A stretch of 64,000 nucleotides of DNA from Erysipelotrichaceae bacterium (lineage in GTDB: Bacteria > Bacillota_I > Bacilli_A > Erysipelotrichales > Erysipelotrichaceae): NCBI GenBank assembly GCA_015058845.1, contig SVBO01000002.1, forward strand, positions 1 through 64,000. The letters run 5' to 3'. Numbering within the stretch: position 1 is the stretch's first letter; each line of letters starts with the position of its first letter. Below the pieces are notes generated by a model. It searched no databases, had not been told where the DNA came from, and was given only the letters and a program-made list of their open reading frames with translations. The position numbers and the translations under genes are program-made. Shown one piece after another: positions 1-64,000 of the stretch.

Positions 1-128
1 TGTCAAGAAAAAGAAGTTAATAAAATATATAAAAATTCATATATTTTTAATTATTCTCTTTCCCCTCTCAAACTAGTCATTACAAACCACTTTCCTACAT
101 ATATTTTGATATATAAGGAGCTATATGT

Positions 129-1157
129 ATGAAGAAAATTCAAATAGTATTCCTATTCTTTTTCCTATCCTCTTGTGGTAGAGATCCTCTAACCAAAGAT
201 ACTACTCCTATCTATACACTCCCCTCGATCACATCCACTCTAATCACTACTTTGCCTAAGAATACCCATGTAGATCTTAGCTTTCAAGTCGATACTTGGT
301 GTCGGATCTTGTACCAAGATATCACTGGATATACACCCTGTATCAACCTAGATCTCCCTGAAGTAGTAGAAGGTAGGCTAAGTGGAAAGACGGTGATCGT
401 AGATCCTGGGCATGGGGGTAGAGATAATGGAGCTATTGTAAATGGTGTGAGAGAAAAGGATATTAATCGGGCTGTGAGTGAGTATTTGATAGAGGATCTA
501 AAGGCTGAGGGAGCCAATGTGATCGTGACTAGAATGGGAGATGAGTATTGGTATTTATATGATAGACCTACGCTAGCCAACTTAGTAGTGTTAGTGAAGA
601 CCTACTTAAATACGATCGATAGTGCTGAGAAAGAGAGTATAGGAAATCTCATTGATTCCTTAGAACAGATATTACAAGAAGGCGCTACTACTGTTCCGTA
701 TATATATCGTAAGGGTGATGATATGAATGAGGACCTGAAGATGATCTTTGAACTTACTAATAGAATAGATGACACTGTATTCCTCTCTATTCATTCTAAT
801 GTTACAGGAGAGAGTATGGTGGAATTAGAGGGATTAGATATTATCTTAAGTGGAAATTCTTTAGCGAGTATGTATCCGGGGTATGATCTATATAATGAGG
901 AGAAACGCTTATTACTAGGGAATCTTTTAGGAGAAGAGATCCCTGAAAGTGTGCCTATCGATCTTAGAAGAGTATACTTTGGAGACTATGCTGTATTAAG
1001 AGAGGAGAATCTTCCTTCTGTTTTGATCGAACTTGGGTATATGGATAATGAAGATGACTTAGCTTTACTTACTGATCCAGCTATTCAGAAAGAATATGCT
1101 AGAGGGATCACGAATGCTGTGATACGATACTTTGAAGAGAGTAAAGAGGTGGAATGA
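129..1157 (+). CDS. N-acetylmuramoyl-L-alanine amidase, lipoprotein (Amidase_3)
   Basis: Predicted cell-wall hydrolase that cleaves the bond between MurNAc and the stem peptide. The 342-residue product opens with a short hydrophobic signal ending in the lipobox LSSC (Cys16), so it should be a membrane-anchored lipoprotein. Residues about 20-78 look like a small SH3-like segment. The Amidase_3 domain starts near residue 88 with DPGHGG (zinc His95), then REKDINR (Glu109), a later SIHSN and a C-terminal IELGYMDNEDD with the catalytic Glu. A longer insertion (about residues 145-205) between the two halves is unusual. AAGGAG sits 8 nt before the ATG. Its place beyond truA recalls the cwlD region of Bacillus, but a sporulation role is not shown. 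Confidence 0.85.
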   Translation: MKKIQIVFLFFFLSSCGRDPLTKDTTPIYTLPSITSTLITTLPKNTHVDLSFQVDTWCRILYQDITGYTPCINLDLPEVVEGRLSGKTVIVDPGHGGRDNGAIVNGVREKDINRAVSEYLIEDLKAEGANVIVTRMGDEYWYLYDRPTLANLVVLVKTYLNTIDSAEKESIGNLIDSLEQILQEGATTVPYIYRKGDDMNEDLKMIFELTNRIDDTVFLSIHSNVTGESMVELEGLDIILSGNSLASMYPGYDLYNEEKRLLLGNLLGEEIPESVPIDLRRVYFGDYAVLREENLPSVLIELGYMDNEDDLALLTDPAIQKEYARGITNAVIRYFEESKEVE

Positions 1158-1170
1158 TCCACCTCTTATT
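1144..1170. terminator. Bidirectional terminator overlapping two stop codons
   Basis: Perfect 10-bp stem AAGAGGTGGA/TCCACCTCTT with loop ATGA. It contains the stop codon of the amidase gene and touches the stop of the convergent XRE gene, so it probably ends both transcripts. The T tract is weak. Confidence 0.6.
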
Positions 1171-1777
1171 CTACTGGATAATGCATATACATCTGTCCTA
1201 CACTATTATACTCTAATACATACATATACAACAAAGTATCCTCTACCTCTAAGTAAATATCCACCTTGCTTCCCTTTGCAATACGCTTATTACAAGATAT
1301 TTCATACCCATCCACACTCGCATTTAATTCATACTTCTCTCCAGCGATCTCATAGATACACTTAATATCCATATCACTAAGATCCCTACTAGATGTCGCC
1401 GTATATTGCAAAGTATGACTACTATTCACCTTCGCACTTTGTGTAATGAACATATCCTTAGAAATCACTTCCTTGGGTCGTTGTGTTCCTTGACTGATCC
1501 CAATTCCAAGTATTAGGCCTATCAGTACTCCAACTAATACCCAAGTATACTTTTGTTGCCATTTAACAGGTTTATTACGTTTAGGTAGCTTAAAGTCATC
1601 GATTGTTAATCCTAATACCTCACATAGCTTATATATATTCTCTAGATCTGGTTTCGTTTCATTACTTTCCCATTTAGAGATCGCTTGTCTACTCACACCT
1701 ATCGCATGTGACAAATCTTCTTGTGTCATTGCTTTCTGCTTACGTGCTTGTTTGAGCAGGTTTCCTATATTCTCCAT
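1166..1777 (-). CDS. XRE-family regulator with membrane anchor
   Basis: Residues 1-60 are a typical Cro/cI helix-turn-helix (IGNLLKQARKQKAMTQEDLSHAIGVS then RQAISKWE). A basic linker is followed by one transmembrane segment (about residues 76-94, WVLVGVLIGLILGIGIS), leaving about 105 residues outside the membrane that I do not recognise. This HTH-TM-extracytoplasmic layout suggests a sensor that links an envelope signal to transcription; the signal and targets are unknown. It is a single gene with its own promoter and the AGGAGG ribosome site. A second XRE-TM protein of the same plan is at 21762-22619. Confidence 0.8.
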   Translation of the reverse strand: MENIGNLLKQARKQKAMTQEDLSHAIGVSRQAISKWESNETKPDLENIYKLCEVLGLTIDDFKLPKRNKPVKWQQKYTWVLVGVLIGLILGIGISQGTQRPKEVISKDMFITQSAKVNSSHTLQYTATSSRDLSDMDIKCIYEIAGEKYELNASVDGYEISCNKRIAKGSKVDIYLEVEDTLLYMYVLEYNSVGQMYMHYPVE

Positions 1778-1798
1778 AAGACTACCTCCTTTTTCTTA

Positions 1799-1827
1799 AT
1801 TATACCTATTTCCAAAGAATCCGTAAA
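1799..1827 (-). promoter_or_regulatory. Promoter of the XRE gene
   Basis: On the minus strand, TTTACG, a 17-nt spacer, then TATAAT, about 22 nt before the start codon. The -10 box is perfect and the -35 matches 4 of 6. Confidence 0.55.
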
Positions 1828-1838
1828 TCAACTTTCCC

Positions 1839-1852
1839 TTACATTCATGTAA
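1839..1852. promoter_or_regulatory. Inverted repeat, possible operator
   Basis: TTACATTCATGTAA is a palindrome of two 6-bp arms around TC, 12 bp upstream of the XRE -35 box. Its place and size suit autoregulation by the adjacent HTH protein. This is inference from position only. Confidence 0.3.
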
Positions 1853-1866
1853 ATGTTGGCTTACAT

Positions 1867-1897
1867 TAGAAAAGGTATTCTCTTACAAGAATACCTA
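1867..1897 (-). terminator. Terminator of the ecf-truA operon
   Basis: Stem AGGTATTC/GAATACCT (1873-1880 with 1889-1896) followed on the minus strand by TTTTC. The right arm overlaps the truA stop codon. Confidence 0.7.
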
Positions 1898-2626
1898 GTA
1901 TCTAACTTCTTTCAAATATAAACCATTAGGAGGTGCATTGAATCTACATACACGCTTATCCTTGGCTTCTAACCAATTCTTAGCATCTTCCTTAGTGATC
2001 CTTCCCTCACCAATAGCCATAAGCGTAGCCATCAGCATACGTACCATATACCGTAAGAACCCATCTCCACTAAATGTGACAACCCATTCCTCTCCTTCTT
2101 TTCTAAAAGAGATCTCATTAACTGTTCTTACTTGATTCGGTGTTTCGATCAGTGTATTTGCACAGAAGGATGTGAAATCATGTGTTCCCACGAATACATC
2201 TGCTGCTTCGATCATCTTATCTACATCTAGTTTCTTTTCCACATAGGTACAGTATTTATATCGATGTACGTTGAATGGTTCTAATGAGAATCTATATTCA
2301 TAGGTTTTCCCAGTAGTATGGAAACGAGAATGGAATTCATCATCTACGATCTCCGCTTTAATGAAATGGATATTTCTTGGAGTATGTCTATTCATAGCTC
2401 TGACCCATTTCTCTTCCGTAATAGTGAGATCGGTATCAAAGTGGATCACTTGTCCTAGCGCATGTACTCCCGCATCTGTTCTACCAGAGGCTACTACAAT
2501 GATCTCTTTCTTATGAAACTCTGCTAACCCCTTCTCGATCGCTTGCTGAACACTATTTCCATGAGGTTGTCTTTGCCACCCTTTATACTCGCTACCATCG
2601 TAGCTTACTATAGCTTTGATCCTCAT
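1895..2626 (-). CDS. truA: tRNA pseudouridine(38-40) synthase TruA
   Basis: Converts uridines 38-40 in the tRNA anticodon stem to pseudouridine. The RTDAGVHA motif with the catalytic Asp and the N-terminal YDGSEYKGWQRQ identify the TruA family; about 243 residues is the normal length. A longer reading from 2659 is possible, but the start at 2626 begins at MRIKA, matches the family and overlaps the ecfT stop in an ATGA, which implies translational coupling. It is the last gene of the ecfA1-ecfA2-ecfT-truA operon. In many Firmicutes rplM-rpsI follow; here a terminator follows instead. Confidence 0.95.
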   Translation of the reverse strand: MRIKAIVSYDGSEYKGWQRQPHGNSVQQAIEKGLAEFHKKEIIVVASGRTDAGVHALGQVIHFDTDLTITEEKWVRAMNRHTPRNIHFIKAEIVDDEFHSRFHTTGKTYEYRFSLEPFNVHRYKYCTYVEKKLDVDKMIEAADVFVGTHDFTSFCANTLIETPNQVRTVNEISFRKEGEEWVVTFSGDGFLRYMVRMLMATLMAIGEGRITKEDAKNWLEAKDKRVCRFNAPPNGLYLKEVRY

Positions 2627-3423
2627 AGAATGAACGCCACCATTCCACAGGCTACACATATTACAAGTGAGCCTACTACTATTGCTGAATCACTCATACG
2701 CCACTTAAGTACTTTGTATCGAGTTCTCTTAGCACTAGGGTTATATCCTCTTGCCTCCATAGCATTGGCTAAGTCCTCTGCTTTCTGGAAGGCACTTACG
2801 AATAATGGAACGATCAGTGATAAGATCGCCATGATCTTTTCTTTTAAATTTCCTTCTTCAACATCTACCCCACGAGATGTTTGTGCTTTCATGATTCGAT
2901 CTGTTTCCTCGATCAATGTTGGAATAAAACGTAGGGCAATAGAGATCATCATAGCGATCTCATGGGCTGGGAATCCTACTTTACGAAATGGTGTTAACAA
3001 GAATTCTATACCTAGTGTTAAGTCTAATGGTTTAGTAGTGGCTGTTAATAGGGTCGTGATCATGATCATTAGAGCTAAGCGTACTGTGATGTATAGTGTT
3101 TGTGTTATGGCATCTATATGTACTGCAAAGCTACCAATATTGAATAATATATCGCCTGTTTTGATCACTAAGATATTTACGACTAATAGGAATACTAGCA
3201 TGAATACCATGGGTCTCATGGCTTTGATCAGGAAATCTAGTTTTAATCCTGCTGCAAAGATACATCCTAATACCACTGCACCGATAATGCCATATCCTAT
3301 AAATCCTGCTGGAAAGAATACTGCGATCAATGTGATGAACATGGCTAGAATCTTAGCTCTTGGATCTAAGCGATGGAAAGGTGTGTTTAATGGAATATAT
3401 CTACCAAGTGCTATATTCTTCAT
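2623..3423 (-). CDS. ecfT: ECF transporter transmembrane protein EcfT
   Basis: Membrane scaffold of the energy-coupling factor that joins the two ATPases to interchangeable vitamin-binding S components. It has 266 residues with several hydrophobic helices, and the family's cytoplasmic coupling motifs appear as AMEARGY (around residue 226) and the related AQTSRGVD. No S component is encoded next to it, which fits the group II design where dispersed S proteins share one module. Its start overlaps ecfA2 by 4 nt and its stop overlaps truA. Confidence 0.93.
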   Translation of the reverse strand: MKNIALGRYIPLNTPFHRLDPRAKILAMFITLIAVFFPAGFIGYGIIGAVVLGCIFAAGLKLDFLIKAMRPMVFMLVFLLVVNILVIKTGDILFNIGSFAVHIDAITQTLYITVRLALMIMITTLLTATTKPLDLTLGIEFLLTPFRKVGFPAHEIAMMISIALRFIPTLIEETDRIMKAQTSRGVDVEEGNLKEKIMAILSLIVPLFVSAFQKAEDLANAMEARGYNPSAKRTRYKVLKWRMSDSAIVVGSLVICVACGMVAFIL

Positions 3424-4271
3424 TTCTTTACCCCCTTCACGATCGCATCGACAAGTGCTTTCATGCTATTTTCTTTACCTACTTTGATGCCATGTTCTTC
3501 TAATAAGATCTTGGCTTTGATGATCTGTGGCGGAGCAATATGTAATTCTTCTAATAACTCTCTTTTAGTAAAGAATGTGACAGTATCACTTTGATGTACT
3601 ACTTTCCCATCTTTTAGTACTACCACTTCATCACAATATTGTAGAACTTGCTCCATATCATGAGTAACGATATAGATCGTTTTCTTATGTTTCTTATTCA
3701 ACTCATTGAATAGACTCATCATTTGTTTAGTTCCTTGTGGGTCTAATCCTGCTGTCGGTTCATCTAAGACCAAGATTTCTGGATCCATGGCTAGAATACC
3801 AGCAATAGCGACTCTTCTCTTTTGTCCACCCGATAATTCAAACGGAGAGCGTTCTAAGTAACTGTGATCTAATCCTACTTGTAATAATGCTTTCTTAGCT
3901 TTTATAAGAGCTTCTTCCTCAGTAGCTCCAAAGTTCTTTGGACCAAAGCATAGGTCCTTGGCAATCGTTTCTTCGAATAACTGATATTCTGGGAATTGGA
4001 ATACAAGTCCTACTGACTTACGTAAAGACTTAAGGTCTTTCGATTTCTCCTCTGCTTTGATAGTACGTTCTAAGATATCGATACTCCCTTTTGTAGGTTT
4101 CAATAGAGCATTTAAATGTTGGATCAGGGTGGACTTACCACTTCCTGTATTTCCTACGATCGCAACGATCTTATGTTCTGGTAGTTTTAAGGTAATATCT
4201 TCTAATGCTACATAAGCGAATGGTGAGTTTGGACTATATTCATAAGTAACATTGTTGAATTTTACTGACAT
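3420..4271 (-). CDS. ecfA2: ECF transporter ATPase EcfA2
   Basis: ATP-binding subunit of the ECF vitamin importer. Walker A GNTGSGKST, signature ELSGGQKRRVAIAG, Walker B ILVLDEPTAGLDP and the switch His in VTHDMEQV are all intact in 283 residues. It is the second of the paired ATPases and overlaps the ecfA1 end by 10 nt and the ecfT start by 4 nt. Both subunits are needed for one transporter; the pairing here is the standard one. Confidence 0.93.
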   Translation of the reverse strand: MSVKFNNVTYEYSPNSPFAYVALEDITLKLPEHKIVAIVGNTGSGKSTLIQHLNALLKPTKGSIDILERTIKAEEKSKDLKSLRKSVGLVFQFPEYQLFEETIAKDLCFGPKNFGATEEEALIKAKKALLQVGLDHSYLERSPFELSGGQKRRVAIAGILAMDPEILVLDEPTAGLDPQGTKQMMSLFNELNKKHKKTIYIVTHDMEQVLQYCDEVVVLKDGKVVHQSDTVTFFTKRELLEELHIAPPQIIKAKILLEEHGIKVGKENSMKALVDAIVKGVKK

Positions 4272-5077
4272 AATTCACTCACCAATCCTTCTAAGGTAAT
4301 TTGATCACTGACTTTGATTCCCTTCTTTTGAAGTTCTTTCGATAATCTATAAGCAAATGGTACATCTAGATTTAAGGATAATAACTCAGCTTCCTTAGTT
4401 AAGATCTCTTGTGGTGTACCTTGCATTCTTACTTTCCCTTGTTCTAGTACGATCACTCGATCACTCTTAGCTACTTCTTCAATATCATGGGTAATAGAAA
4501 TGATCGTCATTTTATTTTGTTCATGGATCTCACGTACAAGGGTATTGATTTCTTCTCTTCCCTTTGGATCTAGCATGCTTGTAGCTTCGTCTAAAATCAA
4601 GATCTCTGGATGCATAGCTAGTACTCCTGCAATAGCAACACGTTGCTTCTGTCCCCCAGATAATCGTGTAGGTTCACTATTTAAGTACTTAGTCATTCTA
4701 ACTCTTTCAGCATATCTTTCGATCAATCCATCCATTTCTTCTTGTGGTACACAGTGATTCTCTAGACCAAATGCAATATCATCACGTACGGTAGCACCAA
4801 TGAATTGATTATCAGGATTCTGGAATACGATACCTATTTTATTACGGATCTCATAGACTGTCTTTTCAGTTAATTGGATAGTATCTACTAGAATAGTTCC
4901 TTCTTTTGCTTCTAGTAATCCGATCACTAGTTTAGCAAGTGTAGATTTCCCACTTCCGTTATGTCCGATAATTGTTGTATATTCGCCTTTATTGATTGAT
5001 AAAGAGATATTATTTAATGCAGGTGTTTGCTCATCATATGAAAAGTTCACATTTTGAAACTCTATACATTTCTCCAT
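4262..5077 (-). CDS. ecfA1: ECF transporter ATPase EcfA1
   Basis: First gene of the ECF module. Walker A GHNGSGKST, signature RLSGGQKQRVAIAG, Walker B ILILDEATSMLDP and ITHDIEEV are present in 271 residues. As usual for EcfA1, the Walker B tail reads DEATSMLD rather than DEPTAGLD, which separates it from its partner. It has its own promoter (5098-5126), so the module can be expressed apart from the ribosomal operon just upstream. Confidence 0.93.
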   Translation of the reverse strand: MEKCIEFQNVNFSYDEQTPALNNISLSINKGEYTTIIGHNGSGKSTLAKLVIGLLEAKEGTILVDTIQLTEKTVYEIRNKIGIVFQNPDNQFIGATVRDDIAFGLENHCVPQEEMDGLIERYAERVRMTKYLNSEPTRLSGGQKQRVAIAGVLAMHPEILILDEATSMLDPKGREEINTLVREIHEQNKMTIISITHDIEEVAKSDRVIVLEQGKVRMQGTPQEILTKEAELLSLNLDVPFAYRLSKELQKKGIKVSDQITLEGLVSELCQ

Positions 5078-5097
5078 AATTTCACCTCGATTAAGTA

Positions 5098-5126
5098 ATT
5101 ATACACTGTTTTACTCTTAAAAGCAA
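5098..5126 (-). promoter_or_regulatory. Promoter of the ecf-truA operon
   Basis: Minus strand TTGCTT, 17-nt spacer, TATAAT, about 21 nt before ecfA1. It lies just beyond the rplQ terminator, so this is probably a separate transcription unit. Confidence 0.55.
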
Positions 5127-5220
5127 ATTTACACACTAGTTTCAATAAGTACTGTATTATTTACTCGTTGTAAGTATTTCCCAGGGAATAAGTATACTCA
5201 TGTACAAATTAGAAAGATAT

Positions 5221-5248
5221 GAAAAAGGGAGAAGATCTCTCTTCTCCC
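5221..5248 (-). terminator. Terminator of the ribosomal super-operon
   Basis: Stem GGGAGAAG/CTTCTCCC with loop ATCTCT (5227-5234 with 5241-5248), followed on the minus strand by TTTTTC. It lies about 35 nt after rplQ and is a textbook intrinsic terminator. Confidence 0.85.
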
Positions 5249-5281
5249 TCACTTGTATTCTTGACAGTATTATGATCTGTA

Positions 5282-5647
5282 TTAGTCTACAAATTCAATG
5301 ATTGAAACCGGAGCGTTGTCACCCTTACGGTTACCAATCTTAACGATACGAGTATAACCACCGTTACGTTCTGCATACTTAGGACCATATTCAGCAAATA
5401 ACTTTTGTAATGCTGTTTGACCTGTTGTAGCATCAACTACGATATCACGTACATAAGCAGCTGCTTGACGACGTGCATGTAAGTCACCACGCTTAGCAAG
5501 TGTTACTAATTCTTCTACAACGCTACGTAATTCTTTAGCACGAGTATCAGTTGTTTCGATACGGCCATATTGAATTAAGCTAGTTGCAGCATTACGTAAC
5601 ATAGCTTTACGATGATCTGCTGTCATACCTAGTTTACGATTTCTCAT
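5282..5647 (-). CDS. rplQ: 50S ribosomal protein L17
   Basis: Large-subunit protein at the polypeptide exit region. The 121-residue product has the family start [19 protein letters not shown] and the C-terminal [16 protein letters not shown]. It is the last gene of the super-operon, 18 nt after rpoA, and is followed by a strong terminator. Confidence 0.97.
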
Positions 5648-5665
5648 AATTGAACCTCCTCAATA

Positions 5666-6625
5666 TTAGTCATTGACCTTAAAGCTAAGCCCTAAGTCAA
5701 TCAATTTGTCCTTCACTTCTTTAAGTGATTTCTTACCTAAATTTCTAACTCTCATCATTTCATCTTCTGTCTTTTGTGTTAATTCCTCAACTGTTTGGAT
5801 ACCAGCACGCTTTAGACAGTTATATGAACGTACAGATAGATCTAGATCTTCAATGATCATTACATTTACACCCTTACCTGGGTCACCATTAGCATCTTTC
5901 ATAGCATTGCCCATTTCAGCAACTTGCTCATTTAGGCTAACGATTAGATCTAAGTGATCACGAAGAATCTTTGCCCCAAGTGCTAAAGCCTTTTGTGGGC
6001 CGATTGAACCATCTGTCCAAACATCAAAGATTACTCTATCGAAATTTGCATTTTGACCAACACGAGTTGGTTCTACACTGTATGCTACCTTAGAAATAGG
6101 TGTATAGATCGCATCTGTATAAATAATACCAATGCTTTGATTAGCACTTTGATACAAGTTTTTATTTGCATCTGCACTTACATATCCACGTCCGTTACGA
6201 GCGTAAAGTTCCATTTCTAGAACTCCACCCTCTTCTAGAGTACAAATCTCTAACTCCGGATTAAGGATTGTTACGTTTGTAGGACATTCAATATCCCCAG
6301 CAGTAACTGTCATTGGTCCTCTTTTTGAAATACGTAGAGTATATACCTCGTCATCTTCGATCTTTAGGATCAATCCCTTGATATTTAAGATGATAGATGT
6401 TACATCTTCTACGATTCCTGGGATAGCTGTGAATTCATGGTATACGCCATCAATTCTGATACTATATACAGCGCCTCCAGGTAAAGAGGAGAGTAATACA
6501 CGTCTTAAGGCATTACCGATTGTCTGACCAAATCCTCTTGCCAGCGGTTCAACAACAAATTTGCCGTAGTTTTCAGATTCTACGAATTCTTTTACTTCAA
6601 AATTAGTGCGTTCAAACTGTTGCAT
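5666..6625 (-). CDS. rpoA: RNA polymerase alpha subunit
   Basis: Alpha subunit of RNA polymerase: the N-terminal domain (about 1-230) dimerises and nucleates assembly and the C-terminal domain (about 250-315) binds UP elements and activators. Visible landmarks are EPLARGFGQTIGNALRRVLLSS near the start, and the C-terminal LDLSVRSYNCLKRAGIQTVEEL and NLGKKSLKEVKDKL. The length of 319 is normal. Its place between rpsK and rplQ is the usual bacterial one. Confidence 0.97.
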   Translation of the reverse strand: MQQFERTNFEVKEFVESENYGKFVVEPLARGFGQTIGNALRRVLLSSLPGGAVYSIRIDGVYHEFTAIPGIVEDVTSIILNIKGLILKIEDDEVYTLRISKRGPMTVTAGDIECPTNVTILNPELEICTLEEGGVLEMELYARNGRGYVSADANKNLYQSANQSIGIIYTDAIYTPISKVAYSVEPTRVGQNANFDRVIFDVWTDGSIGPQKALALGAKILRDHLDLIVSLNEQVAEMGNAMKDANGDPGKGVNVMIIEDLDLSVRSYNCLKRAGIQTVEELTQKTEDEMMRVRNLGKKSLKEVKDKLIDLGLSFKVND

Positions 6626-6663
6626 GTGAAATACCTCCTCATCAATTTACACGAACGTTTATC

Positions 6664-7062
6664 TTATCCACGAGGACGTTTTGGTGGACGGCATCCGTTA
6701 TGTGGAATAGGTGTTACATCGTTGATTACAGTGATTTCTAGACCAGCTGTTTGTAAAGAACGAACAGCAGCTTCACGTCCAGGACCAGGTCCCTTAACGT
6801 TTACTTCTACGCTCTTCATACCATGATCGATAGCAGCCTTACTAGCAGCCTCTGAAGCCATTTGAGCTGCAAATGGTGTAGACTTACGAGAACCCTTGAA
6901 TCCTAAAGCACCTGCACTAGACCAAGAAATTACATTTCCTGCTTCATCAGTGATAGATACGATAGTGTTATTAAAAGTTGAATGAATGTGGGCAATACCA
7001 CGGGCAATGTTCTTACGAACACGACGCTTACCGCGTGATGCACCTCTTTTTGCTTGTGCCAT
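6664..7062 (-). CDS. rpsK: 30S ribosomal protein S11
   Basis: Platform protein of the small subunit that touches mRNA near the E site. The 132-residue product contains [15 protein letters not shown] and ends in [16 protein letters not shown]-type sequence ([15 protein letters not shown]), both diagnostic. It sits 23 nt after rpsM with AGGAGG before the start. Confidence 0.97.
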
Positions 7063-7085
7063 TTAACATTTCCTCCTTCTATCCA

Positions 7086-7451
7086 CTATTTCTTCTTACC
7101 AGCTACAGTACGGCGTGGACCTTTACGAGTACGAGCATTTGTCTTAGTACGTTGACCACGTACTGGTAAACCCTTACGGTGACGGATTCCACGGAAAGAA
7201 CCGATTTCCATAAGACGTTTGATATTTAAGTTTACTTCACGGCGAAGATCACCTTCAACCTTGATCTTATCAACTTCTTGACGAATAGCATTAACTTGCT
7301 CTTCAGATAGATCCTTAACGCGGATACTTTCATCGATGCCACAAGTTGCTAAAATTTGTTCAGCCATAGGGCGGCCGATACCATAAATATAAGTTAGAGA
7401 CACTACAACGCGTTTATCGCGAGGAATGTCAACTCCAGCAATACGTGCCAT
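7086..7451 (-). CDS. rpsM: 30S ribosomal protein S13
   Basis: Head protein of the small subunit that bridges to the large subunit and contacts P-site t[29 protein letters not shown] at the N terminus and the basic tail [24 protein letters not shown] are characteristic. The 121-residue length is usual. Confidence 0.97.
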
Positions 7452-7466
7452 TAGTTATACCTCCAA

Positions 7467-7583
7467 TTAGTTTCCTTGTCTTTGTTTGTGTTTTGGATTT
7501 TCGCAAATTACCATTACACGGCCCTTACGCTTGATAATACGACACTTATCGCAGATAGGCTTTACTGACGGTCTGACTTTCAT
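7467..7583 (-). CDS. rpmJ: 50S ribosomal protein L36
   Basis: A 38-codon gene located by eye between infA and rpsM; it is too short for most ORF filters. The product begins [20 protein letters not shown] and ends KHKQRQGN. Three Cys and one His (CDKC, then C and H) form the zinc site, so this is the zinc-containing C+ form. An AGGAGG-type site is 7 nt upstream. Confidence 0.95.
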
Positions 7584-7606
7584 GCGTTTTACCTCCTATT
7601 TTGACA

Positions 7607-7831
7607 CTACTTGTGTCGGAATGTGATACGCCCACGTGTTAAGTCGTATGGTGAGATTTCCACGGTTACACGATCACCCGGTAAAATGCGAATGTAATTC
7701 ATACGGATTTTACCAGAAACGTGAGCTAATATTACGTGTCCGTTTTCCAGTTTCACTTTAAACATGGCATTGGGAAGTGTATCCTCAACGATTCCTGCAA
7801 TTTCAATTACGTCTTGTTTACCCATTACCAT
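7607..7831 (-). CDS. infA: Translation initiation factor IF-1
   Basis: Small OB-fold factor that blocks the ribosomal A site during initiation. The core reads [22 protein letters not shown], with [22 protein letters not shown] later; 72-74 residues is normal. The first ATG (7831) directly follows the map stop codon and is 5 nt from AAGGAGG. An ATG two codons on (7825) gives the more usual N terminus and may be the true start. Confidence 0.95.
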
Positions 7832-8593
7832 CTATCCCTCCTTATTGGGAAGAGTAGTCAAGATTTCATAACCCTCTTCAGTAATGACTACGGTATGCTC
7901 GAAATGAGCAGTTAGACTACGGTCTTTACTTACAACAGTCCATCCATCTTTTAATACCCTAGTGTGCGGTTTACCAACATTCACCATAGGCTCGATCGCT
8001 AAGCACATCCCCTTCTTAAGAACGATCCCTGTTTCGGGATTACCAACATTAGGAATGCTTGGATCTTCATGTAACTCATTACCGATCCCATGTCCACCAA
8101 ATTCAATTGGTAGAGAGTAGCCGAAACTTTCAGCATAACTTTGGATCGCATGAGATATATCTCCTAGATGATTATTCGGTTTCACCATCTTAAGTCCTTC
8201 ATACAATGATTGCTGCGTGACCTCTAACAGCTTCTTCGCTTCCAATGAGATCTGTCCGACTGGATGTGTATATGCACAGTCCCCATGATATCCTTTATAG
8301 CAAGCCCCAATATCGATCGAAACGATATCGCCTTCTTGTAAAGCATATTCATTTGGTATACCATGCACCAGCACTTCATTGACAGAAGAACATATACTAC
8401 CGGGGAATCCCTCATATCCTTTAAAGGAAGGGATAGCACCCGCAGCAGTTATAGTTTGGTAAGCAATGTCATCCAACTCTTTCAAAGTAACTCCAGGTCG
8501 GATAGCATCAGCTACCGCCTTATGCGCAAGGGCAGTGATTCGACCAGCCTCACGCATCAAGGCAATTTCTCTGTCGCTTTTGATAGAGATCAT
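7832..8593 (-). CDS. map: Methionine aminopeptidase, type I
   Basis: Removes the initiator methionine from nascent proteins. The metal ligands are visible: DIGACYKGYHGDCAYT (two Asp), GHGIGNELHEDP (His), EPM (Glu) and the final Glu near HTVVITEEGYE. There is no N-terminal extension (253 residues). Its start overlaps the adk stop in TAATG and its own end, carrying the AAGGAGG site, abuts infA, so the adk-map-infA block is tightly coupled. Confidence 0.95.
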   Translation of the reverse strand: MISIKSDREIALMREAGRITALAHKAVADAIRPGVTLKELDDIAYQTITAAGAIPSFKGYEGFPGSICSSVNEVLVHGIPNEYALQEGDIVSIDIGACYKGYHGDCAYTHPVGQISLEAKKLLEVTQQSLYEGLKMVKPNNHLGDISHAIQSYAESFGYSLPIEFGGHGIGNELHEDPSIPNVGNPETGIVLKKGMCLAIEPMVNVGKPHTRVLKDGWTVVSKDRSLTAHFEHTVVITEEGYEILTTLPNKEG

Positions 8594-9243
8594 TAATTGT
8601 TCTCCTCTAAGCTCTTAAACATGTCCTCAGTAACCTTTTCGATTGACTGATTCGCATTAACATGACGAACATATCCTAACTTCTCGAAGAAATTGATTAC
8701 TGGCATTGTTTCTGCACTGTAAGCAGTTAAACGTTGCTTTAATGCTTCTTCAGTATCATCAGCTCTTTGATATAATTCGCCACCACAGTTATCGCAAATT
8801 CCCTCTTCTTTGCTAGGAGAGAATTCAATGTGATAAACACTCTTGCATTCTTTACAAATGCGTCTGCCTGTAATACGCTTGATCAACTTATCGAAATCTA
8901 CATCAAGGTATAAGACAGCATCTAATCCTAAATTTGTTTCCTCAAGCATATTCATAAAGAACTCAGCTTGCGCCTCATTACGAGGGAATCCATCTAGAAG
9001 ATATCCATCTTTACAGTCAGGACGAGTTAAACGTTCCTTAACTAATTGGATAGTAAGTGAATCTGGAACTAATTCTCCACGATCCATATAGCCCTTAGCA
9101 GTAAGACCTAACTCAGTCTTACGAGCTAAATGATCTCTAAACATATCTCCAGTTGAAATATGAGGAAAGTTATATTTCTTAACTAATTCTTCAGACATAG
9201 TGCCCTTACCAGCACCAGGAGCTCCCACAATAATTAACTTCAT
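8593..9243 (-). CDS. adk: Adenylate kinase, zinc-lid type
   Basis: Interconverts ATP plus AMP and two ADP. P-loop GAPGAGKGT at residues 7-15, NMP-binding STGDMFR, and a long LID with a Cys4 zinc site (CKEC ... CDNC), typical of Gram-positive adenylate kinases. It has 216 residues and lies 2 nt after secY. Confidence 0.96.
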   Translation of the reverse strand: MKLIIVGAPGAGKGTMSEELVKKYNFPHISTGDMFRDHLARKTELGLTAKGYMDRGELVPDSLTIQLVKERLTRPDCKDGYLLDGFPRNEAQAEFFMNMLEETNLGLDAVLYLDVDFDKLIKRITGRRICKECKSVYHIEFSPSKEEGICDNCGGELYQRADDTEEALKQRLTAYSAETMPVINFFEKLGYVRHVNANQSIEKVTEDMFKSLEENN

Positions 9244-9245
9244 AC

Positions 9246-10541
9246 TTATTTCCTATTATCCACAAACCCACGATAAGAACGTGTTGTAAGGGATCCTTTC
9301 AATTGACGCATTGTTTCTAGTGCAACACCTACTACGATGATCATACCTGTACCACCCACTGAAACAGAAGATGGAAGAGTGGTGAACATTGAGATTAATT
9401 GAGGTAGAGCAGCAATGAAACATAACATTGCAGCACCCAATACAGTGATGCGGTTCAATACTTTCTTTAAATATTCAGTAGTTTCTTTACCAGGACGAAT
9501 ACCTGGGATATATGTACCAGACTTATTTAGATTCTCACTAATTTTCTCTGGATCTACTTGAAGATTGGAATAGAAGAATGTACAGAAGATAATCAGTACG
9601 ATATAAATAGTAAGACCAATTGGTTTATTGAATGACAAGATATTCTTTAAAGTTTCACTAAATTCTGTTGGTTCCATAAAACTCATTACAGTGATAGGAG
9701 CCATCATAACAGAAGATGCGAAGATTACTGGAATAACACCCGCAGAGTTTATCTTTAAAGGTAAGAATGTCATTTCATTTCCACCTCTCTTCACGGAAGA
9801 AGAAGTGTATTGAATTGGAACCTTACGTACTGCTGTCTCTGTGAAAATAACTAATACGATGATCGCAAAGTATACGATCAAGTAGGCTGAGAAGCCTAGA
9901 ATACCATTGAACATCGCTTGTGAACTTGATGTATCTACCATTGATTGGAATGCTTGAATAAATTGGAATGGAAGATTAGATACGATACCAGTGAAGATCA
10001 ATAAAGAAATACCATTACCGATACCCTTGATAGTGATCTGATCTCCTAACCACATTGCGAACATAGTACCTGCTGACAGTAATGTAGCAATATATAAATA
10101 TTTCGCAATTGATGGATTATTGATCAAGCCATATGACACATCGAATCCATAAGTCATTGTGAATGATTGGATGAATGCTAGAGCAACAGCAAGGTAACGT
10201 GTAACACGGTCCATTTGCATACGCCCTGTAGCACCTGATTTAGCCATTTCAGTTAAAGCAGGAATTACATCCATCGACAATAAGTGAACAATGATATTAG
10301 CATTAATATACGGACCCACACCTAATGCGAAGATGGAGAACTGCTCAAGGGCACCGCCCCCAAGAGTATTCATCATCGCAAATAGGGAATCATCCGAAAT
10401 CATAGCCATTAGCTTAGTATTGTCGACCATTGGTACTGTAATACCAGCACCTAGACGGTAGATAAACAACATAGCCAAAGTAAAGAGGATGCGACTACGC
10501 AACTCTTTATTTTTGAACATGTCGATGAAAGGTTTGATCAT
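9246..10541 (-). CDS. secY: Protein translocase channel subunit SecY
   Basis: Pore of the SecYEG export channel. The 431-residue product shows about ten transmembrane segments, the plug-side GGGALEQFSIFALGVGPYINANI and the conserved cytoplasmic loop RKVPIQY, with PGIRPGKETTEYL late in the sequence. It starts 1 nt from the rplO stop, as usual for the spc block. Confidence 0.96.
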   Translation of the reverse strand: MIKPFIDMFKNKELRSRILFTLAMLFIYRLGAGITVPMVDNTKLMAMISDDSLFAMMNTLGGGALEQFSIFALGVGPYINANIIVHLLSMDVIPALTEMAKSGATGRMQMDRVTRYLAVALAFIQSFTMTYGFDVSYGLINNPSIAKYLYIATLLSAGTMFAMWLGDQITIKGIGNGISLLIFTGIVSNLPFQFIQAFQSMVDTSSSQAMFNGILGFSAYLIVYFAIIVLVIFTETAVRKVPIQYTSSSVKRGGNEMTFLPLKINSAGVIPVIFASSVMMAPITVMSFMEPTEFSETLKNILSFNKPIGLTIYIVLIIFCTFFYSNLQVDPEKISENLNKSGTYIPGIRPGKETTEYLKKVLNRITVLGAAMLCFIAALPQLISMFTTLPSSVSVGGTGMIIVVGVALETMRQLKGSLTTRSYRGFVDNRK

Positions 10542-10542
10542 A

Positions 10543-10983
10543 TTAGATCACCTCAATGTTTCCGCCAGCTTTTTCAATACTTTCTACTGCAGTCTTAGAG
10601 AATTTGTTAGCCTTAACAGTTAATGCAACAGTTAATTCACCATCACCTAAGATCTTGATACCATTTAATACCTTCTTTACTAAACCTAATTGGATTAGTA
10701 ATTCAGGTGTAACTACTGTGCCATTTTCAAACACATTTAAATCAGCTACATTTACAACTGCATATTCCTTACGAGTGAAGTTTGTGAATCCACGCTTTGG
10801 AATACGACGGAACAATGGTGTTTGACCACCTTCGAAGCCTAGGCGAACTCCACCACCGCTACGAGCATTTTGTCCCTTGTGCCCCTTACCAGCAGTCTTT
10901 CCGTTACCAGAACCTTGACCACGGCCGATACGCTTTCTTTCGCGACGAGCACCTTCTGTATATTTAAGTTCATGTAATTTCAT
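10543..10983 (-). CDS. rplO: 50S ribosomal protein L15
   Basis: Large-subunit protein rich in Gly and Arg in its N-terminal half ([19 protein letters not shown]), the hallmark of L15. It has 146 residues. In most bacteria rpmD (L30) precedes it; here only 12 nt separate it from rpsE, so L30 is absent from its normal slot. Confidence 0.97.
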
Positions 10984-10995
10984 TGTTTCAGCCTC

Positions 10996-11505
10996 CTATC
11001 GAATTTCTTCCGGTTTCTTACCGCGTAAATCCGCAACTTCTGCAACCGTTTTTAATTCAGATAGACCTTGCACAGTTGCACGTACAACGTTGATAGGTGT
11101 ACGAGAACCTAAGCATTTTGAAAGTACATCTGAAATACCTGCTAATTCTAATACCGCACGCACTGGACCACCAGCGATAACTCCTGTACCTTCAGCAGCT
11201 GGACGTAATACTACGCGACCAGCACCGTATACACCAGTTACTGCATGAGGAATAGTTGTTCCAACTGTAGGTACCTTGATTACATGTGCCTTAGCATCTT
11301 CTACAGCCTTCTTAATAGCATCAGGTACTTCATTTGCCTTACCTGTACCAAATCCTACACGGCCCTTCTTGTCACCGATAACAACAAGAGCAGCGAAACG
11401 GAAACGGCGTCCACCCTTAACAACTTTAGTTACACGGTTAATTACAACAACGCGTTCTTCGAATTCTTTTTCGCGTTCGTTTCTTCTATTTGGTTTACGT
11501 TCCAT
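10996..11505 (-). CDS. rpsE: 30S ribosomal protein S5
   Basis: Small-subunit protein at the mRNA entry tunnel, important for decoding fidelity. Landmarks are [18 protein letters not shown] and [16 protein letters not shown]. The length is 169. It is followed at once by rplO with no rpmD between. Confidence 0.97.
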
Positions 11506-11517
11506 GTTTCGCGCCTC

Positions 11518-11871
11518 CTAAAATTTCAAGCCGGCTTCTCTTGCCGCATCGGCTAAAGCCTTAACACGTCCGTGGTAAACATAACCACCACGGTCATATA
11601 CTACATTAGTAATGTTCTTTTCTAATGCACGTTTTGCAACTTCTGCTCCAACAGCCTTTGCTGCTTCAATGTTACCACCGTTCTCTAACTTCATGTCAAC
11701 ACTGCTTGCAGATACTAGTGTAACACCATTAGCATCATCGATGATTTGAGCATGAATGTGAGCGTTTGAACGGAATACATTCAGGCGAGGGCATTCTGGA
11801 GTTCCACTGATTTTAGTACGTACACGAATATGTCTTCTAATACGTTCTTGATTCTTTGATAATTTAGCCAT
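11518..11871 (-). CDS. rplR: 50S ribosomal protein L18
   Basis: Binds 5S rRNA with L5 in the central protuberance. The 117-residue product has the basic N terminus [26 protein letters not shown] and ends [19 protein letters not shown], as in the family. Confidence 0.97.
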
Positions 11872-11889
11872 ATCTTAGTTACTCCTTTC

Positions 11890-12435
11890 CTATTTCTTAC
11901 CTGCTGTTTTTCCTTCTTTACGACGGATAACTTCACCTTTGTAAAGGATACCCTTACCTTTGTATGGTTCAGGCTTTCTAGTAGCGCGGATGTTAGCAGC
12001 AAATTCACCCACACGTTGCTTATCGATACCACTTACTGAAATTTCGTTAGCGTTTGGACATGCGATCTCAACACCTTCTTCAGCAGTGAACTCAACTGGA
12101 TGAGAATATCCAATGTTAAGTGTTAATTTCTTACCGCTTACAGCAGCACGGTAACCGATACCTACGATTTGTAGATCGATCTTATAACCTTCAGATACAC
12201 CTACGATCATATTGTTGATCAATGCGCGAGTTGTACCATGTAATTGCTTAGTATGTTTTTGTTCATTAGCACGAGTACAAGTTACTGTGTTTTCTTCAAC
12301 GTTGATGCCGATTACTTCACTGAACTTACGTGTTAATTCACCCTTTGGACCTTTTACAGTCACCTCATTACCTGGGTTTACAGTTACTGTAACGCCAGCA
12401 GGAATGGTAATCGTTTTATTACCGATACGTGACAT
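11890..12435 (-). CDS. rplF: 50S ribosomal protein L6
   Basis: Large-subunit protein near the factor-binding site, made of two similar domains. [15 protein letters not shown] at the start and [29 protein letters not shown] at the end identify it; 181 residues is normal. Confidence 0.97.
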
Positions 12436-12455
12436 TTCTTTCTACCTCCATTAAA

Positions 12456-12854
12456 CTACCAAACATATGCGACAACTTCGCCGCCAATATGTTTAGCACG
12501 TGCATTCTTATCTGTCATAACGCCTTGTGATGTTGAAATGATTGCAATACCTAATCCGTTCAATACACGAGGAACGCTATCTCCGCTAGTATAAACGCGT
12601 AGACCTGGTTTAGAAATACGCTTAATACCGCTAATTACTTTACCATTGTTAGCAGTGTACTTCATAGTTACTGTAATAACTTTCTTAACATCTCCGCTAA
12701 CTGTGTAGTTTGCGATGAAACCTTCTTCTTTTAAGATTTCAGCAATTTCAAGCTTCATCTTGCTTGAAGGGATTTCAACGCTTTCGTGACGAGCCTGCTG
12801 CGCGTTACGAATACGTGTCAGCATATCGGCGATTGGATCTGTCATAACCATCAT
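12456..12854 (-). CDS. rpsH: 30S ribosomal protein S8
   Basis: Central-domain 16S rRNA binder. Contains [14 protein letters not shown] and the C-terminal [26 protein letters not shown]. The GGAGG site is 8 nt from the first ATG (12854), giving MMVMTDPI; the commoner N terminus would start at the third Met. Confidence 0.96.
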
Positions 12855-12873
12855 GTTCGTTTCCTCCCTTATC

Positions 12874-13059
12874 TTACCAACTTGCCTTCTTTACTCCAGG
12901 AATTTGACCCTTGTAAGCCAATTCACGGAAGCAGATACGGCAGATCTTGTATTTTCTTAAAACTGAGTGCGGACGTCCGCAGATTTCGCAACGAGTATAT
13001 TCTCTAACTGCGAATTTTTGAGGACGTTGTTGTTTATTGATCATTGCTTTCTTTGCCAT
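12874..13059 (-). CDS. rpsZ: 30S ribosomal protein S14, zinc (type Z) form
   Basis: The short 61-residue form with four Cys (CEIC ... CRIC) that bind zinc, typical of Firmicutes and encoded in the spc block. Its C terminus is [11 protein letters not shown], a reliable marker of type Z. Many genomes also carry a zinc-free paralogue used in zinc limitation; none is in this window. The name rpsN is also used. Confidence 0.96.
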
Positions 13060-13075
13060 TTTTCAAGTCCTCCTA

Positions 13076-13615
13076 TTACTTTTGGAAAGGCATACCCATA
13101 CTTGCAAGTAGAGCATAACCTTCTTCATTTGTGTTAGCTGTTGTTACGATAACGATATCCATACCACGAAGCTTATTTACCTTATCGAAATTGATTTCTG
13201 GGAAGATAATTTGTTCTTTAACACCTAGTGTATAGTTACCACGACCGTCGAATGCTGTCTTAGAAACACCACGGAAGTCACGTACACGAGGAAGAGTGAT
13301 GTTGAATAACTTATCTAAGAATTCATACATTCTTTCACCACGTAGAGTTACCTTACAACCGATAGCCATACCTTCACGAAGTTTGAAGTTGGCGATAGAC
13401 TTTTTAGCCTTAGTTACAACTGGCTTTTGACCAGCGATTTGAGTTAATTCAGCTACAGCTTCTTCTAAAGCCTTAGGGTTTTGAATAGCTTCACCGATAC
13501 CCATGTTGATTACAACTTTTTCAATTTTTGGACATTGCATAATAGAAGAGTATTGGAACTTTTCAATTAATGCAGGAGTTACTTCATTCTTATATTTTTC
13601 TTGCAAACGATTCAT
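13076..13615 (-). CDS. rplE: 50S ribosomal protein L5
   Basis: 5S rRNA-binding protein that contacts P-site t[26 protein letters not shown] and RDFRGVS are the visible landmarks in 179 residues, the standard length. Confidence 0.97.
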
Positions 13616-13631
13616 TTCCTATACCTCCTTA

Positions 13632-13940
13632 TTACTTAATAGTAGATCCGCTCTTCTTAGTATAGCGAACTTTTTGATCTTTTTCCACTCTGTATCCAAC
13701 ACGGCTAGGCTTCTTTGTCTTAGCATCTACTACCATTACATTTGATGCATCGATAGCAGCTTCCTTTTCAACGATACCACCGTCAGGATTAACTTGAGTT
13801 GGCTTTAAGTGTTTCTTAGCAATAGCCACACCTTCAACAACAACTTTGTTTGTCTTTGGGAACACTTGTTTTACTTCACCAACAGTACCTTTGTAAGATC
13901 CTGCGATTACTTGCACTTTATCACCTGTTTTGATTTTCAT
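13632..13940 (-). CDS. rplX: 50S ribosomal protein L24
   Basis: Assembly initiator of the large subunit. It has the KOW motif near the N terminus ([22 protein letters not shown]) and 102 residues. Located between rplN and rplE as expected. Confidence 0.97.
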
Positions 13941-13956
13941 GCGTTTGCTCCTCCCA

Positions 13957-14325
13957 TTACAGTACTTCTGGTGCTAAGGATACGATCTTTAAGAAATCCT
14001 TATCACGAAGTTCTCTTGCGACTGGTCCGAAGATACGAGTTCCCTTAGGTGTCTTATCGTCCTTAATGATTACAGCAGCGTTATCATCGAACTTGATATA
14101 AGAACCATTTTCACGACGTACTCCGTACTTTGTTCTTACAATAACAGCCTTAACCACGTCGCCCTTCTTAACAGAACCACCTGGGTTAGCGCTCTTTACT
14201 GCACATACAACTACATCACCAATATTTGCGTTGCGGCGTCTTGAACCACCTAAGCAACGGATTACTAGTACTTCTTTAGCACCAGTGTTATCTGCGACAA
14301 CTAATCTTGATTCATTACTAATCAT
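13957..14325 (-). CDS. rplN: 50S ribosomal protein L14
   Basis: Intersubunit-bridge protein of the large subunit and the docking site of silencing factor Rsf[23 protein letters not shown] and the C-terminal [25 protein letters not shown] are characteristic; 122 residues. Confidence 0.97.
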
Positions 14326-14349
14326 GTGTTATTTACCTCCTTTAAAATC

Positions 14350-14610
14350 CTAAAGGATGATAGCCTTTTCGATAACCTTAACTAGGCGGAAACGTTTAGT
14401 CGCAGATAGAGGTCTAGTTTCCATAATTTCAACTAGATCTCCTAGTTTCGCTTCGTTTAGTTCATCATGAGCTTTAAATTTCTTTGAATATTTTACACGC
14501 TTACCATAAAGAGGATGGTTCTTATGAGTTTCAACTACAACAGTAATTGTCTTATCCATCTTGTCAGAAACCACTTTACCTCTGTAAACTTTACGAGTAG
14601 ATCTTTCCAT
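14350..14610 (-). CDS. rpsQ: 30S ribosomal protein S17
   Basis: OB-fold primary binder of 16S rRNA. The 86-residue product contains [18 protein letters not shown] and [21 protein letters not shown], as in the family. Confidence 0.97.
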
Positions 14611-14628
14611 TTTCTGAGGCCCTCCTTA

Positions 14629-14829
14629 TTATTCCTTTACACTAAGCTCACGCTCAGTGATAACTGTTTTGATTCTTGCAATTGTCTTGCGTACTTCTCT
14701 CATACGAGCTGTATTTTGCAACTGACCTGTTGCTTGTTGGAAGCGTAAAGTGAAAAGTTCTTCTTTAAGCGCTTCGATATCTTTTAGTAAATCAGCATTG
14801 CTTTTTTCTCTAATTTCAGCAGCTTTCAT
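14629..14829 (-). CDS. rpmC: 50S ribosomal protein L29
   Basis: Two-helix protein beside the exit tunnel that helps form the docking site for trigger factor and SRP. 66 residues with [32 protein letters not shown]. It starts 1 nt after the rplP stop. Confidence 0.96.
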
Positions 14830-14830
14830 C

Positions 14831-15250
14831 TTACTTTTCCTCCTCGCCTTTTCTTACAAACTTACATTTAACTGGTAACTTGTGCATTGCTAGACGGAAT
14901 GCTTCACGAGCGATCGCTTCATCAACACCAGCGATTTCGAACATTACACGTCCAGGTTGTACAACTGCTACCCATCCTTCTGGAGCACCCTTACCGGAAC
15001 CCATACGTACCTCAAGAGGCTTCTTTGTTCTAGCCATATGAGGGAAGATCTTGATCCAAACTTGTCCACCACGCTTCATGTAACGAGTCATCGCAACACG
15101 GGCAGCCTCGATTTGGCGGTTAGATACATATGCACCAGTCTCAGCAACTAATCCGTATTCACCGAATGCTACTTCACGACCAGCTTTAGCACGTCCTTCA
15201 TAGCTAAGACGATGAGGACGACGATATTTTGTTCTATTAGGCATTAACAT
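14831..15250 (-). CDS. rplP: 50S ribosomal protein L16
   Basis: Positions the A-site tRNA near the peptidyl-transferase centre. [14 protein letters not shown] at the start and [29 protein letters not shown] identify it; 139 residues is normal. Confidence 0.97.
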
Positions 15251-15252
15251 AA

Positions 15253-16020
15253 TTAATTGCTACCTCCTTCTGTCTTAACTTCAGCAGAAGCTTTGTTCTC
15301 ATTGTTGCGACGAGGACGACGATCATTACGTCCACCCTTACGTTCGCGACGTTCAGGTAATTTTGGAGCTGGCATTTCTTGAACCATTTCTCCTGGTAAT
15401 ACTTCACCACGGCAGATCCATACCTTAACACCTAGACGGCCATAAGTTGTATGAGCTTCTGCATGTGCATAGTCGATATCAGCACGTAGAGTATGTAGAG
15501 GAACTACACCTTCTGCATAGTGTTCTTCACGAGCGATATCTGCACCACCTAGACGACCAGAGATGCTAGTCTTGATACCCTTAGCACCTGCGCGCATAGT
15601 CTTTTGGATTGCTTTCTTTTGAGCAGTACGGAAAGATGCACGTTGTTCTAATTGTTCAGCGATTGACTTAGCAACTAAGTTTGCATCACAATCAGGGTTA
15701 GCGATTTCAACTACCTTAACGTTAACATTCTTACCATTTGTAAGCTTAACTAATTGCTTCTTTAAGCTTTCGATATTTTCGCCATTATTACCGATTACAA
15801 CACCTGGACGAGCTGTACGGATAATGATCTCAACGCGATTCTTTGAACGTTCGATTTCAACGCGACCAACTGCAGCGTTCTTTAATTGTGCGAAAACAAA
15901 TTCACGAATCTTAGAGTCTTCAATTAATAATGTTCCGTATTCCTTTTCAGCATACCAGCGTGATTCCCAGTCACGGATTACACCAACACGAAGACCAATA
16001 GGATTAACTTTTTGACCCAT
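15253..16020 (-). CDS. rpsC: 30S ribosomal protein S3
   Basis: Forms the mRNA entry channel and has helicase-like action with S4 and S5. It carries a KH domain ([20 protein letters not shown]) and the C-terminal [29 protein letters not shown] region. The tail after residue 215 is a long, low-complexity basic and Asn-rich extension (255 residues in total, longer than the roughly 218 of Bacillus). Confidence 0.97.
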
Positions 16021-16034
16021 GTTTTATTTCCTCC

Positions 16035-16367
16035 TTATCTCTCTGCTACCACAACAGTGATGTGGCTTGTGCGCTTAAGGATTTGTGAAGCACTACCCTT
16101 AGCACGAGGCATGAAACGTTTTAAAGTCATACCTTCATCAACATAACATGCTTTAACATATAACTTGCTTTCGTCCATACCATTGTTATGAGTGGCATTG
16201 GCAACAGCAGATTTTAAAACCTTAGCTACCGCATCAGATGCACCACGATTTGTGAACTTAAGAATCGCAGCAGCCTCATGAACGTCTTTTCCGCGAATTA
16301 AATCAATTACTAAGCGTACCTTACGTGGAGCGATACGAACTGTTTTTGCTTGTGCTTTAATTTCCAT
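16035..16367 (-). CDS. rplV: 50S ribosomal protein L22
   Basis: Exit-tunnel protein whose beta hairpin lines the constriction. [17 protein letters not shown] and the hairpin tip near [22 protein letters not shown] are visible; 110 residues. Confidence 0.97.
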
Positions 16368-16383
16368 TTCTATATCCTCCTAA

Positions 16384-16656
16384 CTATTTCTTCTTAGCGT
16401 CTTCGCCATGACCGCCATTTTTGCGTGTTGGAACGAATTCACCTAATTTGTGTCCAACCATATCCTCTGTTACATATACAGGTACATGTTCCTTACCGTT
16501 ATGAACAGCGAATGTGTGTTCGATGAATGATGGGAAAATAGTTGAACGACGTGACCAAGTTTTGATTACTTCTTTTTTATTGCTTGCATTCAATGCATCA
16601 ACTTTCTTAGCAAGATGTTGATCAATGAATGGGCCCTTCTTTAAACTACGTGTCAT
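16384..16656 (-). CDS. rpsS: 30S ribosomal protein S19
   Basis: Head protein that forms a bridge with L5. [19 protein letters not shown] and [24 protein letters not shown] are hallmark sequences; 90 residues. Confidence 0.97.
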
Positions 16657-16670
16657 TGTTTTGCCTCCTT

Positions 16671-17504
16671 CTACTTTCCATTACGTCTACGAACGATTAG
16701 CTTAGTAGACGCTTTCTTGTTCTTACGAGTTTTAACACCCATAGCTTTCTTACCCCATGGAGTCATTGGTGACTTACGACCGATTGGTGTACGTCCTTCA
16801 CCACCACCGTGAGGGTGGTCACATGGATTCATTACAGAACCACGAACTGTTGGGCGGATACCTCTCCAACGGTTACGACCAGCTTTACCGTAGTTAACCA
16901 AGTTGTAATCTTCGTTACCAACTTGACCGATTGTAGCACGGCAAACAGCTAAAATCTTACGAACTTCGCCTGAAGCTAAACGTACTGTTACATACTTACC
17001 TTCACGACCAAGGATTTGAGCTACTACACCAGCAGAACGAACTAATTGTCCGCCCTTACCAGGCTTTAATTCGATATTGTGGATGAATGTACCTTCTGGC
17101 ATATTCCCCATTTCCATGCAGTTACCAACCTTAACGTCAGTTTCTACACCAGAAACGATCATTGCTCCAACTTCTAATCCCTTAGGAGCTAGGATGTAGC
17201 GCTTTTCACCATCTACATAGTGTAATAATGCGATGTTAGCGCTTCTGTTTGGATCGTACTCGATAGCAGCAACTTTAGCAGGAACGTTGTCCTTGTTACG
17301 CTTGAAGTCGATCACACGGTATAAACGTTTGTGTCCGCCACCGATGTGTCTTGTTGTGATACGACCTGTGTTACCACGGCCGCCTGTCTTTGTTAATGGC
17401 TCACATAATGAATATTCTGGAGTGCTCTTAGTGATCTCGTTATTCATCAATGTAGTCATATTACGTCGACCATTAGTAGTCGGCTTATATTTCTTGATCG
17501 CCAT
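16671..17504 (-). CDS. rplB: 50S ribosomal protein L2
   Basis: Core large-subunit protein needed for subunit joining and peptidyl-transferase function. [18 protein letters not shown] contains the conserved His region near the active centre. Length 277 is standard. The 65-nt spacer before it (17505-17569) is the longest inside the operon and holds a small GGGAA/TTCCC hairpin whose role is unknown. Confidence 0.97.
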
Positions 17505-17569
17505 GATCTTTTTTCCTCCTTCGCAAATTGTCGGGAAATAGCGTTATCTTCCCATAAATGTTTCAGTGA

Positions 17570-17857
17570 TTATTCACCGAATAGCTTGATTTCTTCTCCA
17601 GCAGCTAATGTAACGATAGCCTTACGGATCGCTTTAGTCTTACCAACGAAACGACCAACACGGCGTGTCTTTGAATGAGTGTTAACTACATTCACTTTTT
17701 CAACCTTTACAGAGAAGATTTCTTCGATTGCTTGACGGATCTCAATCTTGTTTGTACCCTTAGCAACTTCGAATGTGTACTTATTCTCAGCGTCCATGAT
17801 CTTCATTGTCTTTTCAGTGATGATAGGACGGATGATGATATCTCTAGCGTTACTCAT
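17570..17857 (-). CDS. rplW: 50S ribosomal protein L23
   Basis: Exit-tunnel rim protein and docking site for trigger factor. [26 protein letters not shown] is diagnostic; 95 residues. Its ATG overlaps the rplD stop as TAATG, implying coupled translation. Confidence 0.97.
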
Positions 17858-18486
17858 TACGCAAGTACCTCCTCAACTTGAGCGATAGCAGCCTCAGTCA
17901 TTACTAACTTATCGAATGCTAGCACATCGTATACGCTCATGTTATCAGCAGTTACCATAGCAACGTTTGCTAAGTTACGAGCTGATAGGTAAGCGTTGTA
18001 AGCATCATCAGTATCAGCAACTACGATTAATGCAGATGTTGCTACGCTTAATGCTTCTAAAACTTTGTTAAATTCTTTTGTCTTTGGTGCTTCGAAGCTG
18101 AATGTATCAACTACGATTAGATTTTGTTCAGCTAACTTTTCAGATAATACTGACTTAAGAGCTAAACGACGAACCTTACGGTTAACCTTTAATGAATAGC
18201 TTCTAGGTGTTGGACCGAATACGATTCCTCCACCTCTCCATTGTGGAGCACGGATTGAACCTTGACGAGCACGACCAGTACCTTTTTGCTTCCAAGGTTT
18301 CTTACCGCCACCGCTTACTTCACGACGATTCTTAACATCATGAGTACCTTGACGCCAAGAAGCACGTTGCATCATTACTACATCGAATACTGATTGTTGA
18401 TGAGGTTCGATACCGAATACTGCTTCATTAAGTTCTACTTCTTTAACATTAGCACCGCTTTGGTTTAATACTGTAACCTTTGGCAT
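17857..18486 (-). CDS. rplD: 50S ribosomal protein L4
   Basis: Lines the exit tunnel opposite L22; in some bacteria it also represses its own operon. The start chosen ([11 protein letters not shown]) is preceded by AAGGAGG inside the rplC end; an upstream in-frame reading from 18519 lacks family similarity. [28 protein letters not shown] is the tunnel loop. 209 residues. Confidence 0.96.
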
Positions 18487-18490
18487 TAGC

Positions 18491-19168
18491 TTAATCCTCC
18501 TTCGCTGCTGTGTAATCAACTAATTCATAAGGAGTTTCATTCTTAACACCCTTGATGTTTGACTTCACAGTTACAAATGCACGCTTAGCTCCAGGAACAC
18601 ATCCCTTAACTAGCATGTAGTTATTTTCTACATCAACCTTAACAACTGTTAAGTTTTGAGTAGTTGTTGTTACATGACCTTCATGACCAGGTAACACGCG
18701 TCCCTTATTGATGTATCCATTGTTACGTCCGATAGTAGCTAATGAACCTACACCTCTGTGGAACCCTGAACCGTGGCTTCTAGGACCAACTGTTTGGTTG
18801 TTACGCTTAACGTTACCAGTGAATCCCTTACCCTTAGAAATAGCAGTTACGTCTACTACTTCACCACTTGTGAAGATATCAGCCTTGATTGTGTTACCAA
18901 CTTCATAGCTCATCATTTCTTCACCGCGGATTTCGCGAACGAAACGCTTAGCAGCTGTTTCAGCCTTAGCAGCATGTCCTGCAGCTGGCTTAGTAGCATG
19001 TTTAACATCTTCAACACCAAGTTGGATAGCGTTGTAACCATCAGTTTCAACTGTCTTCTTTTGAAGAACAACGTTTGGTGTTACTTCGATTACTGTAACA
19101 GGAACAAGTACACCGTCAGTAGTGAATACTTGTGTCATCCCTAACTTTCTTCCTAATATACCTTTCAT
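18491..19168 (-). CDS. rplC: 50S ribosomal protein L3
   Basis: Early assembly protein that reaches the peptidyl-transferase centre. [19 protein letters not shown] and [22 protein letters not shown] with MAGHMG-like [11 protein letters not shown] identify it. 225 residues, somewhat long through an insertion rich in Ala and Lys near residue 60. Confidence 0.97.
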
Positions 19169-19183
19169 GTTGACACCTCCGAA

Positions 19184-19495
19184 CTAAAGCTTAATCTCGA
19201 TGTCAACACCGCTTGGTAAATCTAGACGGCTAAGTGCGTCGATTGTTTCGGGTGTTGGACCAACAATTTCGATCAAACGTTTGTGAGTTCTTACTTCGAA
19301 TTGTTCACGAGAGTATTTGTATTTGTGTGTTGCACGCAAGATTGTGATTACTTGCTTTTCTGTTGGTAGAGGTACTGGACCAACTACCTTTTTAGCGCCG
19401 TGATTTTGTGCGGCAGCAATGATCTTTTCTGCAGATGCATCTAAGATTCTGTGTTCGTACGCTTTTAAACGAATACGTACTGTGTTCTTTGCCAT
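19184..19495 (-). CDS. rpsJ: 30S ribosomal protein S10
   Basis: First gene of the super-operon. S10 also acts as NusE in antitermination complexes. [19 protein letters not shown] and the loop [17 protein letters not shown]-type sequence ([22 protein letters not shown]) are conserved; 103 residues. It follows a 120-nt structured leader and a near-consensus promoter. Confidence 0.97.
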
Positions 19496-19615
19496 GGCGT
19501 TTCCTCCTTTTAATTTCGCCTATATTTATATAGACTCGCTCGATGCGAATTCCCCAACTCACTCTCCATGACAACGGATCTCAGTGTGTCGGCAACCTCG
19601 CACGTCTATGCGGTC
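19496..19615 (-). promoter_or_regulatory. Structured 5' leader of the S10 operon
   Basis: About 120 nt of transcribed leader precede rpsJ. Nested pairings are visible: TAGAC/GTCTA (19604-19608 with 19531-19535), TGCGA/TCGCA (19598-19602 with 19544-19548), an inner GACA/TGTC hairpin (19587-19590 with 19570-19573) and a CTATA/TATAG hairpin (19520-19533) just before the ribosome site. Leaders of r-protein operons commonly bind a product such as L4; which protein would bind here is not known to me. Confidence 0.5.
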
Positions 19616-19621
19616 TGAATT

Positions 19622-19650
19622 ATTCTATCAAAAAAAGAGTATCTTGGCAA
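19622..19650 (-). promoter_or_regulatory. Main promoter of the S10-spc-alpha super-operon
   Basis: Minus strand TTGCCA, exactly 17 nt, TAGAAT. Upstream of the -35 lies an A/T-tract-rich stretch (19651-19695) like an UP element, as expected for a growth-rate-controlled promoter. Confidence 0.8.
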
Positions 19651-19695
19651 GTACTTTTTTTAATATTTTTAAACTTTTTTTAACTTTCTATTTTT

Positions 19696-20145
19696 ACCCC
19701 TAAAAACCACCATTCCAGTAGTTTAAGAAAGTATCAAAAAAACGCATGAAATCAACACTTTTTACCATTCCTAATGCCTTAGACTGCGGTCTTGAGAAAG
19801 ATCCACAAAACACACTTATTCCAAACTTTGTATCTCAAAAGATCTATTTCGCCTCCTAAACTTACCTCTCCACCCAAATTCACAAATAAAAATCACGCAA
19901 CTCCATTCATAATGTGGTAAGATTTATGCTTTCACGTATCCTAACACCCTATACAAACACCACCAAACCACATCATACCCCCTCACGATCACTACTACAC
20001 CTACACTTTACCCCCAAATCCAACCCCTAAACCACCATAACTCACCACAATCCATCTCACTCACCCCACATCTTCTCCATAAATCACTACATTCCACCAC
20101 TCTCACTCCACTTCTCACCACTTTACACCACCTCTATAGCCCAAA
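19696..20145. other. Gene-free, G-depleted intergenic stretch
   Basis: No ORF, RNA gene or repeat could be supported here. The plus strand is rich in A, C and T and nearly lacks G; positions 19988-20138 contain no G at all (151 nt). CCACC- and CTCAC-like words recur without a regular period. Composition differs sharply from both neighbours. The function is unknown. Confidence 0.8.
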
Positions 20146-20174
20146 AGAAAAAGGAACACCACACAGATGTTCCT
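20141..20174 (-). terminator. Terminator after the cyclophilin-methyltransferase pair
   Basis: Stem AGGAACA/TGTTCCT (20152-20158 with 20168-20174) followed on the minus strand by TTTTTCTTTT. Confidence 0.8.
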
Positions 20175-20232
20175 ACTCTCTATTCCATTCCATATTGATC
20201 TCATACCCAAGTGACTCACATCATTCTTTGTC

Positions 20233-21033
20233 TTATGCCACCAACCACTTATACTTCTCTACACTATATAATGGAATAAATGGCACTAAGATCGGTACGC
20301 TCTTTACATACTTTTGGTATTCAGGATCTTGTCCATAGTTCTTATTCTGACGCACTTCTAATCTTCTAGCTCCACTGAACATAACATAAATGATGCCAAC
20401 ATATCCCACTAATACCACGATCCATTGAGCACCCCTCACTGCTCCAATACCACTGATCAACACACCTGTCCAGAAGATCATTTCTCCTAAATAGTTAGGA
20501 CAGCGTACAATGCGGTATAGACCTGTATCTACAAATCTTCTAGGATTTACTTTCTTGGCCTCATTCTTTTGCCAATCGGCTGCAGATTCTAATACCACAC
20601 CAAACAGCATAACAACTGCTCCTACATATGTCCATACACTAGAACCACTGGCATTGTGTAAGCGATAGAATACAGCGGATACTTGTGTAACATATAATAA
20701 CGCACAAGTGACCCAGATTGCTATCTTGACACCCATTGGGATCGTTTTGCCATCTTTGATCTCCCCTGTCATATTCTTCTTATAAGAACTGCTCTTGAAC
20801 TCACGGATCGCTAGGTATCCACCTAGTCGTAGGCCATAGATCACGAATAAGGCACAACATAAGATCGTTCCTAATGTCAATTTCTCTCCGTATAATAGAA
20901 GCATCAATAGACCCTCTCCTGCGATCGAGAACCCATATCCTAAAGAAATGAACCAAACATAGTTCTTGAAACCGATCGAACTGATCAGCATAGCTGCTAC
21001 AAATAGCCATAAGAAATTCATTGGAAATACCAC
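20233..21033 (-). CDS. DUF1295 / steroid 5-alpha-reductase-like membrane protein
   Basis: Integral membrane protein of 266 residues with about six to seven hydrophobic helices. The C-terminal half has PRRFVDTGLYRIVRCPNYLGEMIFWTG, which matches the fold shared by DUF1295 proteins, steroid 5-alpha reductases and isoprenylcysteine carboxyl methyltransferases (the PNYLGE motif binds the cofactor). The substrate cannot be told from sequence. It begins 1 nt after the cyclophilin gene stop and ends at a terminator, so the two form an operon. Confidence 0.75.
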   Translation of the reverse strand: MVFPMNFLWLFVAAMLISSIGFKNYVWFISLGYGFSIAGEGLLMLLLYGEKLTLGTILCCALFVIYGLRLGGYLAIREFKSSSYKKNMTGEIKDGKTIPMGVKIAIWVTCALLYVTQVSAVFYRLHNASGSSVWTYVGAVVMLFGVVLESAADWQKNEAKKVNPRRFVDTGLYRIVRCPNYLGEMIFWTGVLISGIGAVRGAQWIVVLVGYVGIIYVMFSGARRLEVRQNKNYGQDPEYQKYVKSVPILVPFIPLYSVEKYKWLVA

Positions 21034-21034
21034 A

Positions 21035-21601
21035 TTAACACCCCCATCTGATCCAATACTTGATCTTCGGAACAGTATACTCTACTTCGAAAGTATCTAC
21101 CTCTACATGTTCCATATACTCATCCTGTACAGGTTGGTATACTGTGGCACTCATGCCTGCTGGATATACTCTCTTTAATTCTACATTCACCAATGCTTCA
21201 ACCACATCAAAGCCATCGATCACTTTACCAAAAGCGGCATATTTACCTTGTAACTTAGCTCCCGCTTCATCAGATAAAGTGATAAAGAACTCACACCCAT
21301 GTGCTTCCTTAGTTCCATCTCCTGCCATAGCCACTGTCCATTTCTCCATCTTCATGGGGTTATCAAAGCCATTGTCACTAAATTCTCCTTCAAGCATGTA
21401 ATTACAATCATCGTCATCGAAATAAGAATAAGATGGCTGTAATACATATTCTGGTACGATCCTTTTGATCACTCTATTCTCATACATATTTTTACGAATA
21501 GCCCATATAAAACTATTCACTGTATTAGGTGCATATTTCGGATATAGTTCTACTGTAATGATCCCTTTACTAGTATATATCTTTGCAATAGGATGTTTCA
21601 T
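21035..21601 (-). CDS. Peptidyl-prolyl cis-trans isomerase, cyclophilin type
   Basis: Speeds proline isomerisation in protein folding. Cyclophilin landmarks are IYTSKGIITVELYPKYAPNTVNSFI at the start, GCEFFITLSD and LQGKYAAFGKVIDGFDVVEAL. No signal peptide is seen, so it is probably cytoplasmic. An upstream GTG (21610) lies inside the GAGGTG ribosome site, so the ATG at 21601 is preferred (188 residues). The C-terminal tail of about 30 residues is longer than usual. Confidence 0.88.
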   Translation of the reverse strand: MKHPIAKIYTSKGIITVELYPKYAPNTVNSFIWAIRKNMYENRVIKRIVPEYVLQPSYSYFDDDDCNYMLEGEFSDNGFDNPMKMEKWTVAMAGDGTKEAHGCEFFITLSDEAGAKLQGKYAAFGKVIDGFDVVEALVNVELKRVYPAGMSATVYQPVQDEYMEHVEVDTFEVEYTVPKIKYWIRWGC

Positions 21602-21623
21602 ATTACTCACCTCTTTTCATTTA

Positions 21624-21652
21624 AGTATAGTCGTTTTCCTATTTCTTTGCAA
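21624..21652 (-). promoter_or_regulatory. Promoter of the cyclophilin operon
   Basis: Minus strand TTGCAA, 17-nt spacer, TATACT, about 22 nt before the start codon. Confidence 0.7.
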
Positions 21653-21761
21653 CCTTTCTGCTTTGTATAGTATACCTTTACCTTTGCATATGACTCTACG
21701 TTTCGTTTGGTGCATTTCTAGGGATCTATTAGTATAATTAGGGTAGTTAGGAGGAAAGTAG

Positions 21762-22619
21762 ATAGAGCAGGAGAAGATCGGAAAGTTTATCGCAACACTT
21801 AGGAAAGAGAAGAATATGACTCAAATGGAGTTAGCAAATAGGATCCAGGTATCTGATCGTACGATCTCGAAGTGGGAGAGAGGTCGGGGATTACCTGAGT
21901 TATCTTTGTTAGTTCCTTTATGTGAGGTGTTAGAGATCAGTGTGAATGAGTTATTAAGTGGAGAGAGGTTGTCTAAGGAGGTATATCAGGAACATTTGGA
22001 AGAGAATATCCTGAATACTATTGAATATAGTGAGAAGAAGATCAAGCGGAATGTTAGGGGATATCAGTTGGTCTTAGGTGTGATCTTAGTGATCATAGTG
22101 GGAATAGGAATGATGTTTGGGATAGATATCCATAGAATGCGGAACAATGAGCCTGTGGTCTTTAGTACTTGGGGATATAGTTATGTTCCACCGATCGATC
22201 TACATGAGGAATATATCGATATAGCGATCAAGGAATATATTCTAGATCAAGAAGAGAAAAGTGATGAGAAGTGGTTTACTGCCTTTCGGACATATTTAAT
22301 AGAAGAAAAGCAGAGACACCAGAAGTATATTCTATATTGTGTAGTAGTAGAAGAGAGTTATTCTTATGAGGAAGAAGTGATCTTAGAGTCAGCTTCTATT
22401 ATTCCATATCAATTTATAGTAGAAGTGATCGACGAAGAATATACAGTAACTTCTGCTAGGCATCCTCGAGATGGAAGCTTGTATACAGAAGATATGAAAG
22501 TCTTATTTCCAAGTTATGTGCATGAGGAGATAGATCAAATGTTTGTAGATGGGACAGTACCTCGTTTACAGTTAGAGATCCAGGAACAAGTGAAGTTATA
22601 TTATCACACTTTCCAATGA
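21762..22619 (+). CDS. XRE-family regulator with membrane anchor, apparent AUA start
   Basis: HTH protein with one membrane segment (about residues 96-115) and a C-terminal domain of about 165 residues I do not recognise. The first ATG (21816) would cut away the first helix of the HTH. Reading upstream in frame gives EQEKIGKFIATLRKEKNMTQMELA, exactly the expected family N terminus, back to ATA at 21762, which lies 7 nt after AGGAGG; TAG precedes it. No ATG, GTG or TTG is available. So an AUA start is inferred, giving 285 residues. It resembles the protein at 1166-1777 in plan. Confidence 0.75.
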   Translation: MEQEKIGKFIATLRKEKNMTQMELANRIQVSDRTISKWERGRGLPELSLLVPLCEVLEISVNELLSGERLSKEVYQEHLEENILNTIEYSEKKIKRNVRGYQLVLGVILVIIVGIGMMFGIDIHRMRNNEPVVFSTWGYSYVPPIDLHEEYIDIAIKEYILDQEEKSDEKWFTAFRTYLIEEKQRHQKYILYCVVVEESYSYEEEVILESASIIPYQFIVEVIDEEYTVTSARHPRDGSLYTEDMKVLFPSYVHEEIDQMFVDGTVPRLQLEIQEQVKLYYHTFQ

Positions 22620-22674
22620 TCACTATCCTATCCTTTTGATTCATAGTATCCATAGGAATTTATGCTTTTTTCAT

Positions 22675-22702
22675 TTGCATTCTTTTCTGATTACTATATA
22701 AT
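22675..22702 (+). promoter_or_regulatory. Promoter of the nucleotidyltransferase gene
   Basis: TTGCAT, 16-nt spacer, TATAAT, about 30 nt before the start codon. Confidence 0.65.
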
Positions 22703-22733
22703 ATAAGTAATTATAGGTTGTTGGAGGTATATG

Positions 22734-23663
22734 ATGGATAAGACTACTATTGTAATTATGGCTGCTGGGCTTGGTTCACGTTATGGTGGAGAAAAGCAGG
22801 TAGATGGTCTAGGACCTAATAATGAAGTTTTAATGGATTATTCGATCTATGATGCTCTTGCTGCAGGGTTCAACAAGGTCGTATTTATTATTAAGAAATC
22901 TATGTATGAGTCTTTCAAAAGACAAGTAGGGGATCGTGTTGCGAAGAAGGCAGAGGTACATTATGTATTCCAAGAACTTGATTCTATGATCCCTGAGTGG
23001 TATGAAGTACCAGCTGAGCGTTCTAAGCCTTTTGGTACTGCACATTGTCTTCTTTGTGCTAGAGATGTTGTGAACGAGCCTTTCTGTGTATTCAATGCAG
23101 ATGATTATTATGGACCTCATTCTTTCCAAAGTATGTATGAGTTCTTACATAACTTAGACAATAGCAATAAGGATATAAAGGATTATTCTATGGTAGGGTA
23201 CAAGTTAGAGAATACGATCTCTGATAATGGTACTGTAACTCGTGGTATTTGTAAGACAAATGATCATAATGAATTGACTCAATGTATTGAGACATATAAG
23301 ATCATGAAGTTTGATGATGGTACGATCCGTGATATCAATTTCAATCCTGAGGGAGATATTATTCCGAATGACAATCCAGTGTCTATGAATTTCTGGGGTC
23401 TTACTCCTGAGTTCTTCGATTTCTTAGAAGAGTTCTTCCATGAGTTCTTACGTAATTTAACAGAAGCTGATCTTAAGAAGGAATGTTTATTACCTGGTGC
23501 TGTAGATAGTTATATGAAGGCTGGTAAGTGTCGTGTGCATGTGCTTACTTGTGATTCTAAGTGGTTTGGTGTGACTTACCAAGAGGATCGTCCTGGTGTA
23601 GTGGCTAGATTAAAAGAATTACATGATAATGGTACATATCCTGTTTCTTTAATTGATTGTTAG
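22734..23663 (+). CDS. Sugar-phosphate nucleotidyltransferase family protein
   Basis: The N-terminal IVIMAAGLGSRYGGEKQ is the nucleotide-binding loop of NTP transferases; FNADDYYGP carries the metal-binding Asp pair. About 309 residues. Members make NDP-sugars from a sugar 1-phosphate and NTP, but the specific substrate is not evident and it does not look like a standard GalU. The second of two adjacent ATGs is chosen because it is 6 nt from GGAGG. It is monocistronic between a promoter and a strong terminator. Confidence 0.8.
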   Translation: MDKTTIVIMAAGLGSRYGGEKQVDGLGPNNEVLMDYSIYDALAAGFNKVVFIIKKSMYESFKRQVGDRVAKKAEVHYVFQELDSMIPEWYEVPAERSKPFGTAHCLLCARDVVNEPFCVFNADDYYGPHSFQSMYEFLHNLDNSNKDIKDYSMVGYKLENTISDNGTVTRGICKTNDHNELTQCIETYKIMKFDDGTIRDINFNPEGDIIPNDNPVSMNFWGLTPEFFDFLEEFFHEFLRNLTEADLKKECLLPGAVDSYMKAGKCRVHVLTCDSKWFGVTYQEDRPGVVARLKELHDNGTYPVSLIDC

Positions 23664-23666
23664 TTT

Positions 23667-23700
23667 ACTCTTGCTTAATCGCAAGAGTTTTCTTTTATTT
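23667..23700 (+). terminator. Terminator of the nucleotidyltransferase gene
   Basis: Stem ACTCTTGC/GCAAGAGT with loop TTAATC followed by TTTTCTTTTATTT. Confidence 0.9.
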
Positions 23701-23787
23701 AGGGAATATTTGTGTTTGATAGGTCTTTTCCCTTTATTATCTTTTTGTTTCATTGTAGAATATAGGTAATAAGAAAGAGGGATTGTT

Positions 23788-24360
23788 ATGAAGATTTTAG
23801 TAGAAACATCTGCACGTCATGTGCATCTTTCATTAGAGCATATTGAAGTGTTATTTGGTAAGGGCGCTACACTGACACATAAGAAGGATCTATCTCAACC
23901 AGGTCAGTTTGCTTGTGAGGAACGTGTAACTCTACGTGGTCCTAAGAGTGAGTTAAAGAATGTGATCGTATTAGGTCCTGCTAGAAGTAAGACTCAGGTT
24001 GAGGTATCTGCGACAGATGCTAGAACTTTAGGTGTTAAGGGTGTGCTTAGAGAGTCTGGGGATATTGAAGGGACTCCTGGTATTACGTTAGTAGGTCCTT
24101 GTGGGGAGGTTACTTTAGAAGAAGGTGTGATCGTGGCTAAGCGTCATATCCATATGACTCCTAGTGATGCGGAAGCACTTGGTGTTACTAACGGTGAGAT
24201 CGTTTGGGTGAAGGTAGATACTGATGGTCGTAGTACTGTTTTTGGGGATGTTGTGATCCGTGTGAAGGATAGTTTTGCTCTTGCTATGCATATTGATACG
24301 GATGAATCAAATGCTGGTGCTTGTGGAGGAGAAATCTACGGAGAGATCGTTCGATTATAA
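23788..24360 (+). CDS. pduL: PduL-type phosphate acyltransferase
   Basis: Transfers acyl groups between CoA and phosphate (acetyl- or propanoyl-CoA), the PduL alternative to Pta. Metal-binding HVHLS at residues 12-16 and AKRHIHMTP near residue 118 are the two signature His clusters. 190 residues, with no N-terminal encapsulation helix, and no microcompartment genes near, so it probably acts in the cytosol. With pyruvate formate-lyase (28.5-31 kb) supplying acetyl-CoA it could lead to acetyl phosphate; that link is inference. Confidence 0.88.
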   Translation: MKILVETSARHVHLSLEHIEVLFGKGATLTHKKDLSQPGQFACEERVTLRGPKSELKNVIVLGPARSKTQVEVSATDARTLGVKGVLRESGDIEGTPGITLVGPCGEVTLEEGVIVAKRHIHMTPSDAEALGVTNGEIVWVKVDTDGRSTVFGDVVIRVKDSFALAMHIDTDESNAGACGGEIYGEIVRL

Positions 24361-24415
24361 TGCCTAATTCACTTTTCTTTACCTACATATAGTAGAAGTA
24401 AAGGGAGGTGAAGAG

Positions 24416-24664
24416 ATGGAGAGACGTGAGGAGTGTTTGAATCTGAGTCCTACAGCTAGGATCATTAATTCTGTAGCTAGTCAGGAAGCTGCATTGGCTT
24501 GCATTCTGAATGCAGAGTGTGCTAAGTTACATAAGGCTGTTTGTATGGCTAGGTCTGTACAAGAGCTTAATGCGATCAATGGTACTTTGGTAGAGTTGAT
24601 CGAGGCTGTTACTCAGTTAGAGAATCAATTGCGTTTGAAGTTAGAACTTGCTGTGAATCGTTAA
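24416..24664 (+). CDS. Small Cys-containing protein, INSVASQEAALA family
   Basis: An 82-residue protein with a clear ribosome site (GGGAGGTG, 5 nt spacing). The motif INSVASQEAALACILNAECAKL recalls small Firmicutes proteins, some linked to spores or surfaces, that carry a SIALEEAALAHILNAEGEK-like segment. The C-terminal half (residues 46-78) is predicted helical and could be a short coiled coil. Three Cys are present. No function is assigned; the family resemblance is from memory and unverified. Confidence 0.6.
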   Translation: MERREECLNLSPTARIINSVASQEAALACILNAECAKLHKAVCMARSVQELNAINGTLVELIEAVTQLENQLRLKLELAVNR

Positions 24665-24670
24665 TTAGAA

Positions 24671-24700
24671 AAGGTCGTTATGTTACATAACGGCCTTCTT
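24671..24700. terminator. Bidirectional terminator
   Basis: Perfect 12-bp arms apart from one wobble: AAGGTCGTTATG/CATAACGGCCTT, loop TTA. It serves the small + strand gene and the convergent dfrA, whose stop codon lies in the loop. Confidence 0.8.
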
Positions 24701-25153
24701 TCTTGTATAAGTGACATAGGTATATTCAGGATATACTGCCTCTACTTCTCTTATAAACATGGATTCATCAAAGCAGGGAAAGAAAGTATCTCCCTCTACC
24801 TCTAGATCTACCTCAGTAATATACATCTTATCTACTAGTGGTATAGCCTCCTCATATAACCTAGCCCCACCCCCAATATAGATCTCTTGCTCTCCTGCTA
24901 ACTCGATGGCTTCTTGTAGTGATCTAGCTGTTCTACAGTTCTCTGCTTCATAGGTATGGGTAGTAGATACTATGATGTTTTCTCTATTCGGTAGTGGTCT
25001 TCCGATGTCCTCATATGTCCTTCTTCCCATGATGACTACGTTATTGGTTGTTAGTTCTTTGAAGCGTGTTAATTCTCCTGGAATATTCCAAGGAATAGTT
25101 CCGTTATTACCAATGACTCTATTCTTACTCATAGCTACTATTAGTGCGATCAT
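24683..25153 (-). CDS. folA: Dihydrofolate reductase
   Basis: Reduces dihydrofolate to tetrahydrofolate with NADPH; target of trimethoprim. MIALIVAMSKNRVIGNNGTIPWNIPGELTRFKELT is the canonical start with the Trp of the substrate loop, VIMGRRTYEDIGRPLPNR binds cofactor and IYIGGGARLYEEAI is the second nucleotide loop. The acidic residue of the active site is Glu27 in PGEL, where Bacillus-type enzymes usually have Asp or Glu. 156 residues. It lies 14 nt after the ABC-F gene. Confidence 0.93.
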   Translation of the reverse strand: MIALIVAMSKNRVIGNNGTIPWNIPGELTRFKELTTNNVVIMGRRTYEDIGRPLPNRENIIVSTTHTYEAENCRTARSLQEAIELAGEQEIYIGGGARLYEEAIPLVDKMYITEVDLEVEGDTFFPCFDESMFIREVEAVYPEYTYVTYTRKKAVM

Positions 25154-25167
25154 GGTATCCCTTCTTT

Positions 25168-26679
25168 CTATAATCGTTTGAGTCCTTCTTTTGTAAGTAC
25201 ATATATGACATCTGCTACTTCTTCTAGATACTTTCTATCATGGGAAACACTAATGATCGTACCTTGGAAGTTCATTAAGGCATTTCTGATCACGGGAGCT
25301 GATAATGGCGAGAAGTTTCTAGTGGGTTCATCTAGGAGCAATACATTGGCTTTTTGTAATACCATATTTAGAAAGATGATCTTGGCTTTCTGTCCGCCAC
25401 TTAGTTCACTGATCTTATGAGTCATTTCATCTCTCGTAAATTTCATGGATCCTAGGTATGTTAGTGCCATCGTTAGGCTTTCTTTATCATAATTTGCTTG
25501 TAGAAATTGGGTAGGAGTTTGCTCATAGTCAAAGATATCTTGATAGTTCTGTGGCATATAGCTAGCCTTGATATCTTGTCGTTGTTTCAACTCTTCCCAG
25601 ATCATTTTTAGTAAGGTAGACTTTCCTACTCCATTCTCTCCTATGATACATATATGTTGATTTCCTACTACAGAGAGTTCAATGTTCTTCGATAATACCT
25701 TAGTATCATTCTTTAATTCTTCTAAACTTAGATCTAGGATCCTTTTTTGAGAAGGTATGCTGACACTTGGATCAAAGTTTATGAATAAGCTTTCTTCTCG
25801 ATCTGGAATATCCGTAAATTGTTCCTTTTCTCGTTCAAAGCGTTTGCCTTTCGCTATGATCGTTTGCATACTCTTTTTAGCGCCTCCATCACTAGAAATG
25901 ATGCCATCAGGGTTTATCCAGCTAGTGTTATGTCTAGCTTTCTCATATAGTTGTTGGAGTCTTTCTTTTTTCTTTCTGTAATCACTTCTTTGTTTGAGGG
26001 CTATTTGGGTCTGTTTATCGAATTGTAAGTTTCTGCTTTCTGTATAAGAAGTGTAATCGAGTCTAGAGACTGTGACTGCGCATTGGGTCTTCTTGATCAA
26101 TTGTTCGATATGGATGATGGTGTTGGCTGTATTCGTGATCAGTGTTTCATCGTGGGAGATGTAGATGATCGGGATGGTACATTCTTTGATGAAGGTTTCT
26201 AGGAAAGTAAGTGTGTCGATGTCTAGGTCATTAGAGGGTTCATCTAGTAGTAAGACATCGGGGCTTGTGCATAGGAGTTTGAATAGTTGGAGTTTTACTT
26301 TCTCACCCCCTGATAATGTTTGGATCAGTTGATCAGATAATAAGAAGTCATAGTTTAGATGTAATGATTCTACGTAAGTATAGTTATCATAGATATCGAT
26401 ATCTTGGAAGTATTCTTGGATCGTTAGTTGTTGTGTTTCCTCATCCATGAATTGAGGAAGATAGCCAAATATACCACTCTTTAAGATAGTTCCTGTGGTA
26501 TATACGTAGTCTTCTACTAATGTTTCATCGTATAGGTATTTTAGAAGTGTAGATTTCCCATTACCTTCTTCTCCTATAATAACTACTTTATCCCCTGCAT
26601 TTAAAGAGAATGAGAAGTCTTTGATCAGTAAGCGATCTTCTTTCTGAAGATACATATTCAGATTCTTTACTTGTAACAT
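25168..26679 (-). CDS. ABC-F family ATPase
   Basis: Tandem ATP-binding domains in one 503-residue chain with no membrane segment, the ABC-F plan of ribosome-associated ATPases. Domain 1: Walker A GEEGNGKST (about 36-44), signature LSGGEKVKL, Walker B LLLDEPSNDLD. Domain 2: GENGVGKST, LSGGQKAKI, LLLDEPTRNFSP. The linker (about residues 215-275) is basic and charged, as in antibiotic-resistance or translation-factor members. Whether it protects against an antibiotic is not decidable; no leader peptide or attenuator was seen upstream. The second Walker B is followed by RNFSPL rather than a D-loop NHLD, as in Msr/Lsa-like proteins. Confidence 0.85.
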   Translation of the reverse strand: MLQVKNLNMYLQKEDRLLIKDFSFSLNAGDKVVIIGEEGNGKSTLLKYLYDETLVEDYVYTTGTILKSGIFGYLPQFMDEETQQLTIQEYFQDIDIYDNYTYVESLHLNYDFLLSDQLIQTLSGGEKVKLQLFKLLCTSPDVLLLDEPSNDLDIDTLTFLETFIKECTIPIIYISHDETLITNTANTIIHIEQLIKKTQCAVTVSRLDYTSYTESRNLQFDKQTQIALKQRSDYRKKKERLQQLYEKARHNTSWINPDGIISSDGGAKKSMQTIIAKGKRFEREKEQFTDIPDREESLFINFDPSVSIPSQKRILDLSLEELKNDTKVLSKNIELSVVGNQHICIIGENGVGKSTLLKMIWEELKQRQDIKASYMPQNYQDIFDYEQTPTQFLQANYDKESLTMALTYLGSMKFTRDEMTHKISELSGGQKAKIIFLNMVLQKANVLLLDEPTRNFSPLSAPVIRNALMNFQGTIISVSHDRKYLEEVADVIYVLTKEGLKRL

Positions 26680-26716
26680 AATACTTCTCCTTTCTCTTTA
26701 TTCTGGATCATTCATA

Positions 26717-27430
26717 TTATTTCTTAGCTGTATCTAACGTACATATAGGAATATAATCATTCATACTGACAAACTTTTGATAGTATAACTGACTTGTATG
26801 TAGTTCTATTTCGATATCTGTTTGATTTAGACTATTTACAATGTGTTCTAATGTTCTAGCTGCATTTTGATCAAAGCCATGGATATTGTAATAAGCTAGA
26901 GTTATGTGTGGGGTTAGGGGATAGGGTAGTGTCTTTACACTGTTATATATTGCATAGAGTTTCATGAGTTTCTGATATTCTTCTTCATTGACTGGGTATA
27001 GCCCTAGTACTAGACTCGTATTCATCATATTGAATATGCAGGTACTTCTCATCTGGATCTTCATGGTTTCTACTTCCTTGGACTTCTCTAATACTTGTAA
27101 TTCATTCTGGAATACTTCTGTGGCAATATCCTGAATATTAGAAGAATTACTTAAGTCATGTAGGGTCATGTGGTAGGTGTTAAAAGAGAGTCTTTCACTG
27201 AAGCAGTGAGGTACTGTGTTATATAATTGGTCAGTGATCTTAGTGATCTTTTCTTTTGTTAGTTCATCTAGGTCGAATACGATAGTATCTCCATAGAAGG
27301 GTCTAAATGTATTGTTTTGATCTACTTTCTGATGTAAGGCATGATGTACTGAGAAGTAGTCATTGCCTAGGAATAGTTCTTTTTTCTCAAAGGCATATAT
27401 CCTCTCTAAGAATTCTGGGTATGTTTCCAT
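26717..27430 (-). CDS. 2H phosphoesterase superfamily protein (LigT-like)
   Basis: Two HxT motifs, H87-M-T89 and H175-I-T177, spaced as in the 2H phosphoesterases that act on 2',3'-cyclic or 2',5' nucleotide bonds. The two half-domains are otherwise divergent and the protein is 237 residues, a bit longer than LigT. Substrate unknown; candidates are RNA ends or cyclic nucleotides. It lies upstream of the ABC-F and DHFR genes on the same strand with a 37-nt gap, so they may be co-transcribed. Confidence 0.7.
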   Translation of the reverse strand: METYPEFLERIYAFEKKELFLGNDYFSVHHALHQKVDQNNTFRPFYGDTIVFDLDELTKEKITKITDQLYNTVPHCFSERLSFNTYHMTLHDLSNSSNIQDIATEVFQNELQVLEKSKEVETMKIQMRSTCIFNMMNTSLVLGLYPVNEEEYQKLMKLYAIYNSVKTLPYPLTPHITLAYYNIHGFDQNAARTLEHIVNSLNQTDIEIELHTSQLYYQKFVSMNDYIPICTLDTAKK

Positions 27431-27448
27431 GGATATCCTCCTGGATAT

Positions 27449-27661
27449 TTACTTTTTAAGGAAGAAGGATGTGATGTATAAGAGGATCATGACTATGGTA
27501 TAGAGCATATAGAATGATCTTTTGATAGCAGCGGTGATCTTGATACTTCCGATGTAGAATACACTTCCTAGGGCTGGATTAGATAGAGCACAGGTTACAA
27601 AGATCACTGCTATGATGCACATGAATAGACTGATGATCCTTAGGGTCTTCTTTAGTTTCAT
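27449..27661 (-). CDS. Small two-helix membrane protein
   Basis: About 70 residues with two predicted membrane helices (residues 5-27 and 46-66) and a dilysine end. The ATG at 27661 is 9 nt from AAGGAG; a longer reading from 27688 has no ribosome site. It lies 18 nt before the 2H phosphoesterase gene in the same direction. No family recognised. Confidence 0.6.
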   Translation of the reverse strand: MKLKKTLRIISLFMCIIAVIFVTCALSNPALGSVFYIGSIKITAAIKRSFYMLYTIVMILLYITSFFLKK

Positions 27662-27738
27662 AGTATCACGCTCCTTGTACTCTTTCATTCTTAGTATATA
27701 GCATATTTACGAAAACTTCTACCTATGGATTTACGAAA

Positions 27739-27770
27739 AGAAAGGATCACAGTTAGTTCTGTGACCCTTT
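27739..27770 (-). terminator. Terminator of the pyruvate formate-lyase operon
   Basis: Stem GGGTCACAG/CTGTGATCC with one wobble and loop AACTAA, then TTTTC on the minus strand. The stem overlaps the pflA stop codon. Confidence 0.75.
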
Positions 27771-28511
27771 TTCTCTTACTCTTTGTGCTTTCATTCCTTG
27801 TAAGATCTTGCGTCTAGCTTCTTGTGCTTGGTCTTTGCTAGCATCTTTGATCCCTTCTAATGGATATGGGATCCCTAGGTTATCATACTTCACTTTACCC
27901 ATTGTATGGTAAGGAAGTACATCTACTGCCTTAATATTCTTAAGACCACCAATGAATTCTCCTAGGCGATATAATTCATCATCTGTATTGAGTTCTTCAT
28001 TCACATACACATGACGGATCCAGACAGGGATATTTCTTCTATCAAGTTCTTGTGCGAAAGCGATGATGTTATCAATGCGTTGAGATGTTACTTTGAGATG
28101 TTTTTGGGGATCGATGTTCTTGATGTCTAGTAACACTAGGTCTGTAGCATTTAGTAGAGCATCGAAGTTCTCAGGATGCTTAGGATCATAGGCTATACCA
28201 GATGTGTCTAGACACGTATGGATACCTTTTTTCTTAGCAGCCGTGAATAACTCTGCTACAAAGTCCTTCTGCATCATAGGTTCTCCCCCAGTGACCGTAA
28301 TACCACCTTGCTTATAGAAAGGGGCATTATGATCATAGCTTTCTAAGATCTCATCTACTTCCATCATCGTACCACCTTCAAATCTCCATGTATCAGGATT
28401 ATGGCAGTACAAACAGCGCATTGGACAACCCTGGACAAAGACGACCAATCGAATGCCAGGGCCATCTACGGTCCCCATACTTTCCAGGGAATGGATTCTA
28501 CCTAGTGTCAC
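27753..28511 (-). CDS. pflA: Pyruvate formate-lyase activating enzyme
   Basis: Radical SAM enzyme that abstracts hydrogen from the glycine of pyruvate formate-lyase. The CX3CX2C cluster motif is Cys29-Cys33-Cys36 in QGCPMRCLYCHNPDTW, with the GGEP SAM motif at TGGEPMMQ. 252 residues. It starts with GTG, whose G is shared with the TAG stop of the radical-domain gene (TAGTG), so translation is coupled. Here the substrate glycine sits on a separate 80-residue protein. Confidence 0.93.
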   Translation of the reverse strand: MTLGRIHSLESMGTVDGPGIRLVVFVQGCPMRCLYCHNPDTWRFEGGTMMEVDEILESYDHNAPFYKQGGITVTGGEPMMQKDFVAELFTAAKKKGIHTCLDTSGIAYDPKHPENFDALLNATDLVLLDIKNIDPQKHLKVTSQRIDNIIAFAQELDRRNIPVWIRHVYVNEELNTDDELYRLGEFIGGLKNIKAVDVLPYHTMGKVKYDNLGIPYPLEGIKDASKDQAQEARRKILQGMKAQRVREKGSQN

Positions 28512-28753
28512 TAGATAGTTTGATGGAATGTACGAGAGATAACTTCATCTTGTTGTGCCTTGGTCAACTTAATGAAGTTAACTGCATATCCGCTTACACG
28601 GATAGTTAATTGAGGATACTTTTCAGGGTGTGCTTGAGCATCCAATAGAGTTTCCTTAGTGAAAACATTTACGTTAAGATGGTGTCCACCTTTTGATGCA
28701 TAACCATCAAGTAGATCAACCAAGTTATCGATTTGAGCATTCATGTTAGTCAT
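28511..28753 (-). CDS. Stand-alone glycyl-radical domain of pyruvate formate-lyase
   Basis: This 80-residue protein matches the last part of PflB and the spare-part protein Grc[34 protein letters not shown] with radical Gly55, and [10 protein letters not shown] at the end. The adjacent catalytic gene stops before this region, so here the domain is probably an obligate subunit and not a repair part. The start at 28753 is 7 nt from AAGGAG; ATGs at 28759 and 28744 are less well placed. It overlaps the previous gene by 8 nt and pflA by 1 nt. Confidence 0.9.
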
Positions 28754-29006
28754 GGTCATTCTCCTTTTCTAGAGTCTTGTCATCTAGACCTTCCATCAAA
28801 GTAGGCACTCCACATGCCATATTTCCTTGACATTCTAGACAACCAAGTACTTCTACCTCTTTAACAATATTGTCATCTTTTTCTTCGAATTTTTCAAGTA
28901 ATATGCTCTGATCTTCCACTTTGATATTCATATGACCTACGCCATTTGACATAGACTTATCTAATTGAGCGATCAGATCATCGATCATTTTACGCTTATC
29001 ACTCAT
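28746..29006 (-). CDS. Small protein between the two parts of split pyruvate formate-lyase
   Basis: 86 residues, unknown family. Residues 11-31 ([20 protein letters not shown]) align by eye with the start of the radical domain next door ([20 protein letters not shown]): shared L..LD, G.GH.N..V. The radical loop RVSGYAV is absent; instead there is [10 protein letters not shown] (Cys56, Cys59, Cys65), a possible metal or cluster site, and an acidic tail. It overlaps the catalytic gene as TAATG and the radical-domain gene by 8 nt. I infer a third subunit or an assembly/protection factor of the enzyme. Confidence 0.8.
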
Positions 29007-31066
29007 TACTTATCACATCCGCAATCAAAGCCTTCTAATTCAACTTCTAGATCACTAGCAGTTACTACTGTTTTACCTAGAGCATCTGGGATGATTGAGA
29101 ATGTATTTGAGATACCATCCATTGCATCCTTATATGGGATCTTAGCAACTGATGATAGAGATGCTACAGCACCATGAGAATCACGTCTGTGCATTGGGTT
29201 AGCACCTGGTGCAAATGGTTCTCCAGCTTTACGTCCATCAGGTGTAGGACCTGTGTTACGTCCATATACTACGTTAGATGTGATAGTTAAGATAGATGTT
29301 GTTGGAACACCGTCACGATATGTATGATGACTTCTGATGTATTCCATGAATGTTTGAACGATCTCTACTGCGATAGCATCTACACGGTCATCATCGTTAC
29401 CATATTTAGGGAAATCGCCCTCTACTTCATAGTCTACTACAACGCCATTCTCATCACGGATAGTGCGTACTTTAGCATACTTGATAGCTGATAAAGAGTC
29501 AGCTACTACAGATAGACCTGCAATACCTGTTGCGAAGTAACGAGTTACTTTCTTATCATGTAATGCAAGCATCAACTTTTCATAGCAATACTTATCATGC
29601 ATGTAGTGAATTACGTTTAGAGTGTTAACATAAGCACTTGCTAACCACTTCATCATTTCTTTATATTTAGCCATTACTTCATCATAGTCTAAGTATTCAG
29701 AAGTAATTGGACGATATTCAGGACCTACTTGAGTCTTAGAAACTTCATCTACACCACCATTGATAGCATATAGTAAGCACTTAGCTAAGTTAGCACGAGC
29801 CCCGAAGAATTGCATTTCCTTACCAACTCTCATAGCAGATACGCAACATGCGATTGCATAGTCATCACCATGAGTTACACGCATCAAGTCATCGTTTTCA
29901 TATTGTACTGAAGAAGATTCGATAGAAGTCTTAGCACAGAAACGCTTGAAGTTCATTGGTAATCTTGTAGACCATAGTACTGTTAAGTTTGGTTCTGGTG
30001 CAGTACCTAGGTTGCTTAATGTATGTAAGTAACGGAAAGAAGACTTAGTTACCATGTGACGTCCATCGATACCTACACCACCGATACATTCTGTTACCCA
30101 AGTTGGGTCACCTGAGAATAGGTCATTGTATTCTGGTGTACGAGCGAATTTCACTAGACGTAACTTCATTACGAAGTGGTCAATGAATTCTTGGATCTCT
30201 TCTTCTGTATACTTGCCAGCTGCTAGGTCACGTTCAGCATAGATATCGATGAATGTAGATGTTCTACCTAAAGACATCGCTGCACCGTTTTGTTCCTTAA
30301 CTGCTGCTAAGTATCCTAGATATAACCATTGGATAGCTTCCTTAACATCACTTGCTGGTTTAGAAATATCGAAACCATAGATTGTACCTAGTTTCTTTAG
30401 ATCTTCTAAAGCACGGATCTGTTCAGATAGTTCTTCTCTTTCACGGATGATGTCATCGAACATTGCTGAGTTAGATGTACTATTCTTTTGAGCCATCTTA
30501 TCTTCGATCAAACGATCTACACCGTATAATGCTACACGACGATAGTCACCGATGATACGGCCACGTCCATAAGCATCAGGTAGACCAGTGATGATATGAC
30601 TAGAACGGCACTTTCTCATTTCTGGTGTATATACATCGAATACACCTGCGTTGTGTGTCTTTCTGTGAGTAGTGAAGAATTCACTGATCTCTGGGTCTAC
30701 TGTGTAACCATTATCTGAACATGCCTTTTCAGCCATACGGATACCACCATAAGGCATTAATGCACGTTTGAATGGTTTGTCAGTTTGGAAACCAACGATC
30801 TTTTCTAGATCTTGATTTAAATACCCTGCTCCATGAGATGTGATAGTAGATACGATCTTAGTATCCATATCAAGAACCCCGCCAGCTTCTCTTTCTTGGC
30901 GAGTTAGATCCATAACTTGATCCCATAATTGACGTGTAGCGTCTGTTGGACCAACTAAGAATGAATCATCTCCATCATATGGAGTGTAGTTTTTCTGGAT
31001 AAAGTCGCGAACATTGATCTCTCTTGACCAAATGCCATCAACAAATCCTTTGTAGAAATCTGCCAT
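29006..31066 (-). CDS. pflB: Pyruvate formate-lyase catalytic subunit lacking the radical domain
   Basis: Splits pyruvate with CoA into acetyl-CoA and formate. The catalytic pair Cys407-Cys408 is intact ([25 protein letters not shown]), as are PYGGIRMAE and FAPGANPMH. The chain ends at residue 686, soon after [10 protein letters not shown], with a new tail EGFDCGCDK, whereas typical PflB is about 750-770 residues and goes on to the glycyl-radical domain. That domain is on a separate gene at 28511-28753. This is not a simple frameshift: the end is followed by an independent 86-codon gene. Strong AAAGGGAGG site before ATG. Confidence 0.92.
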
Positions 31067-31115
31067 ATAAGTACCTCCCTTTAAATTGATTTTTAAATAC
31101 TTTTATACCTATATT

Positions 31116-31121
31116 ATTATA
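31116..31121 (-). promoter_or_regulatory. Possible -10 box of the split pfl operon
   Basis: Minus strand TATAAT about 50 nt before the catalytic gene. No good -35 is seen at 16-18 nt, so an activator may be needed. Confidence 0.35.
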
Positions 31122-31391
31122 CTTTCTTTTCTTTAAAAAGGATAGTCTTATGCTTCCTTTTTTTGTGCTATTTATCAATTTCCGTGAATTTTATAGCAAG
31201 GTAGCGGTTACAGAAAAAGAAAATGTCCATCCTGTAGAGAATGGACATAGTTATATTGCTATAGATCATATGGGTAGAAGGATCCGAAAATAAAAACTGC
31301 TATCCTAGCAGTATCCTCTTAGCCCTCAACAAGTATATTATACAACAAAAAAAATTTAAATAAAAGACTGTTATTATATATTTCTATAGTA

Positions 31392-31397
31392 TATACT
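31392..31397 (+). promoter_or_regulatory. Possible -10 box of the candidate large RNA
   Basis: TATACT on the plus strand; the -35 region (TGTTAT or CTGTTA) is weak. It places the RNA start near 31404. Confidence 0.4.
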
Positions 31398-31452
31398 ACA
31401 AGTGAAAAGAAAGATATAAGACATATCAAAAGAAAAACAGGAGGTATGTGTT

Positions 31453-31479
31453 ATGAAGAAGGTACTATTAGAATATTAA
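31453..31479 (+). CDS. Possible 8-codon leader ORF
   Basis: AGGAGG, 8 nt, then ATG and MKKVLLEY followed by TAA. The ribosome site is as strong as those of real genes nearby, but such a short ORF could be chance or part of the RNA fold. Confidence 0.3.
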   Translation: MKKVLLEY

Positions 31480-31965
31480 GTCCTTTCCCAAAGTCATCAG
31501 GGAAACGAAAGATATGGTGAATAGAAAGTGTGAGGGTAAACCGATGGACACACTAATTGGAGTATTCACAATTTAATAGGTAAATGAATTGCGAGAGCAA
31601 TGATAACGAGAATATATTTTCTCAGTAAGTGATAAAGAGTAATCTAAGATTACTTAATATACGTGAATAAAATTTACAAGAATAAGGTATTATAGGATCA
31701 AGTTCTTGGATCGTCAGGGTATACATCTTGTGAGGTAAGATCTATATCCAAAGTGATCAACTAACAAAGAGGAATGATGAAATGGTAGTAGCGGACTATT
31801 TGGTTAGGGGATCAGGTGAAGAGGATGAGTAATAAGATATTACGATCTTGAGGATATCATATAGTGAAGTATGGTGTAGATATTGTATAAAGTATCTTAT
31901 GAATGACTTATAATATTATGGTAAGTAGAATGAGAAGTACTTATCAATAAACAGTGAATAAACTA

Positions 31966-31998
31966 AAAAGGCTTGTTGACGGGACAAGCCTTTTATAT
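31966..31998 (+). terminator. Terminator of the candidate large RNA
   Basis: Perfect 11-bp stem AAAAGGCTTGT/ACAAGCCTTTT with loop TGACGGG, then ATATT. A different terminator (32008-32036) serves nrdD, so this one implies a plus-strand transcript. Confidence 0.75.
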
Positions 31999-32007
31999 TG
32001 CTTATAT

Positions 32008-32036
32008 AAAAGAATGAGCCTTGTTAGACTCATTCA
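32008..32036 (-). terminator. Terminator of nrdD
   Basis: Stem GAATGAG/CTCATTC (32012-32018 with 32029-32035) followed on the minus strand by TTTTATATA. Confidence 0.7.
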
Positions 32037-32040
32037 ATTC

Positions 32041-34407
32041 CTATAATTTAAAATATTGCTTAATATTAGAAACATTCACATACACTTCATGTGTATCCCC
32101 TTGTAGTACTACAAGAGAAGGAGCCTGCATGATACCATAGCTCAATGCCTGTTGCATATTTTCTTGAGCATCTACTACTGTATATGGGATATTATGTTGA
32201 TCTAGTAACTTCTTAATGATCACACAGTTTGGACAAGTCTTAGTCGTAAATAACAAGTATTGCTTCTCACCACTATTCACTACTTCCTTAACTTCCTTGA
32301 TCTCCTCTACAATAGACTTACTAGGTGTAATAGAAGTAGGATCTATCTTATACACTTTACGATCCTTGAATTCCTTAGACTTACCATCATTCCAGTTCTG
32401 TACAGGTCTATAATATCCTGTAATACGACTATATACCTCTGTCTTCTCTTGACAATGTGGACATACATATACTTCTCCTGGAATATATCCATGGTTCTTA
32501 CATACAGAATAGATCGGAGATAATGTGTAATATGGTAGAGAATAGTTCTCTGCGATCTTACGTACTAGATTTGCGGCTGCTTTCCAATCTGGTAACTTTT
32601 CCCCTAAGAAGGCATGGAAGACTGTTCCTGATGTATATAATGTTTGTAATTCATCTTGGATATCTAATGCCTCAAAGATATCTTCTGTATATCCTACTGG
32701 TAAATGAGAACTATTTGTATAGTAAGGTACTCCACCCTTCTCACTAGCAGTCTTGATATCTGGATAGTGTTCTACATCATGTTTTGCTAAGCGATAGCTT
32801 GTAGATTCAGCTGGGGTAGCTTCTAGGTTATATAGATCATTATACATCTCTTGATAGTCAGATAATCTCTCTCTCATATGGTTAAGTACCTTCTTACTGA
32901 ACTCTACTGTCTCAGTATGTGTCATATCTTTCCCGATCCACTTTGCATTTAGTCCCGCTTCATTTAAGCCTACTAGACCGATCGTAGAGAAGTGATTATC
33001 AAAGCTTCCTAAGTATCTCTTAGTATATGGATATAGGCCCTCATTCAATAACTTAGTCACTACATCACGTTTGATCTTAAGAGAACGTGCCGCAATGTCC
33101 ATCAACTTATCTAAACGCTCAAAGAAATCACTCTCATTCTCTGCTAGATAAGCAATTCTTGGCATATTGATCGTAACAACACCGATAGAACCAGTGCTCT
33201 CACCACTTCCAAAGAATCCACCTGATTTCTTTCTTAGTTCACGTAAGTCTAAACGCAAACGGCAGCACATAGAACGTACATCACTTGGTTCCATATCTGA
33301 GTTGATGTAGTTAGAGAAGTATGGTGTTCCATACTTAGAAGTCATTTCGAATAATAGTTTATTATTCTCTGTTTCTGACCAATCAAAGTTACGTGTAATA
33401 GAATATGTTGGAATTGGATATTGGAAACCTCTTCCATTATAATCTCCCCCGATCATGATCTCGATGAATGCTTTATTGATCATATCCATTTCCTTTTGAC
33501 AGTCTTTATACTTAAAGTTTTGTTCCTTGCCTCCTACGATACAGTTTAATTCTGCTAGGTCATTAGGTACTGTCCAGTCTAATGTGATATTAGAGAATGG
33601 GGCTTGTGTTCCCCAACGAGAAGGTGTGTTTACGCCATATACGAAGGATTCGATGCATTTCTTAGTTTGCTCATATGTTAGATTATCAGTCTTTACAAAT
33701 GGAGCTAAGTAAGTATCGAAAGAAGAGAAGGCTTGTGCTCCTGCCCATTCATTCTGCATGATACCCAGGAAGTTTACCATTTGGTTACATAGAGTCGCTA
33801 GATGTTTAGCTGGAGCAGAAGTGATCTTACCACTCACTCCTCCTAATCCCTCTTGGATCAATTGTTTCAATGACCATCCTGCACAATATCCTGTCAACAT
33901 AGATAAGTCATGAATATGCATATCCGCATTTCTGTGCGCTTGCGCAATCTCATCATCATAGATCTCTGATAACCAATAGTTCGCTGTAATAGCTCCACTA
34001 TTACTTAAGATCAATCCCCCTACAGAATAAGTTACCGTAGAGTTCTCCTTAACACGCCAGTCATTTACCTTTACATAATTATCTACTAGTTCTTTATAGT
34101 TTAATAGAGTAGACTTCGTATTACGGATCTTTTCTCTTTGCTTACGATATAAGATATATGCTTTAGCTACATCAGCATACCCCGCTTGGATCAATACATT
34201 CTCTACACTGTCTTGAATGTCTTCTACTTCAATGATATTATTCTTGATCTTGCTCTCGAAATCTGCTGTTACACGTAATGCTAATAGATCGATCACACTA
34301 TCGTGGAATTGTTTATTCTGGGCTTCAAATGCTTTACGGATAGCCGCTGCGATCTTTTGAATATTGAATTGAGCATGCGTACCATCACGCTTCATTACAT
34401 GATACAT
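32041..34407 (-). CDS. nrdD: Anaerobic ribonucleoside-triphosphate reductase with C-terminal glutaredoxin domain
   Basis: Class III reductase that makes deoxyribonucleotides without oxygen. An ATP-cone (about 1-95) leads into the catalytic barrel; a zinc site CKNH...CPHC precedes the radical loop SRITGYYRPV (Gly664). After a linker, residues about 715-788 form a glutaredoxin/NrdH-like domain with C725-P-N-C728 and the cis-Pro QAPS motif. Plain NrdD ends near residue 700, so this is a fusion. It suggests reduction by an attached dithiol protein and not formate as electron donor; that is inference from domain content. Confidence 0.93.
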   Translation of the reverse strand: MYHVMKRDGTHAQFNIQKIAAAIRKAFEAQNKQFHDSVIDLLALRVTADFESKIKNNIIEVEDIQDSVENVLIQAGYADVAKAYILYRKQREKIRNTKSTLLNYKELVDNYVKVNDWRVKENSTVTYSVGGLILSNSGAITANYWLSEIYDDEIAQAHRNADMHIHDLSMLTGYCAGWSLKQLIQEGLGGVSGKITSAPAKHLATLCNQMVNFLGIMQNEWAGAQAFSSFDTYLAPFVKTDNLTYEQTKKCIESFVYGVNTPSRWGTQAPFSNITLDWTVPNDLAELNCIVGGKEQNFKYKDCQKEMDMINKAFIEIMIGGDYNGRGFQYPIPTYSITRNFDWSETENNKLLFEMTSKYGTPYFSNYINSDMEPSDVRSMCCRLRLDLRELRKKSGGFFGSGESTGSIGVVTINMPRIAYLAENESDFFERLDKLMDIAARSLKIKRDVVTKLLNEGLYPYTKRYLGSFDNHFSTIGLVGLNEAGLNAKWIGKDMTHTETVEFSKKVLNHMRERLSDYQEMYNDLYNLEATPAESTSYRLAKHDVEHYPDIKTASEKGGVPYYTNSSHLPVGYTEDIFEALDIQDELQTLYTSGTVFHAFLGEKLPDWKAAANLVRKIAENYSLPYYTLSPIYSVCKNHGYIPGEVYVCPHCQEKTEVYSRITGYYRPVQNWNDGKSKEFKDRKVYKIDPTSITPSKSIVEEIKEVKEVVNSGEKQYLLFTTKTCPNCVIIKKLLDQHNIPYTVVDAQENMQQALSYGIMQAPSLVVLQGDTHEVYVNVSNIKQYFKL

Positions 34408-34437
34408 ATTTATTTCCCCCTTTAAGTCGCTGTTATA

Positions 34438-34446
34438 AGTATACCA
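34438..34446 (-). promoter_or_regulatory. Extended -10 promoter of nrdD
   Basis: Minus strand TGGTATACT, about 30 nt before the start codon, with no clear -35; it lies just after the nrdG-nrdD hairpin. Confidence 0.45.
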
Positions 34447-34458
34447 TCAAATGCGAAT

Positions 34459-34486
34459 AAAGACTGTTGTATTTGCAACAGTCTTT
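34459..34486. terminator. Hairpin between nrdG and nrdD
   Basis: 11-bp perfect stem AAAGACTGTTG/CAACAGTCTTT, loop of 6, with only a short T tract. It may be a partial terminator that separates nrdG from nrdD levels. Confidence 0.5.
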
Positions 34487-34507
34487 AAACTTTTCAAATC
34501 TTTATTT

Positions 34508-35194
34508 TCACAATCCTCTAATTTCAACACGTTTAATATATCTACGCACTATTTCCGCAAATCTCTCTAGTTCATCTTTCTCAAAACCTTCTAACCTAGG
34601 AGTTAGTACTCCTTCACTCTCCTTGAAATTCTGAATAAAGTAAGCATCTGCTCCTTGTAACCATCGACCGATCTCTTCCATATCTTCTACTGTATGATAC
34701 CCTTTCACAACCGTAGTGCGAAACTCATAAGGGATCGTACTATGCATTAATAATTCTACACATCGCTCGATCGCCTCGATACTTCCTATTCTACCACTCG
34801 TGATCCCATACTTATCTTTACAATTCTTGATATCCATGGCTACATAATCTACTAAGCCCTCATCGATCAATTGCTTCAACTTAGCCCAAGCATATCCATT
34901 CGTATCGATCTTTACTAAATATCCAAGTTCCTTTACCTTACGGATAAACTCCACTAGCCCCTCTTGTAGTAAACATTCTCCCCCACTGATACACACACCA
35001 TCCAAGATCCCTTGTCGTTTCTTAAGATACGCAAGTACCTCTTCTTCTGTATAGTTAGAAACACTATCAAAAGAAATCAATGAGGAATTATGACAATACG
35101 GACAATGAAAGTTACAACCAGCACAGAAAAGTGTACAAGCTACTTTCCCAGGATAATCTAACAATGTTGTCTTCAATAACCCTTGAATATTCAT
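34508..35194 (-). CDS. nrdG: Anaerobic ribonucleotide reductase activating protein
   Basis: Radical SAM enzyme that puts the glycyl radical on NrdD. CX3CX2C is Cys27-Cys31-Cys34 in GCNFHCPYCHN, after LLDYPGKVACTLF; ISGGECLL is the SAM-binding motif. 228 residues, the longer form of this family. It lies upstream of nrdD, the reverse of the common nrdD-nrdG order, and starts 1 nt from the preceding gene. Confidence 0.9.
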   Translation of the reverse strand: MNIQGLLKTTLLDYPGKVACTLFCAGCNFHCPYCHNSSLISFDSVSNYTEEEVLAYLKKRQGILDGVCISGGECLLQEGLVEFIRKVKELGYLVKIDTNGYAWAKLKQLIDEGLVDYVAMDIKNCKDKYGITSGRIGSIEAIERCVELLMHSTIPYEFRTTVVKGYHTVEDMEEIGRWLQGADAYFIQNFKESEGVLTPRLEGFEKDELERFAEIVRRYIKRVEIRGL

Positions 35195-35195
35195 A

Positions 35196-35666
35196 TTACT
35201 TCCTCTGAGAACATTTCACAGCATCGATCGCTACTACTAACATCACCACATCCACAGCATCACTCTCATCATATACATCTATACTATATGTATCCGTTAA
35301 CTTAAATAACTCCTTATGCGCCTCTGCGACCTTCTCACGTCCCTGATAGATCTCATAGTCCCACTCAAAGATATCCCCATTCATACGCCAATTCTTATAA
35401 TCTATTTCAAAGGATGGTTTCAAGATAGTAAATTCCTTCTTGATATAACCTTCATAGCGACCATTCTTATAGATCTCGAATGTATATAGAAATGCTGGGA
35501 ACTTCTGTTTGATCTCTCCTACTAACTCATTATACTTATTATATACTTCAAAGTTATGACCGATCCCAAAGACTCCCTTTACATGGAAGAGTGCTTGTCC
35601 TTGGTCATTATAGATATCAAAGTTATCTAGCAATGTTAAGAATCTTTGCTTTACATATAGTTTCAT
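35196..35666 (-). CDS. LURP-one-related (LOR/DUF567) protein
   Basis: 156 residues with the repeating beta pattern of the LOR/tubby-like fold: FDIYNDQGQALFHVKG, NFEVYNKYNELVGEIKQK, TFEIYKNGRYEGYIKKEF. Function in bacteria is not established; related folds bind lipids. The ATG at 35666 is 6 nt from GAGGTG, better than the GTG inside that site. It sits between a methyltransferase gene and nrdG. Confidence 0.75.
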   Translation of the reverse strand: MKLYVKQRFLTLLDNFDIYNDQGQALFHVKGVFGIGHNFEVYNKYNELVGEIKQKFPAFLYTFEIYKNGRYEGYIKKEFTILKPSFEIDYKNWRMNGDIFEWDYEIYQGREKVAEAHKELFKLTDTYSIDVYDESDAVDVVMLVVAIDAVKCSQRK

Positions 35667-35729
35667 AGCGTTCACCTCAATTACAGTATACCATACTTCT
35701 AAATAATATGAAAAGCAGGATATACCTGC

Positions 35730-36350
35730 TTATACTCTGTACTTAGCGATCACTGTATCCATGCAATGATAATGCTTTATACCACTACTATTGCACTCAA
35801 AGATAACCTCTTTCATATCACAGATCTCCCAATCTGCAAAGTATGTGAATAACTGTCCTGTCTTCCACATCTTCTCTTCCTTGTCCCAATCAGGAGGTAA
35901 TGGTAGGAATGGCTTATCGACAAATACGTTTAGATATACATATCCGCCCTCATGGACCATAGACTTTAATTGATGAAAGAATGGTTCGATCTTATCATCA
36001 AATAGATATTGAATAGTGCCTGTAGAATAAATGATATCGAACTTATCTTCTACATGTAGATCATTGATATCTGCTACGAAAGCATTGATATCTACGCCTC
36101 TATTCGCTGCCAATAACTTCGTCTTTCTGATCCCGGATCCTGTAATATCAAAGGCACTTACTTGACATCCCTTCTCTGCCATATACACAGCATCCTTACC
36201 TTCTCCACAGCCCATATCTAATACTTTCAAGTCCTTAGGATCTTTACCAGTCATATCTAATAGACCTTGTAAGAAACTGGCTGGTTCTAGTCCCCAATAA
36301 TATTCCTCTTGATCGTAGCATTTCTCATATTGTGTTCGGAAATGGTCCAT
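35730..36350 (-). CDS. SAM-dependent methyltransferase (TehB-like)
   Basis: Class I methyltransferase: VLDMGCGEGKDAVYMAEKG is motif I and VSAFDITGSGI binds the ribose. About 206 residues from the ATG at 36350, which is 6 nt from AGGAGG; a longer reading lacks similarity. Related to tellurite-resistance-like TehB enzymes, but the substrate is unknown. First gene of a possible unit with the LOR gene and nrdG. Confidence 0.82.
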   Translation of the reverse strand: MDHFRTQYEKCYDQEEYYWGLEPASFLQGLLDMTGKDPKDLKVLDMGCGEGKDAVYMAEKGCQVSAFDITGSGIRKTKLLAANRGVDINAFVADINDLHVEDKFDIIYSTGTIQYLFDDKIEPFFHQLKSMVHEGGYVYLNVFVDKPFLPLPPDWDKEEKMWKTGQLFTYFADWEICDMKEVIFECNSSGIKHYHCMDTVIAKYRV

Positions 36351-36387
36351 ATAATACCTCCTAAAATATATATTATCTCTTGTGTTC

Positions 36388-36416
36388 ATTATAAGTGAAT
36401 TATAGGTATTAAGCAA
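36388..36416 (-). promoter_or_regulatory. Promoter of the methyltransferase gene
   Basis: Minus strand TTGCTT, 17-nt spacer, TATAAT. Confidence 0.65.
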
Positions 36417-36469
36417 TATCAGATTTCTTTCAATAGTGATGCTATTTCTCACTATATTTCAATTACTTA

Positions 36470-36478
36470 TGGTATAAT
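36470..36478 (+). promoter_or_regulatory. Extended -10 promoter of galE
   Basis: TGGTATAAT (TG one base before a perfect TATAAT) about 28 nt before the start; the -35 is weak. Confidence 0.5.
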
Positions 36479-36505
36479 ATGTATGATCATAGGAGGATGA
36501 TAGTA

Positions 36506-37516
36506 ATGGCAATTCTTGTTACCGGCGGTGCCGGATATATTGGTTCTCATGCTTGTGTGGAGTTATTAGAGGCTGGGTATGAGGTGGTTGTAGTAGATAA
36601 CTTCTATAATTCTAAGCCAGTTGTATTAGAACGTATTAGAGAGATCACTGGTAAGGATTTTAAGTTCTACGAGGAAGATTGTTGTAATGAAGTGGCAATG
36701 GATCGTATCTTTGATGAGAATAAGATCGATGCTGTTATCCATTTCGCAGGGTACAAGGCTGTTGGTGAGAGTGTGCTTCAACCTATTAAGTATTATGAGA
36801 ATAATATTGGTTCTACTATTGCTCTTATCAAGTCTATGCAAAGACATGAGTGTTTCAAGATCGCTTTCTCTTCTAGTGCTACTGTATATGGTGTGCCTGA
36901 GTATAGTCCTGTTCCTGAGACATTCCCATTATCTGCAGTGAATCCATATGGTACTACGAAATTATATATTGAACATATTCTAGGAGATGTTTACACTTCT
37001 GATCCTAGATGGAGTATTGCTTTACTTAGATACTTTAATCCTATTGGAGCTCATAAGAGTGGTCTGATCGGGGAGAATCCAAATGATATTCCGAATAACT
37101 TGATGCCTTATATTACTAAGGTAGCAGCAAAGGAACTTCCGATCTTACATGTATTTGGTAATGACTACAATACTAAGGATGGTACAGGGGTACGTGATTA
37201 TATCCACGTGGTAGACTTAGCTAAGGGACATATTGCTGCTTTACGTAAGATCTTAGAAACTACTGGTATCGAGGCTTATAACTTAGGTACTGGTAAGGGA
37301 TATAGTGTACTAGAGATCGTAGAGAACTTCAAGAGAGTCAACAATATCGATGTTCCATATCAGATCGACCCTAGAAGACCTGGGGATATCGATGAATACT
37401 TTGCTGATCCTACTAAGGCTAAGGTAGAGTTAGGCTTTGAATGTGAGCTTGGTATTGAAGAGATGTGTCGTGATTCTTGGCACTTTATTGAAGAAGAAAA
37501 GAAAAGAGAATTATAA
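36506..37516 (+). CDS. galE: UDP-glucose 4-epimerase
   Basis: Interconverts UDP-glucose and UDP-galactose in the Leloir pathway. NAD-binding VTGGAGYIGSH at the N terminus, catalytic SSSATVYG and Y-x-x-x-K in PYGTTKLYIE, C-terminal NLGTGKGYSVLE. 336 residues from MAILVTGG; the upstream start at 36479 adds nine residues before the Rossmann strand and is less likely since AGGAGG lies 9 nt before 36506. It is divergent from, and separate to, the galM-galK-mgl unit 5 kb away. Confidence 0.93.
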   Translation: MAILVTGGAGYIGSHACVELLEAGYEVVVVDNFYNSKPVVLERIREITGKDFKFYEEDCCNEVAMDRIFDENKIDAVIHFAGYKAVGESVLQPIKYYENNIGSTIALIKSMQRHECFKIAFSSSATVYGVPEYSPVPETFPLSAVNPYGTTKLYIEHILGDVYTSDPRWSIALLRYFNPIGAHKSGLIGENPNDIPNNLMPYITKVAAKELPILHVFGNDYNTKDGTGVRDYIHVVDLAKGHIAALRKILETTGIEAYNLGTGKGYSVLEIVENFKRVNNIDVPYQIDPRRPGDIDEYFADPTKAKVELGFECELGIEEMCRDSWHFIEEEKKREL

Positions 37517-37522
37517 GAAAAG

Positions 37523-37555
37523 AACTGTGTAAGTGATCTTACACAGTTTTCTTTT
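37523..37555. terminator. Bidirectional terminator after galE
   Basis: Perfect 11-bp stem AACTGTGTAAG/CTTACACAGTT with loop TGAT, followed by TTTTCTTTT. It also overlaps the end of the convergent gene at 37539. Confidence 0.9.
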
Positions 37556-37931
37556 GCCATTCTAATGTATATTTCCCAGTCGCTTTCACAAACGTATAAT
37601 CTAGATAATACTTAGTATCTATTGCTTCTAGATCATATTCTACATGATCTTGATCTAGAGTATATATTACTTGTTTGTGATGATCTAAGATACGGATCAT
37701 GAGCTCTCCTGCCTCGATCTCTGTATACAATGTAAAGTGATAGATAATACCACGTTCTAATCTAAGTAGTCTTCTCATATGAGCACTACACTTCGAGAAA
37801 GTTGCTCTCTTACCATATAGATCTCTTATAAATACCAATGCTACCTTAGAATATGAGATCACCATACCGCGTAAGTACATCCCATATACTCCTAATAGAA
37901 TCAATACTACGATCAATATCGTTTCTATCAT
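37539..37931 (-). CDS. Membrane-anchored protein of unknown function
   Basis: 130 residues with one N-terminal membrane helix (MIETILIVVLILLGVYGMYLRGMVIS) and a soluble remainder of alternating hydrophobic strands. No family recognised. The start at 37931 follows GAGGTG. It closes the run galM-galK-mglBAC-zinc-ribbon protein and could be transcribed with it. Confidence 0.55.
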   Translation of the reverse strand: MIETILIVVLILLGVYGMYLRGMVISYSKVALVFIRDLYGKRATFSKCSAHMRRLLRLERGIIYHFTLYTEIEAGELMIRILDHHKQVIYTLDQDHVEYDLEAIDTKYYLDYTFVKATGKYTLEWQKKTV

Positions 37932-37986
37932 ACGATCACCTCTCATATACATAATACTCGAAAAGAAAAGAGAATGCAACCATCCT

Positions 37987-38310
37987 CTATCTCTTTACAG
38001 TATGTACTTCAAATAAGAAACCCGCTCCTAAGAATTTATTCAATAATGCAAATAATACCAAGGTGATCCCCCCACAGAATCCTACCATACCAATTAGAAT
38101 CGTAGATACAGAGGCTGTTGGTAATAGACTAGGTTGGATCTCATTTACATAAATATAGAATAATAATACCTCAAAGATCCAGAAAGTGAATTTCGTAGCG
38201 ATCTCATACTTAGTATGACATTTACTACATGTCCCTTCTGAGGAACCTCTTTGAAAGAACTTATATTCAAACTCTTGCTGACACTTAGGACACTTCAGAA
38301 TAAACTTCAT
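37987..38310 (-). CDS. Zinc-ribbon membrane protein
   Basis: 107 residues: an N-terminal zinc ribbon with two CxxC pairs (CPKC ... CSKC), then two membrane helices (about 43-58 and 70-95). Function unknown. Its ATG is 1 nt from the mglC stop, so it is probably co-translated with the galactose transporter; whether that has meaning is open. Confidence 0.6.
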   Translation of the reverse strand: MKFILKCPKCQQEFEYKFFQRGSSEGTCSKCHTKYEIATKFTFWIFEVLLFYIYVNEIQPSLLPTASVSTILIGMVGFCGGITLVLFALLNKFLGAGFLFEVHTVKR

Positions 38311-38311
38311 A

Positions 38312-39310
38312 TTATTTCTTAGCTACGTATTTACGAATATCCATAGCAACCGCTACGATGATAACGATACCTTGTGCAATATATGTAAAGTTAGATTCTA
38401 CACCTAAGAATTGTAGACATACCTTCAATACTTCGAATACCAATACACCGATCAAGATACCAGAGATCTTACCAACACCACCGTTAGTAGAAACACCACC
38501 GATAGTACAAGCTGCGATCGCTTCTAGTTCCCAACCATTACCTAAGTTAACTGATGCACCACCAGATTTAGGAGATAATAAGATACCAGCTAATGCATAT
38601 AGAATAGAAGCAGTTGCATAAATACGGATCTTTACAGCATTTGTATTTACACCAGATACTTCAGCAGCATTCTCATTACCACCGATAGCATACATGTACT
38701 TACCATGACGAGTATGGTTATAGATGAACCACATTACTAATGCTACAAATGCAGCAAACCAAATTAGATATGAAATACCAAATAACTTACCAGTAGCTAG
38801 GTTAGAATAGTCATTACGTAGACCGCCAATAGGTTCTGCGCGAGAATAGATCAATGTAATACCATATACTAATGTTTGCATACCTAATGTAGCAATGAAT
38901 GGTGGTACCTTTAGATAAGCAACGATGATACCATTAACGACACCGATCAGTGAAGTTAATGCTACAACACCAAGAATAACACCAAATAATGGATATTCTC
39001 CAGCCCATTCAAAGAACTTACTTGCATAGTCTGGACGTTGTAGTAATGTACCAGCGATACAAGCTGCGAAACCGATCTGACGACCAGCTGATAAGTCTGT
39101 ACCCTTAGTGATCAAACACCCAGATACACCTAATGCTACTAAGAAACGAATAGATACGTTTCTTGCTAAGTTATGAATATTACCAAAGGTAAAGAAATTA
39201 TCCTTTGTGAAACCTACATACAATGCCATTACTACGATCATGATCGCGATCGCATTATTACTTAAAAACTCTTTGACACTCTTTCCAGTGATACCTTTTA
39301 CACGTTCCAT
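38312..39310 (-). CDS. mglC: Galactose/methyl-galactoside ABC transporter permease
   Basis: Membrane channel of the MglBAC galactose importer. 332 residues with about ten hydrophobic helices; GVSGCLITKGTDLSAGRQIG and AIGGNENAAEVSGVNTNAVKIR are typical of RbsC/MglC permeases. It follows mglA in the usual B-A-C order. Confidence 0.9.
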   Translation of the reverse strand: MERVKGITGKSVKEFLSNNAIAIMIVVMALYVGFTKDNFFTFGNIHNLARNVSIRFLVALGVSGCLITKGTDLSAGRQIGFAACIAGTLLQRPDYASKFFEWAGEYPLFGVILGVVALTSLIGVVNGIIVAYLKVPPFIATLGMQTLVYGITLIYSRAEPIGGLRNDYSNLATGKLFGISYLIWFAAFVALVMWFIYNHTRHGKYMYAIGGNENAAEVSGVNTNAVKIRIYATASILYALAGILLSPKSGGASVNLGNGWELEAIAACTIGGVSTNGGVGKISGILIGVLVFEVLKVCLQFLGVESNFTYIAQGIVIIVAVAMDIRKYVAKK

Positions 39311-39320
39311 AATACCCTCC

Positions 39321-40823
39321 CTATTGCATAAACTTAGTCGCTAAGTCCATAACGACTTCTTGCGTAGCAGAGGCTCCATCAACAAAGCCACTTACCTTAC
39401 CTTCACACATAACCATGATACGATCTGACATACCTAATAACTCAGGCATCTCAGAAGAGATCATGATGATAGCCTTACCTTGTTTTGCTAACTCAGCAAT
39501 GATCGTATAGATCTCATACTTAGCCCCTACGTCGATACCACGTGTAGGTTCATCTAAGATCAATACATCTGGGTCATTGGCTAACCAACGAGAGATGATT
39601 ACCTTTTGTTGGTTACCACCAGATAAAGACTGGATCTTAGTCTTAGTACTTGGAGTCTTGATACTTAATTTATTTATGTTCTCATTTACTAAGTTACGGA
39701 TCTTACGATCATTCAGTAAGACACCTGCTTCTACATACTTATTTAAAGAAGCTACAGATACGTTATCTTCGATAGATAATACTCCGAAAATACCAGTCGC
39801 TCTACGATCCTCTGTTAGAAGGGCAATACCATTATCGATCGCATCCTTTGGTTGAGAGATATTTAACTTCTTACCTTTAAAGATGATCTCACCAGTTGCA
39901 TTACGAATACCAAATAGACCTTCCATCAACTCAGTACGTTGAGCTCCTACTAATCCACCGATACCTAAGATCTCTCCACGCTTTAGCTCAAAGCTAACAT
40001 TCTGGAAGGAGTGAGGATTAGGAGAAGTAAAGTTCTTCACTTCTAAGATCACTTCACCTGGCACATTCTCACGATGTGGGAAACGATTTGTTAACTCACG
40101 ACCAACCATTCTTTGAATGATCAAATCAGTTGTTAACTCATCCGCATGCCATGTACCTACATACTTACCATCACGCATGATCGTTACATCATCAGAGATC
40201 TTCAAGATCTCTTCCATCTTATGAGAGATATAAATGATCGCAACACCCTTAGCCTTTAAAGAATCTATAATCGTAAATAAACCCTCTACCTCATTTTCAG
40301 TAAGTGAAGATGTCGGTTCGTCCATAATGATGATCTTAGCATTCATACTAACAGCCTTAGCAATTTCTACAGATTGCATCTGTGATACAGAAAGGTCTCC
40401 TAGTCTAGTAGTTGGCTTAACATTTAAGCGAACTTCCTTCAACAACTCTGCTGTCATCGCATTCATCTTAGCATGATCGACTACAAGTCCACCCCACTTC
40501 ATAGGATAACGTCCACAGAAAATATTCTCTGCCACGCTACGCTCAGGAATTGGTTGTAGTTCTTGGTGTACCATTGCGATACCTTCTTGTAATGCTGCAT
40601 GAGCATTAGGAAAGTTTACCTTCTTACCACAATAGATCACATCACCCTTATCACGCTTATAAATACCAAACAAACACTTCATCAAAGTAGACTTTCCGGC
40701 ACCATTTTCCCCCATTAGAGAATGAACCGTACCTGGACGAACTTTTAATTGAGCATGATCTAATGCTTTTACTCCTGGGAAGCTCTTACAAATATCCCGT
40801 ACATCTAAAATATATTCTTCCAT
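39321..40823 (-). CDS. mglA: Galactose/methyl-galactoside ABC transporter ATP-binding protein
   Basis: Double-domain sugar-import ATPase of 500 residues. Domain 1: GENGAGKST, LSVSQMQSVEIAKA, IIMDEPTSSLTE. Domain 2 is the degenerate partner: GGLVGAQRTELMEGLFG in place of a P-loop, yet LSGGNQQKVIISRWLA and LILDEPTRGIDVGAKYEIY are present, as in RbsA/MglA. ATG at 40823 is used; a TTG 18 nt upstream is the alternative. A strong hairpin lies just upstream. Confidence 0.92.
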   Translation of the reverse strand: MEEYILDVRDICKSFPGVKALDHAQLKVRPGTVHSLMGENGAGKSTLMKCLFGIYKRDKGDVIYCGKKVNFPNAHAALQEGIAMVHQELQPIPERSVAENIFCGRYPMKWGGLVVDHAKMNAMTAELLKEVRLNVKPTTRLGDLSVSQMQSVEIAKAVSMNAKIIIMDEPTSSLTENEVEGLFTIIDSLKAKGVAIIYISHKMEEILKISDDVTIMRDGKYVGTWHADELTTDLIIQRMVGRELTNRFPHRENVPGEVILEVKNFTSPNPHSFQNVSFELKRGEILGIGGLVGAQRTELMEGLFGIRNATGEIIFKGKKLNISQPKDAIDNGIALLTEDRRATGIFGVLSIEDNVSVASLNKYVEAGVLLNDRKIRNLVNENINKLSIKTPSTKTKIQSLSGGNQQKVIISRWLANDPDVLILDEPTRGIDVGAKYEIYTIIAELAKQGKAIIMISSEMPELLGMSDRIMVMCEGKVSGFVDGASATQEVVMDLATKFMQ

Positions 40824-40851
40824 TGTCTCCCTACTTTCCAAAAATCAAGTG

Positions 40852-40884
40852 ATGATCTGGTGTGTAAAACACACACCAGATCAT
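40852..40884 (-). promoter_or_regulatory. Stem-loop between mglB and mglA
   Basis: 14-bp perfect stem ATGATCTGGTGTGT/ACACACCAGATCAT with a 5-nt loop and no U tract. Such hairpins after a binding-protein gene often protect the upstream message and raise its level over the permease genes. Confidence 0.7.
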
Positions 40885-40906
40885 ACTATTTACTTACAGA
40901 TTTAAA

Positions 40907-41896
40907 TTATTTCTTAACAACCTTAACGTAGTCAACCCAGTAGTATTGTTCTAATTCTTCACCGTTTAGAGCAGCGATAGCAGCATCTACAGCAGCATGA
41001 GATTGACCAACATGGTCATTTAGAACTGTACCAGTCATACCACCATTGTTAACTAATTCAACACATTCAGCAAGAGCATCTACACCCACTAGATATACAT
41101 CTTCACCAACTGTACGTTCAGCATCCTTAAGAGCTTGAACAGCACCTAGAGCCATGTCATCATTGTTAGCGAAAATAACTTCGATTTGTTCACCGTATTG
41201 AGATAATGCGTCAGCAGTGATTTGTTGACCCTTAGCTTTATCCCAGTCACCACGTTGTTCAACTAATTTCTCCATAGTGTAACCAGCATCTTCCATAGCC
41301 TTGATAGAGAATTCAGTACGATACTTAGCATCAACGTTATCTGGGTCACCAACTAACATAACGTAAGAAACCTTACCATCGCCATTGATATCACCATGGT
41401 CAGGTAATGCAGCAATGATCTCACCTTGGTAAGTACCTGATTGACGAGCATCAGCACCTACATAAGTAGATTTACCAGGATAAGCTTCTAGATCAGCAGC
41501 TTCTGGTTCACGGTTGATATAAACAACTGGAATGTCTTGTTCTGCAGCAGCAGCTGAAACAACTGATGCAGCTGTTGGTTGTACTAAGTTAGCGATGATA
41601 ACATCATAACCACCAGTAATGAAGTTGTTGATTTGGTTAGTTTGTTCACCTTGGTCACCCTTACCATCCATTACATTTACTTCATACTTAACAGTGTCAG
41701 TTTCTAAGCTCTTGAAGTAATTTGCTAATTCTTCACGATATTGAGTCATGAATGTGTCATCATACTTGTAGATAGCTACACCTACTTTGTAAGTAGTAAC
41801 GTCTGAACCAGCGTTTCCACCGTTGTCCTTGCTACATCCAGTTACACCCATAACTAATGCAGCACATGCTAAAACTGCTAAAAATTTCTTGATCAT
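40907..41896 (-). CDS. mglB: Galactose-binding lipoprotein
   Basis: Solute receptor of the Mgl importer, held on the outer face of the membrane. Signal and lipobox VTGC (Cys21) are followed by a periplasmic-binding-protein type 1 fold: YKVGVAIYKYDDTFMTQYR, DVIIANLVQPTAASVV, VIFANNDDMALGAVQAL. The internal DINGDGKVSYVMLVGDPD has the calcium-loop look of MglB. 329 residues. Galactose as substrate is supported by adjacent galK and galM. Confidence 0.9.
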   Translation of the reverse strand: MIKKFLAVLACAALVMGVTGCSKDNGGNAGSDVTTYKVGVAIYKYDDTFMTQYREELANYFKSLETDTVKYEVNVMDGKGDQGEQTNQINNFITGGYDVIIANLVQPTAASVVSAAAAEQDIPVVYINREPEAADLEAYPGKSTYVGADARQSGTYQGEIIAALPDHGDINGDGKVSYVMLVGDPDNVDAKYRTEFSIKAMEDAGYTMEKLVEQRGDWDKAKGQQITADALSQYGEQIEVIFANNDDMALGAVQALKDAERTVGEDVYLVGVDALAECVELVNNGGMTGTVLNDHVGQSHAAVDAAIAALNGEELEQYYWVDYVKVVKK

Positions 41897-41959
41897 ACTG
41901 TGTTTTCCTCCTCTTCGTATAAATCAATTTTATATAATAACATACCCTAAGATATGATA

Positions 41960-43225
41960 TTACCCAATTACACGGATACATCCTTGTTTACGTACATGAA
42001 GTACATATACACAAGACTCTCCAAAAACATTCTCCATAGCTTGTTTAAATGACTCTACATCCTCATTTCTAACATATGCTTGAATCGTACCAGAGATCCC
42101 TCCACCATGCACACGAGCTACTCCATTTTGGCATAGCACTTCTTCAGAAACTGCCAATGCAATAGCGATCTCTTGCTTAGTTGGTTCACTAGCTGCATAT
42201 ACATTCTGTAGATACTTATAAGAACTATTCCCACTCTCTCTTACCAATCCTAAGAAAGCATCGAAATCCTTTTCTTTAAGTTTCTCTATCATTCTATCTA
42301 CACGTGCATTCTCCTTAACAAAATGATACGCACGCAGGATACATCTATCATTACCTAATGTTCTAAGCTCTTTAATACTTGCAAAGAACTCCTTAGGATC
42401 AATATCATTTAGATATTCTTTTCCAAAATATCTAGCCACCATCTTCATTTCATTAGGCATAGCTGCATATTCTGGTGTTAAATCTGCATGAGATCCCTTT
42501 GTATCTACGATACATAAACTATATCCTGTAGTATTCATATCGAACTCTACCTTCTGAACCACTGGCTCACCTGCAAAGTCGATGAATACGAATCCACCTA
42601 CTGCACATGCAGTCTGATCCATCAGACCACAAGGCTTATCAAAGTATACATTCTCTGCATATTGACCGATCTTAGCGATCTCTACATTGTCTACACTACC
42701 CTCATTTAATCCATAAGAGAAGATAGCCCCGATCAATGACTCAAACGCAGCACTAGAAGAAAGACCACTTCCTCCTAACACATCACTGACCATATATCCC
42801 TTAAACCCAGATATCTTCTTACCTAAGTCTGTAAATCTCTTAGCAATACCACGGATCAAGGATTCACTTGTTCCAAATTGCTCAGGATGGATACTAAGAT
42901 CACTAATATCTACAGGAGCGATCGTATAGCCCTTAGAAATCAACTCTACGATACTATCCTCACTAAAAGATACAACGCAGATCATGTCTAAATCTATCGC
43001 AGCAGCTAATACTTTCCCATGTTGATGGTCTGTATGATTCCCACCGATCTCACTTCTACCAGGAGCAGAATAGATGCCTACTTCTAGATCTCCATATAAA
43101 GAGATGAACTCTTGGATAGCTTCTATATATCTTTTCTTAGAAATAGAACATTCTTGATAGATACTCACTAAGTTACTATCAAACATGCCACTTTCTAAAC
43201 CCTTGATCAATCCACTCGCTAGCAT
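41960..43225 (-). CDS. galK: Galactokinase
   Basis: Phosphorylates galactose at C1. GHMP-kinase features: APGRSEIGGNHTDHQHG (the GRxxxxGEHTDY box, here with Gly in place of Glu), the phosphate loop VLGGSGLSSSAAFE, and C-terminal RVHGGGISGTIQAYV. 421 residues, longer than the E. coli enzyme and like the clostridial type. It lies 3 nt after galM and leads into mglB, forming one galactose unit. Confidence 0.9.
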   Translation of the reverse strand: MLASGLIKGLESGMFDSNLVSIYQECSISKKRYIEAIQEFISLYGDLEVGIYSAPGRSEIGGNHTDHQHGKVLAAAIDLDMICVVSFSEDSIVELISKGYTIAPVDISDLSIHPEQFGTSESLIRGIAKRFTDLGKKISGFKGYMVSDVLGGSGLSSSAAFESLIGAIFSYGLNEGSVDNVEIAKIGQYAENVYFDKPCGLMDQTACAVGGFVFIDFAGEPVVQKVEFDMNTTGYSLCIVDTKGSHADLTPEYAAMPNEMKMVARYFGKEYLNDIDPKEFFASIKELRTLGNDRCILRAYHFVKENARVDRMIEKLKEKDFDAFLGLVRESGNSSYKYLQNVYAASEPTKQEIAIALAVSEEVLCQNGVARVHGGGISGTIQAYVRNEDVESFKQAMENVFGESCVYVLHVRKQGCIRVIG

Positions 43226-43228
43226 TCG

Positions 43229-44254
43229 CTATTCCTCCACTTCAAATGTATATGTTGTATGAGAACTATATGTATCTCCTTTACGTAAGATACATGTAGC
43301 ATCCTCATGGATATTGATATCATTACTATAATTCTGTGTCTCTAGACAGATCGCACATCTTTGCGGATACGCGATATTTTCTTTCCCTATATCACTTCCA
43401 TCTAGATAATTGGCAGAATAAATATTCGCCCCTACTTGGTCTGTAGATACATGTAGTGCTACCTTGCTATCAGGGGAGCGTAATGTGATCTGATCTTGAT
43501 CTGTTGTGAAGATAAAGAAGTGATCGATCCCATTTCCTAGTCTTAACTGTTCATGGTCTTGTTCGATACATTCTCTGATCTTCTTCTCACATCTGAAATC
43601 AAATGGTGTACTTTCTACTTGTAATCTATTTCCACGTGGGCAACTGTCTTCATCGATCATTAATAGCTCATTACTATCTACTCTAAGACTATGGTCTAAT
43701 ATAGTACTTGATGTATGACCCTCTAGATTAAAGTACGAATGATTCGTCATATTGATGATCGTATCTTGATCACTCACTGCAGAATAGTCAATGCTCATTC
43801 TATTATGATCTAAGCGATATGTAACAGTTAGATCTACTGTACCAGGATATCCTTCTTCACCATCCACAGAGGTATACTGTAGAATAATGCTTCCTACTTC
43901 TCCCTCTTGCATCACTTCATATGTAAAGTGCTTACGATCAAATCCATGGATCCCTCCATGTAATGAGTTACCATTGTTATTCTGTGGTAATTGATATTCT
44001 TTCTCATTCAGTGTGAATCTACCTTGGTCGATCCTACCTGCGATCCTACCTACACATGCTCCAAAGTACTTATCATGTGCTAGATACCCTTCCGCATCCT
44101 TCATACCACATACAATATCTCTATGATCTTGTGTACGCAACAATCGTAAGGACACGAGTGTTGCCCCTAGAGTACTTACCTCTATTTGCAAATAAGAGTT
44201 TGACAGTACTACTTTTTCTTCGTTACTTCCAAACTCTTTTACACTATAACTCAT
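43229..44254 (-). CDS. galM: Aldose 1-epimerase (galactose mutarotase)
   Basis: Converts beta- to alpha-galactose for GalK. Motifs NNNGNSLHGG (substrate Asn and catalytic His), TNHSYFNLEG with the second His, and C-terminal ICLETQNYSND with the catalytic Glu are visible in 341 residues. It is the first gene of the galactose operon and follows its promoter. Confidence 0.92.
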   Translation of the reverse strand: MSYSVKEFGSNEEKVVLSNSYLQIEVSTLGATLVSLRLLRTQDHRDIVCGMKDAEGYLAHDKYFGACVGRIAGRIDQGRFTLNEKEYQLPQNNNGNSLHGGIHGFDRKHFTYEVMQEGEVGSIILQYTSVDGEEGYPGTVDLTVTYRLDHNRMSIDYSAVSDQDTIINMTNHSYFNLEGHTSSTILDHSLRVDSNELLMIDEDSCPRGNRLQVESTPFDFRCEKKIRECIEQDHEQLRLGNGIDHFFIFTTDQDQITLRSPDSKVALHVSTDQVGANIYSANYLDGSDIGKENIAYPQRCAICLETQNYSNDINIHEDATCILRKGDTYSSHTTYTFEVEE

Positions 44255-44321
44255 GGTATTCCCCCTAGATCAAATCTTTTAAAAGTAGGTATTTGAAAAG
44301 AATATCAGTTCCTTCAAATCT

Positions 44322-44350
44322 ATTGTATCGGCTTTTCTAACAAATGTAAA
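44322..44350 (-). promoter_or_regulatory. Promoter of galM-galK-mglBAC
   Basis: Minus strand TTTACA, exactly 17 nt, TACAAT: a near-consensus promoter about 68 nt before galM. Confidence 0.75.
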
Positions 44351-44378
44351 GGCTTTCTTTCGTAATAATAGCCAAATC

Positions 44379-44397
44379 TTTGTGAATCTTGCACAAA
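44379..44397. promoter_or_regulatory. Inverted repeat upstream of the galactose promoter
   Basis: TTTGTG, 7 nt, CACAAA, about 30 bp upstream of the -35. It could bind a regulator; its half-sites also resemble Rex or CRP-type sites. No regulator gene is adjacent. Confidence 0.35.
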
Positions 44398-44484
44398 TGT
44401 TAACAATATACATTCATGGTATTATTTCTATATTTCTAGACTAGTAGGGTTTATCTATATTTCTATAATGATATAAGAAGTACT

Positions 44485-44507
44485 TAAAAAGGATGCCTAA
44501 GCATCCC
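44485..44507 (-). terminator. Terminator of the ZIP transporter gene
   Basis: Stem GGATGC/GCATCC with loop of 4 (44491-44506), then TTTTT on the minus strand. Confidence 0.8.
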
Positions 44508-44513
44508 TCATGA

Positions 44514-45302
44514 TTATCCTAATACTACGTCGAATACCATCATAAGTACAAAACCTATTAATATACCATAAGTAGCATAATGTGAATGTGATTGTGTTTG
44601 TGCCTCTGGGATCAATTCCTCTACGGTAACGAACATCATAGCTCCCGCTGAGAATGATAGTAGGAATGGCATCCAGTTACTTAACACATTCGCTATGAAT
44701 AGTGCTAAGAAAGCAAAGATCGGTTCTACTGCTCCTGATAAGCTTCCCCATAAGAAAGACTTTTGATTACTCATTCCTTGACTCTTTAGTGGCAATGAGA
44801 TAGCAGCTCCTTCTGGGAAGTTCTGGATCCCCATACCAAGGGCTAGAGCAAAGGCTGCTGCTAGGGATAGAGGATCTCCATGTTGCATAGCTAATGCAAA
44901 TGTTAGACCCACTGCCATACCCTCTGGTACATTATGCAATGTGACAGCTAACATTAATAGAATCGTTTTATCCCAAGAAGTCTTTACTCCCTCTGGTTCA
45001 TCTGTATTCAAGTGTAAGTGAGGCATAAATAAGTCTAACACTGTTAAGAACAAGGCCCCTGCTAAGAATCCAATAGAAGCGATCGTGATACCACTTTTCC
45101 CCAGTGCATCTGCTTCTTCCATAGCGGGTAATAATAAAGAAAAGATCGATGCCGCGATCATAACGCCTGCTGCAAACCCTAAGAAAATACTTTGCACACT
45201 TTGAGAGATCTTATTCTTGAATAAGAATACTGCACTAGCTCCCAGTGATGTCATTAGGAAAGGAAAGAAGATCCCAAGTATAACTTGCCAAGATAATTCC
45301 AT
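44514..45302 (-). CDS. ZIP-family divalent metal transporter
   Basis: Membrane protein of 262 residues with about eight helices. The two metal-site helices are clear: LHNVPEGMAVGLTFA and IQNFPEGAAISLPL, the ZupT/GufA subgroup motif. It probably imports zinc or other divalent metals; direction and metal are not evident. The ribosome site GGAGGAAA precedes the ATG. No metal regulator is adjacent. Confidence 0.88.
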   Translation of the reverse strand: MELSWQVILGIFFPFLMTSLGASAVFLFKNKISQSVQSIFLGFAAGVMIAASIFSLLLPAMEEADALGKSGITIASIGFLAGALFLTVLDLFMPHLHLNTDEPEGVKTSWDKTILLMLAVTLHNVPEGMAVGLTFALAMQHGDPLSLAAAFALALGMGIQNFPEGAAISLPLKSQGMSNQKSFLWGSLSGAVEPIFAFLALFIANVLSNWMPFLLSFSAGAMMFVTVEELIPEAQTQSHSHYATYGILIGFVLMMVFDVVLG

Positions 45303-45388
45303 GTCTTTTCCTCCTCTCTAATTAATATATGCTATATATTATAACATGTGCATAATAATGTCAAAAGATATGTATACTTAAATATAAA

Positions 45389-45715
45389 TTATAAAAAGAT
45401 ATATGTATGTACTAAGCATAGCATTAAAGCTACTCCGATACTACAGATGATCGTAGATATAGGAGATGTATCTGAGGCTACTTTCTTACGTTGTTCACTT
45501 TGGTATTCATGCTCTTCTTTCGCCCCTGCTATGGCTCCATACCCAGCTTGTCGAATGTTGACTCTTCGGATCGTCATGCCATCTGCTACATAGAATATAG
45601 CTCCTAGTATAGCGAGTGAGATCCATAGGGGAAGTAACATATCGATTCCTTGGAATATACAATAGTCATATACAGCAAATACCCCTAAAGCACTTATTAC
45701 GATCCATTTCCTCAT
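45389..45715 (-). CDS. Small membrane protein
   Basis: 108 residues with three hydrophobic segments (about 4-20, 27-45 and 88-107) separated by a charged, Glu/Gln/Lys-rich loop. AGGAGG is 7 nt before the ATG, so it is a real gene. No family recognised. Confidence 0.6.
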   Translation of the reverse strand: MRKWIVISALGVFAVYDYCIFQGIDMLLPLWISLAILGAIFYVADGMTIRRVNIRQAGYGAIAGAKEEHEYQSEQRKKVASDTSPISTIICSIGVALMLCLVHTYIFL

Positions 45716-45786
45716 ATCTATTCCTCCTTTTCTTAATTATACCATATAGTGAGTATAGATACTTTGAATTCTTTCTTAAGAAGATA

Positions 45787-45822
45787 TGAAAAGAGTATCA
45801 TAGTCCTCTACGATACTCCTTT
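45787..45822 (-). terminator. Terminator after the msmK-linked gene
   Basis: Stem GAGTATCGTAG/CTATGATACTC (one wobble), loop AGGA, then TTTTC on the minus strand. Confidence 0.75.
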
Positions 45823-45830
45823 ATATTCTT

Positions 45831-46244
45831 CTAGATCATATGTCTTCTTACATAGAATAATTCATCTTGTGGTAAGGATTGATCTAATTGTTGCAGTTCT
45901 GCTATTACTTCCTCATCTGCTTCATAATAGAACTTATAGATCAGATCTAGATAGTGTTCTGCATTCTCATTTTCAAAGGCAAACAAGCTTACTAGATCCG
46001 CATACTTATAACTCACGATGATCGGTTCAACATCCTTGCTATCAATGATCCCTGCTACACACATAGCTAAATGAGATAATGTTTCTGTAAAGTAAGTATC
46101 ATTCATGATCTCATATACTTCATCAGGAAATTCAATGTCTTCCTCTTCATTGACTACATCTTTCATTCTCTCAAGAGATAATGCTAGTTTCGCATTACTT
46201 GCTCCTGCTAGCACTAATTCTTTGAAATCTTCTTTGGTGATCAT
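45831..46244 (-). CDS. Acidic helical protein of unknown function
   Basis: 137 residues, acidic, predicted mostly helical, with no signal or membrane segment. The start at 46244 has GAGGA at 7 nt. It lies 16 nt after the MsmK-type ATPase gene and probably shares its transcript. No family recognised. Confidence 0.55.
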   Translation of the reverse strand: MITKEDFKELVLAGASNAKLALSLERMKDVVNEEEDIEFPDEVYEIMNDTYFTETLSHLAMCVAGIIDSKDVEPIIVSYKYADLVSLFAFENENAEHYLDLIYKFYYEADEEVIAELQQLDQSLPQDELFYVRRHMI

Positions 46245-46260
46245 GTATGATTCCTCACTT

Positions 46261-47352
46261 TTAAATAATAGCGATCTCTGTTTCAGGATCAAAGAAATGG
46301 ATCTTCTCTCCATCCATCACTACCTGGATCGTACTATGATTTCTGATATCATGCTTACTACTAGTCTTACCTACTAATTCTTGCTCCTCTAATGAACCAT
46401 GTACGATCAATTCATGTCCTGTTAATTCACTTACATCTACTTGGAAATCCACACACATACCTGGATATTTCTCAGCCATTTCATCACTATAATGGATATC
46501 TTCTGGACGGATCCCTAGTACGACTTCTTTGTGATCGTATGGTTTCATTACTTCATGATATTGAGTTGGTACTTGGATAGAAGTGTTACCTACTGTAAAT
46601 GTACCGTTTGTATATGTACCCTTAAGGAAGTTCATGGCAGGAGAGCCAATGAAGCCTGCTACGAACATATTAGCTGGATGATTATAGATCTCTTTAGGAG
46701 CTCCGATCTGTTGGATGTAACCACCCTTCATTACTACGATACGATCTGCCATTGTCATGGCTTCTGTTTGGTCATGGGTTACATAGATCGTAGTAGACTG
46801 CATTCTCTCATGTAACTTAATGATCTCTGCTCTCATTTGAACACGTAGTTTCGCATCTAGGTTAGATAAAGGTTCATCCATCAAGAATACCTTCGCATTA
46901 CGTACGATCGCTCTACCTAGGGCTACACGTTGACGTTGTCCACCAGATAATGCCTTTGGTTTACGTTGTAAGTACTCAGTGATCTCTAGAATACGAGCTG
47001 CTTCTCTTACACGAGCATCGATCTCCTCTTTCGGAAACTTACGGATCTTTAATCCAAATGCCATGTTATCATATACCGTCATATGTGGATATAGCGCATA
47101 AGATTGGAATACCATTGCGATATCACGATCCTTAGGCGGCATATCATTCACACATACACCATCGATCTCTAATTCACCACTAGTGATCTCTTCTAGACCA
47201 GCGATCATACGAAGAGTCGTAGATTTACCACATCCAGATGGACCGACAAATACAATGAATTCCTTATCTTTGATATCTAAATTAAAATCAAATACTGCTT
47301 GCACATTATTGTCATATACCTTATTCACATTACGTAATACTACATTTGCCAT
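46261..47352 (-). CDS. msmK: MsmK/UgpC-type sugar ABC transporter ATP-binding protein
   Basis: Energises CUT1-type carbohydrate importers; in Gram-positives one such ATPase often serves many. Walker [10 protein letters not shown], signature [14 protein letters not shown], Walker [13 protein letters not shown], and a C-terminal regulatory OB domain ([10 protein letters not shown]). 363 residues from the ATG at 47352, 6 nt from GAGGTG. No permease or binding protein is adjacent, which fits a shared ATPase. Confidence 0.9.
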
Positions 47353-47388
47353 ATTATTCACCTCACTATAAGTATATCATATCTAAAC

Positions 47389-47416
47389 AAAAAGATATGT
47401 GCATGATGCACATATC
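47389..47416 (-). terminator. Terminator of the PucR-type gene
   Basis: Perfect 10-bp stem GATATGTGCA/TGCACATATC, loop TCA, then TTTTTG on the minus strand; overlaps the gene's stop. Confidence 0.85.
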
Positions 47417-47981
47417 AAATACCATTTTCCTTTAAAACACTATACAACCAAACTAACTGTATATGCTCCACATTTCTAAGATCTAGCCCCACAAGACCCT
47501 CAAACTTACGAATACGATAATTCAATGTATTACGATGTAAGTATAATACCTTAGCCGTATTGATCACATTACACCCACATTTCACAAACGTAATAATATC
47601 TTCCATCAATTTAGGCTCTACCCTCTTGAATAGATCATAGACACCATTCCTTACTACCTCATCCTTATTCAATAGCATTAGTAAACATGCTTCTGCTAGG
47701 GTTATATACCCAGAGGGTTTCAGTGTTTGTAGTTGAGAGAGTAGATAAGAGGTTAGTGGTGATAGTATGGGAGTAGAGAGGATCGTGATACTGTAGCCTA
47801 GGTCTTCATTCATCATATGGATAGAGGAGTGTAGGATCTCAGAGATAGAGGTATCTATTTCGATATATCCTTGTCTTGTATTATAGGCTTCAAAGTAGAA
47901 TTCATCGGGTAATACTGTATGTAAGAATTCCTCATAGGCGATCATGTCTAAGGGCTTTGTAGCAGAGAATATGTAATACAT
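47415..47981 (-). CDS. PucR/CdaR-type transcriptional regulator, short form
   Basis: 188 residues. The C-terminal part (about 125-185) is the PucR C-terminal HTH: VINTAKVLYLHRNTLNYRIRKFEGLVGLDL. The N-terminal 120 residues are not recognised and are shorter than in full PucR or CdaR proteins. It is divergent from ftcD-fchA with 106 bp between, so control of those genes is a fair guess. Confidence 0.75.
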   Translation of the reverse strand: MYYIFSATKPLDMIAYEEFLHTVLPDEFYFEAYNTRQGYIEIDTSISEILHSSIHMMNEDLGYSITILSTPILSPLTSYLLSQLQTLKPSGYITLAEACLLMLLNKDEVVRNGVYDLFKRVEPKLMEDIITFVKCGCNVINTAKVLYLHRNTLNYRIRKFEGLVGLDLRNVEHIQLVWLYSVLKENGI

Positions 47982-48031
47982 AGAATACCTCCTATCACTT
48001 ACTTTATTCTATCATAATTCTTAGGGAATCG

Positions 48032-48060
48032 TTGTCATAGTTTGATTTTTCTTATACAAT
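48032..48060 (+). promoter_or_regulatory. Promoter of ftcD-fchA
   Basis: TTGTCA, 17-nt spacer, TACAAT, about 28 nt before ftcD. Confidence 0.75.
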
Positions 48061-48087
48061 ATGTATATATAGAAAGAAGGCTACTAT

Positions 48088-49068
48088 ATGAATAAGATCG
48101 TAGAATGTGTTCCTAATTACTCCGTAGGATCCAATACAGAAATCATAGCAAAGATCATTGCCCCTTTTCAGAATACACCTAATGTATCATTAGTCAATGT
48201 AGAGAGTGATGATGATTATAATCGCACTGTCGTGACTGTGTTAGGTGAACCTGAAGCAGTATGTTATGCTATGGTACTCTCTTGTAAGCAAGCATCCTTA
48301 TATATTGATATGACTAAGCACAAAGGAGAACACTTAAGAATGGGAGCTACCGATGTGATCCCATTTATTCCTATTCGTAATATGTCTATAGAAGAGTGTG
48401 TAGAGCTTAGTAAGAAATGTGCTGAAATGATCTATCAGGAAACGAACATTCCGATCTTCTTATATTCTCATAGTGCTACTAGAGAACACTGTAAAGCATT
48501 GCCTAATATTCGTAAAGGCCAATTTGAAGGAATGTTTGAGAAACTAAAAGATCCTATGTGGACTCCCGATTATGGCACTACCGTACATCCTACAGCAGGA
48601 GTCAGTGCAGTGGGTTGTAGACCATTATTAGTAGCATTCAATGTAGATCTAGATACTAATGACAAAAATATAGCCTTACAGATCGCTAGAGCAGTTCGTC
48701 ATAGTGGTGGAGGATATGCGTATGTGCAAGCTACGGTTGCATATATTGATCAGAAGGATATATATCAAGTTACTATGAATATTACTGATTATACAAAGAC
48801 TAGTGTGTATAGGGCCTTTGAAGCTGTTAGAATGGAAGCTAGAAGATATCATGTAGAGGTAATTGGTTCAGAGTTTATTGGACTAGTAGCATTAGATTGT
48901 TTAAAGGATATTGCGGCATACTATCTACATCTACCTAGTAAAGAGGACGTGGATCTATCCCTATCTGATACTGTGAAAGTTGTGTGTGAGAACTTCTTGG
49001 TGCATGGGTTCAGTGACCAGAAGGTAATAGAATATCATTTAAAGGAGGAGCTTTATGTTGATCGATAA
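48088..49068 (+). CDS. ftcD: Glutamate formiminotransferase
   Basis: Moves the formimino group of formiminoglutamate to tetrahydrofolate, the end of one histidine breakdown route. VECVPNYSVGSN at the start, HRMGATDVIPF-type sequence (HLRMGATDVIPFIP with the catalytic His) and HPTAGVSAVGCRPLLVAFNVDL are characteristic. 326 residues, transferase domain only. Other hut genes are not present in the window. Confidence 0.92.
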   Translation: MNKIVECVPNYSVGSNTEIIAKIIAPFQNTPNVSLVNVESDDDYNRTVVTVLGEPEAVCYAMVLSCKQASLYIDMTKHKGEHLRMGATDVIPFIPIRNMSIEECVELSKKCAEMIYQETNIPIFLYSHSATREHCKALPNIRKGQFEGMFEKLKDPMWTPDYGTTVHPTAGVSAVGCRPLLVAFNVDLDTNDKNIALQIARAVRHSGGGYAYVQATVAYIDQKDIYQVTMNITDYTKTSVYRAFEAVRMEARRYHVEVIGSEFIGLVALDCLKDIAAYYLHLPSKEDVDLSLSDTVKVVCENFLVHGFSDQKVIEYHLKEELYVDR

Positions 49069-49681
49069 GAGTGTGAAAGAGTTTATTCAAGAAGTGAATA
49101 GTGCTTCTCCTACCCCTGGTGGTGGGGGAGTGAGTGCTCTTGTAGGTTCTCTTGGTTCTTCTTTGGTAGCTATGTATCTACACTTATCGATGAATAAGAA
49201 GAAGTATAAAGAAGCTAGTAATGAAGTACAAGAGATGATCCAGAGAAAGATGGAATGCTTACAACAAAGTATTCAAGAGTTCTTAGTGTGTATTGATCAA
49301 GATGCAGAGGCTTTCAATACAGTGATCAGTGCGTATAAGTTACCGAAAGGTACTGAGGAAGAAAAGGTAATTCGTAATCAGGCTATTACTCAGGCTAATG
49401 AGATCGCTATACGTCCTCCTATGCAGATCTTAGAAATAGGGCGTTCTATTCTAGTACAATTGGGAGATATCTTACCATATGGCAATGCGAATGTAGTAAG
49501 TGACTATGCGATCGGCATTATTCTATTAGAAGCTGCTATACAAGGAGCTGCCTACAATATCAAGATCAATCTAAGTGATAGTGAAGAACATCAACAAATC
49601 CGTAAAGAAGTAGATGTAGTATTAGAGAATGCTAGTACTTTGAAGAATGAATTACTAGCAGAGAGTCAAAAGTATTTATAA
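49055..49681 (+). CDS. fchA: Formiminotetrahydrofolate cyclodeaminase
   Basis: Releases ammonia from formimino-THF to give methenyl-THF. SPTPGGGGVSALVGSLGSSL at residues 16-35 is the FTCD_C signature with the glycine-rich loop. 208 residues. The gene overlaps ftcD by 14 nt with AAAGGAGG before its ATG, so the two enzymes that are fused in animals are coupled genes here. Confidence 0.92.
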   Translation: MLIDKSVKEFIQEVNSASPTPGGGGVSALVGSLGSSLVAMYLHLSMNKKKYKEASNEVQEMIQRKMECLQQSIQEFLVCIDQDAEAFNTVISAYKLPKGTEEEKVIRNQAITQANEIAIRPPMQILEIGRSILVQLGDILPYGNANVVSDYAIGIILLEAAIQGAAYNIKINLSDSEEHQQIRKEVDVVLENASTLKNELLAESQKYL

Positions 49682-49684
49682 GAA

Positions 49685-49714
49685 AACAGGCGTGATCATG
49701 ATCACGCCTTTACT
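49685..49714. terminator. Bidirectional terminator after fchA
   Basis: Perfect 20-nt palindrome, stem GGCGTGAT/ATCACGCC, loop CATG. It separates fchA from the convergent liv operon; T tracts are short. Confidence 0.65.
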
Positions 49715-49717
49715 ATA

Positions 49718-50356
49718 CTATTCAATAATCAAAATATGACTTACCTTATATCCCGCACTAGTTAAGATATCACGTAACTTAGCCTCATCTCCACAATCTA
49801 CACGTAGTACTACAGATACCACATCCATATGATAGATAGCAATATGAGAAATACTTACATTATTCTGTGCCATCACAGTACAAATATCTCGCATAACACC
49901 TACTTTATCCTCTTCGATCTCAATCGTAACACGAGCTCCCTTACGATGTGTACCTAGTAGATCTAAGAATGCATTGAATAAGTCTACTTCTGTAATGATC
50001 CCTACTAACTTATCACCATCCATAACTGGTAAACAAGTTACTTGAAGATGTCTCATCTTATCAGCAGCGATTTCTAATAACTCATCTTGTTCGATCGTAT
50101 GAACATTCTTAGTCATGCAATCCTTAACAGTAGTCTTAGATAATAAGTAATTGATCTCATACATACTTAAAGAAGTGGCTTTACTAGGAGAAGCCTTCTC
50201 GATATTACCATCTGTGATAAGTCCTACTAACTTACCATTATGCATAACTGGTAAACGATGGATATTCGTTTCATTCATGATCGTTACAGCTTCTGAGATC
50301 GTAGCATCTCTATCTACTGTAACAACATTACATGACATATAGTTCTTTACATACAT
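49718..50356 (-). CDS. Tandem CBS-domain protein with ACT domain (AcuB-like)
   Basis: Two CBS motifs (residues 1-60 and 76-135: DATISEAVTIMNETNIHRLPVM and LEIAADKMRHLQVTCLPVMDGDKLVG) and a C-terminal ACT domain (about 143-210). CBS pairs bind adenine nucleotides; ACT domains bind amino acids. It is the last gene of the branched-chain amino-acid transporter operon, 6 nt after livF, so amino-acid sensing is a plausible role; the partner it controls is not known. 212 residues. Confidence 0.82.
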   Translation of the reverse strand: MYVKNYMSCNVVTVDRDATISEAVTIMNETNIHRLPVMHNGKLVGLITDGNIEKASPSKATSLSMYEINYLLSKTTVKDCMTKNVHTIEQDELLEIAADKMRHLQVTCLPVMDGDKLVGIITEVDLFNAFLDLLGTHRKGARVTIEIEEDKVGVMRDICTVMAQNNVSISHIAIYHMDVVSVVLRVDCGDEAKLRDILTSAGYKVSHILIIE

Positions 50357-50361
50357 ATTCC

Positions 50362-51069
50362 TTATCCTCCTAAATATGCCTTCTTAATATCTTCTGATTG
50401 ACTTAATTCCTCACCTGTACCACTTAGAACGATCTTTCCATTCTCAAGTACATACGCACGATGAGCGATCGATAATGCCATACGAGCATTTTGCTCAACT
50501 AATAGAATAGTAGTTCCACGTTCATTGATCTTTTGAATAATAGAGAAGATCTCTCTTACTAATAATGGAGCAAGACCCATAGATGGTTCATCTAATAGTA
50601 ATAACTTAGGATTAGCCATTAAAGCTCTTCCCATGGCTAACATCTGTTGCTCACCACCAGATAGAGTACCAGCCAATTGCTTTTCTCTCTCTTTCAAACG
50701 AGGGAAATGAGCGAATACTTCTTCCATACGTCGAGCGATCTCATTCTTATCCTTTTCTAGATAAGCTCCCATCAATAAGTTCTCATATACACTCATATCT
50801 GGAAAGATACGTCTACCCTCTGGAACTTGGATCAAGCCAAAAGATACGATCGCTCTAGTATCAGCCTTATGGGAGATATTCTTACCTTCATATAAGATCT
50901 CTCCCCCACTGATCTTCTCAAGCCCACTGATAGAACGTAGCGTAGAAGTCTTACCAGCGCCATTCGCACCGATCAAGGTAACGATCTCACCTTGTTTTAC
51001 TTCTAAAGAAATACCCTTTAAAGCATGGATCATACCATAATGAAGATCTACATTATTTAACTTCAACAT
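50362..51069 (-). CDS. livF: Branched-chain amino-acid ABC transporter ATPase LivF
   Basis: Walker A GANGAGKTS, signature LSGGEQQMLAMGRA, Walker B LLLDEPSMGLAP and VEQNARMAL are diagnostic of LivF. 235 residues, cytoplasmic. It begins 2 nt after livG. Confidence 0.94.
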   Translation of the reverse strand: MLKLNNVDLHYGMIHALKGISLEVKQGEIVTLIGANGAGKTSTLRSISGLEKISGGEILYEGKNISHKADTRAIVSFGLIQVPEGRRIFPDMSVYENLLMGAYLEKDKNEIARRMEEVFAHFPRLKEREKQLAGTLSGGEQQMLAMGRALMANPKLLLLDEPSMGLAPLLVREIFSIIQKINERGTTILLVEQNARMALSIAHRAYVLENGKIVLSGTGEELSQSEDIKKAYLGG

Positions 51070-51071
51070 GC

Positions 51072-51848
51072 TTATACCTCCTCACCTAAATAGGCTTCGA
51101 TCACTCGTTTGTTATGCTTGATCTCTTCTGGTGTGCCATTCGCGATCAATCTACCATAATCTAATACATAAATACGTTCACATAAGTTCATTACTAAACT
51201 CATATCATGTTCGATCAATAGGATCGTTACATGGAATTCATCACGGATCTTATGGATCAATTCTGTTAATTCTGCTGTTTCTTGAGGATTCATACCTGCA
51301 GCAGGTTCATCTAAGAATAATAGTTTCGGATGTGTGGCTAAGGCACGAGCGATCTCTAGTTTACGTTGTTCTCCATACGATAAGTTACGAGCTTGGTCTT
51401 CCGCAAACTTATCTAGTCCTACGAATTCTAGGATGTGCATAGCTTCCTTACGCATAGCTTCCTCATGTGTAAAGAAAGAAGGTAAGCGTAAGATACCACT
51501 TACGATAGAATATTTACAGTTCTTATGCATAGCTACTAATAAGTTATCTAGCACTGTCATAGATTTAAATAAACGAATATTCTGGAAAGTACGTGAGATC
51601 CCTAGTTGAGAGATCTTGTATGGTTCTTTCCCACCGATCTGTACCATTTCCCCATTATGTTCTAGACAGATCTCTCCTTTACTTGGTTCATATACCCCAG
51701 TAATTAGATTGAATAATGTAGTCTTACCAGCTCCATTGGGACCAATCAAACCTACTAATTCTCCCTCATTTAGATATAAGTTCGCATCACTTACCGCTGC
51801 TAGACCACCGAAAAGTCGTGTTACATTACGCATTGTTAGAATCGACAT
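51072..51848 (-). CDS. livG: Branched-chain amino-acid ABC transporter ATPase LivG
   Basis: Walker A GPNGAGKTT, GISRTFQNIRLF (the LivG-type Q-loop), signature LSYGEQRKLEIARA, and LFLDEPAAGMNP. 258 residues. The start overlaps livM by 23 nt and follows GGTGGAG. Confidence 0.94.
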   Translation of the reverse strand: MSILTMRNVTRLFGGLAAVSDANLYLNEGELVGLIGPNGAGKTTLFNLITGVYEPSKGEICLEHNGEMVQIGGKEPYKISQLGISRTFQNIRLFKSMTVLDNLLVAMHKNCKYSIVSGILRLPSFFTHEEAMRKEAMHILEFVGLDKFAEDQARNLSYGEQRKLEIARALATHPKLLFLDEPAAGMNPQETAELTELIHKIRDEFHVTILLIEHDMSLVMNLCERIYVLDYGRLIANGTPEEIKHNKRVIEAYLGEEV

Positions 51849-52803
51849 GTTTCACTCCACCTTTCTTGAAACGCTTGAATAAGCCACTGAATGTGAATTC
51901 AGATGTACCAAGTAGACCTTCTGGACGGAAGATCATAATAGCTACGATCGCTACGGCATACAGGATCATACGTACTTGCGCAAAACTTTGTAATGCTAAT
52001 GTGATCAAGCCTAATAAGACACCTGCGATCACAGACCCTGTAATACTACCAATACCACCAAATACAACGATGATCAATACATCTACTGACTTATTGAAGT
52101 TAAATAACTCTGGTTTGATAACTCTGAAATAAGAAGCATATAGACCACCAGCTACACTTGCTAATGCAGCACCAATGATGAATGCGATACATTTATACTT
52201 AGTTAGATTGATCCCCATAGCCTCTGCAGCGATCTCATCTTCACGAATAGAGATACAGGCACGACCACTAGAAGATCTACCAAAGTTTACGATAATGATC
52301 AAACTGACTACGATTGCAATATAAGCAATCGTCCAATTCGTCATCTTAGGAATATTCGTAAGACCTGCTGCTCCATTCGTGATCTCTAAGTTCAATACAA
52401 TGATACGAATGATCTCTGAGAAGCCAAGTGTAGCAATAGCTAGATAGTCTCCCTTTAAACGTAATGTGGGAATAGCAACTACTAATGCCGCTAAAGCACT
52501 GACTACGATACCTACTACTAGACCTAGTAATAGACCTGTTAGATTAGGCATCGTCTTAGTAACGATAGCTCCACAATATGCACCAATACACATGAAACCA
52601 GCATGACCTAGTGAGAATTGACCACATACACCAATGATCAAGTTTAAAGATACTGCTAGAACGATATCGATCGCAATAGTGATCAATGTGATCTGGTAAT
52701 AAGCATTAATGATATCCCTATGGATCAAAGCAGCAATCACTGCATAGACACCAATAGTTAAGGCGATCCAACAAAGTGTTGAACGATTTAGAAGTTTCCT
52801 CAT
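51826..52803 (-). CDS. livM: Branched-chain amino-acid ABC transporter permease LivM
   Basis: Membrane permease of about 325 residues with many helices. LIIGVCGQFSLGHAGFMCIGAYCGA and the EAA-like loop RACISIREDEIAAEAMGINLTKYK are family hallmarks. ATG at 52803 is preferred over the GTG that lies in the ribosome site. Confidence 0.93.
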   Translation of the reverse strand: MRKLLNRSTLCWIALTIGVYAVIAALIHRDIINAYYQITLITIAIDIVLAVSLNLIIGVCGQFSLGHAGFMCIGAYCGAIVTKTMPNLTGLLLGLVVGIVVSALAALVVAIPTLRLKGDYLAIATLGFSEIIRIIVLNLEITNGAAGLTNIPKMTNWTIAYIAIVVSLIIIVNFGRSSSGRACISIREDEIAAEAMGINLTKYKCIAFIIGAALASVAGGLYASYFRVIKPELFNFNKSVDVLIIVVFGGIGSITGSVIAGVLLGLITLALQSFAQVRMILYAVAIVAIMIFRPEGLLGTSEFTFSGLFKRFKKGGVKHVDSNNA

Positions 52804-52812
52804 GCTTATCAC

Positions 52813-53691
52813 CTACACTTTCTCTTTGCGGTTCTTTCCAAGTAATCCGCTTGGTTTCAAGATCAAGATCAGGATCAAGATCGCATATACTACAGCATCC
52901 TTATATAAAGAACTACCATATCCAATAACTAATGTTTCGATGATACCGATCGCGAAACCACCTAACATCGCACCCGGGATAATACCGATACCACCAAATA
53001 CAGCTGCAATGAAAGCCTTAAGACCAGGTACAGAACCCATCAAAGGATTGATCGTATTGTAATACACACCTACCATGATACCAGCAGCCCCTGCTAAAGC
53101 AGAACCGATCGCAAAGGTAATAGAAATAGTTCTATCTACATTGATCCCCATCAATCTAGCAGCATCACTATCCACACTTACCGCACGCATAGCTCTACCC
53201 ATCTTAGTAAACTTAACGATATATTGTAAAGCACACATCAATACGATCGTAATGATGAAGATATATAATTGTTGATGTGAGATCCTTAGTCCAGCAAACT
53301 CGATCATCGCATCACTTAATACACTTGGATAACTACGTACATTACTGCCCATCACTGTTTGAGTCACGTTCTGTAATAAATAAGATACACCGATCGCTGT
53401 GATCAAAGCAGCAATTCTAGTAGCATGTCTTAATGGCTTATAAGCCACCTTCTCGATCAATACACCAATTAGAGCACATAGTACCATAGATGCGATCAAA
53501 GCTACTGAGAATGGTAGATTTAAATACGCAATACAGATATATCCGATATATGCTCCTAACATATAGATATCCCCATGGGCAAAGTTGATCAACTTAATGA
53601 TTCCATATACCATGGTATATCCTAGCGCTACTAGGGCATAGATGCTTCCTAATGAAAGACCATTGATAATTTGTTGTAGAAATTGAAGCAT
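52813..53691 (-). CDS. livH: Branched-chain amino-acid ABC transporter permease LivH
   Basis: Second permease. LGSIYALVALGYTMVYGIIKLINFAHGDIYMLGAY is the LivH signature; MRAVSVDSDAARLMGINVDR contacts the ATPase. About 292 residues from the ATG at 53691, 7 nt after GGAGG; the longer reading from 53745 runs through the intergenic region. Confidence 0.93.
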   Translation of the reverse strand: MLQFLQQIINGLSLGSIYALVALGYTMVYGIIKLINFAHGDIYMLGAYIGYICIAYLNLPFSVALIASMVLCALIGVLIEKVAYKPLRHATRIAALITAIGVSYLLQNVTQTVMGSNVRSYPSVLSDAMIEFAGLRISHQQLYIFIITIVLMCALQYIVKFTKMGRAMRAVSVDSDAARLMGINVDRTISITFAIGSALAGAAGIMVGVYYNTINPLMGSVPGLKAFIAAVFGGIGIIPGAMLGGFAIGIIETLVIGYGSSLYKDAVVYAILILILILKPSGLLGKNRKEKV

Positions 53692-53716
53692 AGCTTTTCC
53701 TCCCTCTAAATACGAA

Positions 53717-53742
53717 ATAGGTGAAAGTAGCCTTCCACCTAT
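53717..53742 (-). promoter_or_regulatory. Stem-loop between livJ and livH
   Basis: 11-bp stem with one mismatch (53717-53727 with 53732-53742), loop of 4 and no U tract. Same position and form as the mglB-mglA hairpin; probably sets the ratio of binding protein to permease. Confidence 0.65.
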
Positions 53743-53757
53743 CAAAATCAGTTATGA

Positions 53758-54906
53758 TTATTCTACTTCAATGCTATTTGCTTGAACGCCATCCACTAGT
53801 TCAACGACTAATACAGACTTCTCAGCATTGTGTAATTCATCAAAGCTGATCTTACCAGTTACACCTTGGTATGCATCCATAGCCACTAAAGCATCCTTAA
53901 CTGCTTCTGGTTCATCTGAACCTGCATCTTCGATAGCTTGGATCAAGATACCTGCTGCATCGTATGCAAGAGCTGCGAACATATCTGGATCTTTATTATA
54001 TTCTGCTTTATAAGCTTCTACGAAATCTAATACATTAGAATCAGTTGTAACTGTTGTGTACGCTGTTGTAAAGTATACATCATTTAATGCTTCTGGACCT
54101 GCGATTTGTAGTAATTCAGGAGCATCGAATCCATCTCCACCTGTAATAGGAACATTGATTCCCATAGCTCTAGCTTGCTTAACGATCAAGCTTACTTCAC
54201 CATAGTATCCAGGAATATAGATCACATCGAAATCCATATCTTTGATCTTTGTTAATACAGAATTGAACTCTGTGTCACCTTCTACATAAGATTCTTCTGC
54301 TACGATACTTCCACCCATAGAAGTGAATTGATTGATGAAGCTCTTAGATAGACCTTTCGCATAGTCACTGGAAGAGTCACCGATGACAACTGCTTTAGAA
54401 GCTCCTAGTTCAGAAGAAACGAACTTAGCCATGGCTAGACCTTGGTATGAGTCTAAGAAACATACACGGAATGCGTAATCGAATACATCTCCATTCTCAT
54501 CTTGTGTGATTCCATCTGCTGTAGCAGAAGCAGAAATAGAAACGACACCATATTCATTAGCTACTGGATATACAGCAGCAGTTAGACCTGATACAGCTGG
54601 ACCAATGATACCAGTTACTTTCTCTACTGTAGCGAGTTTAGTTTGTACTGATACAGTTTCTGCTTGGTCTGATTGATTATCTAATTTAACAGGTACGATC
54701 TCTTTACCAAGAACGCCACCGTCTTCGTTAGCATGTTTGATCGCTAACATAACAGCATCTGCTTCTGAATTACCGTAGCTTGCTACTTCCCCTGTTAATT
54801 CGAAGTTCAGACCGATCTTAACGCTTTCAGAATTCTTGCTTCCTGAACCAGATGAACACGCGGTGAACATCATAAGCGCTAATAGCGCAACTAATAATTT
54901 CTTCAT
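53758..54906 (-). CDS. livJ: Branched-chain amino-acid-binding lipoprotein
   Basis: Receptor of the Liv importer. Signal peptide with lipobox FTAC (Cys17), then KIGLNFELTGEVASYG and GIIGPAVSGLTAAVYPVANEYGVVSISASAT, typical of the Leu/Ile/Val-binding fold. 382 residues. First gene of livJ-H-M-G-F-CBS/ACT. Amino-acid choice within the group cannot be told. Confidence 0.9.
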   Translation of the reverse strand: MKKLLVALLALMMFTACSSGSGSKNSESVKIGLNFELTGEVASYGNSEADAVMLAIKHANEDGGVLGKEIVPVKLDNQSDQAETVSVQTKLATVEKVTGIIGPAVSGLTAAVYPVANEYGVVSISASATADGITQDENGDVFDYAFRVCFLDSYQGLAMAKFVSSELGASKAVVIGDSSSDYAKGLSKSFINQFTSMGGSIVAEESYVEGDTEFNSVLTKIKDMDFDVIYIPGYYGEVSLIVKQARAMGINVPITGGDGFDAPELLQIAGPEALNDVYFTTAYTTVTTDSNVLDFVEAYKAEYNKDPDMFAALAYDAAGILIQAIEDAGSDEPEAVKDALVAMDAYQGVTGKISFDELHNAEKSVLVVELVDGVQANSIEVE

Positions 54907-54939
54907 ATAAAGTACCTCTCTTCTATATCTAAATATGTG

Positions 54940-54973
54940 ATTATATTATAATGCAACAAAATGTAAAATTCAA
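54940..54973 (-). promoter_or_regulatory. Overlapping promoters of the liv operon
   Basis: Two arrangements fit on the minus strand: TTTACA-16 nt-TATAAT (54940-54967) and TTGAAT-17 nt-TATAAT (54945-54973). Confidence 0.65.
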
Positions 54974-55005
54974 TACATTTCTGAAACAAAGGTTACGAAA
55001 ATGTA

Positions 55006-55042
55006 AAAAGAATGTAAGTGTTATGAAACAACTTACATTCTT
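55006..55042 (-). terminator. Terminator of the Gate-domain protein gene
   Basis: Perfect 9-bp stem GAATGTAAG/CTTACATTC (55010-55018 with 55032-55040), then TTTTT on the minus strand. Confidence 0.8.
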
Positions 55043-55052
55043 GTTTTCTTTG

Positions 55053-56210
55053 TTATAAAACTGTGATAAAAATATAGATCCAATGAGCACTTATCCCAGC
55101 ACATAGCCCCCCGATCGTATGAGATAAAATAGATTTACCTGTAAGCTTTGGAAAGCCTAACACATCCATCATGGCTACATGTGTAGATAGATACCCACTG
55201 TAACACATACACATCGCTGTAAATACAGCAATATCATTAGCTGAAGCAAGTCCATTATTTACAAGACTTGGGATCAATCCGATCGCTGCTCCTGCAGATC
55301 CTAATGCCGTAATAGGAACTGCAATACATTGGGAACTAGTAAACCCAAATAAAGGTTCTAGTATGAAACTAAACATATTTCCGATCTTAGGAAGTAAGCC
55401 TACTCCCTCATAAGCAGCCCCTGTAAAGGAACCATTATTTCCATTGGTAAACATCATTACCATCGTACAAATGATCAACACACCGGGAATGATATCCAAA
55501 CCAAGCTTCACACCCTGCTTACCACCTTCTAATAAAGAATTCATCACTCTATTTCCTACAGAACCATTACGAATGATACGCATACCTGGTAACAAAGTAG
55601 AATCATTATTTCCTTGATATGCCCCCTCATTCACATCAAATTGTTTCTTAGTAAAGAATAGCATAATACGCACACTTACTAGAGAACCAATAGCCGCTCC
55701 TAGTAGACCCACCATAGCCGCACTCACGAAAGAAGTACCATCTGGTGAGAGCAGACCGATCATGAAAGTAACAGTGATCAGTCCCATTCCAAAGCCTGTT
55801 CCTAAGTTAGTTAAGGCAGGTAATTGATACTTCTTGAAGTAACGTTTGAAGGAAGGATCATCTGCAAGGGCTAAGATCGCAGGATTATCACTTAAGAAAG
55901 TAGAAAGCACACCAATAGCACTCGCTCCTGGTAGACCAAATAATGGTTTCATTAAAGGAGATAATAGTGAATTGATGATCGCTACTACACCAAATTCTGT
56001 AAATAGACTTCCTAAAGCTCCCGCGATCACTGAGATCGCCATAATATAGAACACTGTATCCATCAACAAAGCATACGCTGTATTCATCAATGTATTCATC
56101 ATGTTAGCAATGCCCATGATACTACCCAAATACCCAAATATACATCCGAAAACGATCATGAATACTAGTGTCTCTAGGCTATAGATCTTCTTAGTTGTGT
56201 TATTATTCAT
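55053..56210 (-). CDS. Nucleoside-recognition (Gate) domain membrane protein
   Basis: 385 residues with about ten membrane helices and two Gate-type repeats. It resembles the clostridial CD0519/CD1768 membrane family related to SpmA/SpmB and nucleoside-transporter gates. FLSDNPAILALADDPSFKRYFKKYQLPALTNLGTGFGMG is the most conserved-looking part. Substrate unknown. Monocistronic with its own promoter and terminator. Confidence 0.7.
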   Translation of the reverse strand: MNNNTTKKIYSLETLVFMIVFGCIFGYLGSIMGIANMMNTLMNTAYALLMDTVFYIMAISVIAGALGSLFTEFGVVAIINSLLSPLMKPLFGLPGASAIGVLSTFLSDNPAILALADDPSFKRYFKKYQLPALTNLGTGFGMGLITVTFMIGLLSPDGTSFVSAAMVGLLGAAIGSLVSVRIMLFFTKKQFDVNEGAYQGNNDSTLLPGMRIIRNGSVGNRVMNSLLEGGKQGVKLGLDIIPGVLIICTMVMMFTNGNNGSFTGAAYEGVGLLPKIGNMFSFILEPLFGFTSSQCIAVPITALGSAGAAIGLIPSLVNNGLASANDIAVFTAMCMCYSGYLSTHVAMMDVLGFPKLTGKSILSHTIGGLCAGISAHWIYIFITVL

Positions 56211-56233
56211 ATTCTTTATCCTCTAATGGTAAG

Positions 56234-56262
56234 ATTATAGCATAGTGTGAAATCAAAAACAA
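56234..56262 (-). promoter_or_regulatory. Promoter of the Gate-domain protein gene
   Basis: Minus strand TTGTTT, 17-nt spacer, TATAAT, about 24 nt before the start. Confidence 0.6.
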
Positions 56263-56393
56263 TGAGTCTAGAGAATACATATCTAAGATATATTTCTTAT
56301 TTCGATATATTAGAAATCTCTTAATCCTTTGCTATATCCATTTTAATTAAACATTAGATAGTGTAGAATAATATTATAAGGAGGTAGATGATC

Positions 56394-59114
56394 ATGCGTA
56401 GATCCTTTTCAATATTCTTATCTATCGTACTCTGTATCGTACTCTGTCCAGTACATGTATATGCTAGTGAGGAGTATACTGTTTCTAAGGTATTAGAGGA
56501 TGGTAGTTATGAGTCTTTATATACTGCTTCTTCATATAGTACCGCACTTGCATACTATGATTCATTAGAGGAACATGGAAACTATACGATCTTTAAGGGA
56601 GATACGATTGTAAAGGTGCGTTATGGGATCGTTTCTTTCGCAGAGAATAAGGGTTGTAATTATACTGTAAGTTATACGAATGCATATAATAATCAAAGTG
56701 GATACACGAATGGTTGTTATGGAGCAGATGGATTGTATCTAGATACGAATAATACGCTTTCTAGAGTTAAGTTCCAGTTATCTAATGCCATTGGATGGGC
56801 TAAGATCAGTGATGTGACGATCTATCCATACGAGGTATTCTCTACCTTCACTTCTTACTTTGTAGATGATTCTCATTTATACCATCAGATCAAGACTAGT
56901 GTGCATTCTGATACTTTTGCTACTACAGTAGATCTAGGGGTAGCTCCATCTTACTTACAAGCAAATAAGATATATTATAGTTATGACGGTAAGTATTTCT
57001 ATGAGGATTTCTATACGATGCGTGATGATGTGTATAGTAGTATACATACCCATGCGGTAAACCCTACTACACCGTATTATAATTACTATCAATACTTATC
57101 CAATCGTACACTGACTCAATATACTGAAGAAGAGATCAATGCGTATGTGAGTGATATTCTGGGAATAGATAGTGCTATGGTAGTATTCCATGATAAGAAT
57201 GGGGATAGTGTTAGTGAGATCTTGAATCAATCCCAATACTATGAAATGGGAGATTCATTGTTACAGTATCAATATCAATATGGAGCGAATGCTTTAATGA
57301 TGCTTGCGATCTCTAGTAATGAGACTGCTTCTGGTAGAAGTTCTCTTGCTTTCTTCCGTAATAATTTATTTGGCCATGCTGCCTATGACTCTAATGTAGA
57401 AGCCAATGCTTCTCGATATAATTCAATAGCCTCTTCGGTAGCTTCTCATGCTAAGAATTATATAGCAAATAGTTATTCTAACCCTGAGAAGTATACGTAT
57501 CATGGTACGTTCTTTGGGGATAAGGGTAGTGGTATGAATGTATCGTATGCTTCTGATCCATATTGGGGTGAGAAGGCTGCTCAGTATTATATGCGGATAG
57601 ATACGCAGATGGGAAATAAGGATCTGAATGCCTATGCGATCGGTATTAAGAGTACTACTAGTGATGTGAAGGTGTATCAAGATCCCGATAGTAGTTCTAA
57701 TGTGTTATATACGACTGATAAGAATTATGATTATTCTTTCGTGTTGCTAGATAAGATCAGTAGAAATGGGAATAGTTGGTATAAGGTACAGATCGATCCA
57801 TCGATGAATAAGAGTGGTAAGATGACTGGTATATATACCTATGACTTTACTGAGATGATCGGGTATATTAAGACAAGTGATGTGCAATATGTATTGAATA
57901 GTGATAAGCTAGGGGATATGGAATATCAAAGATCGTATTTCTCTAGTGGTAAGGGTAGTTTCAGTGATGGTTCTAAGGAGATCACGATCACACATGCGAC
58001 TACAGCTAGTCCAAGTATTACTGCGCCTGTGTTAGAGGGACATATATTCCAAGAGTTCAAGGAAGTGTCTAGTGATCATTATGAGGCTGTGTATAAGGAG
58101 GTTTCGTATACTTGGTTAGAGGGAGATCATCGTACTACCTATACTGTGGGTGAGAGTTTAGATCTTTCTGATATGACTTTACGTGTGCTATATACAGATG
58201 GTAGTAAGGATAGTTTCCCTGTGACTACTTCGATGGTATCTGCTGTGAGTTTCCAAGAGGCTAAGAGTGTCGATCTTGTGGTGAGTTATCAAGGAGTTAG
58301 TGCTAAGACAAGTGTGTTAGTGTTACCTAAGGATTCTACAGTGGCTTCCCATGCTGCTACTCGTTTCAATGAGTTCTATGCACTACATAAGGGTAGTTCA
58401 GAATTAACAGAAGATGAGGTCAGTGAGTTAGTTTCTATCTTACAAGAGTGTCGTGAGTATGGTGTTATTTTCTCTGAGGATGAGATCAGGGATATTGATC
58501 TAATGTTACGTGAACCTTATCAAGATCTTGTTCAAGTAGTGATCAGTGAGAATGAATTAGATCTTAGATTTTCTGGGTTAAGTTTTATTCTTCCTATCGA
58601 AACTATCGAGAAACATGTATTTGCTTCTACTTTATATGTAGAGCCTAAGGAAGTGAGTAGTGAGTTAGAAGATAAATTCAAGACGATCATTTCTGGAAAT
58701 GGTTGGCATTATATGGATTCTTTTGAGGTAGAGATGTTGTTAGAGGAAGAGGCTATTGATCTAGGTAAGAATTATATTATCTCGATCCGTAAGCCTAAGG
58801 AACATGATCTATCTCAGCATTATATCTTGTTAGCAGAGAAGGATGGGGATATCTATCGTTTCTATGGAAAGCAGACTGAGACTAGGATCTATTTCCAGAC
58901 ACAGGGGTATACTCGCTTTGCGATAGCGTATCAGAATACTAGTAATGAGTATTCGGGTTTAGACAAAGATGAGGTATATAGGATCGATAATAATGGATTT
59001 GATGTACAAGAGAGATGGTTATTGGTAACTTCTATTGGGGGTAGTATGTTCTTGATCTTAGTGATCTGTATCTTGATGTATCTGAAGCCTAGAAAGGTCG
59101 TGGATCATGAGTAA
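56394..59114 (+). CDS. Large surface N-acetylglucosaminidase with C-terminal membrane anchor
   Basis: 906 residues. Signal peptide ends near VHVYA-SEE. The glucosaminidase domain is about residues 285-420: ALMMLAISSNETASGRSS holds the catalytic Glu, and RNNLFGH, YHGTFFGDKGSGMN and YWGEKAAQYY follow. Next come an SH3-like wall-binding segment (about 425-505), an Ig-like Big_3-type domain (about 565-645, GESLDLSDMTLRVLYTDGSKD), helical and beta stalk regions, and a final membrane helix (LLVTSIGGSMFLILVICILMYL) with a basic tail. There is no LPXTG, so it is anchored by the membrane. The ATG at 56394 is 9 nt from AAGGAGG and is preferred to 56388. Confidence 0.82.
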   Translation: MRRSFSIFLSIVLCIVLCPVHVYASEEYTVSKVLEDGSYESLYTASSYSTALAYYDSLEEHGNYTIFKGDTIVKVRYGIVSFAENKGCNYTVSYTNAYNNQSGYTNGCYGADGLYLDTNNTLSRVKFQLSNAIGWAKISDVTIYPYEVFSTFTSYFVDDSHLYHQIKTSVHSDTFATTVDLGVAPSYLQANKIYYSYDGKYFYEDFYTMRDDVYSSIHTHAVNPTTPYYNYYQYLSNRTLTQYTEEEINAYVSDILGIDSAMVVFHDKNGDSVSEILNQSQYYEMGDSLLQYQYQYGANALMMLAISSNETASGRSSLAFFRNNLFGHAAYDSNVEANASRYNSIASSVASHAKNYIANSYSNPEKYTYHGTFFGDKGSGMNVSYASDPYWGEKAAQYYMRIDTQMGNKDLNAYAIGIKSTTSDVKVYQDPDSSSNVLYTTDKNYDYSFVLLDKISRNGNSWYKVQIDPSMNKSGKMTGIYTYDFTEMIGYIKTSDVQYVLNSDKLGDMEYQRSYFSSGKGSFSDGSKEITITHATTASPSITAPVLEGHIFQEFKEVSSDHYEAVYKEVSYTWLEGDHRTTYTVGESLDLSDMTLRVLYTDGSKDSFPVTTSMVSAVSFQEAKSVDLVVSYQGVSAKTSVLVLPKDSTVASHAATRFNEFYALHKGSSELTEDEVSELVSILQECREYGVIFSEDEIRDIDLMLREPYQDLVQVVISENELDLRFSGLSFILPIETIEKHVFASTLYVEPKEVSSELEDKFKTIISGNGWHYMDSFEVEMLLEEEAIDLGKNYIISIRKPKEHDLSQHYILLAEKDGDIYRFYGKQTETRIYFQTQGYTRFAIAYQNTSNEYSGLDKDEVYRIDNNGFDVQERWLLVTSIGGSMFLILVICILMYLKPRKVVDHE

Positions 59115-59583
59115 GTGTGAAAAGACGAATGTAATGCGGATCTTAGAGCAAAAGCATGTGCCTTATCAGAGTTATTATTATGGGGATAGTGATGCTGTAG
59201 GTGGTCTAGAGGTAGCTAGTGTTCTAAATGAGGATCCTGAGCAGGTATTCAAGACACTTGTTACGGTAGGAGCTTCTAGGGAGCATTATGTGTTCTTAGT
59301 ACCTGTGAATAAGGAGTTAGATCTAAAGAAGGCTGCTAGGGCTGTGAATGAGAAGAGTATTAGTATGATAAAGTCTAAGGAGTTATTACCTTTGACTGGG
59401 TATATTCATGGGGGTTGTTCTCCTATTGGTATGAAGAAGGTGTTCACTACTGTGATCGATGAGTCTGCGATACTCTTTGATTCGATCTTCTTTAGTGGTG
59501 GTAGGATCGGATATCAGGTAGAAGTTAGTGTAGAGGAATTAAAGAAGGTTCTAGAATATACTTTACAGGATATAGTCATTTAA
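59107..59583 (+). CDS. ybaK: YbaK/EbsC-type aminoacyl-tRNA deacylase
   Basis: Hydrolyses mischarged Cys-tRNA(Pro). FKTLVTVGASREHYVFLVPVNKELDLKKAARAVNEKSISM includes the catalytic Lys region, and TGYIHGGCSPIGMKKVFTTVID is the family signature. 158 residues. It overlaps the glucosaminidase gene by 8 nt, an odd pairing of functions. Confidence 0.9.
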   Translation: MSKCEKTNVMRILEQKHVPYQSYYYGDSDAVGGLEVASVLNEDPEQVFKTLVTVGASREHYVFLVPVNKELDLKKAARAVNEKSISMIKSKELLPLTGYIHGGCSPIGMKKVFTTVIDESAILFDSIFFSGGRIGYQVEVSVEELKKVLEYTLQDIVI

Positions 59584-59613
59584 AAAGCTTCCAAATAGGA
59601 AGCTTTTATCTTT
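59582..59613. terminator. Bidirectional terminator after ybaK
   Basis: Perfect 10-bp stem AAAAGCTTCC/GGAAGCTTTT with loop AAATA; serves ybaK and the convergent PepSY gene. Confidence 0.85.
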
Positions 59614-59615
59614 TC

Positions 59616-60134
59616 TTAATCATTGATAGGTTCTACATCCCAAGAGCGGAACTCACCAGTCTTAGCATCGATCTCAAACTCATATTCCATCTTGTCATAA
59701 TAGATCGTACCCTCATATTCTAAACGACCATCCTCACGATCGATCTCGAATTCTCTAATATGCTCTACTGTAGCCCCAGGCACTCTCTCTATCGCCTTTT
59801 GTTTGGCTTGCTCTTCTGTGATCTTTGTATCACTTGCACTAGTTTCTTTAGGCATCTTACTCTCATGTCCTAAGATCTCTCCTGTATAAGCATCAATATC
59901 ATACTCATAAGAACGACCATCGGCCACAAAGTCTACCTCATAATACCTAAGTTCTCCTCTACTATCCAGATCTACTTCAAAGGAAATCACTTGATCAAGC
60001 GTAAGACCTGCATCATTTACTGCTATTTCTTGCGCAACATCTGCTTGAATGTATTCCTTTTGAGTAGCTACTGTACTACATCCACTTAGGGATGCTACTA
60101 AAAGTAATGCGATCAAATAAGATTTCTTACTCAT
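59616..60134 (-). CDS. Lipoprotein with two PepSY domains
   Basis: Signal and lipobox LSGC (Cys19) followed by two PepSY repeats (about 30-92 and 100-170): LRYYEVDFVADGRSYEYDIDAYTGEILG and LEYEGTIYYDKMEYEFEIDAKTGEFRSWD. PepSY domains are thought to inhibit or chaperone secreted proteases. 172 residues, own ribosome site. Confidence 0.82.
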   Translation of the reverse strand: MSKKSYLIALLLVASLSGCSTVATQKEYIQADVAQEIAVNDAGLTLDQVISFEVDLDSRGELRYYEVDFVADGRSYEYDIDAYTGEILGHESKMPKETSASDTKITEEQAKQKAIERVPGATVEHIREFEIDREDGRLEYEGTIYYDKMEYEFEIDAKTGEFRSWDVEPIND

Positions 60135-60227
60135 TCTATTTCTCCTTTCATGATCTTATAGTAAGTAATAGTATTACTCATATATATTCTACATAATCAT
60201 GCGATCTATAAAAAGTAATATGCCCAC

Positions 60228-60254
60228 TAAAAAAAAGCAGAGTATACACCCTGC
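60228..60254 (-). terminator. Terminator of hflX-DUF554
   Basis: Stem GCAGGGT/ACTCTGC (one wobble) with a 4-nt loop, then eight T on the minus strand. Confidence 0.8.
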
Positions 60255-60979
60255 TAGAATTGAAATGGAATAAAAGCAAACAACACTGCTATTACTAGTG
60301 CTGGTAAGAAGTTTGCTACCCTTACCTTCTTACCCCATACTAAGTTAAGACCTACACAGAAGATCAATACATTACCTACTAATGAGATATTGGCTAATGC
60401 TACCTCATTCATCAAGGGTTCTATCAATCTTGCTAATAGCGTAATACTCCCTTGGAATAAGAACACAGGTACACAAGAGAAGATAGCTCCCTTACCCATG
60501 GAACAAGTCATGACCATAATGATAATGAAGTCTAAGATCGCCTTAGTCACAAGAATAGAATAATCTCCACTAATCCCATCTTGAATAGCCCCTACGATCG
60601 CCATAGCCCCAATACATACTGTTAAAGAAGCAGTTACAAAGCCTTCGACAAATCTCTTATCCTTAGCATTTCCACTCTTCTTCTTTAACCATTCTCCAAA
60701 CTGCTCAAACTTATCCTCAATATTCAAGATCTCACCGATCACAGCCCCGATCGCTAATGAGATCACGATCTTCATAGAACCATTACTCACAATAGTTCCC
60801 TCAGATATACTCATCATCTTCTCTAAAGTACCTGAACTCCCAATGAATAATACACTGATACCACAAGCTACTGTCAGTGAATCTTGATGTGACTGAGTAA
60901 GTTTCTTACCAAACAATAACCCAAACACACCACCAATAATAATAGCTACAGAATTAATAATAGTACCTAATCCAAACAT
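60254..60979 (-). CDS. DUF554 family membrane protein
   Basis: 241 residues, six to seven hydrophobic helices. The start FGLGTIINSVAIIIGGVFGLLFGKKL and FVTASLTVCIGAMAIVGAIQDGISGD are the family signatures (YqgA-like). A transport role is suspected in the family but not shown. It lies 11 nt after hflX and ends at the terminator. Confidence 0.85.
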   Translation of the reverse strand: MFGLGTIINSVAIIIGGVFGLLFGKKLTQSHQDSLTVACGISVLFIGSSGTLEKMMSISEGTIVSNGSMKIVISLAIGAVIGEILNIEDKFEQFGEWLKKKSGNAKDKRFVEGFVTASLTVCIGAMAIVGAIQDGISGDYSILVTKAILDFIIIMVMTCSMGKGAIFSCVPVFLFQGSITLLARLIEPLMNEVALANISLVGNVLIFCVGLNLVWGKKVRVANFLPALVIAVLFAFIPFQF

Positions 60980-60990
60980 ATCTCTAACTC

Positions 60991-62250
60991 CTATTTACCC
61001 TCTAACTTACGCATAACATCATTCCACTCTTCACTTTTCAAAAGAGCTTCTACTTGATACCCATCCTCTACTTGCTCAAAGCTTTGAATACTTCCCTCTG
61101 CTTTCAAAAGGGCAAATAGATTGCTTTGCTCATATGGGATCGTGAAACGATATGTATTATATTCCTTATACAACATCTCAGATACTCGCTCTAATAACTT
61201 AACAATATCTTGATCTTTTAAAGCAGACATATACACAGTATCTTCTAGATTTGCTACCAATACTTGATCACATACATCCATCTTATTGAAGACATACAAC
61301 ATTGGGATATCCCCTGCATCTAATTCCTTCAATACTTTATTCGTAACTTCCTTCTGTACTTCATAGTTTCTATTAGAAGCATCTACTACATGTAGCAATA
61401 GATCTGCTTCCTTTACTTCTTCTAGGGTAGATCGGAAGGCTTTGATCAGACCATGCGGTAATTGATCTACGAATCCTACTGTATCGACTATTAGTGCTTT
61501 CTGATGATTGGGTAATGTGATCTGACGTGTAGAAGTTTCTAGTGTTGCGAATAACATATCTTTGGCTAAGACTTGTTTCTCGCTCTTATCACAATAGACT
61601 AACATTTGATTCATCAGTGTACTCTTTCCACTATTTGTATATCCTACTAATGCGATCACTGGGATCTCATTCTTCTTACGTCTACCACGTTGTACTTGAC
61701 GTTGTTTCACCATTTCTTTTAGTTCTCTAGAAGTCTTACTCATTTCCTTATTGATACGTCTTCTATCTAACTCTAACTTCTTCTCACCACTACCTCTAAA
61801 TCCACTACCCCCTTGTTGGGAATAGATCCCAGTATTCATACCGATCAATCTTGGTAATAAGTATTGCAATCTAGCTAATTTAACTTGTAGTACTGCTTCT
61901 TTCGTCTGTGCTCTTTGGGAGAAGATCTCTAAGATCAAGTAGGTACGATCACATACCTCGATCCCTAGTTCTGCTTCTAGGTTCATTAATTGCGCAGGAG
62001 ATAGTTCCTCATTCATGATCACTAGATTCGCATCTGTTTGTCTCACTAGATCCTTGATCTCATCGACCTTACCACTACCTACATAGGTTCTAGGATGGAT
62101 GGTATTTAACTTCTGTACGATACTAGCTGCACATTCTATGTTACAAGCATTAGCTAAGCCTTCTAATTCCTTCATAGAAGTATCGATACGATATGTCATA
62201 TCACTATACTCTACTCCCACTAACACAGCCACAAACTTCATCTCATCCAT
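60991..62250 (-). CDS. hflX: Ribosome-associated GTPase HflX
   Basis: Rescues or splits stalled ribosomes. HflX N-terminal domain with YVGSGKVDEIKDLV, the coiled-coil linker with GGSGFRGSGEKKLELDRRRI, and the G domain with G1 GYTNSGKST, G3 DTVGFVDQLP and G4 NKMD. 419 residues. AAGGAG precedes the ATG. Confidence 0.93.
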   Translation of the reverse strand: MDEMKFVAVLVGVEYSDMTYRIDTSMKELEGLANACNIECAASIVQKLNTIHPRTYVGSGKVDEIKDLVRQTDANLVIMNEELSPAQLMNLEAELGIEVCDRTYLILEIFSQRAQTKEAVLQVKLARLQYLLPRLIGMNTGIYSQQGGSGFRGSGEKKLELDRRRINKEMSKTSRELKEMVKQRQVQRGRRKKNEIPVIALVGYTNSGKSTLMNQMLVYCDKSEKQVLAKDMLFATLETSTRQITLPNHQKALIVDTVGFVDQLPHGLIKAFRSTLEEVKEADLLLHVVDASNRNYEVQKEVTNKVLKELDAGDIPMLYVFNKMDVCDQVLVANLEDTVYMSALKDQDIVKLLERVSEMLYKEYNTYRFTIPYEQSNLFALLKAEGSIQSFEQVEDGYQVEALLKSEEWNDVMRKLEGK

Positions 62251-62349
62251 ATATATTCTCCTTTATAGGTAATTACATTACTATTATTGTACCATACTTT
62301 GAAAGAAATAAAAGAGATTAAAGATAAGTATAAAGTTTTGTATACTATG

Positions 62350-62378
62350 TTGCATTGTAGAATAGTATATGTTATTAT
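62350..62378 (+). promoter_or_regulatory. Promoter of the small ORF-PadR unit
   Basis: TTGCAT, 17-nt spacer, TATTAT, about 24 nt before the 39-codon gene. Confidence 0.6.
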
Positions 62379-62401
62379 ATATCCAACAGGAGGAAATAAT
62401 T

Positions 62402-62521
62402 ATGAAGAAGGAAACTGATAAGAAATTATTTTACTACTATAACGAAGAATTGAAATATAAACGAGAAAAGGATGTTTTAAAGTTTGAGAGTACTCATTAC
62501 GGTATCAATATATATAGATAG
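62402..62521 (+). CDS. 39-residue basic peptide of unknown function
   Basis: Found by eye. AGGAGG lies 7-8 nt before ATG; the product begins MKKETDKKLFYYYNEELKYK and ends in YGINIYR. It is charged, tyrosine-rich and probably one helix. It follows a good promoter and ends 14 nt before padR, whose ribosome site follows its stop, so it is likely the first gene of the unit. No homologue known to me. Confidence 0.55.
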   Translation: MKKETDKKLFYYYNEELKYKREKDVLKFESTHYGINIYR

Positions 62522-62535
62522 AATGGAGGTATAGG

Positions 62536-62859
62536 ATGAATCCGCAATTGAAGAAAGGTACTTTAGAACTTTGTGTTCTAAGTCTTTTACTACACGAGGA
62601 TAAATATGGGTATGAGTTAACAGAGGCGATCTCGCGGGAGATGACGATCGCTACTGGTACTTTGTATTTGATCTTGAAACGTTTAAAGGATGAGGAATAT
62701 GTGGAGACTTACTTGATGGAGTCTGTGGAGGGACCTGCTCGTAAGTACTATCATCTTACTGATAAGGGTAGAGTGTATCAGCAACAGATGAAGAAAGAAT
62801 GGTTTGATTTCATTACAACTGTGAATTGTATTATTGAAAGGGGTGAAACTAATGAATAG
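62536..62859 (+). CDS. PadR-family transcriptional regulator
   Basis: 107-residue winged helix: LKKGTLELCVLSLLLHEDKYGYELTEAI and GTLYLILKRLKDEEYVETY are the classical PadR signature. It overlaps the next gene (DUF1700/DUF4097) by 8 nt. This pair is a common Firmicutes module that senses envelope stress, with the membrane partner thought to modulate it. Confidence 0.92.
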   Translation: MNPQLKKGTLELCVLSLLLHEDKYGYELTEAISREMTIATGTLYLILKRLKDEEYVETYLMESVEGPARKYYHLTDKGRVYQQQMKKEWFDFITTVNCIIERGETNE

Positions 62860-64000
62860 AATCGAATATATGAAGCAATTAGAGGAAAAGCTCCAGGGGT
62901 TCGATGATGATATAGTAAAAGAGATGTTGAGAGATTATGAGGAACATTTCGAGATCGGATATGCACAGAATCAAAGTGATAGTGAGATCATTGGGTCACT
63001 TGGGAGTATTGATGATCTAGTAAAGGAAATGGAACAATGTTATGAAAGGCATCAGAATAATCGTGTATATGTAGATCCTACTAGTATAGACTCTACTATA
63101 CAAGATCTAAAGGAGGGGATCCAAGATTCTTTCCAGAAGGACTTTACGAACTACTCATTCTCTTCTCAAGATACGCCTAAGGATCACGAAGTACAACGCT
63201 TTAAGTTCTCTAAAGATATTCAAAGAGTGTTCATCGATGGTTTCTTTGGAGAGATCGAGGTGTATAAGGGAAATGAATTATATCTAGATTATGAGTGTTC
63301 TGGGAATAAGAAAGCGAAATTCATGGCTCCCTTATGTCCGAAAGTATATGATAGAGAATTACATATCAGTATCAATGATCTACCTACTTTTAAAGGGATC
63401 ATGAGACATCGACCAGATATGCATATGAAACTGTATGTTCCAAAGAATATCGAAATACTACGATTCGATAATTGTTTAGATACGATCTCTATTGCTGATG
63501 TGATCTTAGGGTCTTTACAGATCCAGGTGGCTAGTAGTGATGTTTTCGTGAATGATAGTCGATTAGAGCAATGTTCTATCACAACTTCTAGTGGAGATGT
63601 TGAGGTACTAGGTTGTTGTAGTAAGAAGATGAACATCACTGTGATCAGTGGGGATATTACGTGTCGTAATAGTATGTTTGAGAAGGTCGAGGCTACTTCT
63701 ATTAGTGGAGATATTACTTGTGAGGATGGGCATGTTCGAATGATCTTGGCTAAGTCTGTAAGTGGGGATGTAGTGGTAGAGTGTGAGGATTGTGAGGCAT
63801 ATGCGATCACTACGACTAGTGGAGATGTTGGTGTAGAGGTGTATCGTGGGGCTGCGATCAAAGTCTCTACTGTGAGTGGGGATGTAGAGATCGCTTTAAT
63901 GGAAGAGGCGAATGGTTTCGCTGCTTCTTTGAGTACTAAGTCTGGGGATATCGATATTTCTTATGAGACATTAGAAGAGAGTGAGCTTTCTAGTGGTGTA
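62852..64000 (+). CDS. DUF1700-DUF4097 envelope protein, partial at window end
   Basis: Open through the window edge (383 codons seen). The N-terminal 65 residues are the HAAS/DUF1700 helical domain (YMKQLEEKLQGFDDDIVKEMLRDYEEHF), normally the partner of PadR. From about residue 125 a DUF4097 beta-helix follows with repeating SGD turns (SSGDVEV, ISGDITC, ISGDITC, VSGDVVV, TSGDVGV, VSGDVEI, KSGDIDI). No membrane helix is seen between them. The gene starts with GGGGTG then ATG overlapping the padR stop. Confidence 0.85.
   Translation, partial: MNRIEYMKQLEEKLQGFDDDIVKEMLRDYEEHFEIGYAQNQSDSEIIGSLGSIDDLVKEMEQCYERHQNNRVYVDPTSIDSTIQDLKEGIQDSFQKDFTNYSFSSQDTPKDHEVQRFKFSKDIQRVFIDGFFGEIEVYKGNELYLDYECSGNKKAKFMAPLCPKVYDRELHISINDLPTFKGIMRHRPDMHMKLYVPKNIEILRFDNCLDTISIADVILGSLQIQVASSDVFVNDSRLEQCSITTSSGDVEVLGCCSKKMNITVISGDITCRNSMFEKVEATSISGDITCEDGHVRMILAKSVSGDVVVECEDCEAYAITTTSGDVGVEVYRGAAIKVSTVSGDVEIALMEEANGFAASLSTKSGDIDISYETLEESELSSGV

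Follow-up and report, generated by a model that had tools for sequence, protein, structure and literature searches.

Does the interval between pflB (minus strand, 29006–31066) and nrdD (minus strand, 32041–34407) of this Erysipelotrichaceae bacterium encode an RNA, and to which class would such an RNA belong? The names pflB and nrdD were assigned from reading of the sequences. The whole stretch of 64,000 nt that was analysed is called the window below. A preliminary description had proposed a large structured RNA here, belonging to a class such as ROOL, GOLLD or OLE or to a new one, and had taken an anaerobic role as a hint from the two neighbouring genes.

A predicted stand-alone RNA between pflB and nrdD

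As shown in Table 1, the interval contains a predicted transcription unit of its own. The observation of a structured, ORF-poor and independently bounded RNA was confirmed, and the −10 box, the GNRA hairpin, the dedicated terminator and the opposing nrdD terminator were all found where they had been placed. The plus strand of 31404–31998 contains no ORF that reaches 30 aa, and the minus strand has only chance ORFs of 33–36 aa. The interval is thus free of ORFs at the usual length cut-offs, but two conserved mini-ORFs, ORF1 and ORF2, are central to the RNA. These mini-ORFs, an alternative pairing and a conserved divergent promoter were absent from the preliminary description.

The minimum free energy (MFE) of the interval was −135.9 kcal/mol, with z = −6.0 on the plus strand (100 dinucleotide shuffles) and z = −2.8 on the minus strand. 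When the terminator was left out, z was −3.8 on the plus strand and −1.1 on the minus strand. Forty copies from the family described below gave a mean z of −4.6 without terminator, and their minus strands −3.4. Since the minus strands fold well too, folding energy is weak evidence for the strand, and the argument is carried by covariation and the mini-ORFs.

The stem of the P1 hairpin is formed by 31421–31427/31443–31449 and extended by 31415–31419/31451–31455, with SD1 at the edge of the loop and AUG1 in the outer stem. H2 begins 5 nt past the ORF1 stop, and its loop L2 holds UCAUCA (31494–31499). The GNRA hairpin is found at the same place in the family, e.g. as CAGC-GAAA-GCUG. In almost every copy, the alignment places the −35 region element about 20 nt 5′ of the −10 box.

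Table 1. Features of the RNA locus in the window (SD, Shine-Dalgarno sequence; S, switching strand).
Feature	Position	Strand	Basis or remark
Conserved upstream (−35 region) element of family promoter, AGACTGTT	31365–31372	+	alignment
−10 box TATACT (family: TATATT)	31392–31397	+	sequence, alignment
Stand-alone RNA, predicted transcription start (~31404) to terminator end	31404–31996	+	~593 nt; promoter and terminator positions, z −6.0
P1 hairpin	31415–31455	+	MFE; second copy with same stem
SD1 GGAGG	31440–31444	+	sequence; SD present in 89/92 copies
ORF1, MKKVLLEY and stop, 8 codons	31453–31479	+	pattern search, coding signature
Hairpin H2, TTTCCC 31484–31489/GGGAAA 31500–31505	31484–31505	+	MFE; position conserved in family
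Switching strand S	31515–31523	+	complementarity; family covariation
Core hairpin GUGUG 31528–31532/CACAC 31549–31553, around SD2 and AUG2	31528–31553	+	MFE
SD2 GAGG	31532–31535	+	GAGG there in 86/92 copies
ORF2, MDTLIGVFTI and stop	31544–31576	+	10 codons in window
UAUUCAC, alternative partner of S inside ORF2	31563–31569	+	complementarity
GNRA hairpin AUUGC-GAGA-GCAAU	31588–31601	+	sequence, MFE
3′ domain, several hairpins enclosed in a long-range stem	31602–31960	+	MFE; z −3.1 alone
Intrinsic terminator of the RNA	31966–31996	+	sequence AAAAGGCUUGUUGACGGGACAAGCCUUUU = 31966–31994
Separate nrdD terminator, facing that of the RNA	32035–32012	−	terminator search
Divergent −10 box TATAAT	31337–31342	−	TATAAT upstream in 80/88 copies
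Conserved start (TGTTGRGG) of predicted divergent transcript, TTGTTGAGGGC	31322–31332	−	alignment of copies
Terminator of divergent transcript, ACTGCTAGGATAGCAGT-TTTTT	31286–31312	−	predicted RNA ~45 nt in window

As a separate observation, pflB (28511–31066, minus strand) looks split. The 686-aa ORF lacks the usual glycyl-radical motif at its end. A separate overlapping ORF of 82 aa (28511–28759, minus strand) carries RVSGYAVNF, and an 86-aa cysteine-containing ORF (28746–29006, minus strand) lies between the two.

Copies and distribution of the family

A second copy was found on the minus strand of the same genome, 70 kb away (G000:C8:101759–102009). The two share 87% identity in their first 258 nt; the later part has diverged yet has a similar fold (z −3.1), so that in this comparison the 5′ half is the conserved half. 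The terminator of the second copy (GAAAGGCTTGTTTCC...) was apparently cut by an insertion beside a transposase-like ORF (L003, ~3280–3340; by eye). The sister species, the only sampled congener, gave six BLAST stretches on two contigs, in tandem units of about 170–200 nt. This array (L012, G001:C77:27062–27933, and L013, G001:C37:1–483) includes five or more complete 5′ modules (ORF1-H2-core-ORF2), and the two contig ends are probably one array split in assembly. Tandem duplicates of the 5′ module were also seen in the largest genus (L059, L080 and L093), with an upstream unit encoding MKEVLLNY in L059 and L080.

A DNA search of relatives with the whole sequence recovered the nearest copies only. 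Of its two weak matches, the one in G048 is a real copy with ORF1 and the one in G065 is unrelated. A DNA pattern of the mini-ORF gave 9 matches in 98 relatives, and the reversed control gave 0. The pattern of ORF1 with its SD matched 34 contigs among the GTDB representatives (84,980 species), all of them titled Erysipelotrichales, Erysipelotrichaceae, Solobacterium, Holdemania, Lactimicrobium or unnamed Firmicutes metagenome-assembled genomes (MAGs). The pattern holds about 42 bits, and we therefore estimate that about 0.1 chance hits were to be expected in this collection. No match to it was detected in 2.9 million viral contigs. The plasmid and phage searches gave no family member, and no phage match for a homologue.

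Because a search based on ORF1 would be circular, a covariance model was restricted to the downstream core (AGAAAGU..GUCUGCAUGAGGACAGACCAAUGG), with ORF1 excluded. Among 316 genomes of the order, many of the surveyed genomes being MAGs, 79 were positive, all from the window's own family (10/80 by genus); the other family of the order gave no positives. Samples from the class (395 genomes) and from the phylum (295 genomes) gave matches in members of Erysipelotrichaceae only. Upstream of nearly all hits of this ORF1-blind model lies an octapeptide ORF.

In total, 92 distinct copies were recovered from about 80 genomes, all Erysipelotrichaceae, including Holdemania, Lactimicrobium and 'Solobacterium'. 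The set consists of the core-model hits and the window lineage; two copies were set aside as their ORF1 was unrecognisable. A typical copy is stand-alone, chromosomal and about 400 nt in length. The range is 259–720 nt (median ~400), with the RNA of the window at the long end, and 81/92 copies have a terminator of their own. The RNA is usually single-copy, is present in about 60 of 69 sampled genomes of one genus and occurs in ten genera overall. Cultured carriers are Holdemania filiformis, H. massiliensis and Lactimicrobium massiliense.

The core of the window copy is too divergent for the core model (E 0.01 was not reached). Its membership was therefore judged by ORF1, H2, the order of the parts, ORF2, the GNRA hairpin, the promoter and the divergent promoter, and intermediates in the sister species also link it to the family. 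SD1, ORF1, H2, S, SD2/ORF2, the GNRA hairpin and the terminator follow each other 5′ to 3′ in the window copy and, with few exceptions, in the 92 family copies. Lack of conservation or covariation in relatives, and similarity to a decayed coding gene, had been named beforehand as grounds for giving up the RNA; instead, 92 copies were found, with compensatory changes among them, and the conserved RNA features make a decayed gene unlikely. Conservation and covariation, together with the promoter, the terminator and the absence of Rfam matches, support a large structured RNA of a possibly new class. The proposed anaerobic role was left unsupported: the genes next to homologues are diverse and unrelated, and the neighbour of the second copy in this genome is nitroreductase-like.

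ORF1 encodes a conserved octapeptide

The consensus of ORF1 in the family is M[KR][KE][VI]LLE[YF] followed by a stop codon. Copies of the window genus have in common a strong Shine-Dalgarno sequence, ATG and eight codons, MK[KE][VI]LLE[YF] and a stop. Variants include MKEVLKEI, MKEILLEI, MRKILLNY and MKRVLFKP; TAA, TGA and TAG are all used as stops, and some lineages have 1–2 extra residues. Changes were counted along a tree built from the RNA minus ORF1. Codons 2–8 have undergone 93 synonymous and 51 non-synonymous changes, in a set filtered by a loose peptide pattern that dropped only two copies, while 21% of random single changes would be synonymous. Changes at codon positions 1, 2 and 3 numbered 63, 21 and 108. 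This pattern of substitution shows purifying selection acting on the predicted ORF1 at the level of the peptide. The locus is almost certainly a member of a real, conserved family of structured RNAs with a translated ORF1.

ORF2 and two competing pairings of strand S

ORF2 has exactly 5 codons in 62/92 copies (shuffles: mean 5.4, maximum 13) and 5–6 codons in 72/92 (shuffles: mean 10.4, maximum 21). Its AUG is invariant, follows CCR/CCC and usually stands in AUGGAC; TAA, TGA and TAG all serve as stops. The sequence of ORF2 is otherwise free, and therefore its length or position seems to outweigh its peptide.

Strand S, between H2 and SD2, is complementary both to L2 and to a downstream segment. 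Five complementary positions between L2 and S were found in 74/85 copies, against a mean of 49.7 and a maximum of 59 for shuffled partners, in shuffles that are blind to relatedness. The L2/S pairs were GCAGA/UCUGC (50 copies), GUAGA/UCUAC (9), CCAGA/UCUGG (7), ACAGA/UCUGU (7) and UCAGA/UCUGA (1), so that GC, CG, AU and UA are all used at one position. The changes fall on several separate lineages and genera (e.g. Holdemania has UCUGG, g48 and g17 have UCUAC, and g30 and g79 have UCUGU). S is also complementary to the segment just 5′ of AUG2 (GUCUG/CAGAC, GUCUA/UAGAC), and column 28/38 of this helix is GC in 16 cases, AU in 7 and GU in 5. Both pairings are possible in 74/86 copies; in some lineages (12/86 copies) the downstream pairing is poor or missing.

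The window lineage keeps both options, and the same either/or logic, with other sequences. In the window, UGGUGA (31515–31520) can pair with L2, and the overlapping GUGAAUA (31517–31523) with UAUUCAC in ORF2. In the sister species the options are UGAUGA:UCAUCA or AUGAUGAAU:RUUCAUUAU. The alignments thus show the parts and two competing complementarities of S. The best argument that the either/or choice is likely functional is that both complementarities persist despite changed sequence and register. The two helices could, instead of forming a regulated switch, serve in sequence or as a fixed pseudoknot. A pairing of H2 with the conserved CUGAAUA after ORF2, noticed on visual inspection of some copies, was inconsistent and was dropped.

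The 3′ domain

The sequence of the 3′ domain diverges between copies. Within the largest genus it is strongly conserved and its hairpins are compensated, 18/56 consensus pairs having two-sided changes (11 sequences). A strongly conserved motif of this genus, CUUCACCGGAAACANCAAUCCGGAUAUU (A4 columns 301–325), contains a CUUC that could pair with SD1. For one genus, the consensus fold predicts such a long-range SD1:CUUC helix, both sides being invariant.

Proposed mechanism

We infer transcription, translation, switching and output of the RNA from its sequence. A ribosome covers about 12 nt beyond its A site. A ribosome that has completed ORF1 or is stalled at its end would thus cover the foot of H2 and melt it; S would be released from L2 and could pair downstream, enclosing SD2 and AUG2. 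With ORF1 empty, H2 would form and capture S in a pseudoknot, and ORF2 would be left open. The fold, the stability or the partner of the 3′ domain may then depend on which state the 5′ module is in. The RNA would in this way report translation status, either in general or at a particular step, e.g. termination after Leu-Leu-Glu-Tyr. Because the RNA has its own terminator and no fixed downstream gene, an output in trans, via the 3′ domain or RNA stability, is the most likely one.

We regard the interval as one copy of an apparently undescribed family of stand-alone, partly translated structured RNAs of Erysipelotrichaceae, for which a two-state mechanism operated by ribosomes is the best explanation, with about an even chance of being right. 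We tentatively propose, with slightly less than even confidence, a new class of ribosome-operated switch without a cis gene, in which translation of the octapeptide toggles S, gates ORF2 and sets a trans-acting RNA with tertiary structure. What is new would be the RNA class and the combination of parts; leader-peptide switching itself is a known principle.

Alternative explanations and comparison with known systems

ORF1 might instead encode the product itself, a short signal or precursor peptide whose synthesis is tuned by the RNA structure and whose dosage is raised by the arrays. Peptide-level selection on ORF1 and its presence in each complete unit of the sister-species array would fit. 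To our knowledge, mccA, which encodes the heptapeptide of microcin C7, is among very few genes of comparable size. However, signals and toxins usually diversify, and the octapeptide is nearly fixed from genus to genus. Among the neighbours of the copies, no gene for modification or export was found in fixed linkage, in contrast to mccA, and ORF1 lies in a conserved structured RNA. ORF2 is conserved in length and not in sequence, and the elaborate conserved 3′ domain would be left unexplained. We consider this explanation rather unlikely. Dual-function RNAs (RNAIII, SgrS, SR1) resemble the family in being stand-alone, several hundred nt in length and translated (as predicted here), but they encode peptides of about 26–60 aa, whereas the mini-ORFs here have 8 and 5 codons.

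An ornate RNA of the ROOL, GOLLD or OLE type, i.e. a scaffold or cage whose mini-ORFs only recruit ribosomes or protect the RNA, would account for the length, the dense hairpins, the GNRA loops and the stand-alone gene. ROOL, GOLLD and OLE RNAs are likewise 300–800 nt in length, with their own transcription unit, dense structure, GNRA loops and pseudoknots. No family of Rfam (release 15) was detected in the 64-kb window at the gathering threshold, and a relaxed search of the window and homologues gave sub-threshold chance hits only. The ROOL model had no hit in the window or 18 homologous loci at the gathering threshold, none in the interval with E relaxed to 10 and none in two homologues with E relaxed to 5; the GOLLD and OLE models had no match in the window or homologues. 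ROOL and GOLLD are located in phages and prophages, ROOL often near tRNA islands (PMC12286853). The 64-kb window contains no tRNA genes. Membership in ROOL, GOLLD or OLE, which had been suggested for the interval, was thus excluded by model search, and the genomic location likewise excludes ROOL and GOLLD. The present family is shorter, chromosomal, confined to one bacterial family and not linked to phages or tRNA arrays. Its conserved half is the 5′ one, in contrast to the conserved 3′ half of GOLLD. It has two mini-ORFs, one under apparent peptide-level selection, and the ORFs are conserved as coding sequence. An ornate RNA in this sense is unlikely. In the literature searched, no paper was found that has the octapeptide or a motif of this kind from these bacteria; a 2017 catalogue of 224 candidate RNAs was compared only through Rfam.

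A cis-acting leader or attenuator would act on a downstream gene, such as the pepP-like M24 peptidase gene which lies next, 3′ of the RNA, in 24 copies of several genera. The family shares with leader-peptide attenuators and arrest leaders (ermCL, the cat86 leader, tnaC, mifM) a short ORF with a good SD, a hairpin right after it, and two mutually exclusive helices deciding access to the next ribosome site. Apparent peptide-level selection and mutually exclusive complementarities were both found, but there was no regulated downstream gene in the transcript: the 'next gene' has 5 codons, the RNA has its own terminator and a large conserved 3′ domain, and no downstream gene is fixed. Downstream neighbours vary, being divergent, convergent or unrelated, and are often convergent, as in the window. 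A pepP leader function was rejected because of the strong terminators, which precede any gene, and the convergent neighbours. A cis-acting role is very unlikely.

The upstream region holds a divergent promoter. In the family this unit consists of TATAAT, TGTTGRGG and an immediate terminator, with a predicted RNA of 25–45 nt; an upstream terminator hairpin was found on the divergent strand in 62/88 copies and on the forward strand in 10/88. The main RNA might accordingly be the gated mRNA of toxic mini-genes and the divergent RNA its antitoxin, in a pair like the type I toxin-antitoxin systems. Conservation of the divergent promoter and terminator in most copies, the gated ribosome sites and the possible pairing of SD1 with the 3′ CUUC speak for such a pair, and tisB/istR-1 likewise joins a gated mini-ORF with a short divergent RNA. 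However, complementarity between the divergent transcript and the main RNA was at the level of shuffled partners (8.78 nt against 8.66 nt), and the divergent transcript was rejected as antisense partner. The family also differs from tisB/istR-1 in having no hydrophobic toxin, since a membrane toxin would require a longer and less charged peptide, and a single copy is maintained across a genus. A toxin-antitoxin pair is highly improbable.

A decayed coding gene or chance structure, to which nothing but the lack of long ORFs points, has a negligible probability because of the conserved RNA features, namely conservation with compensatory changes and a conserved promoter and terminator, and the coding signature is limited to 8 codons.

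Significance

The carriers are common bacteria of animal and human guts, and the RNA class they share has no Rfam match and no description in the literature searched. As judged from its substitutions, ORF1 would be among the shortest ORFs with demonstrable peptide-level selection, and it lies inside an RNA without a cis-regulated gene. If the ribosome-operated switch proposed above is real, the RNA would sense translation and report on it in trans.
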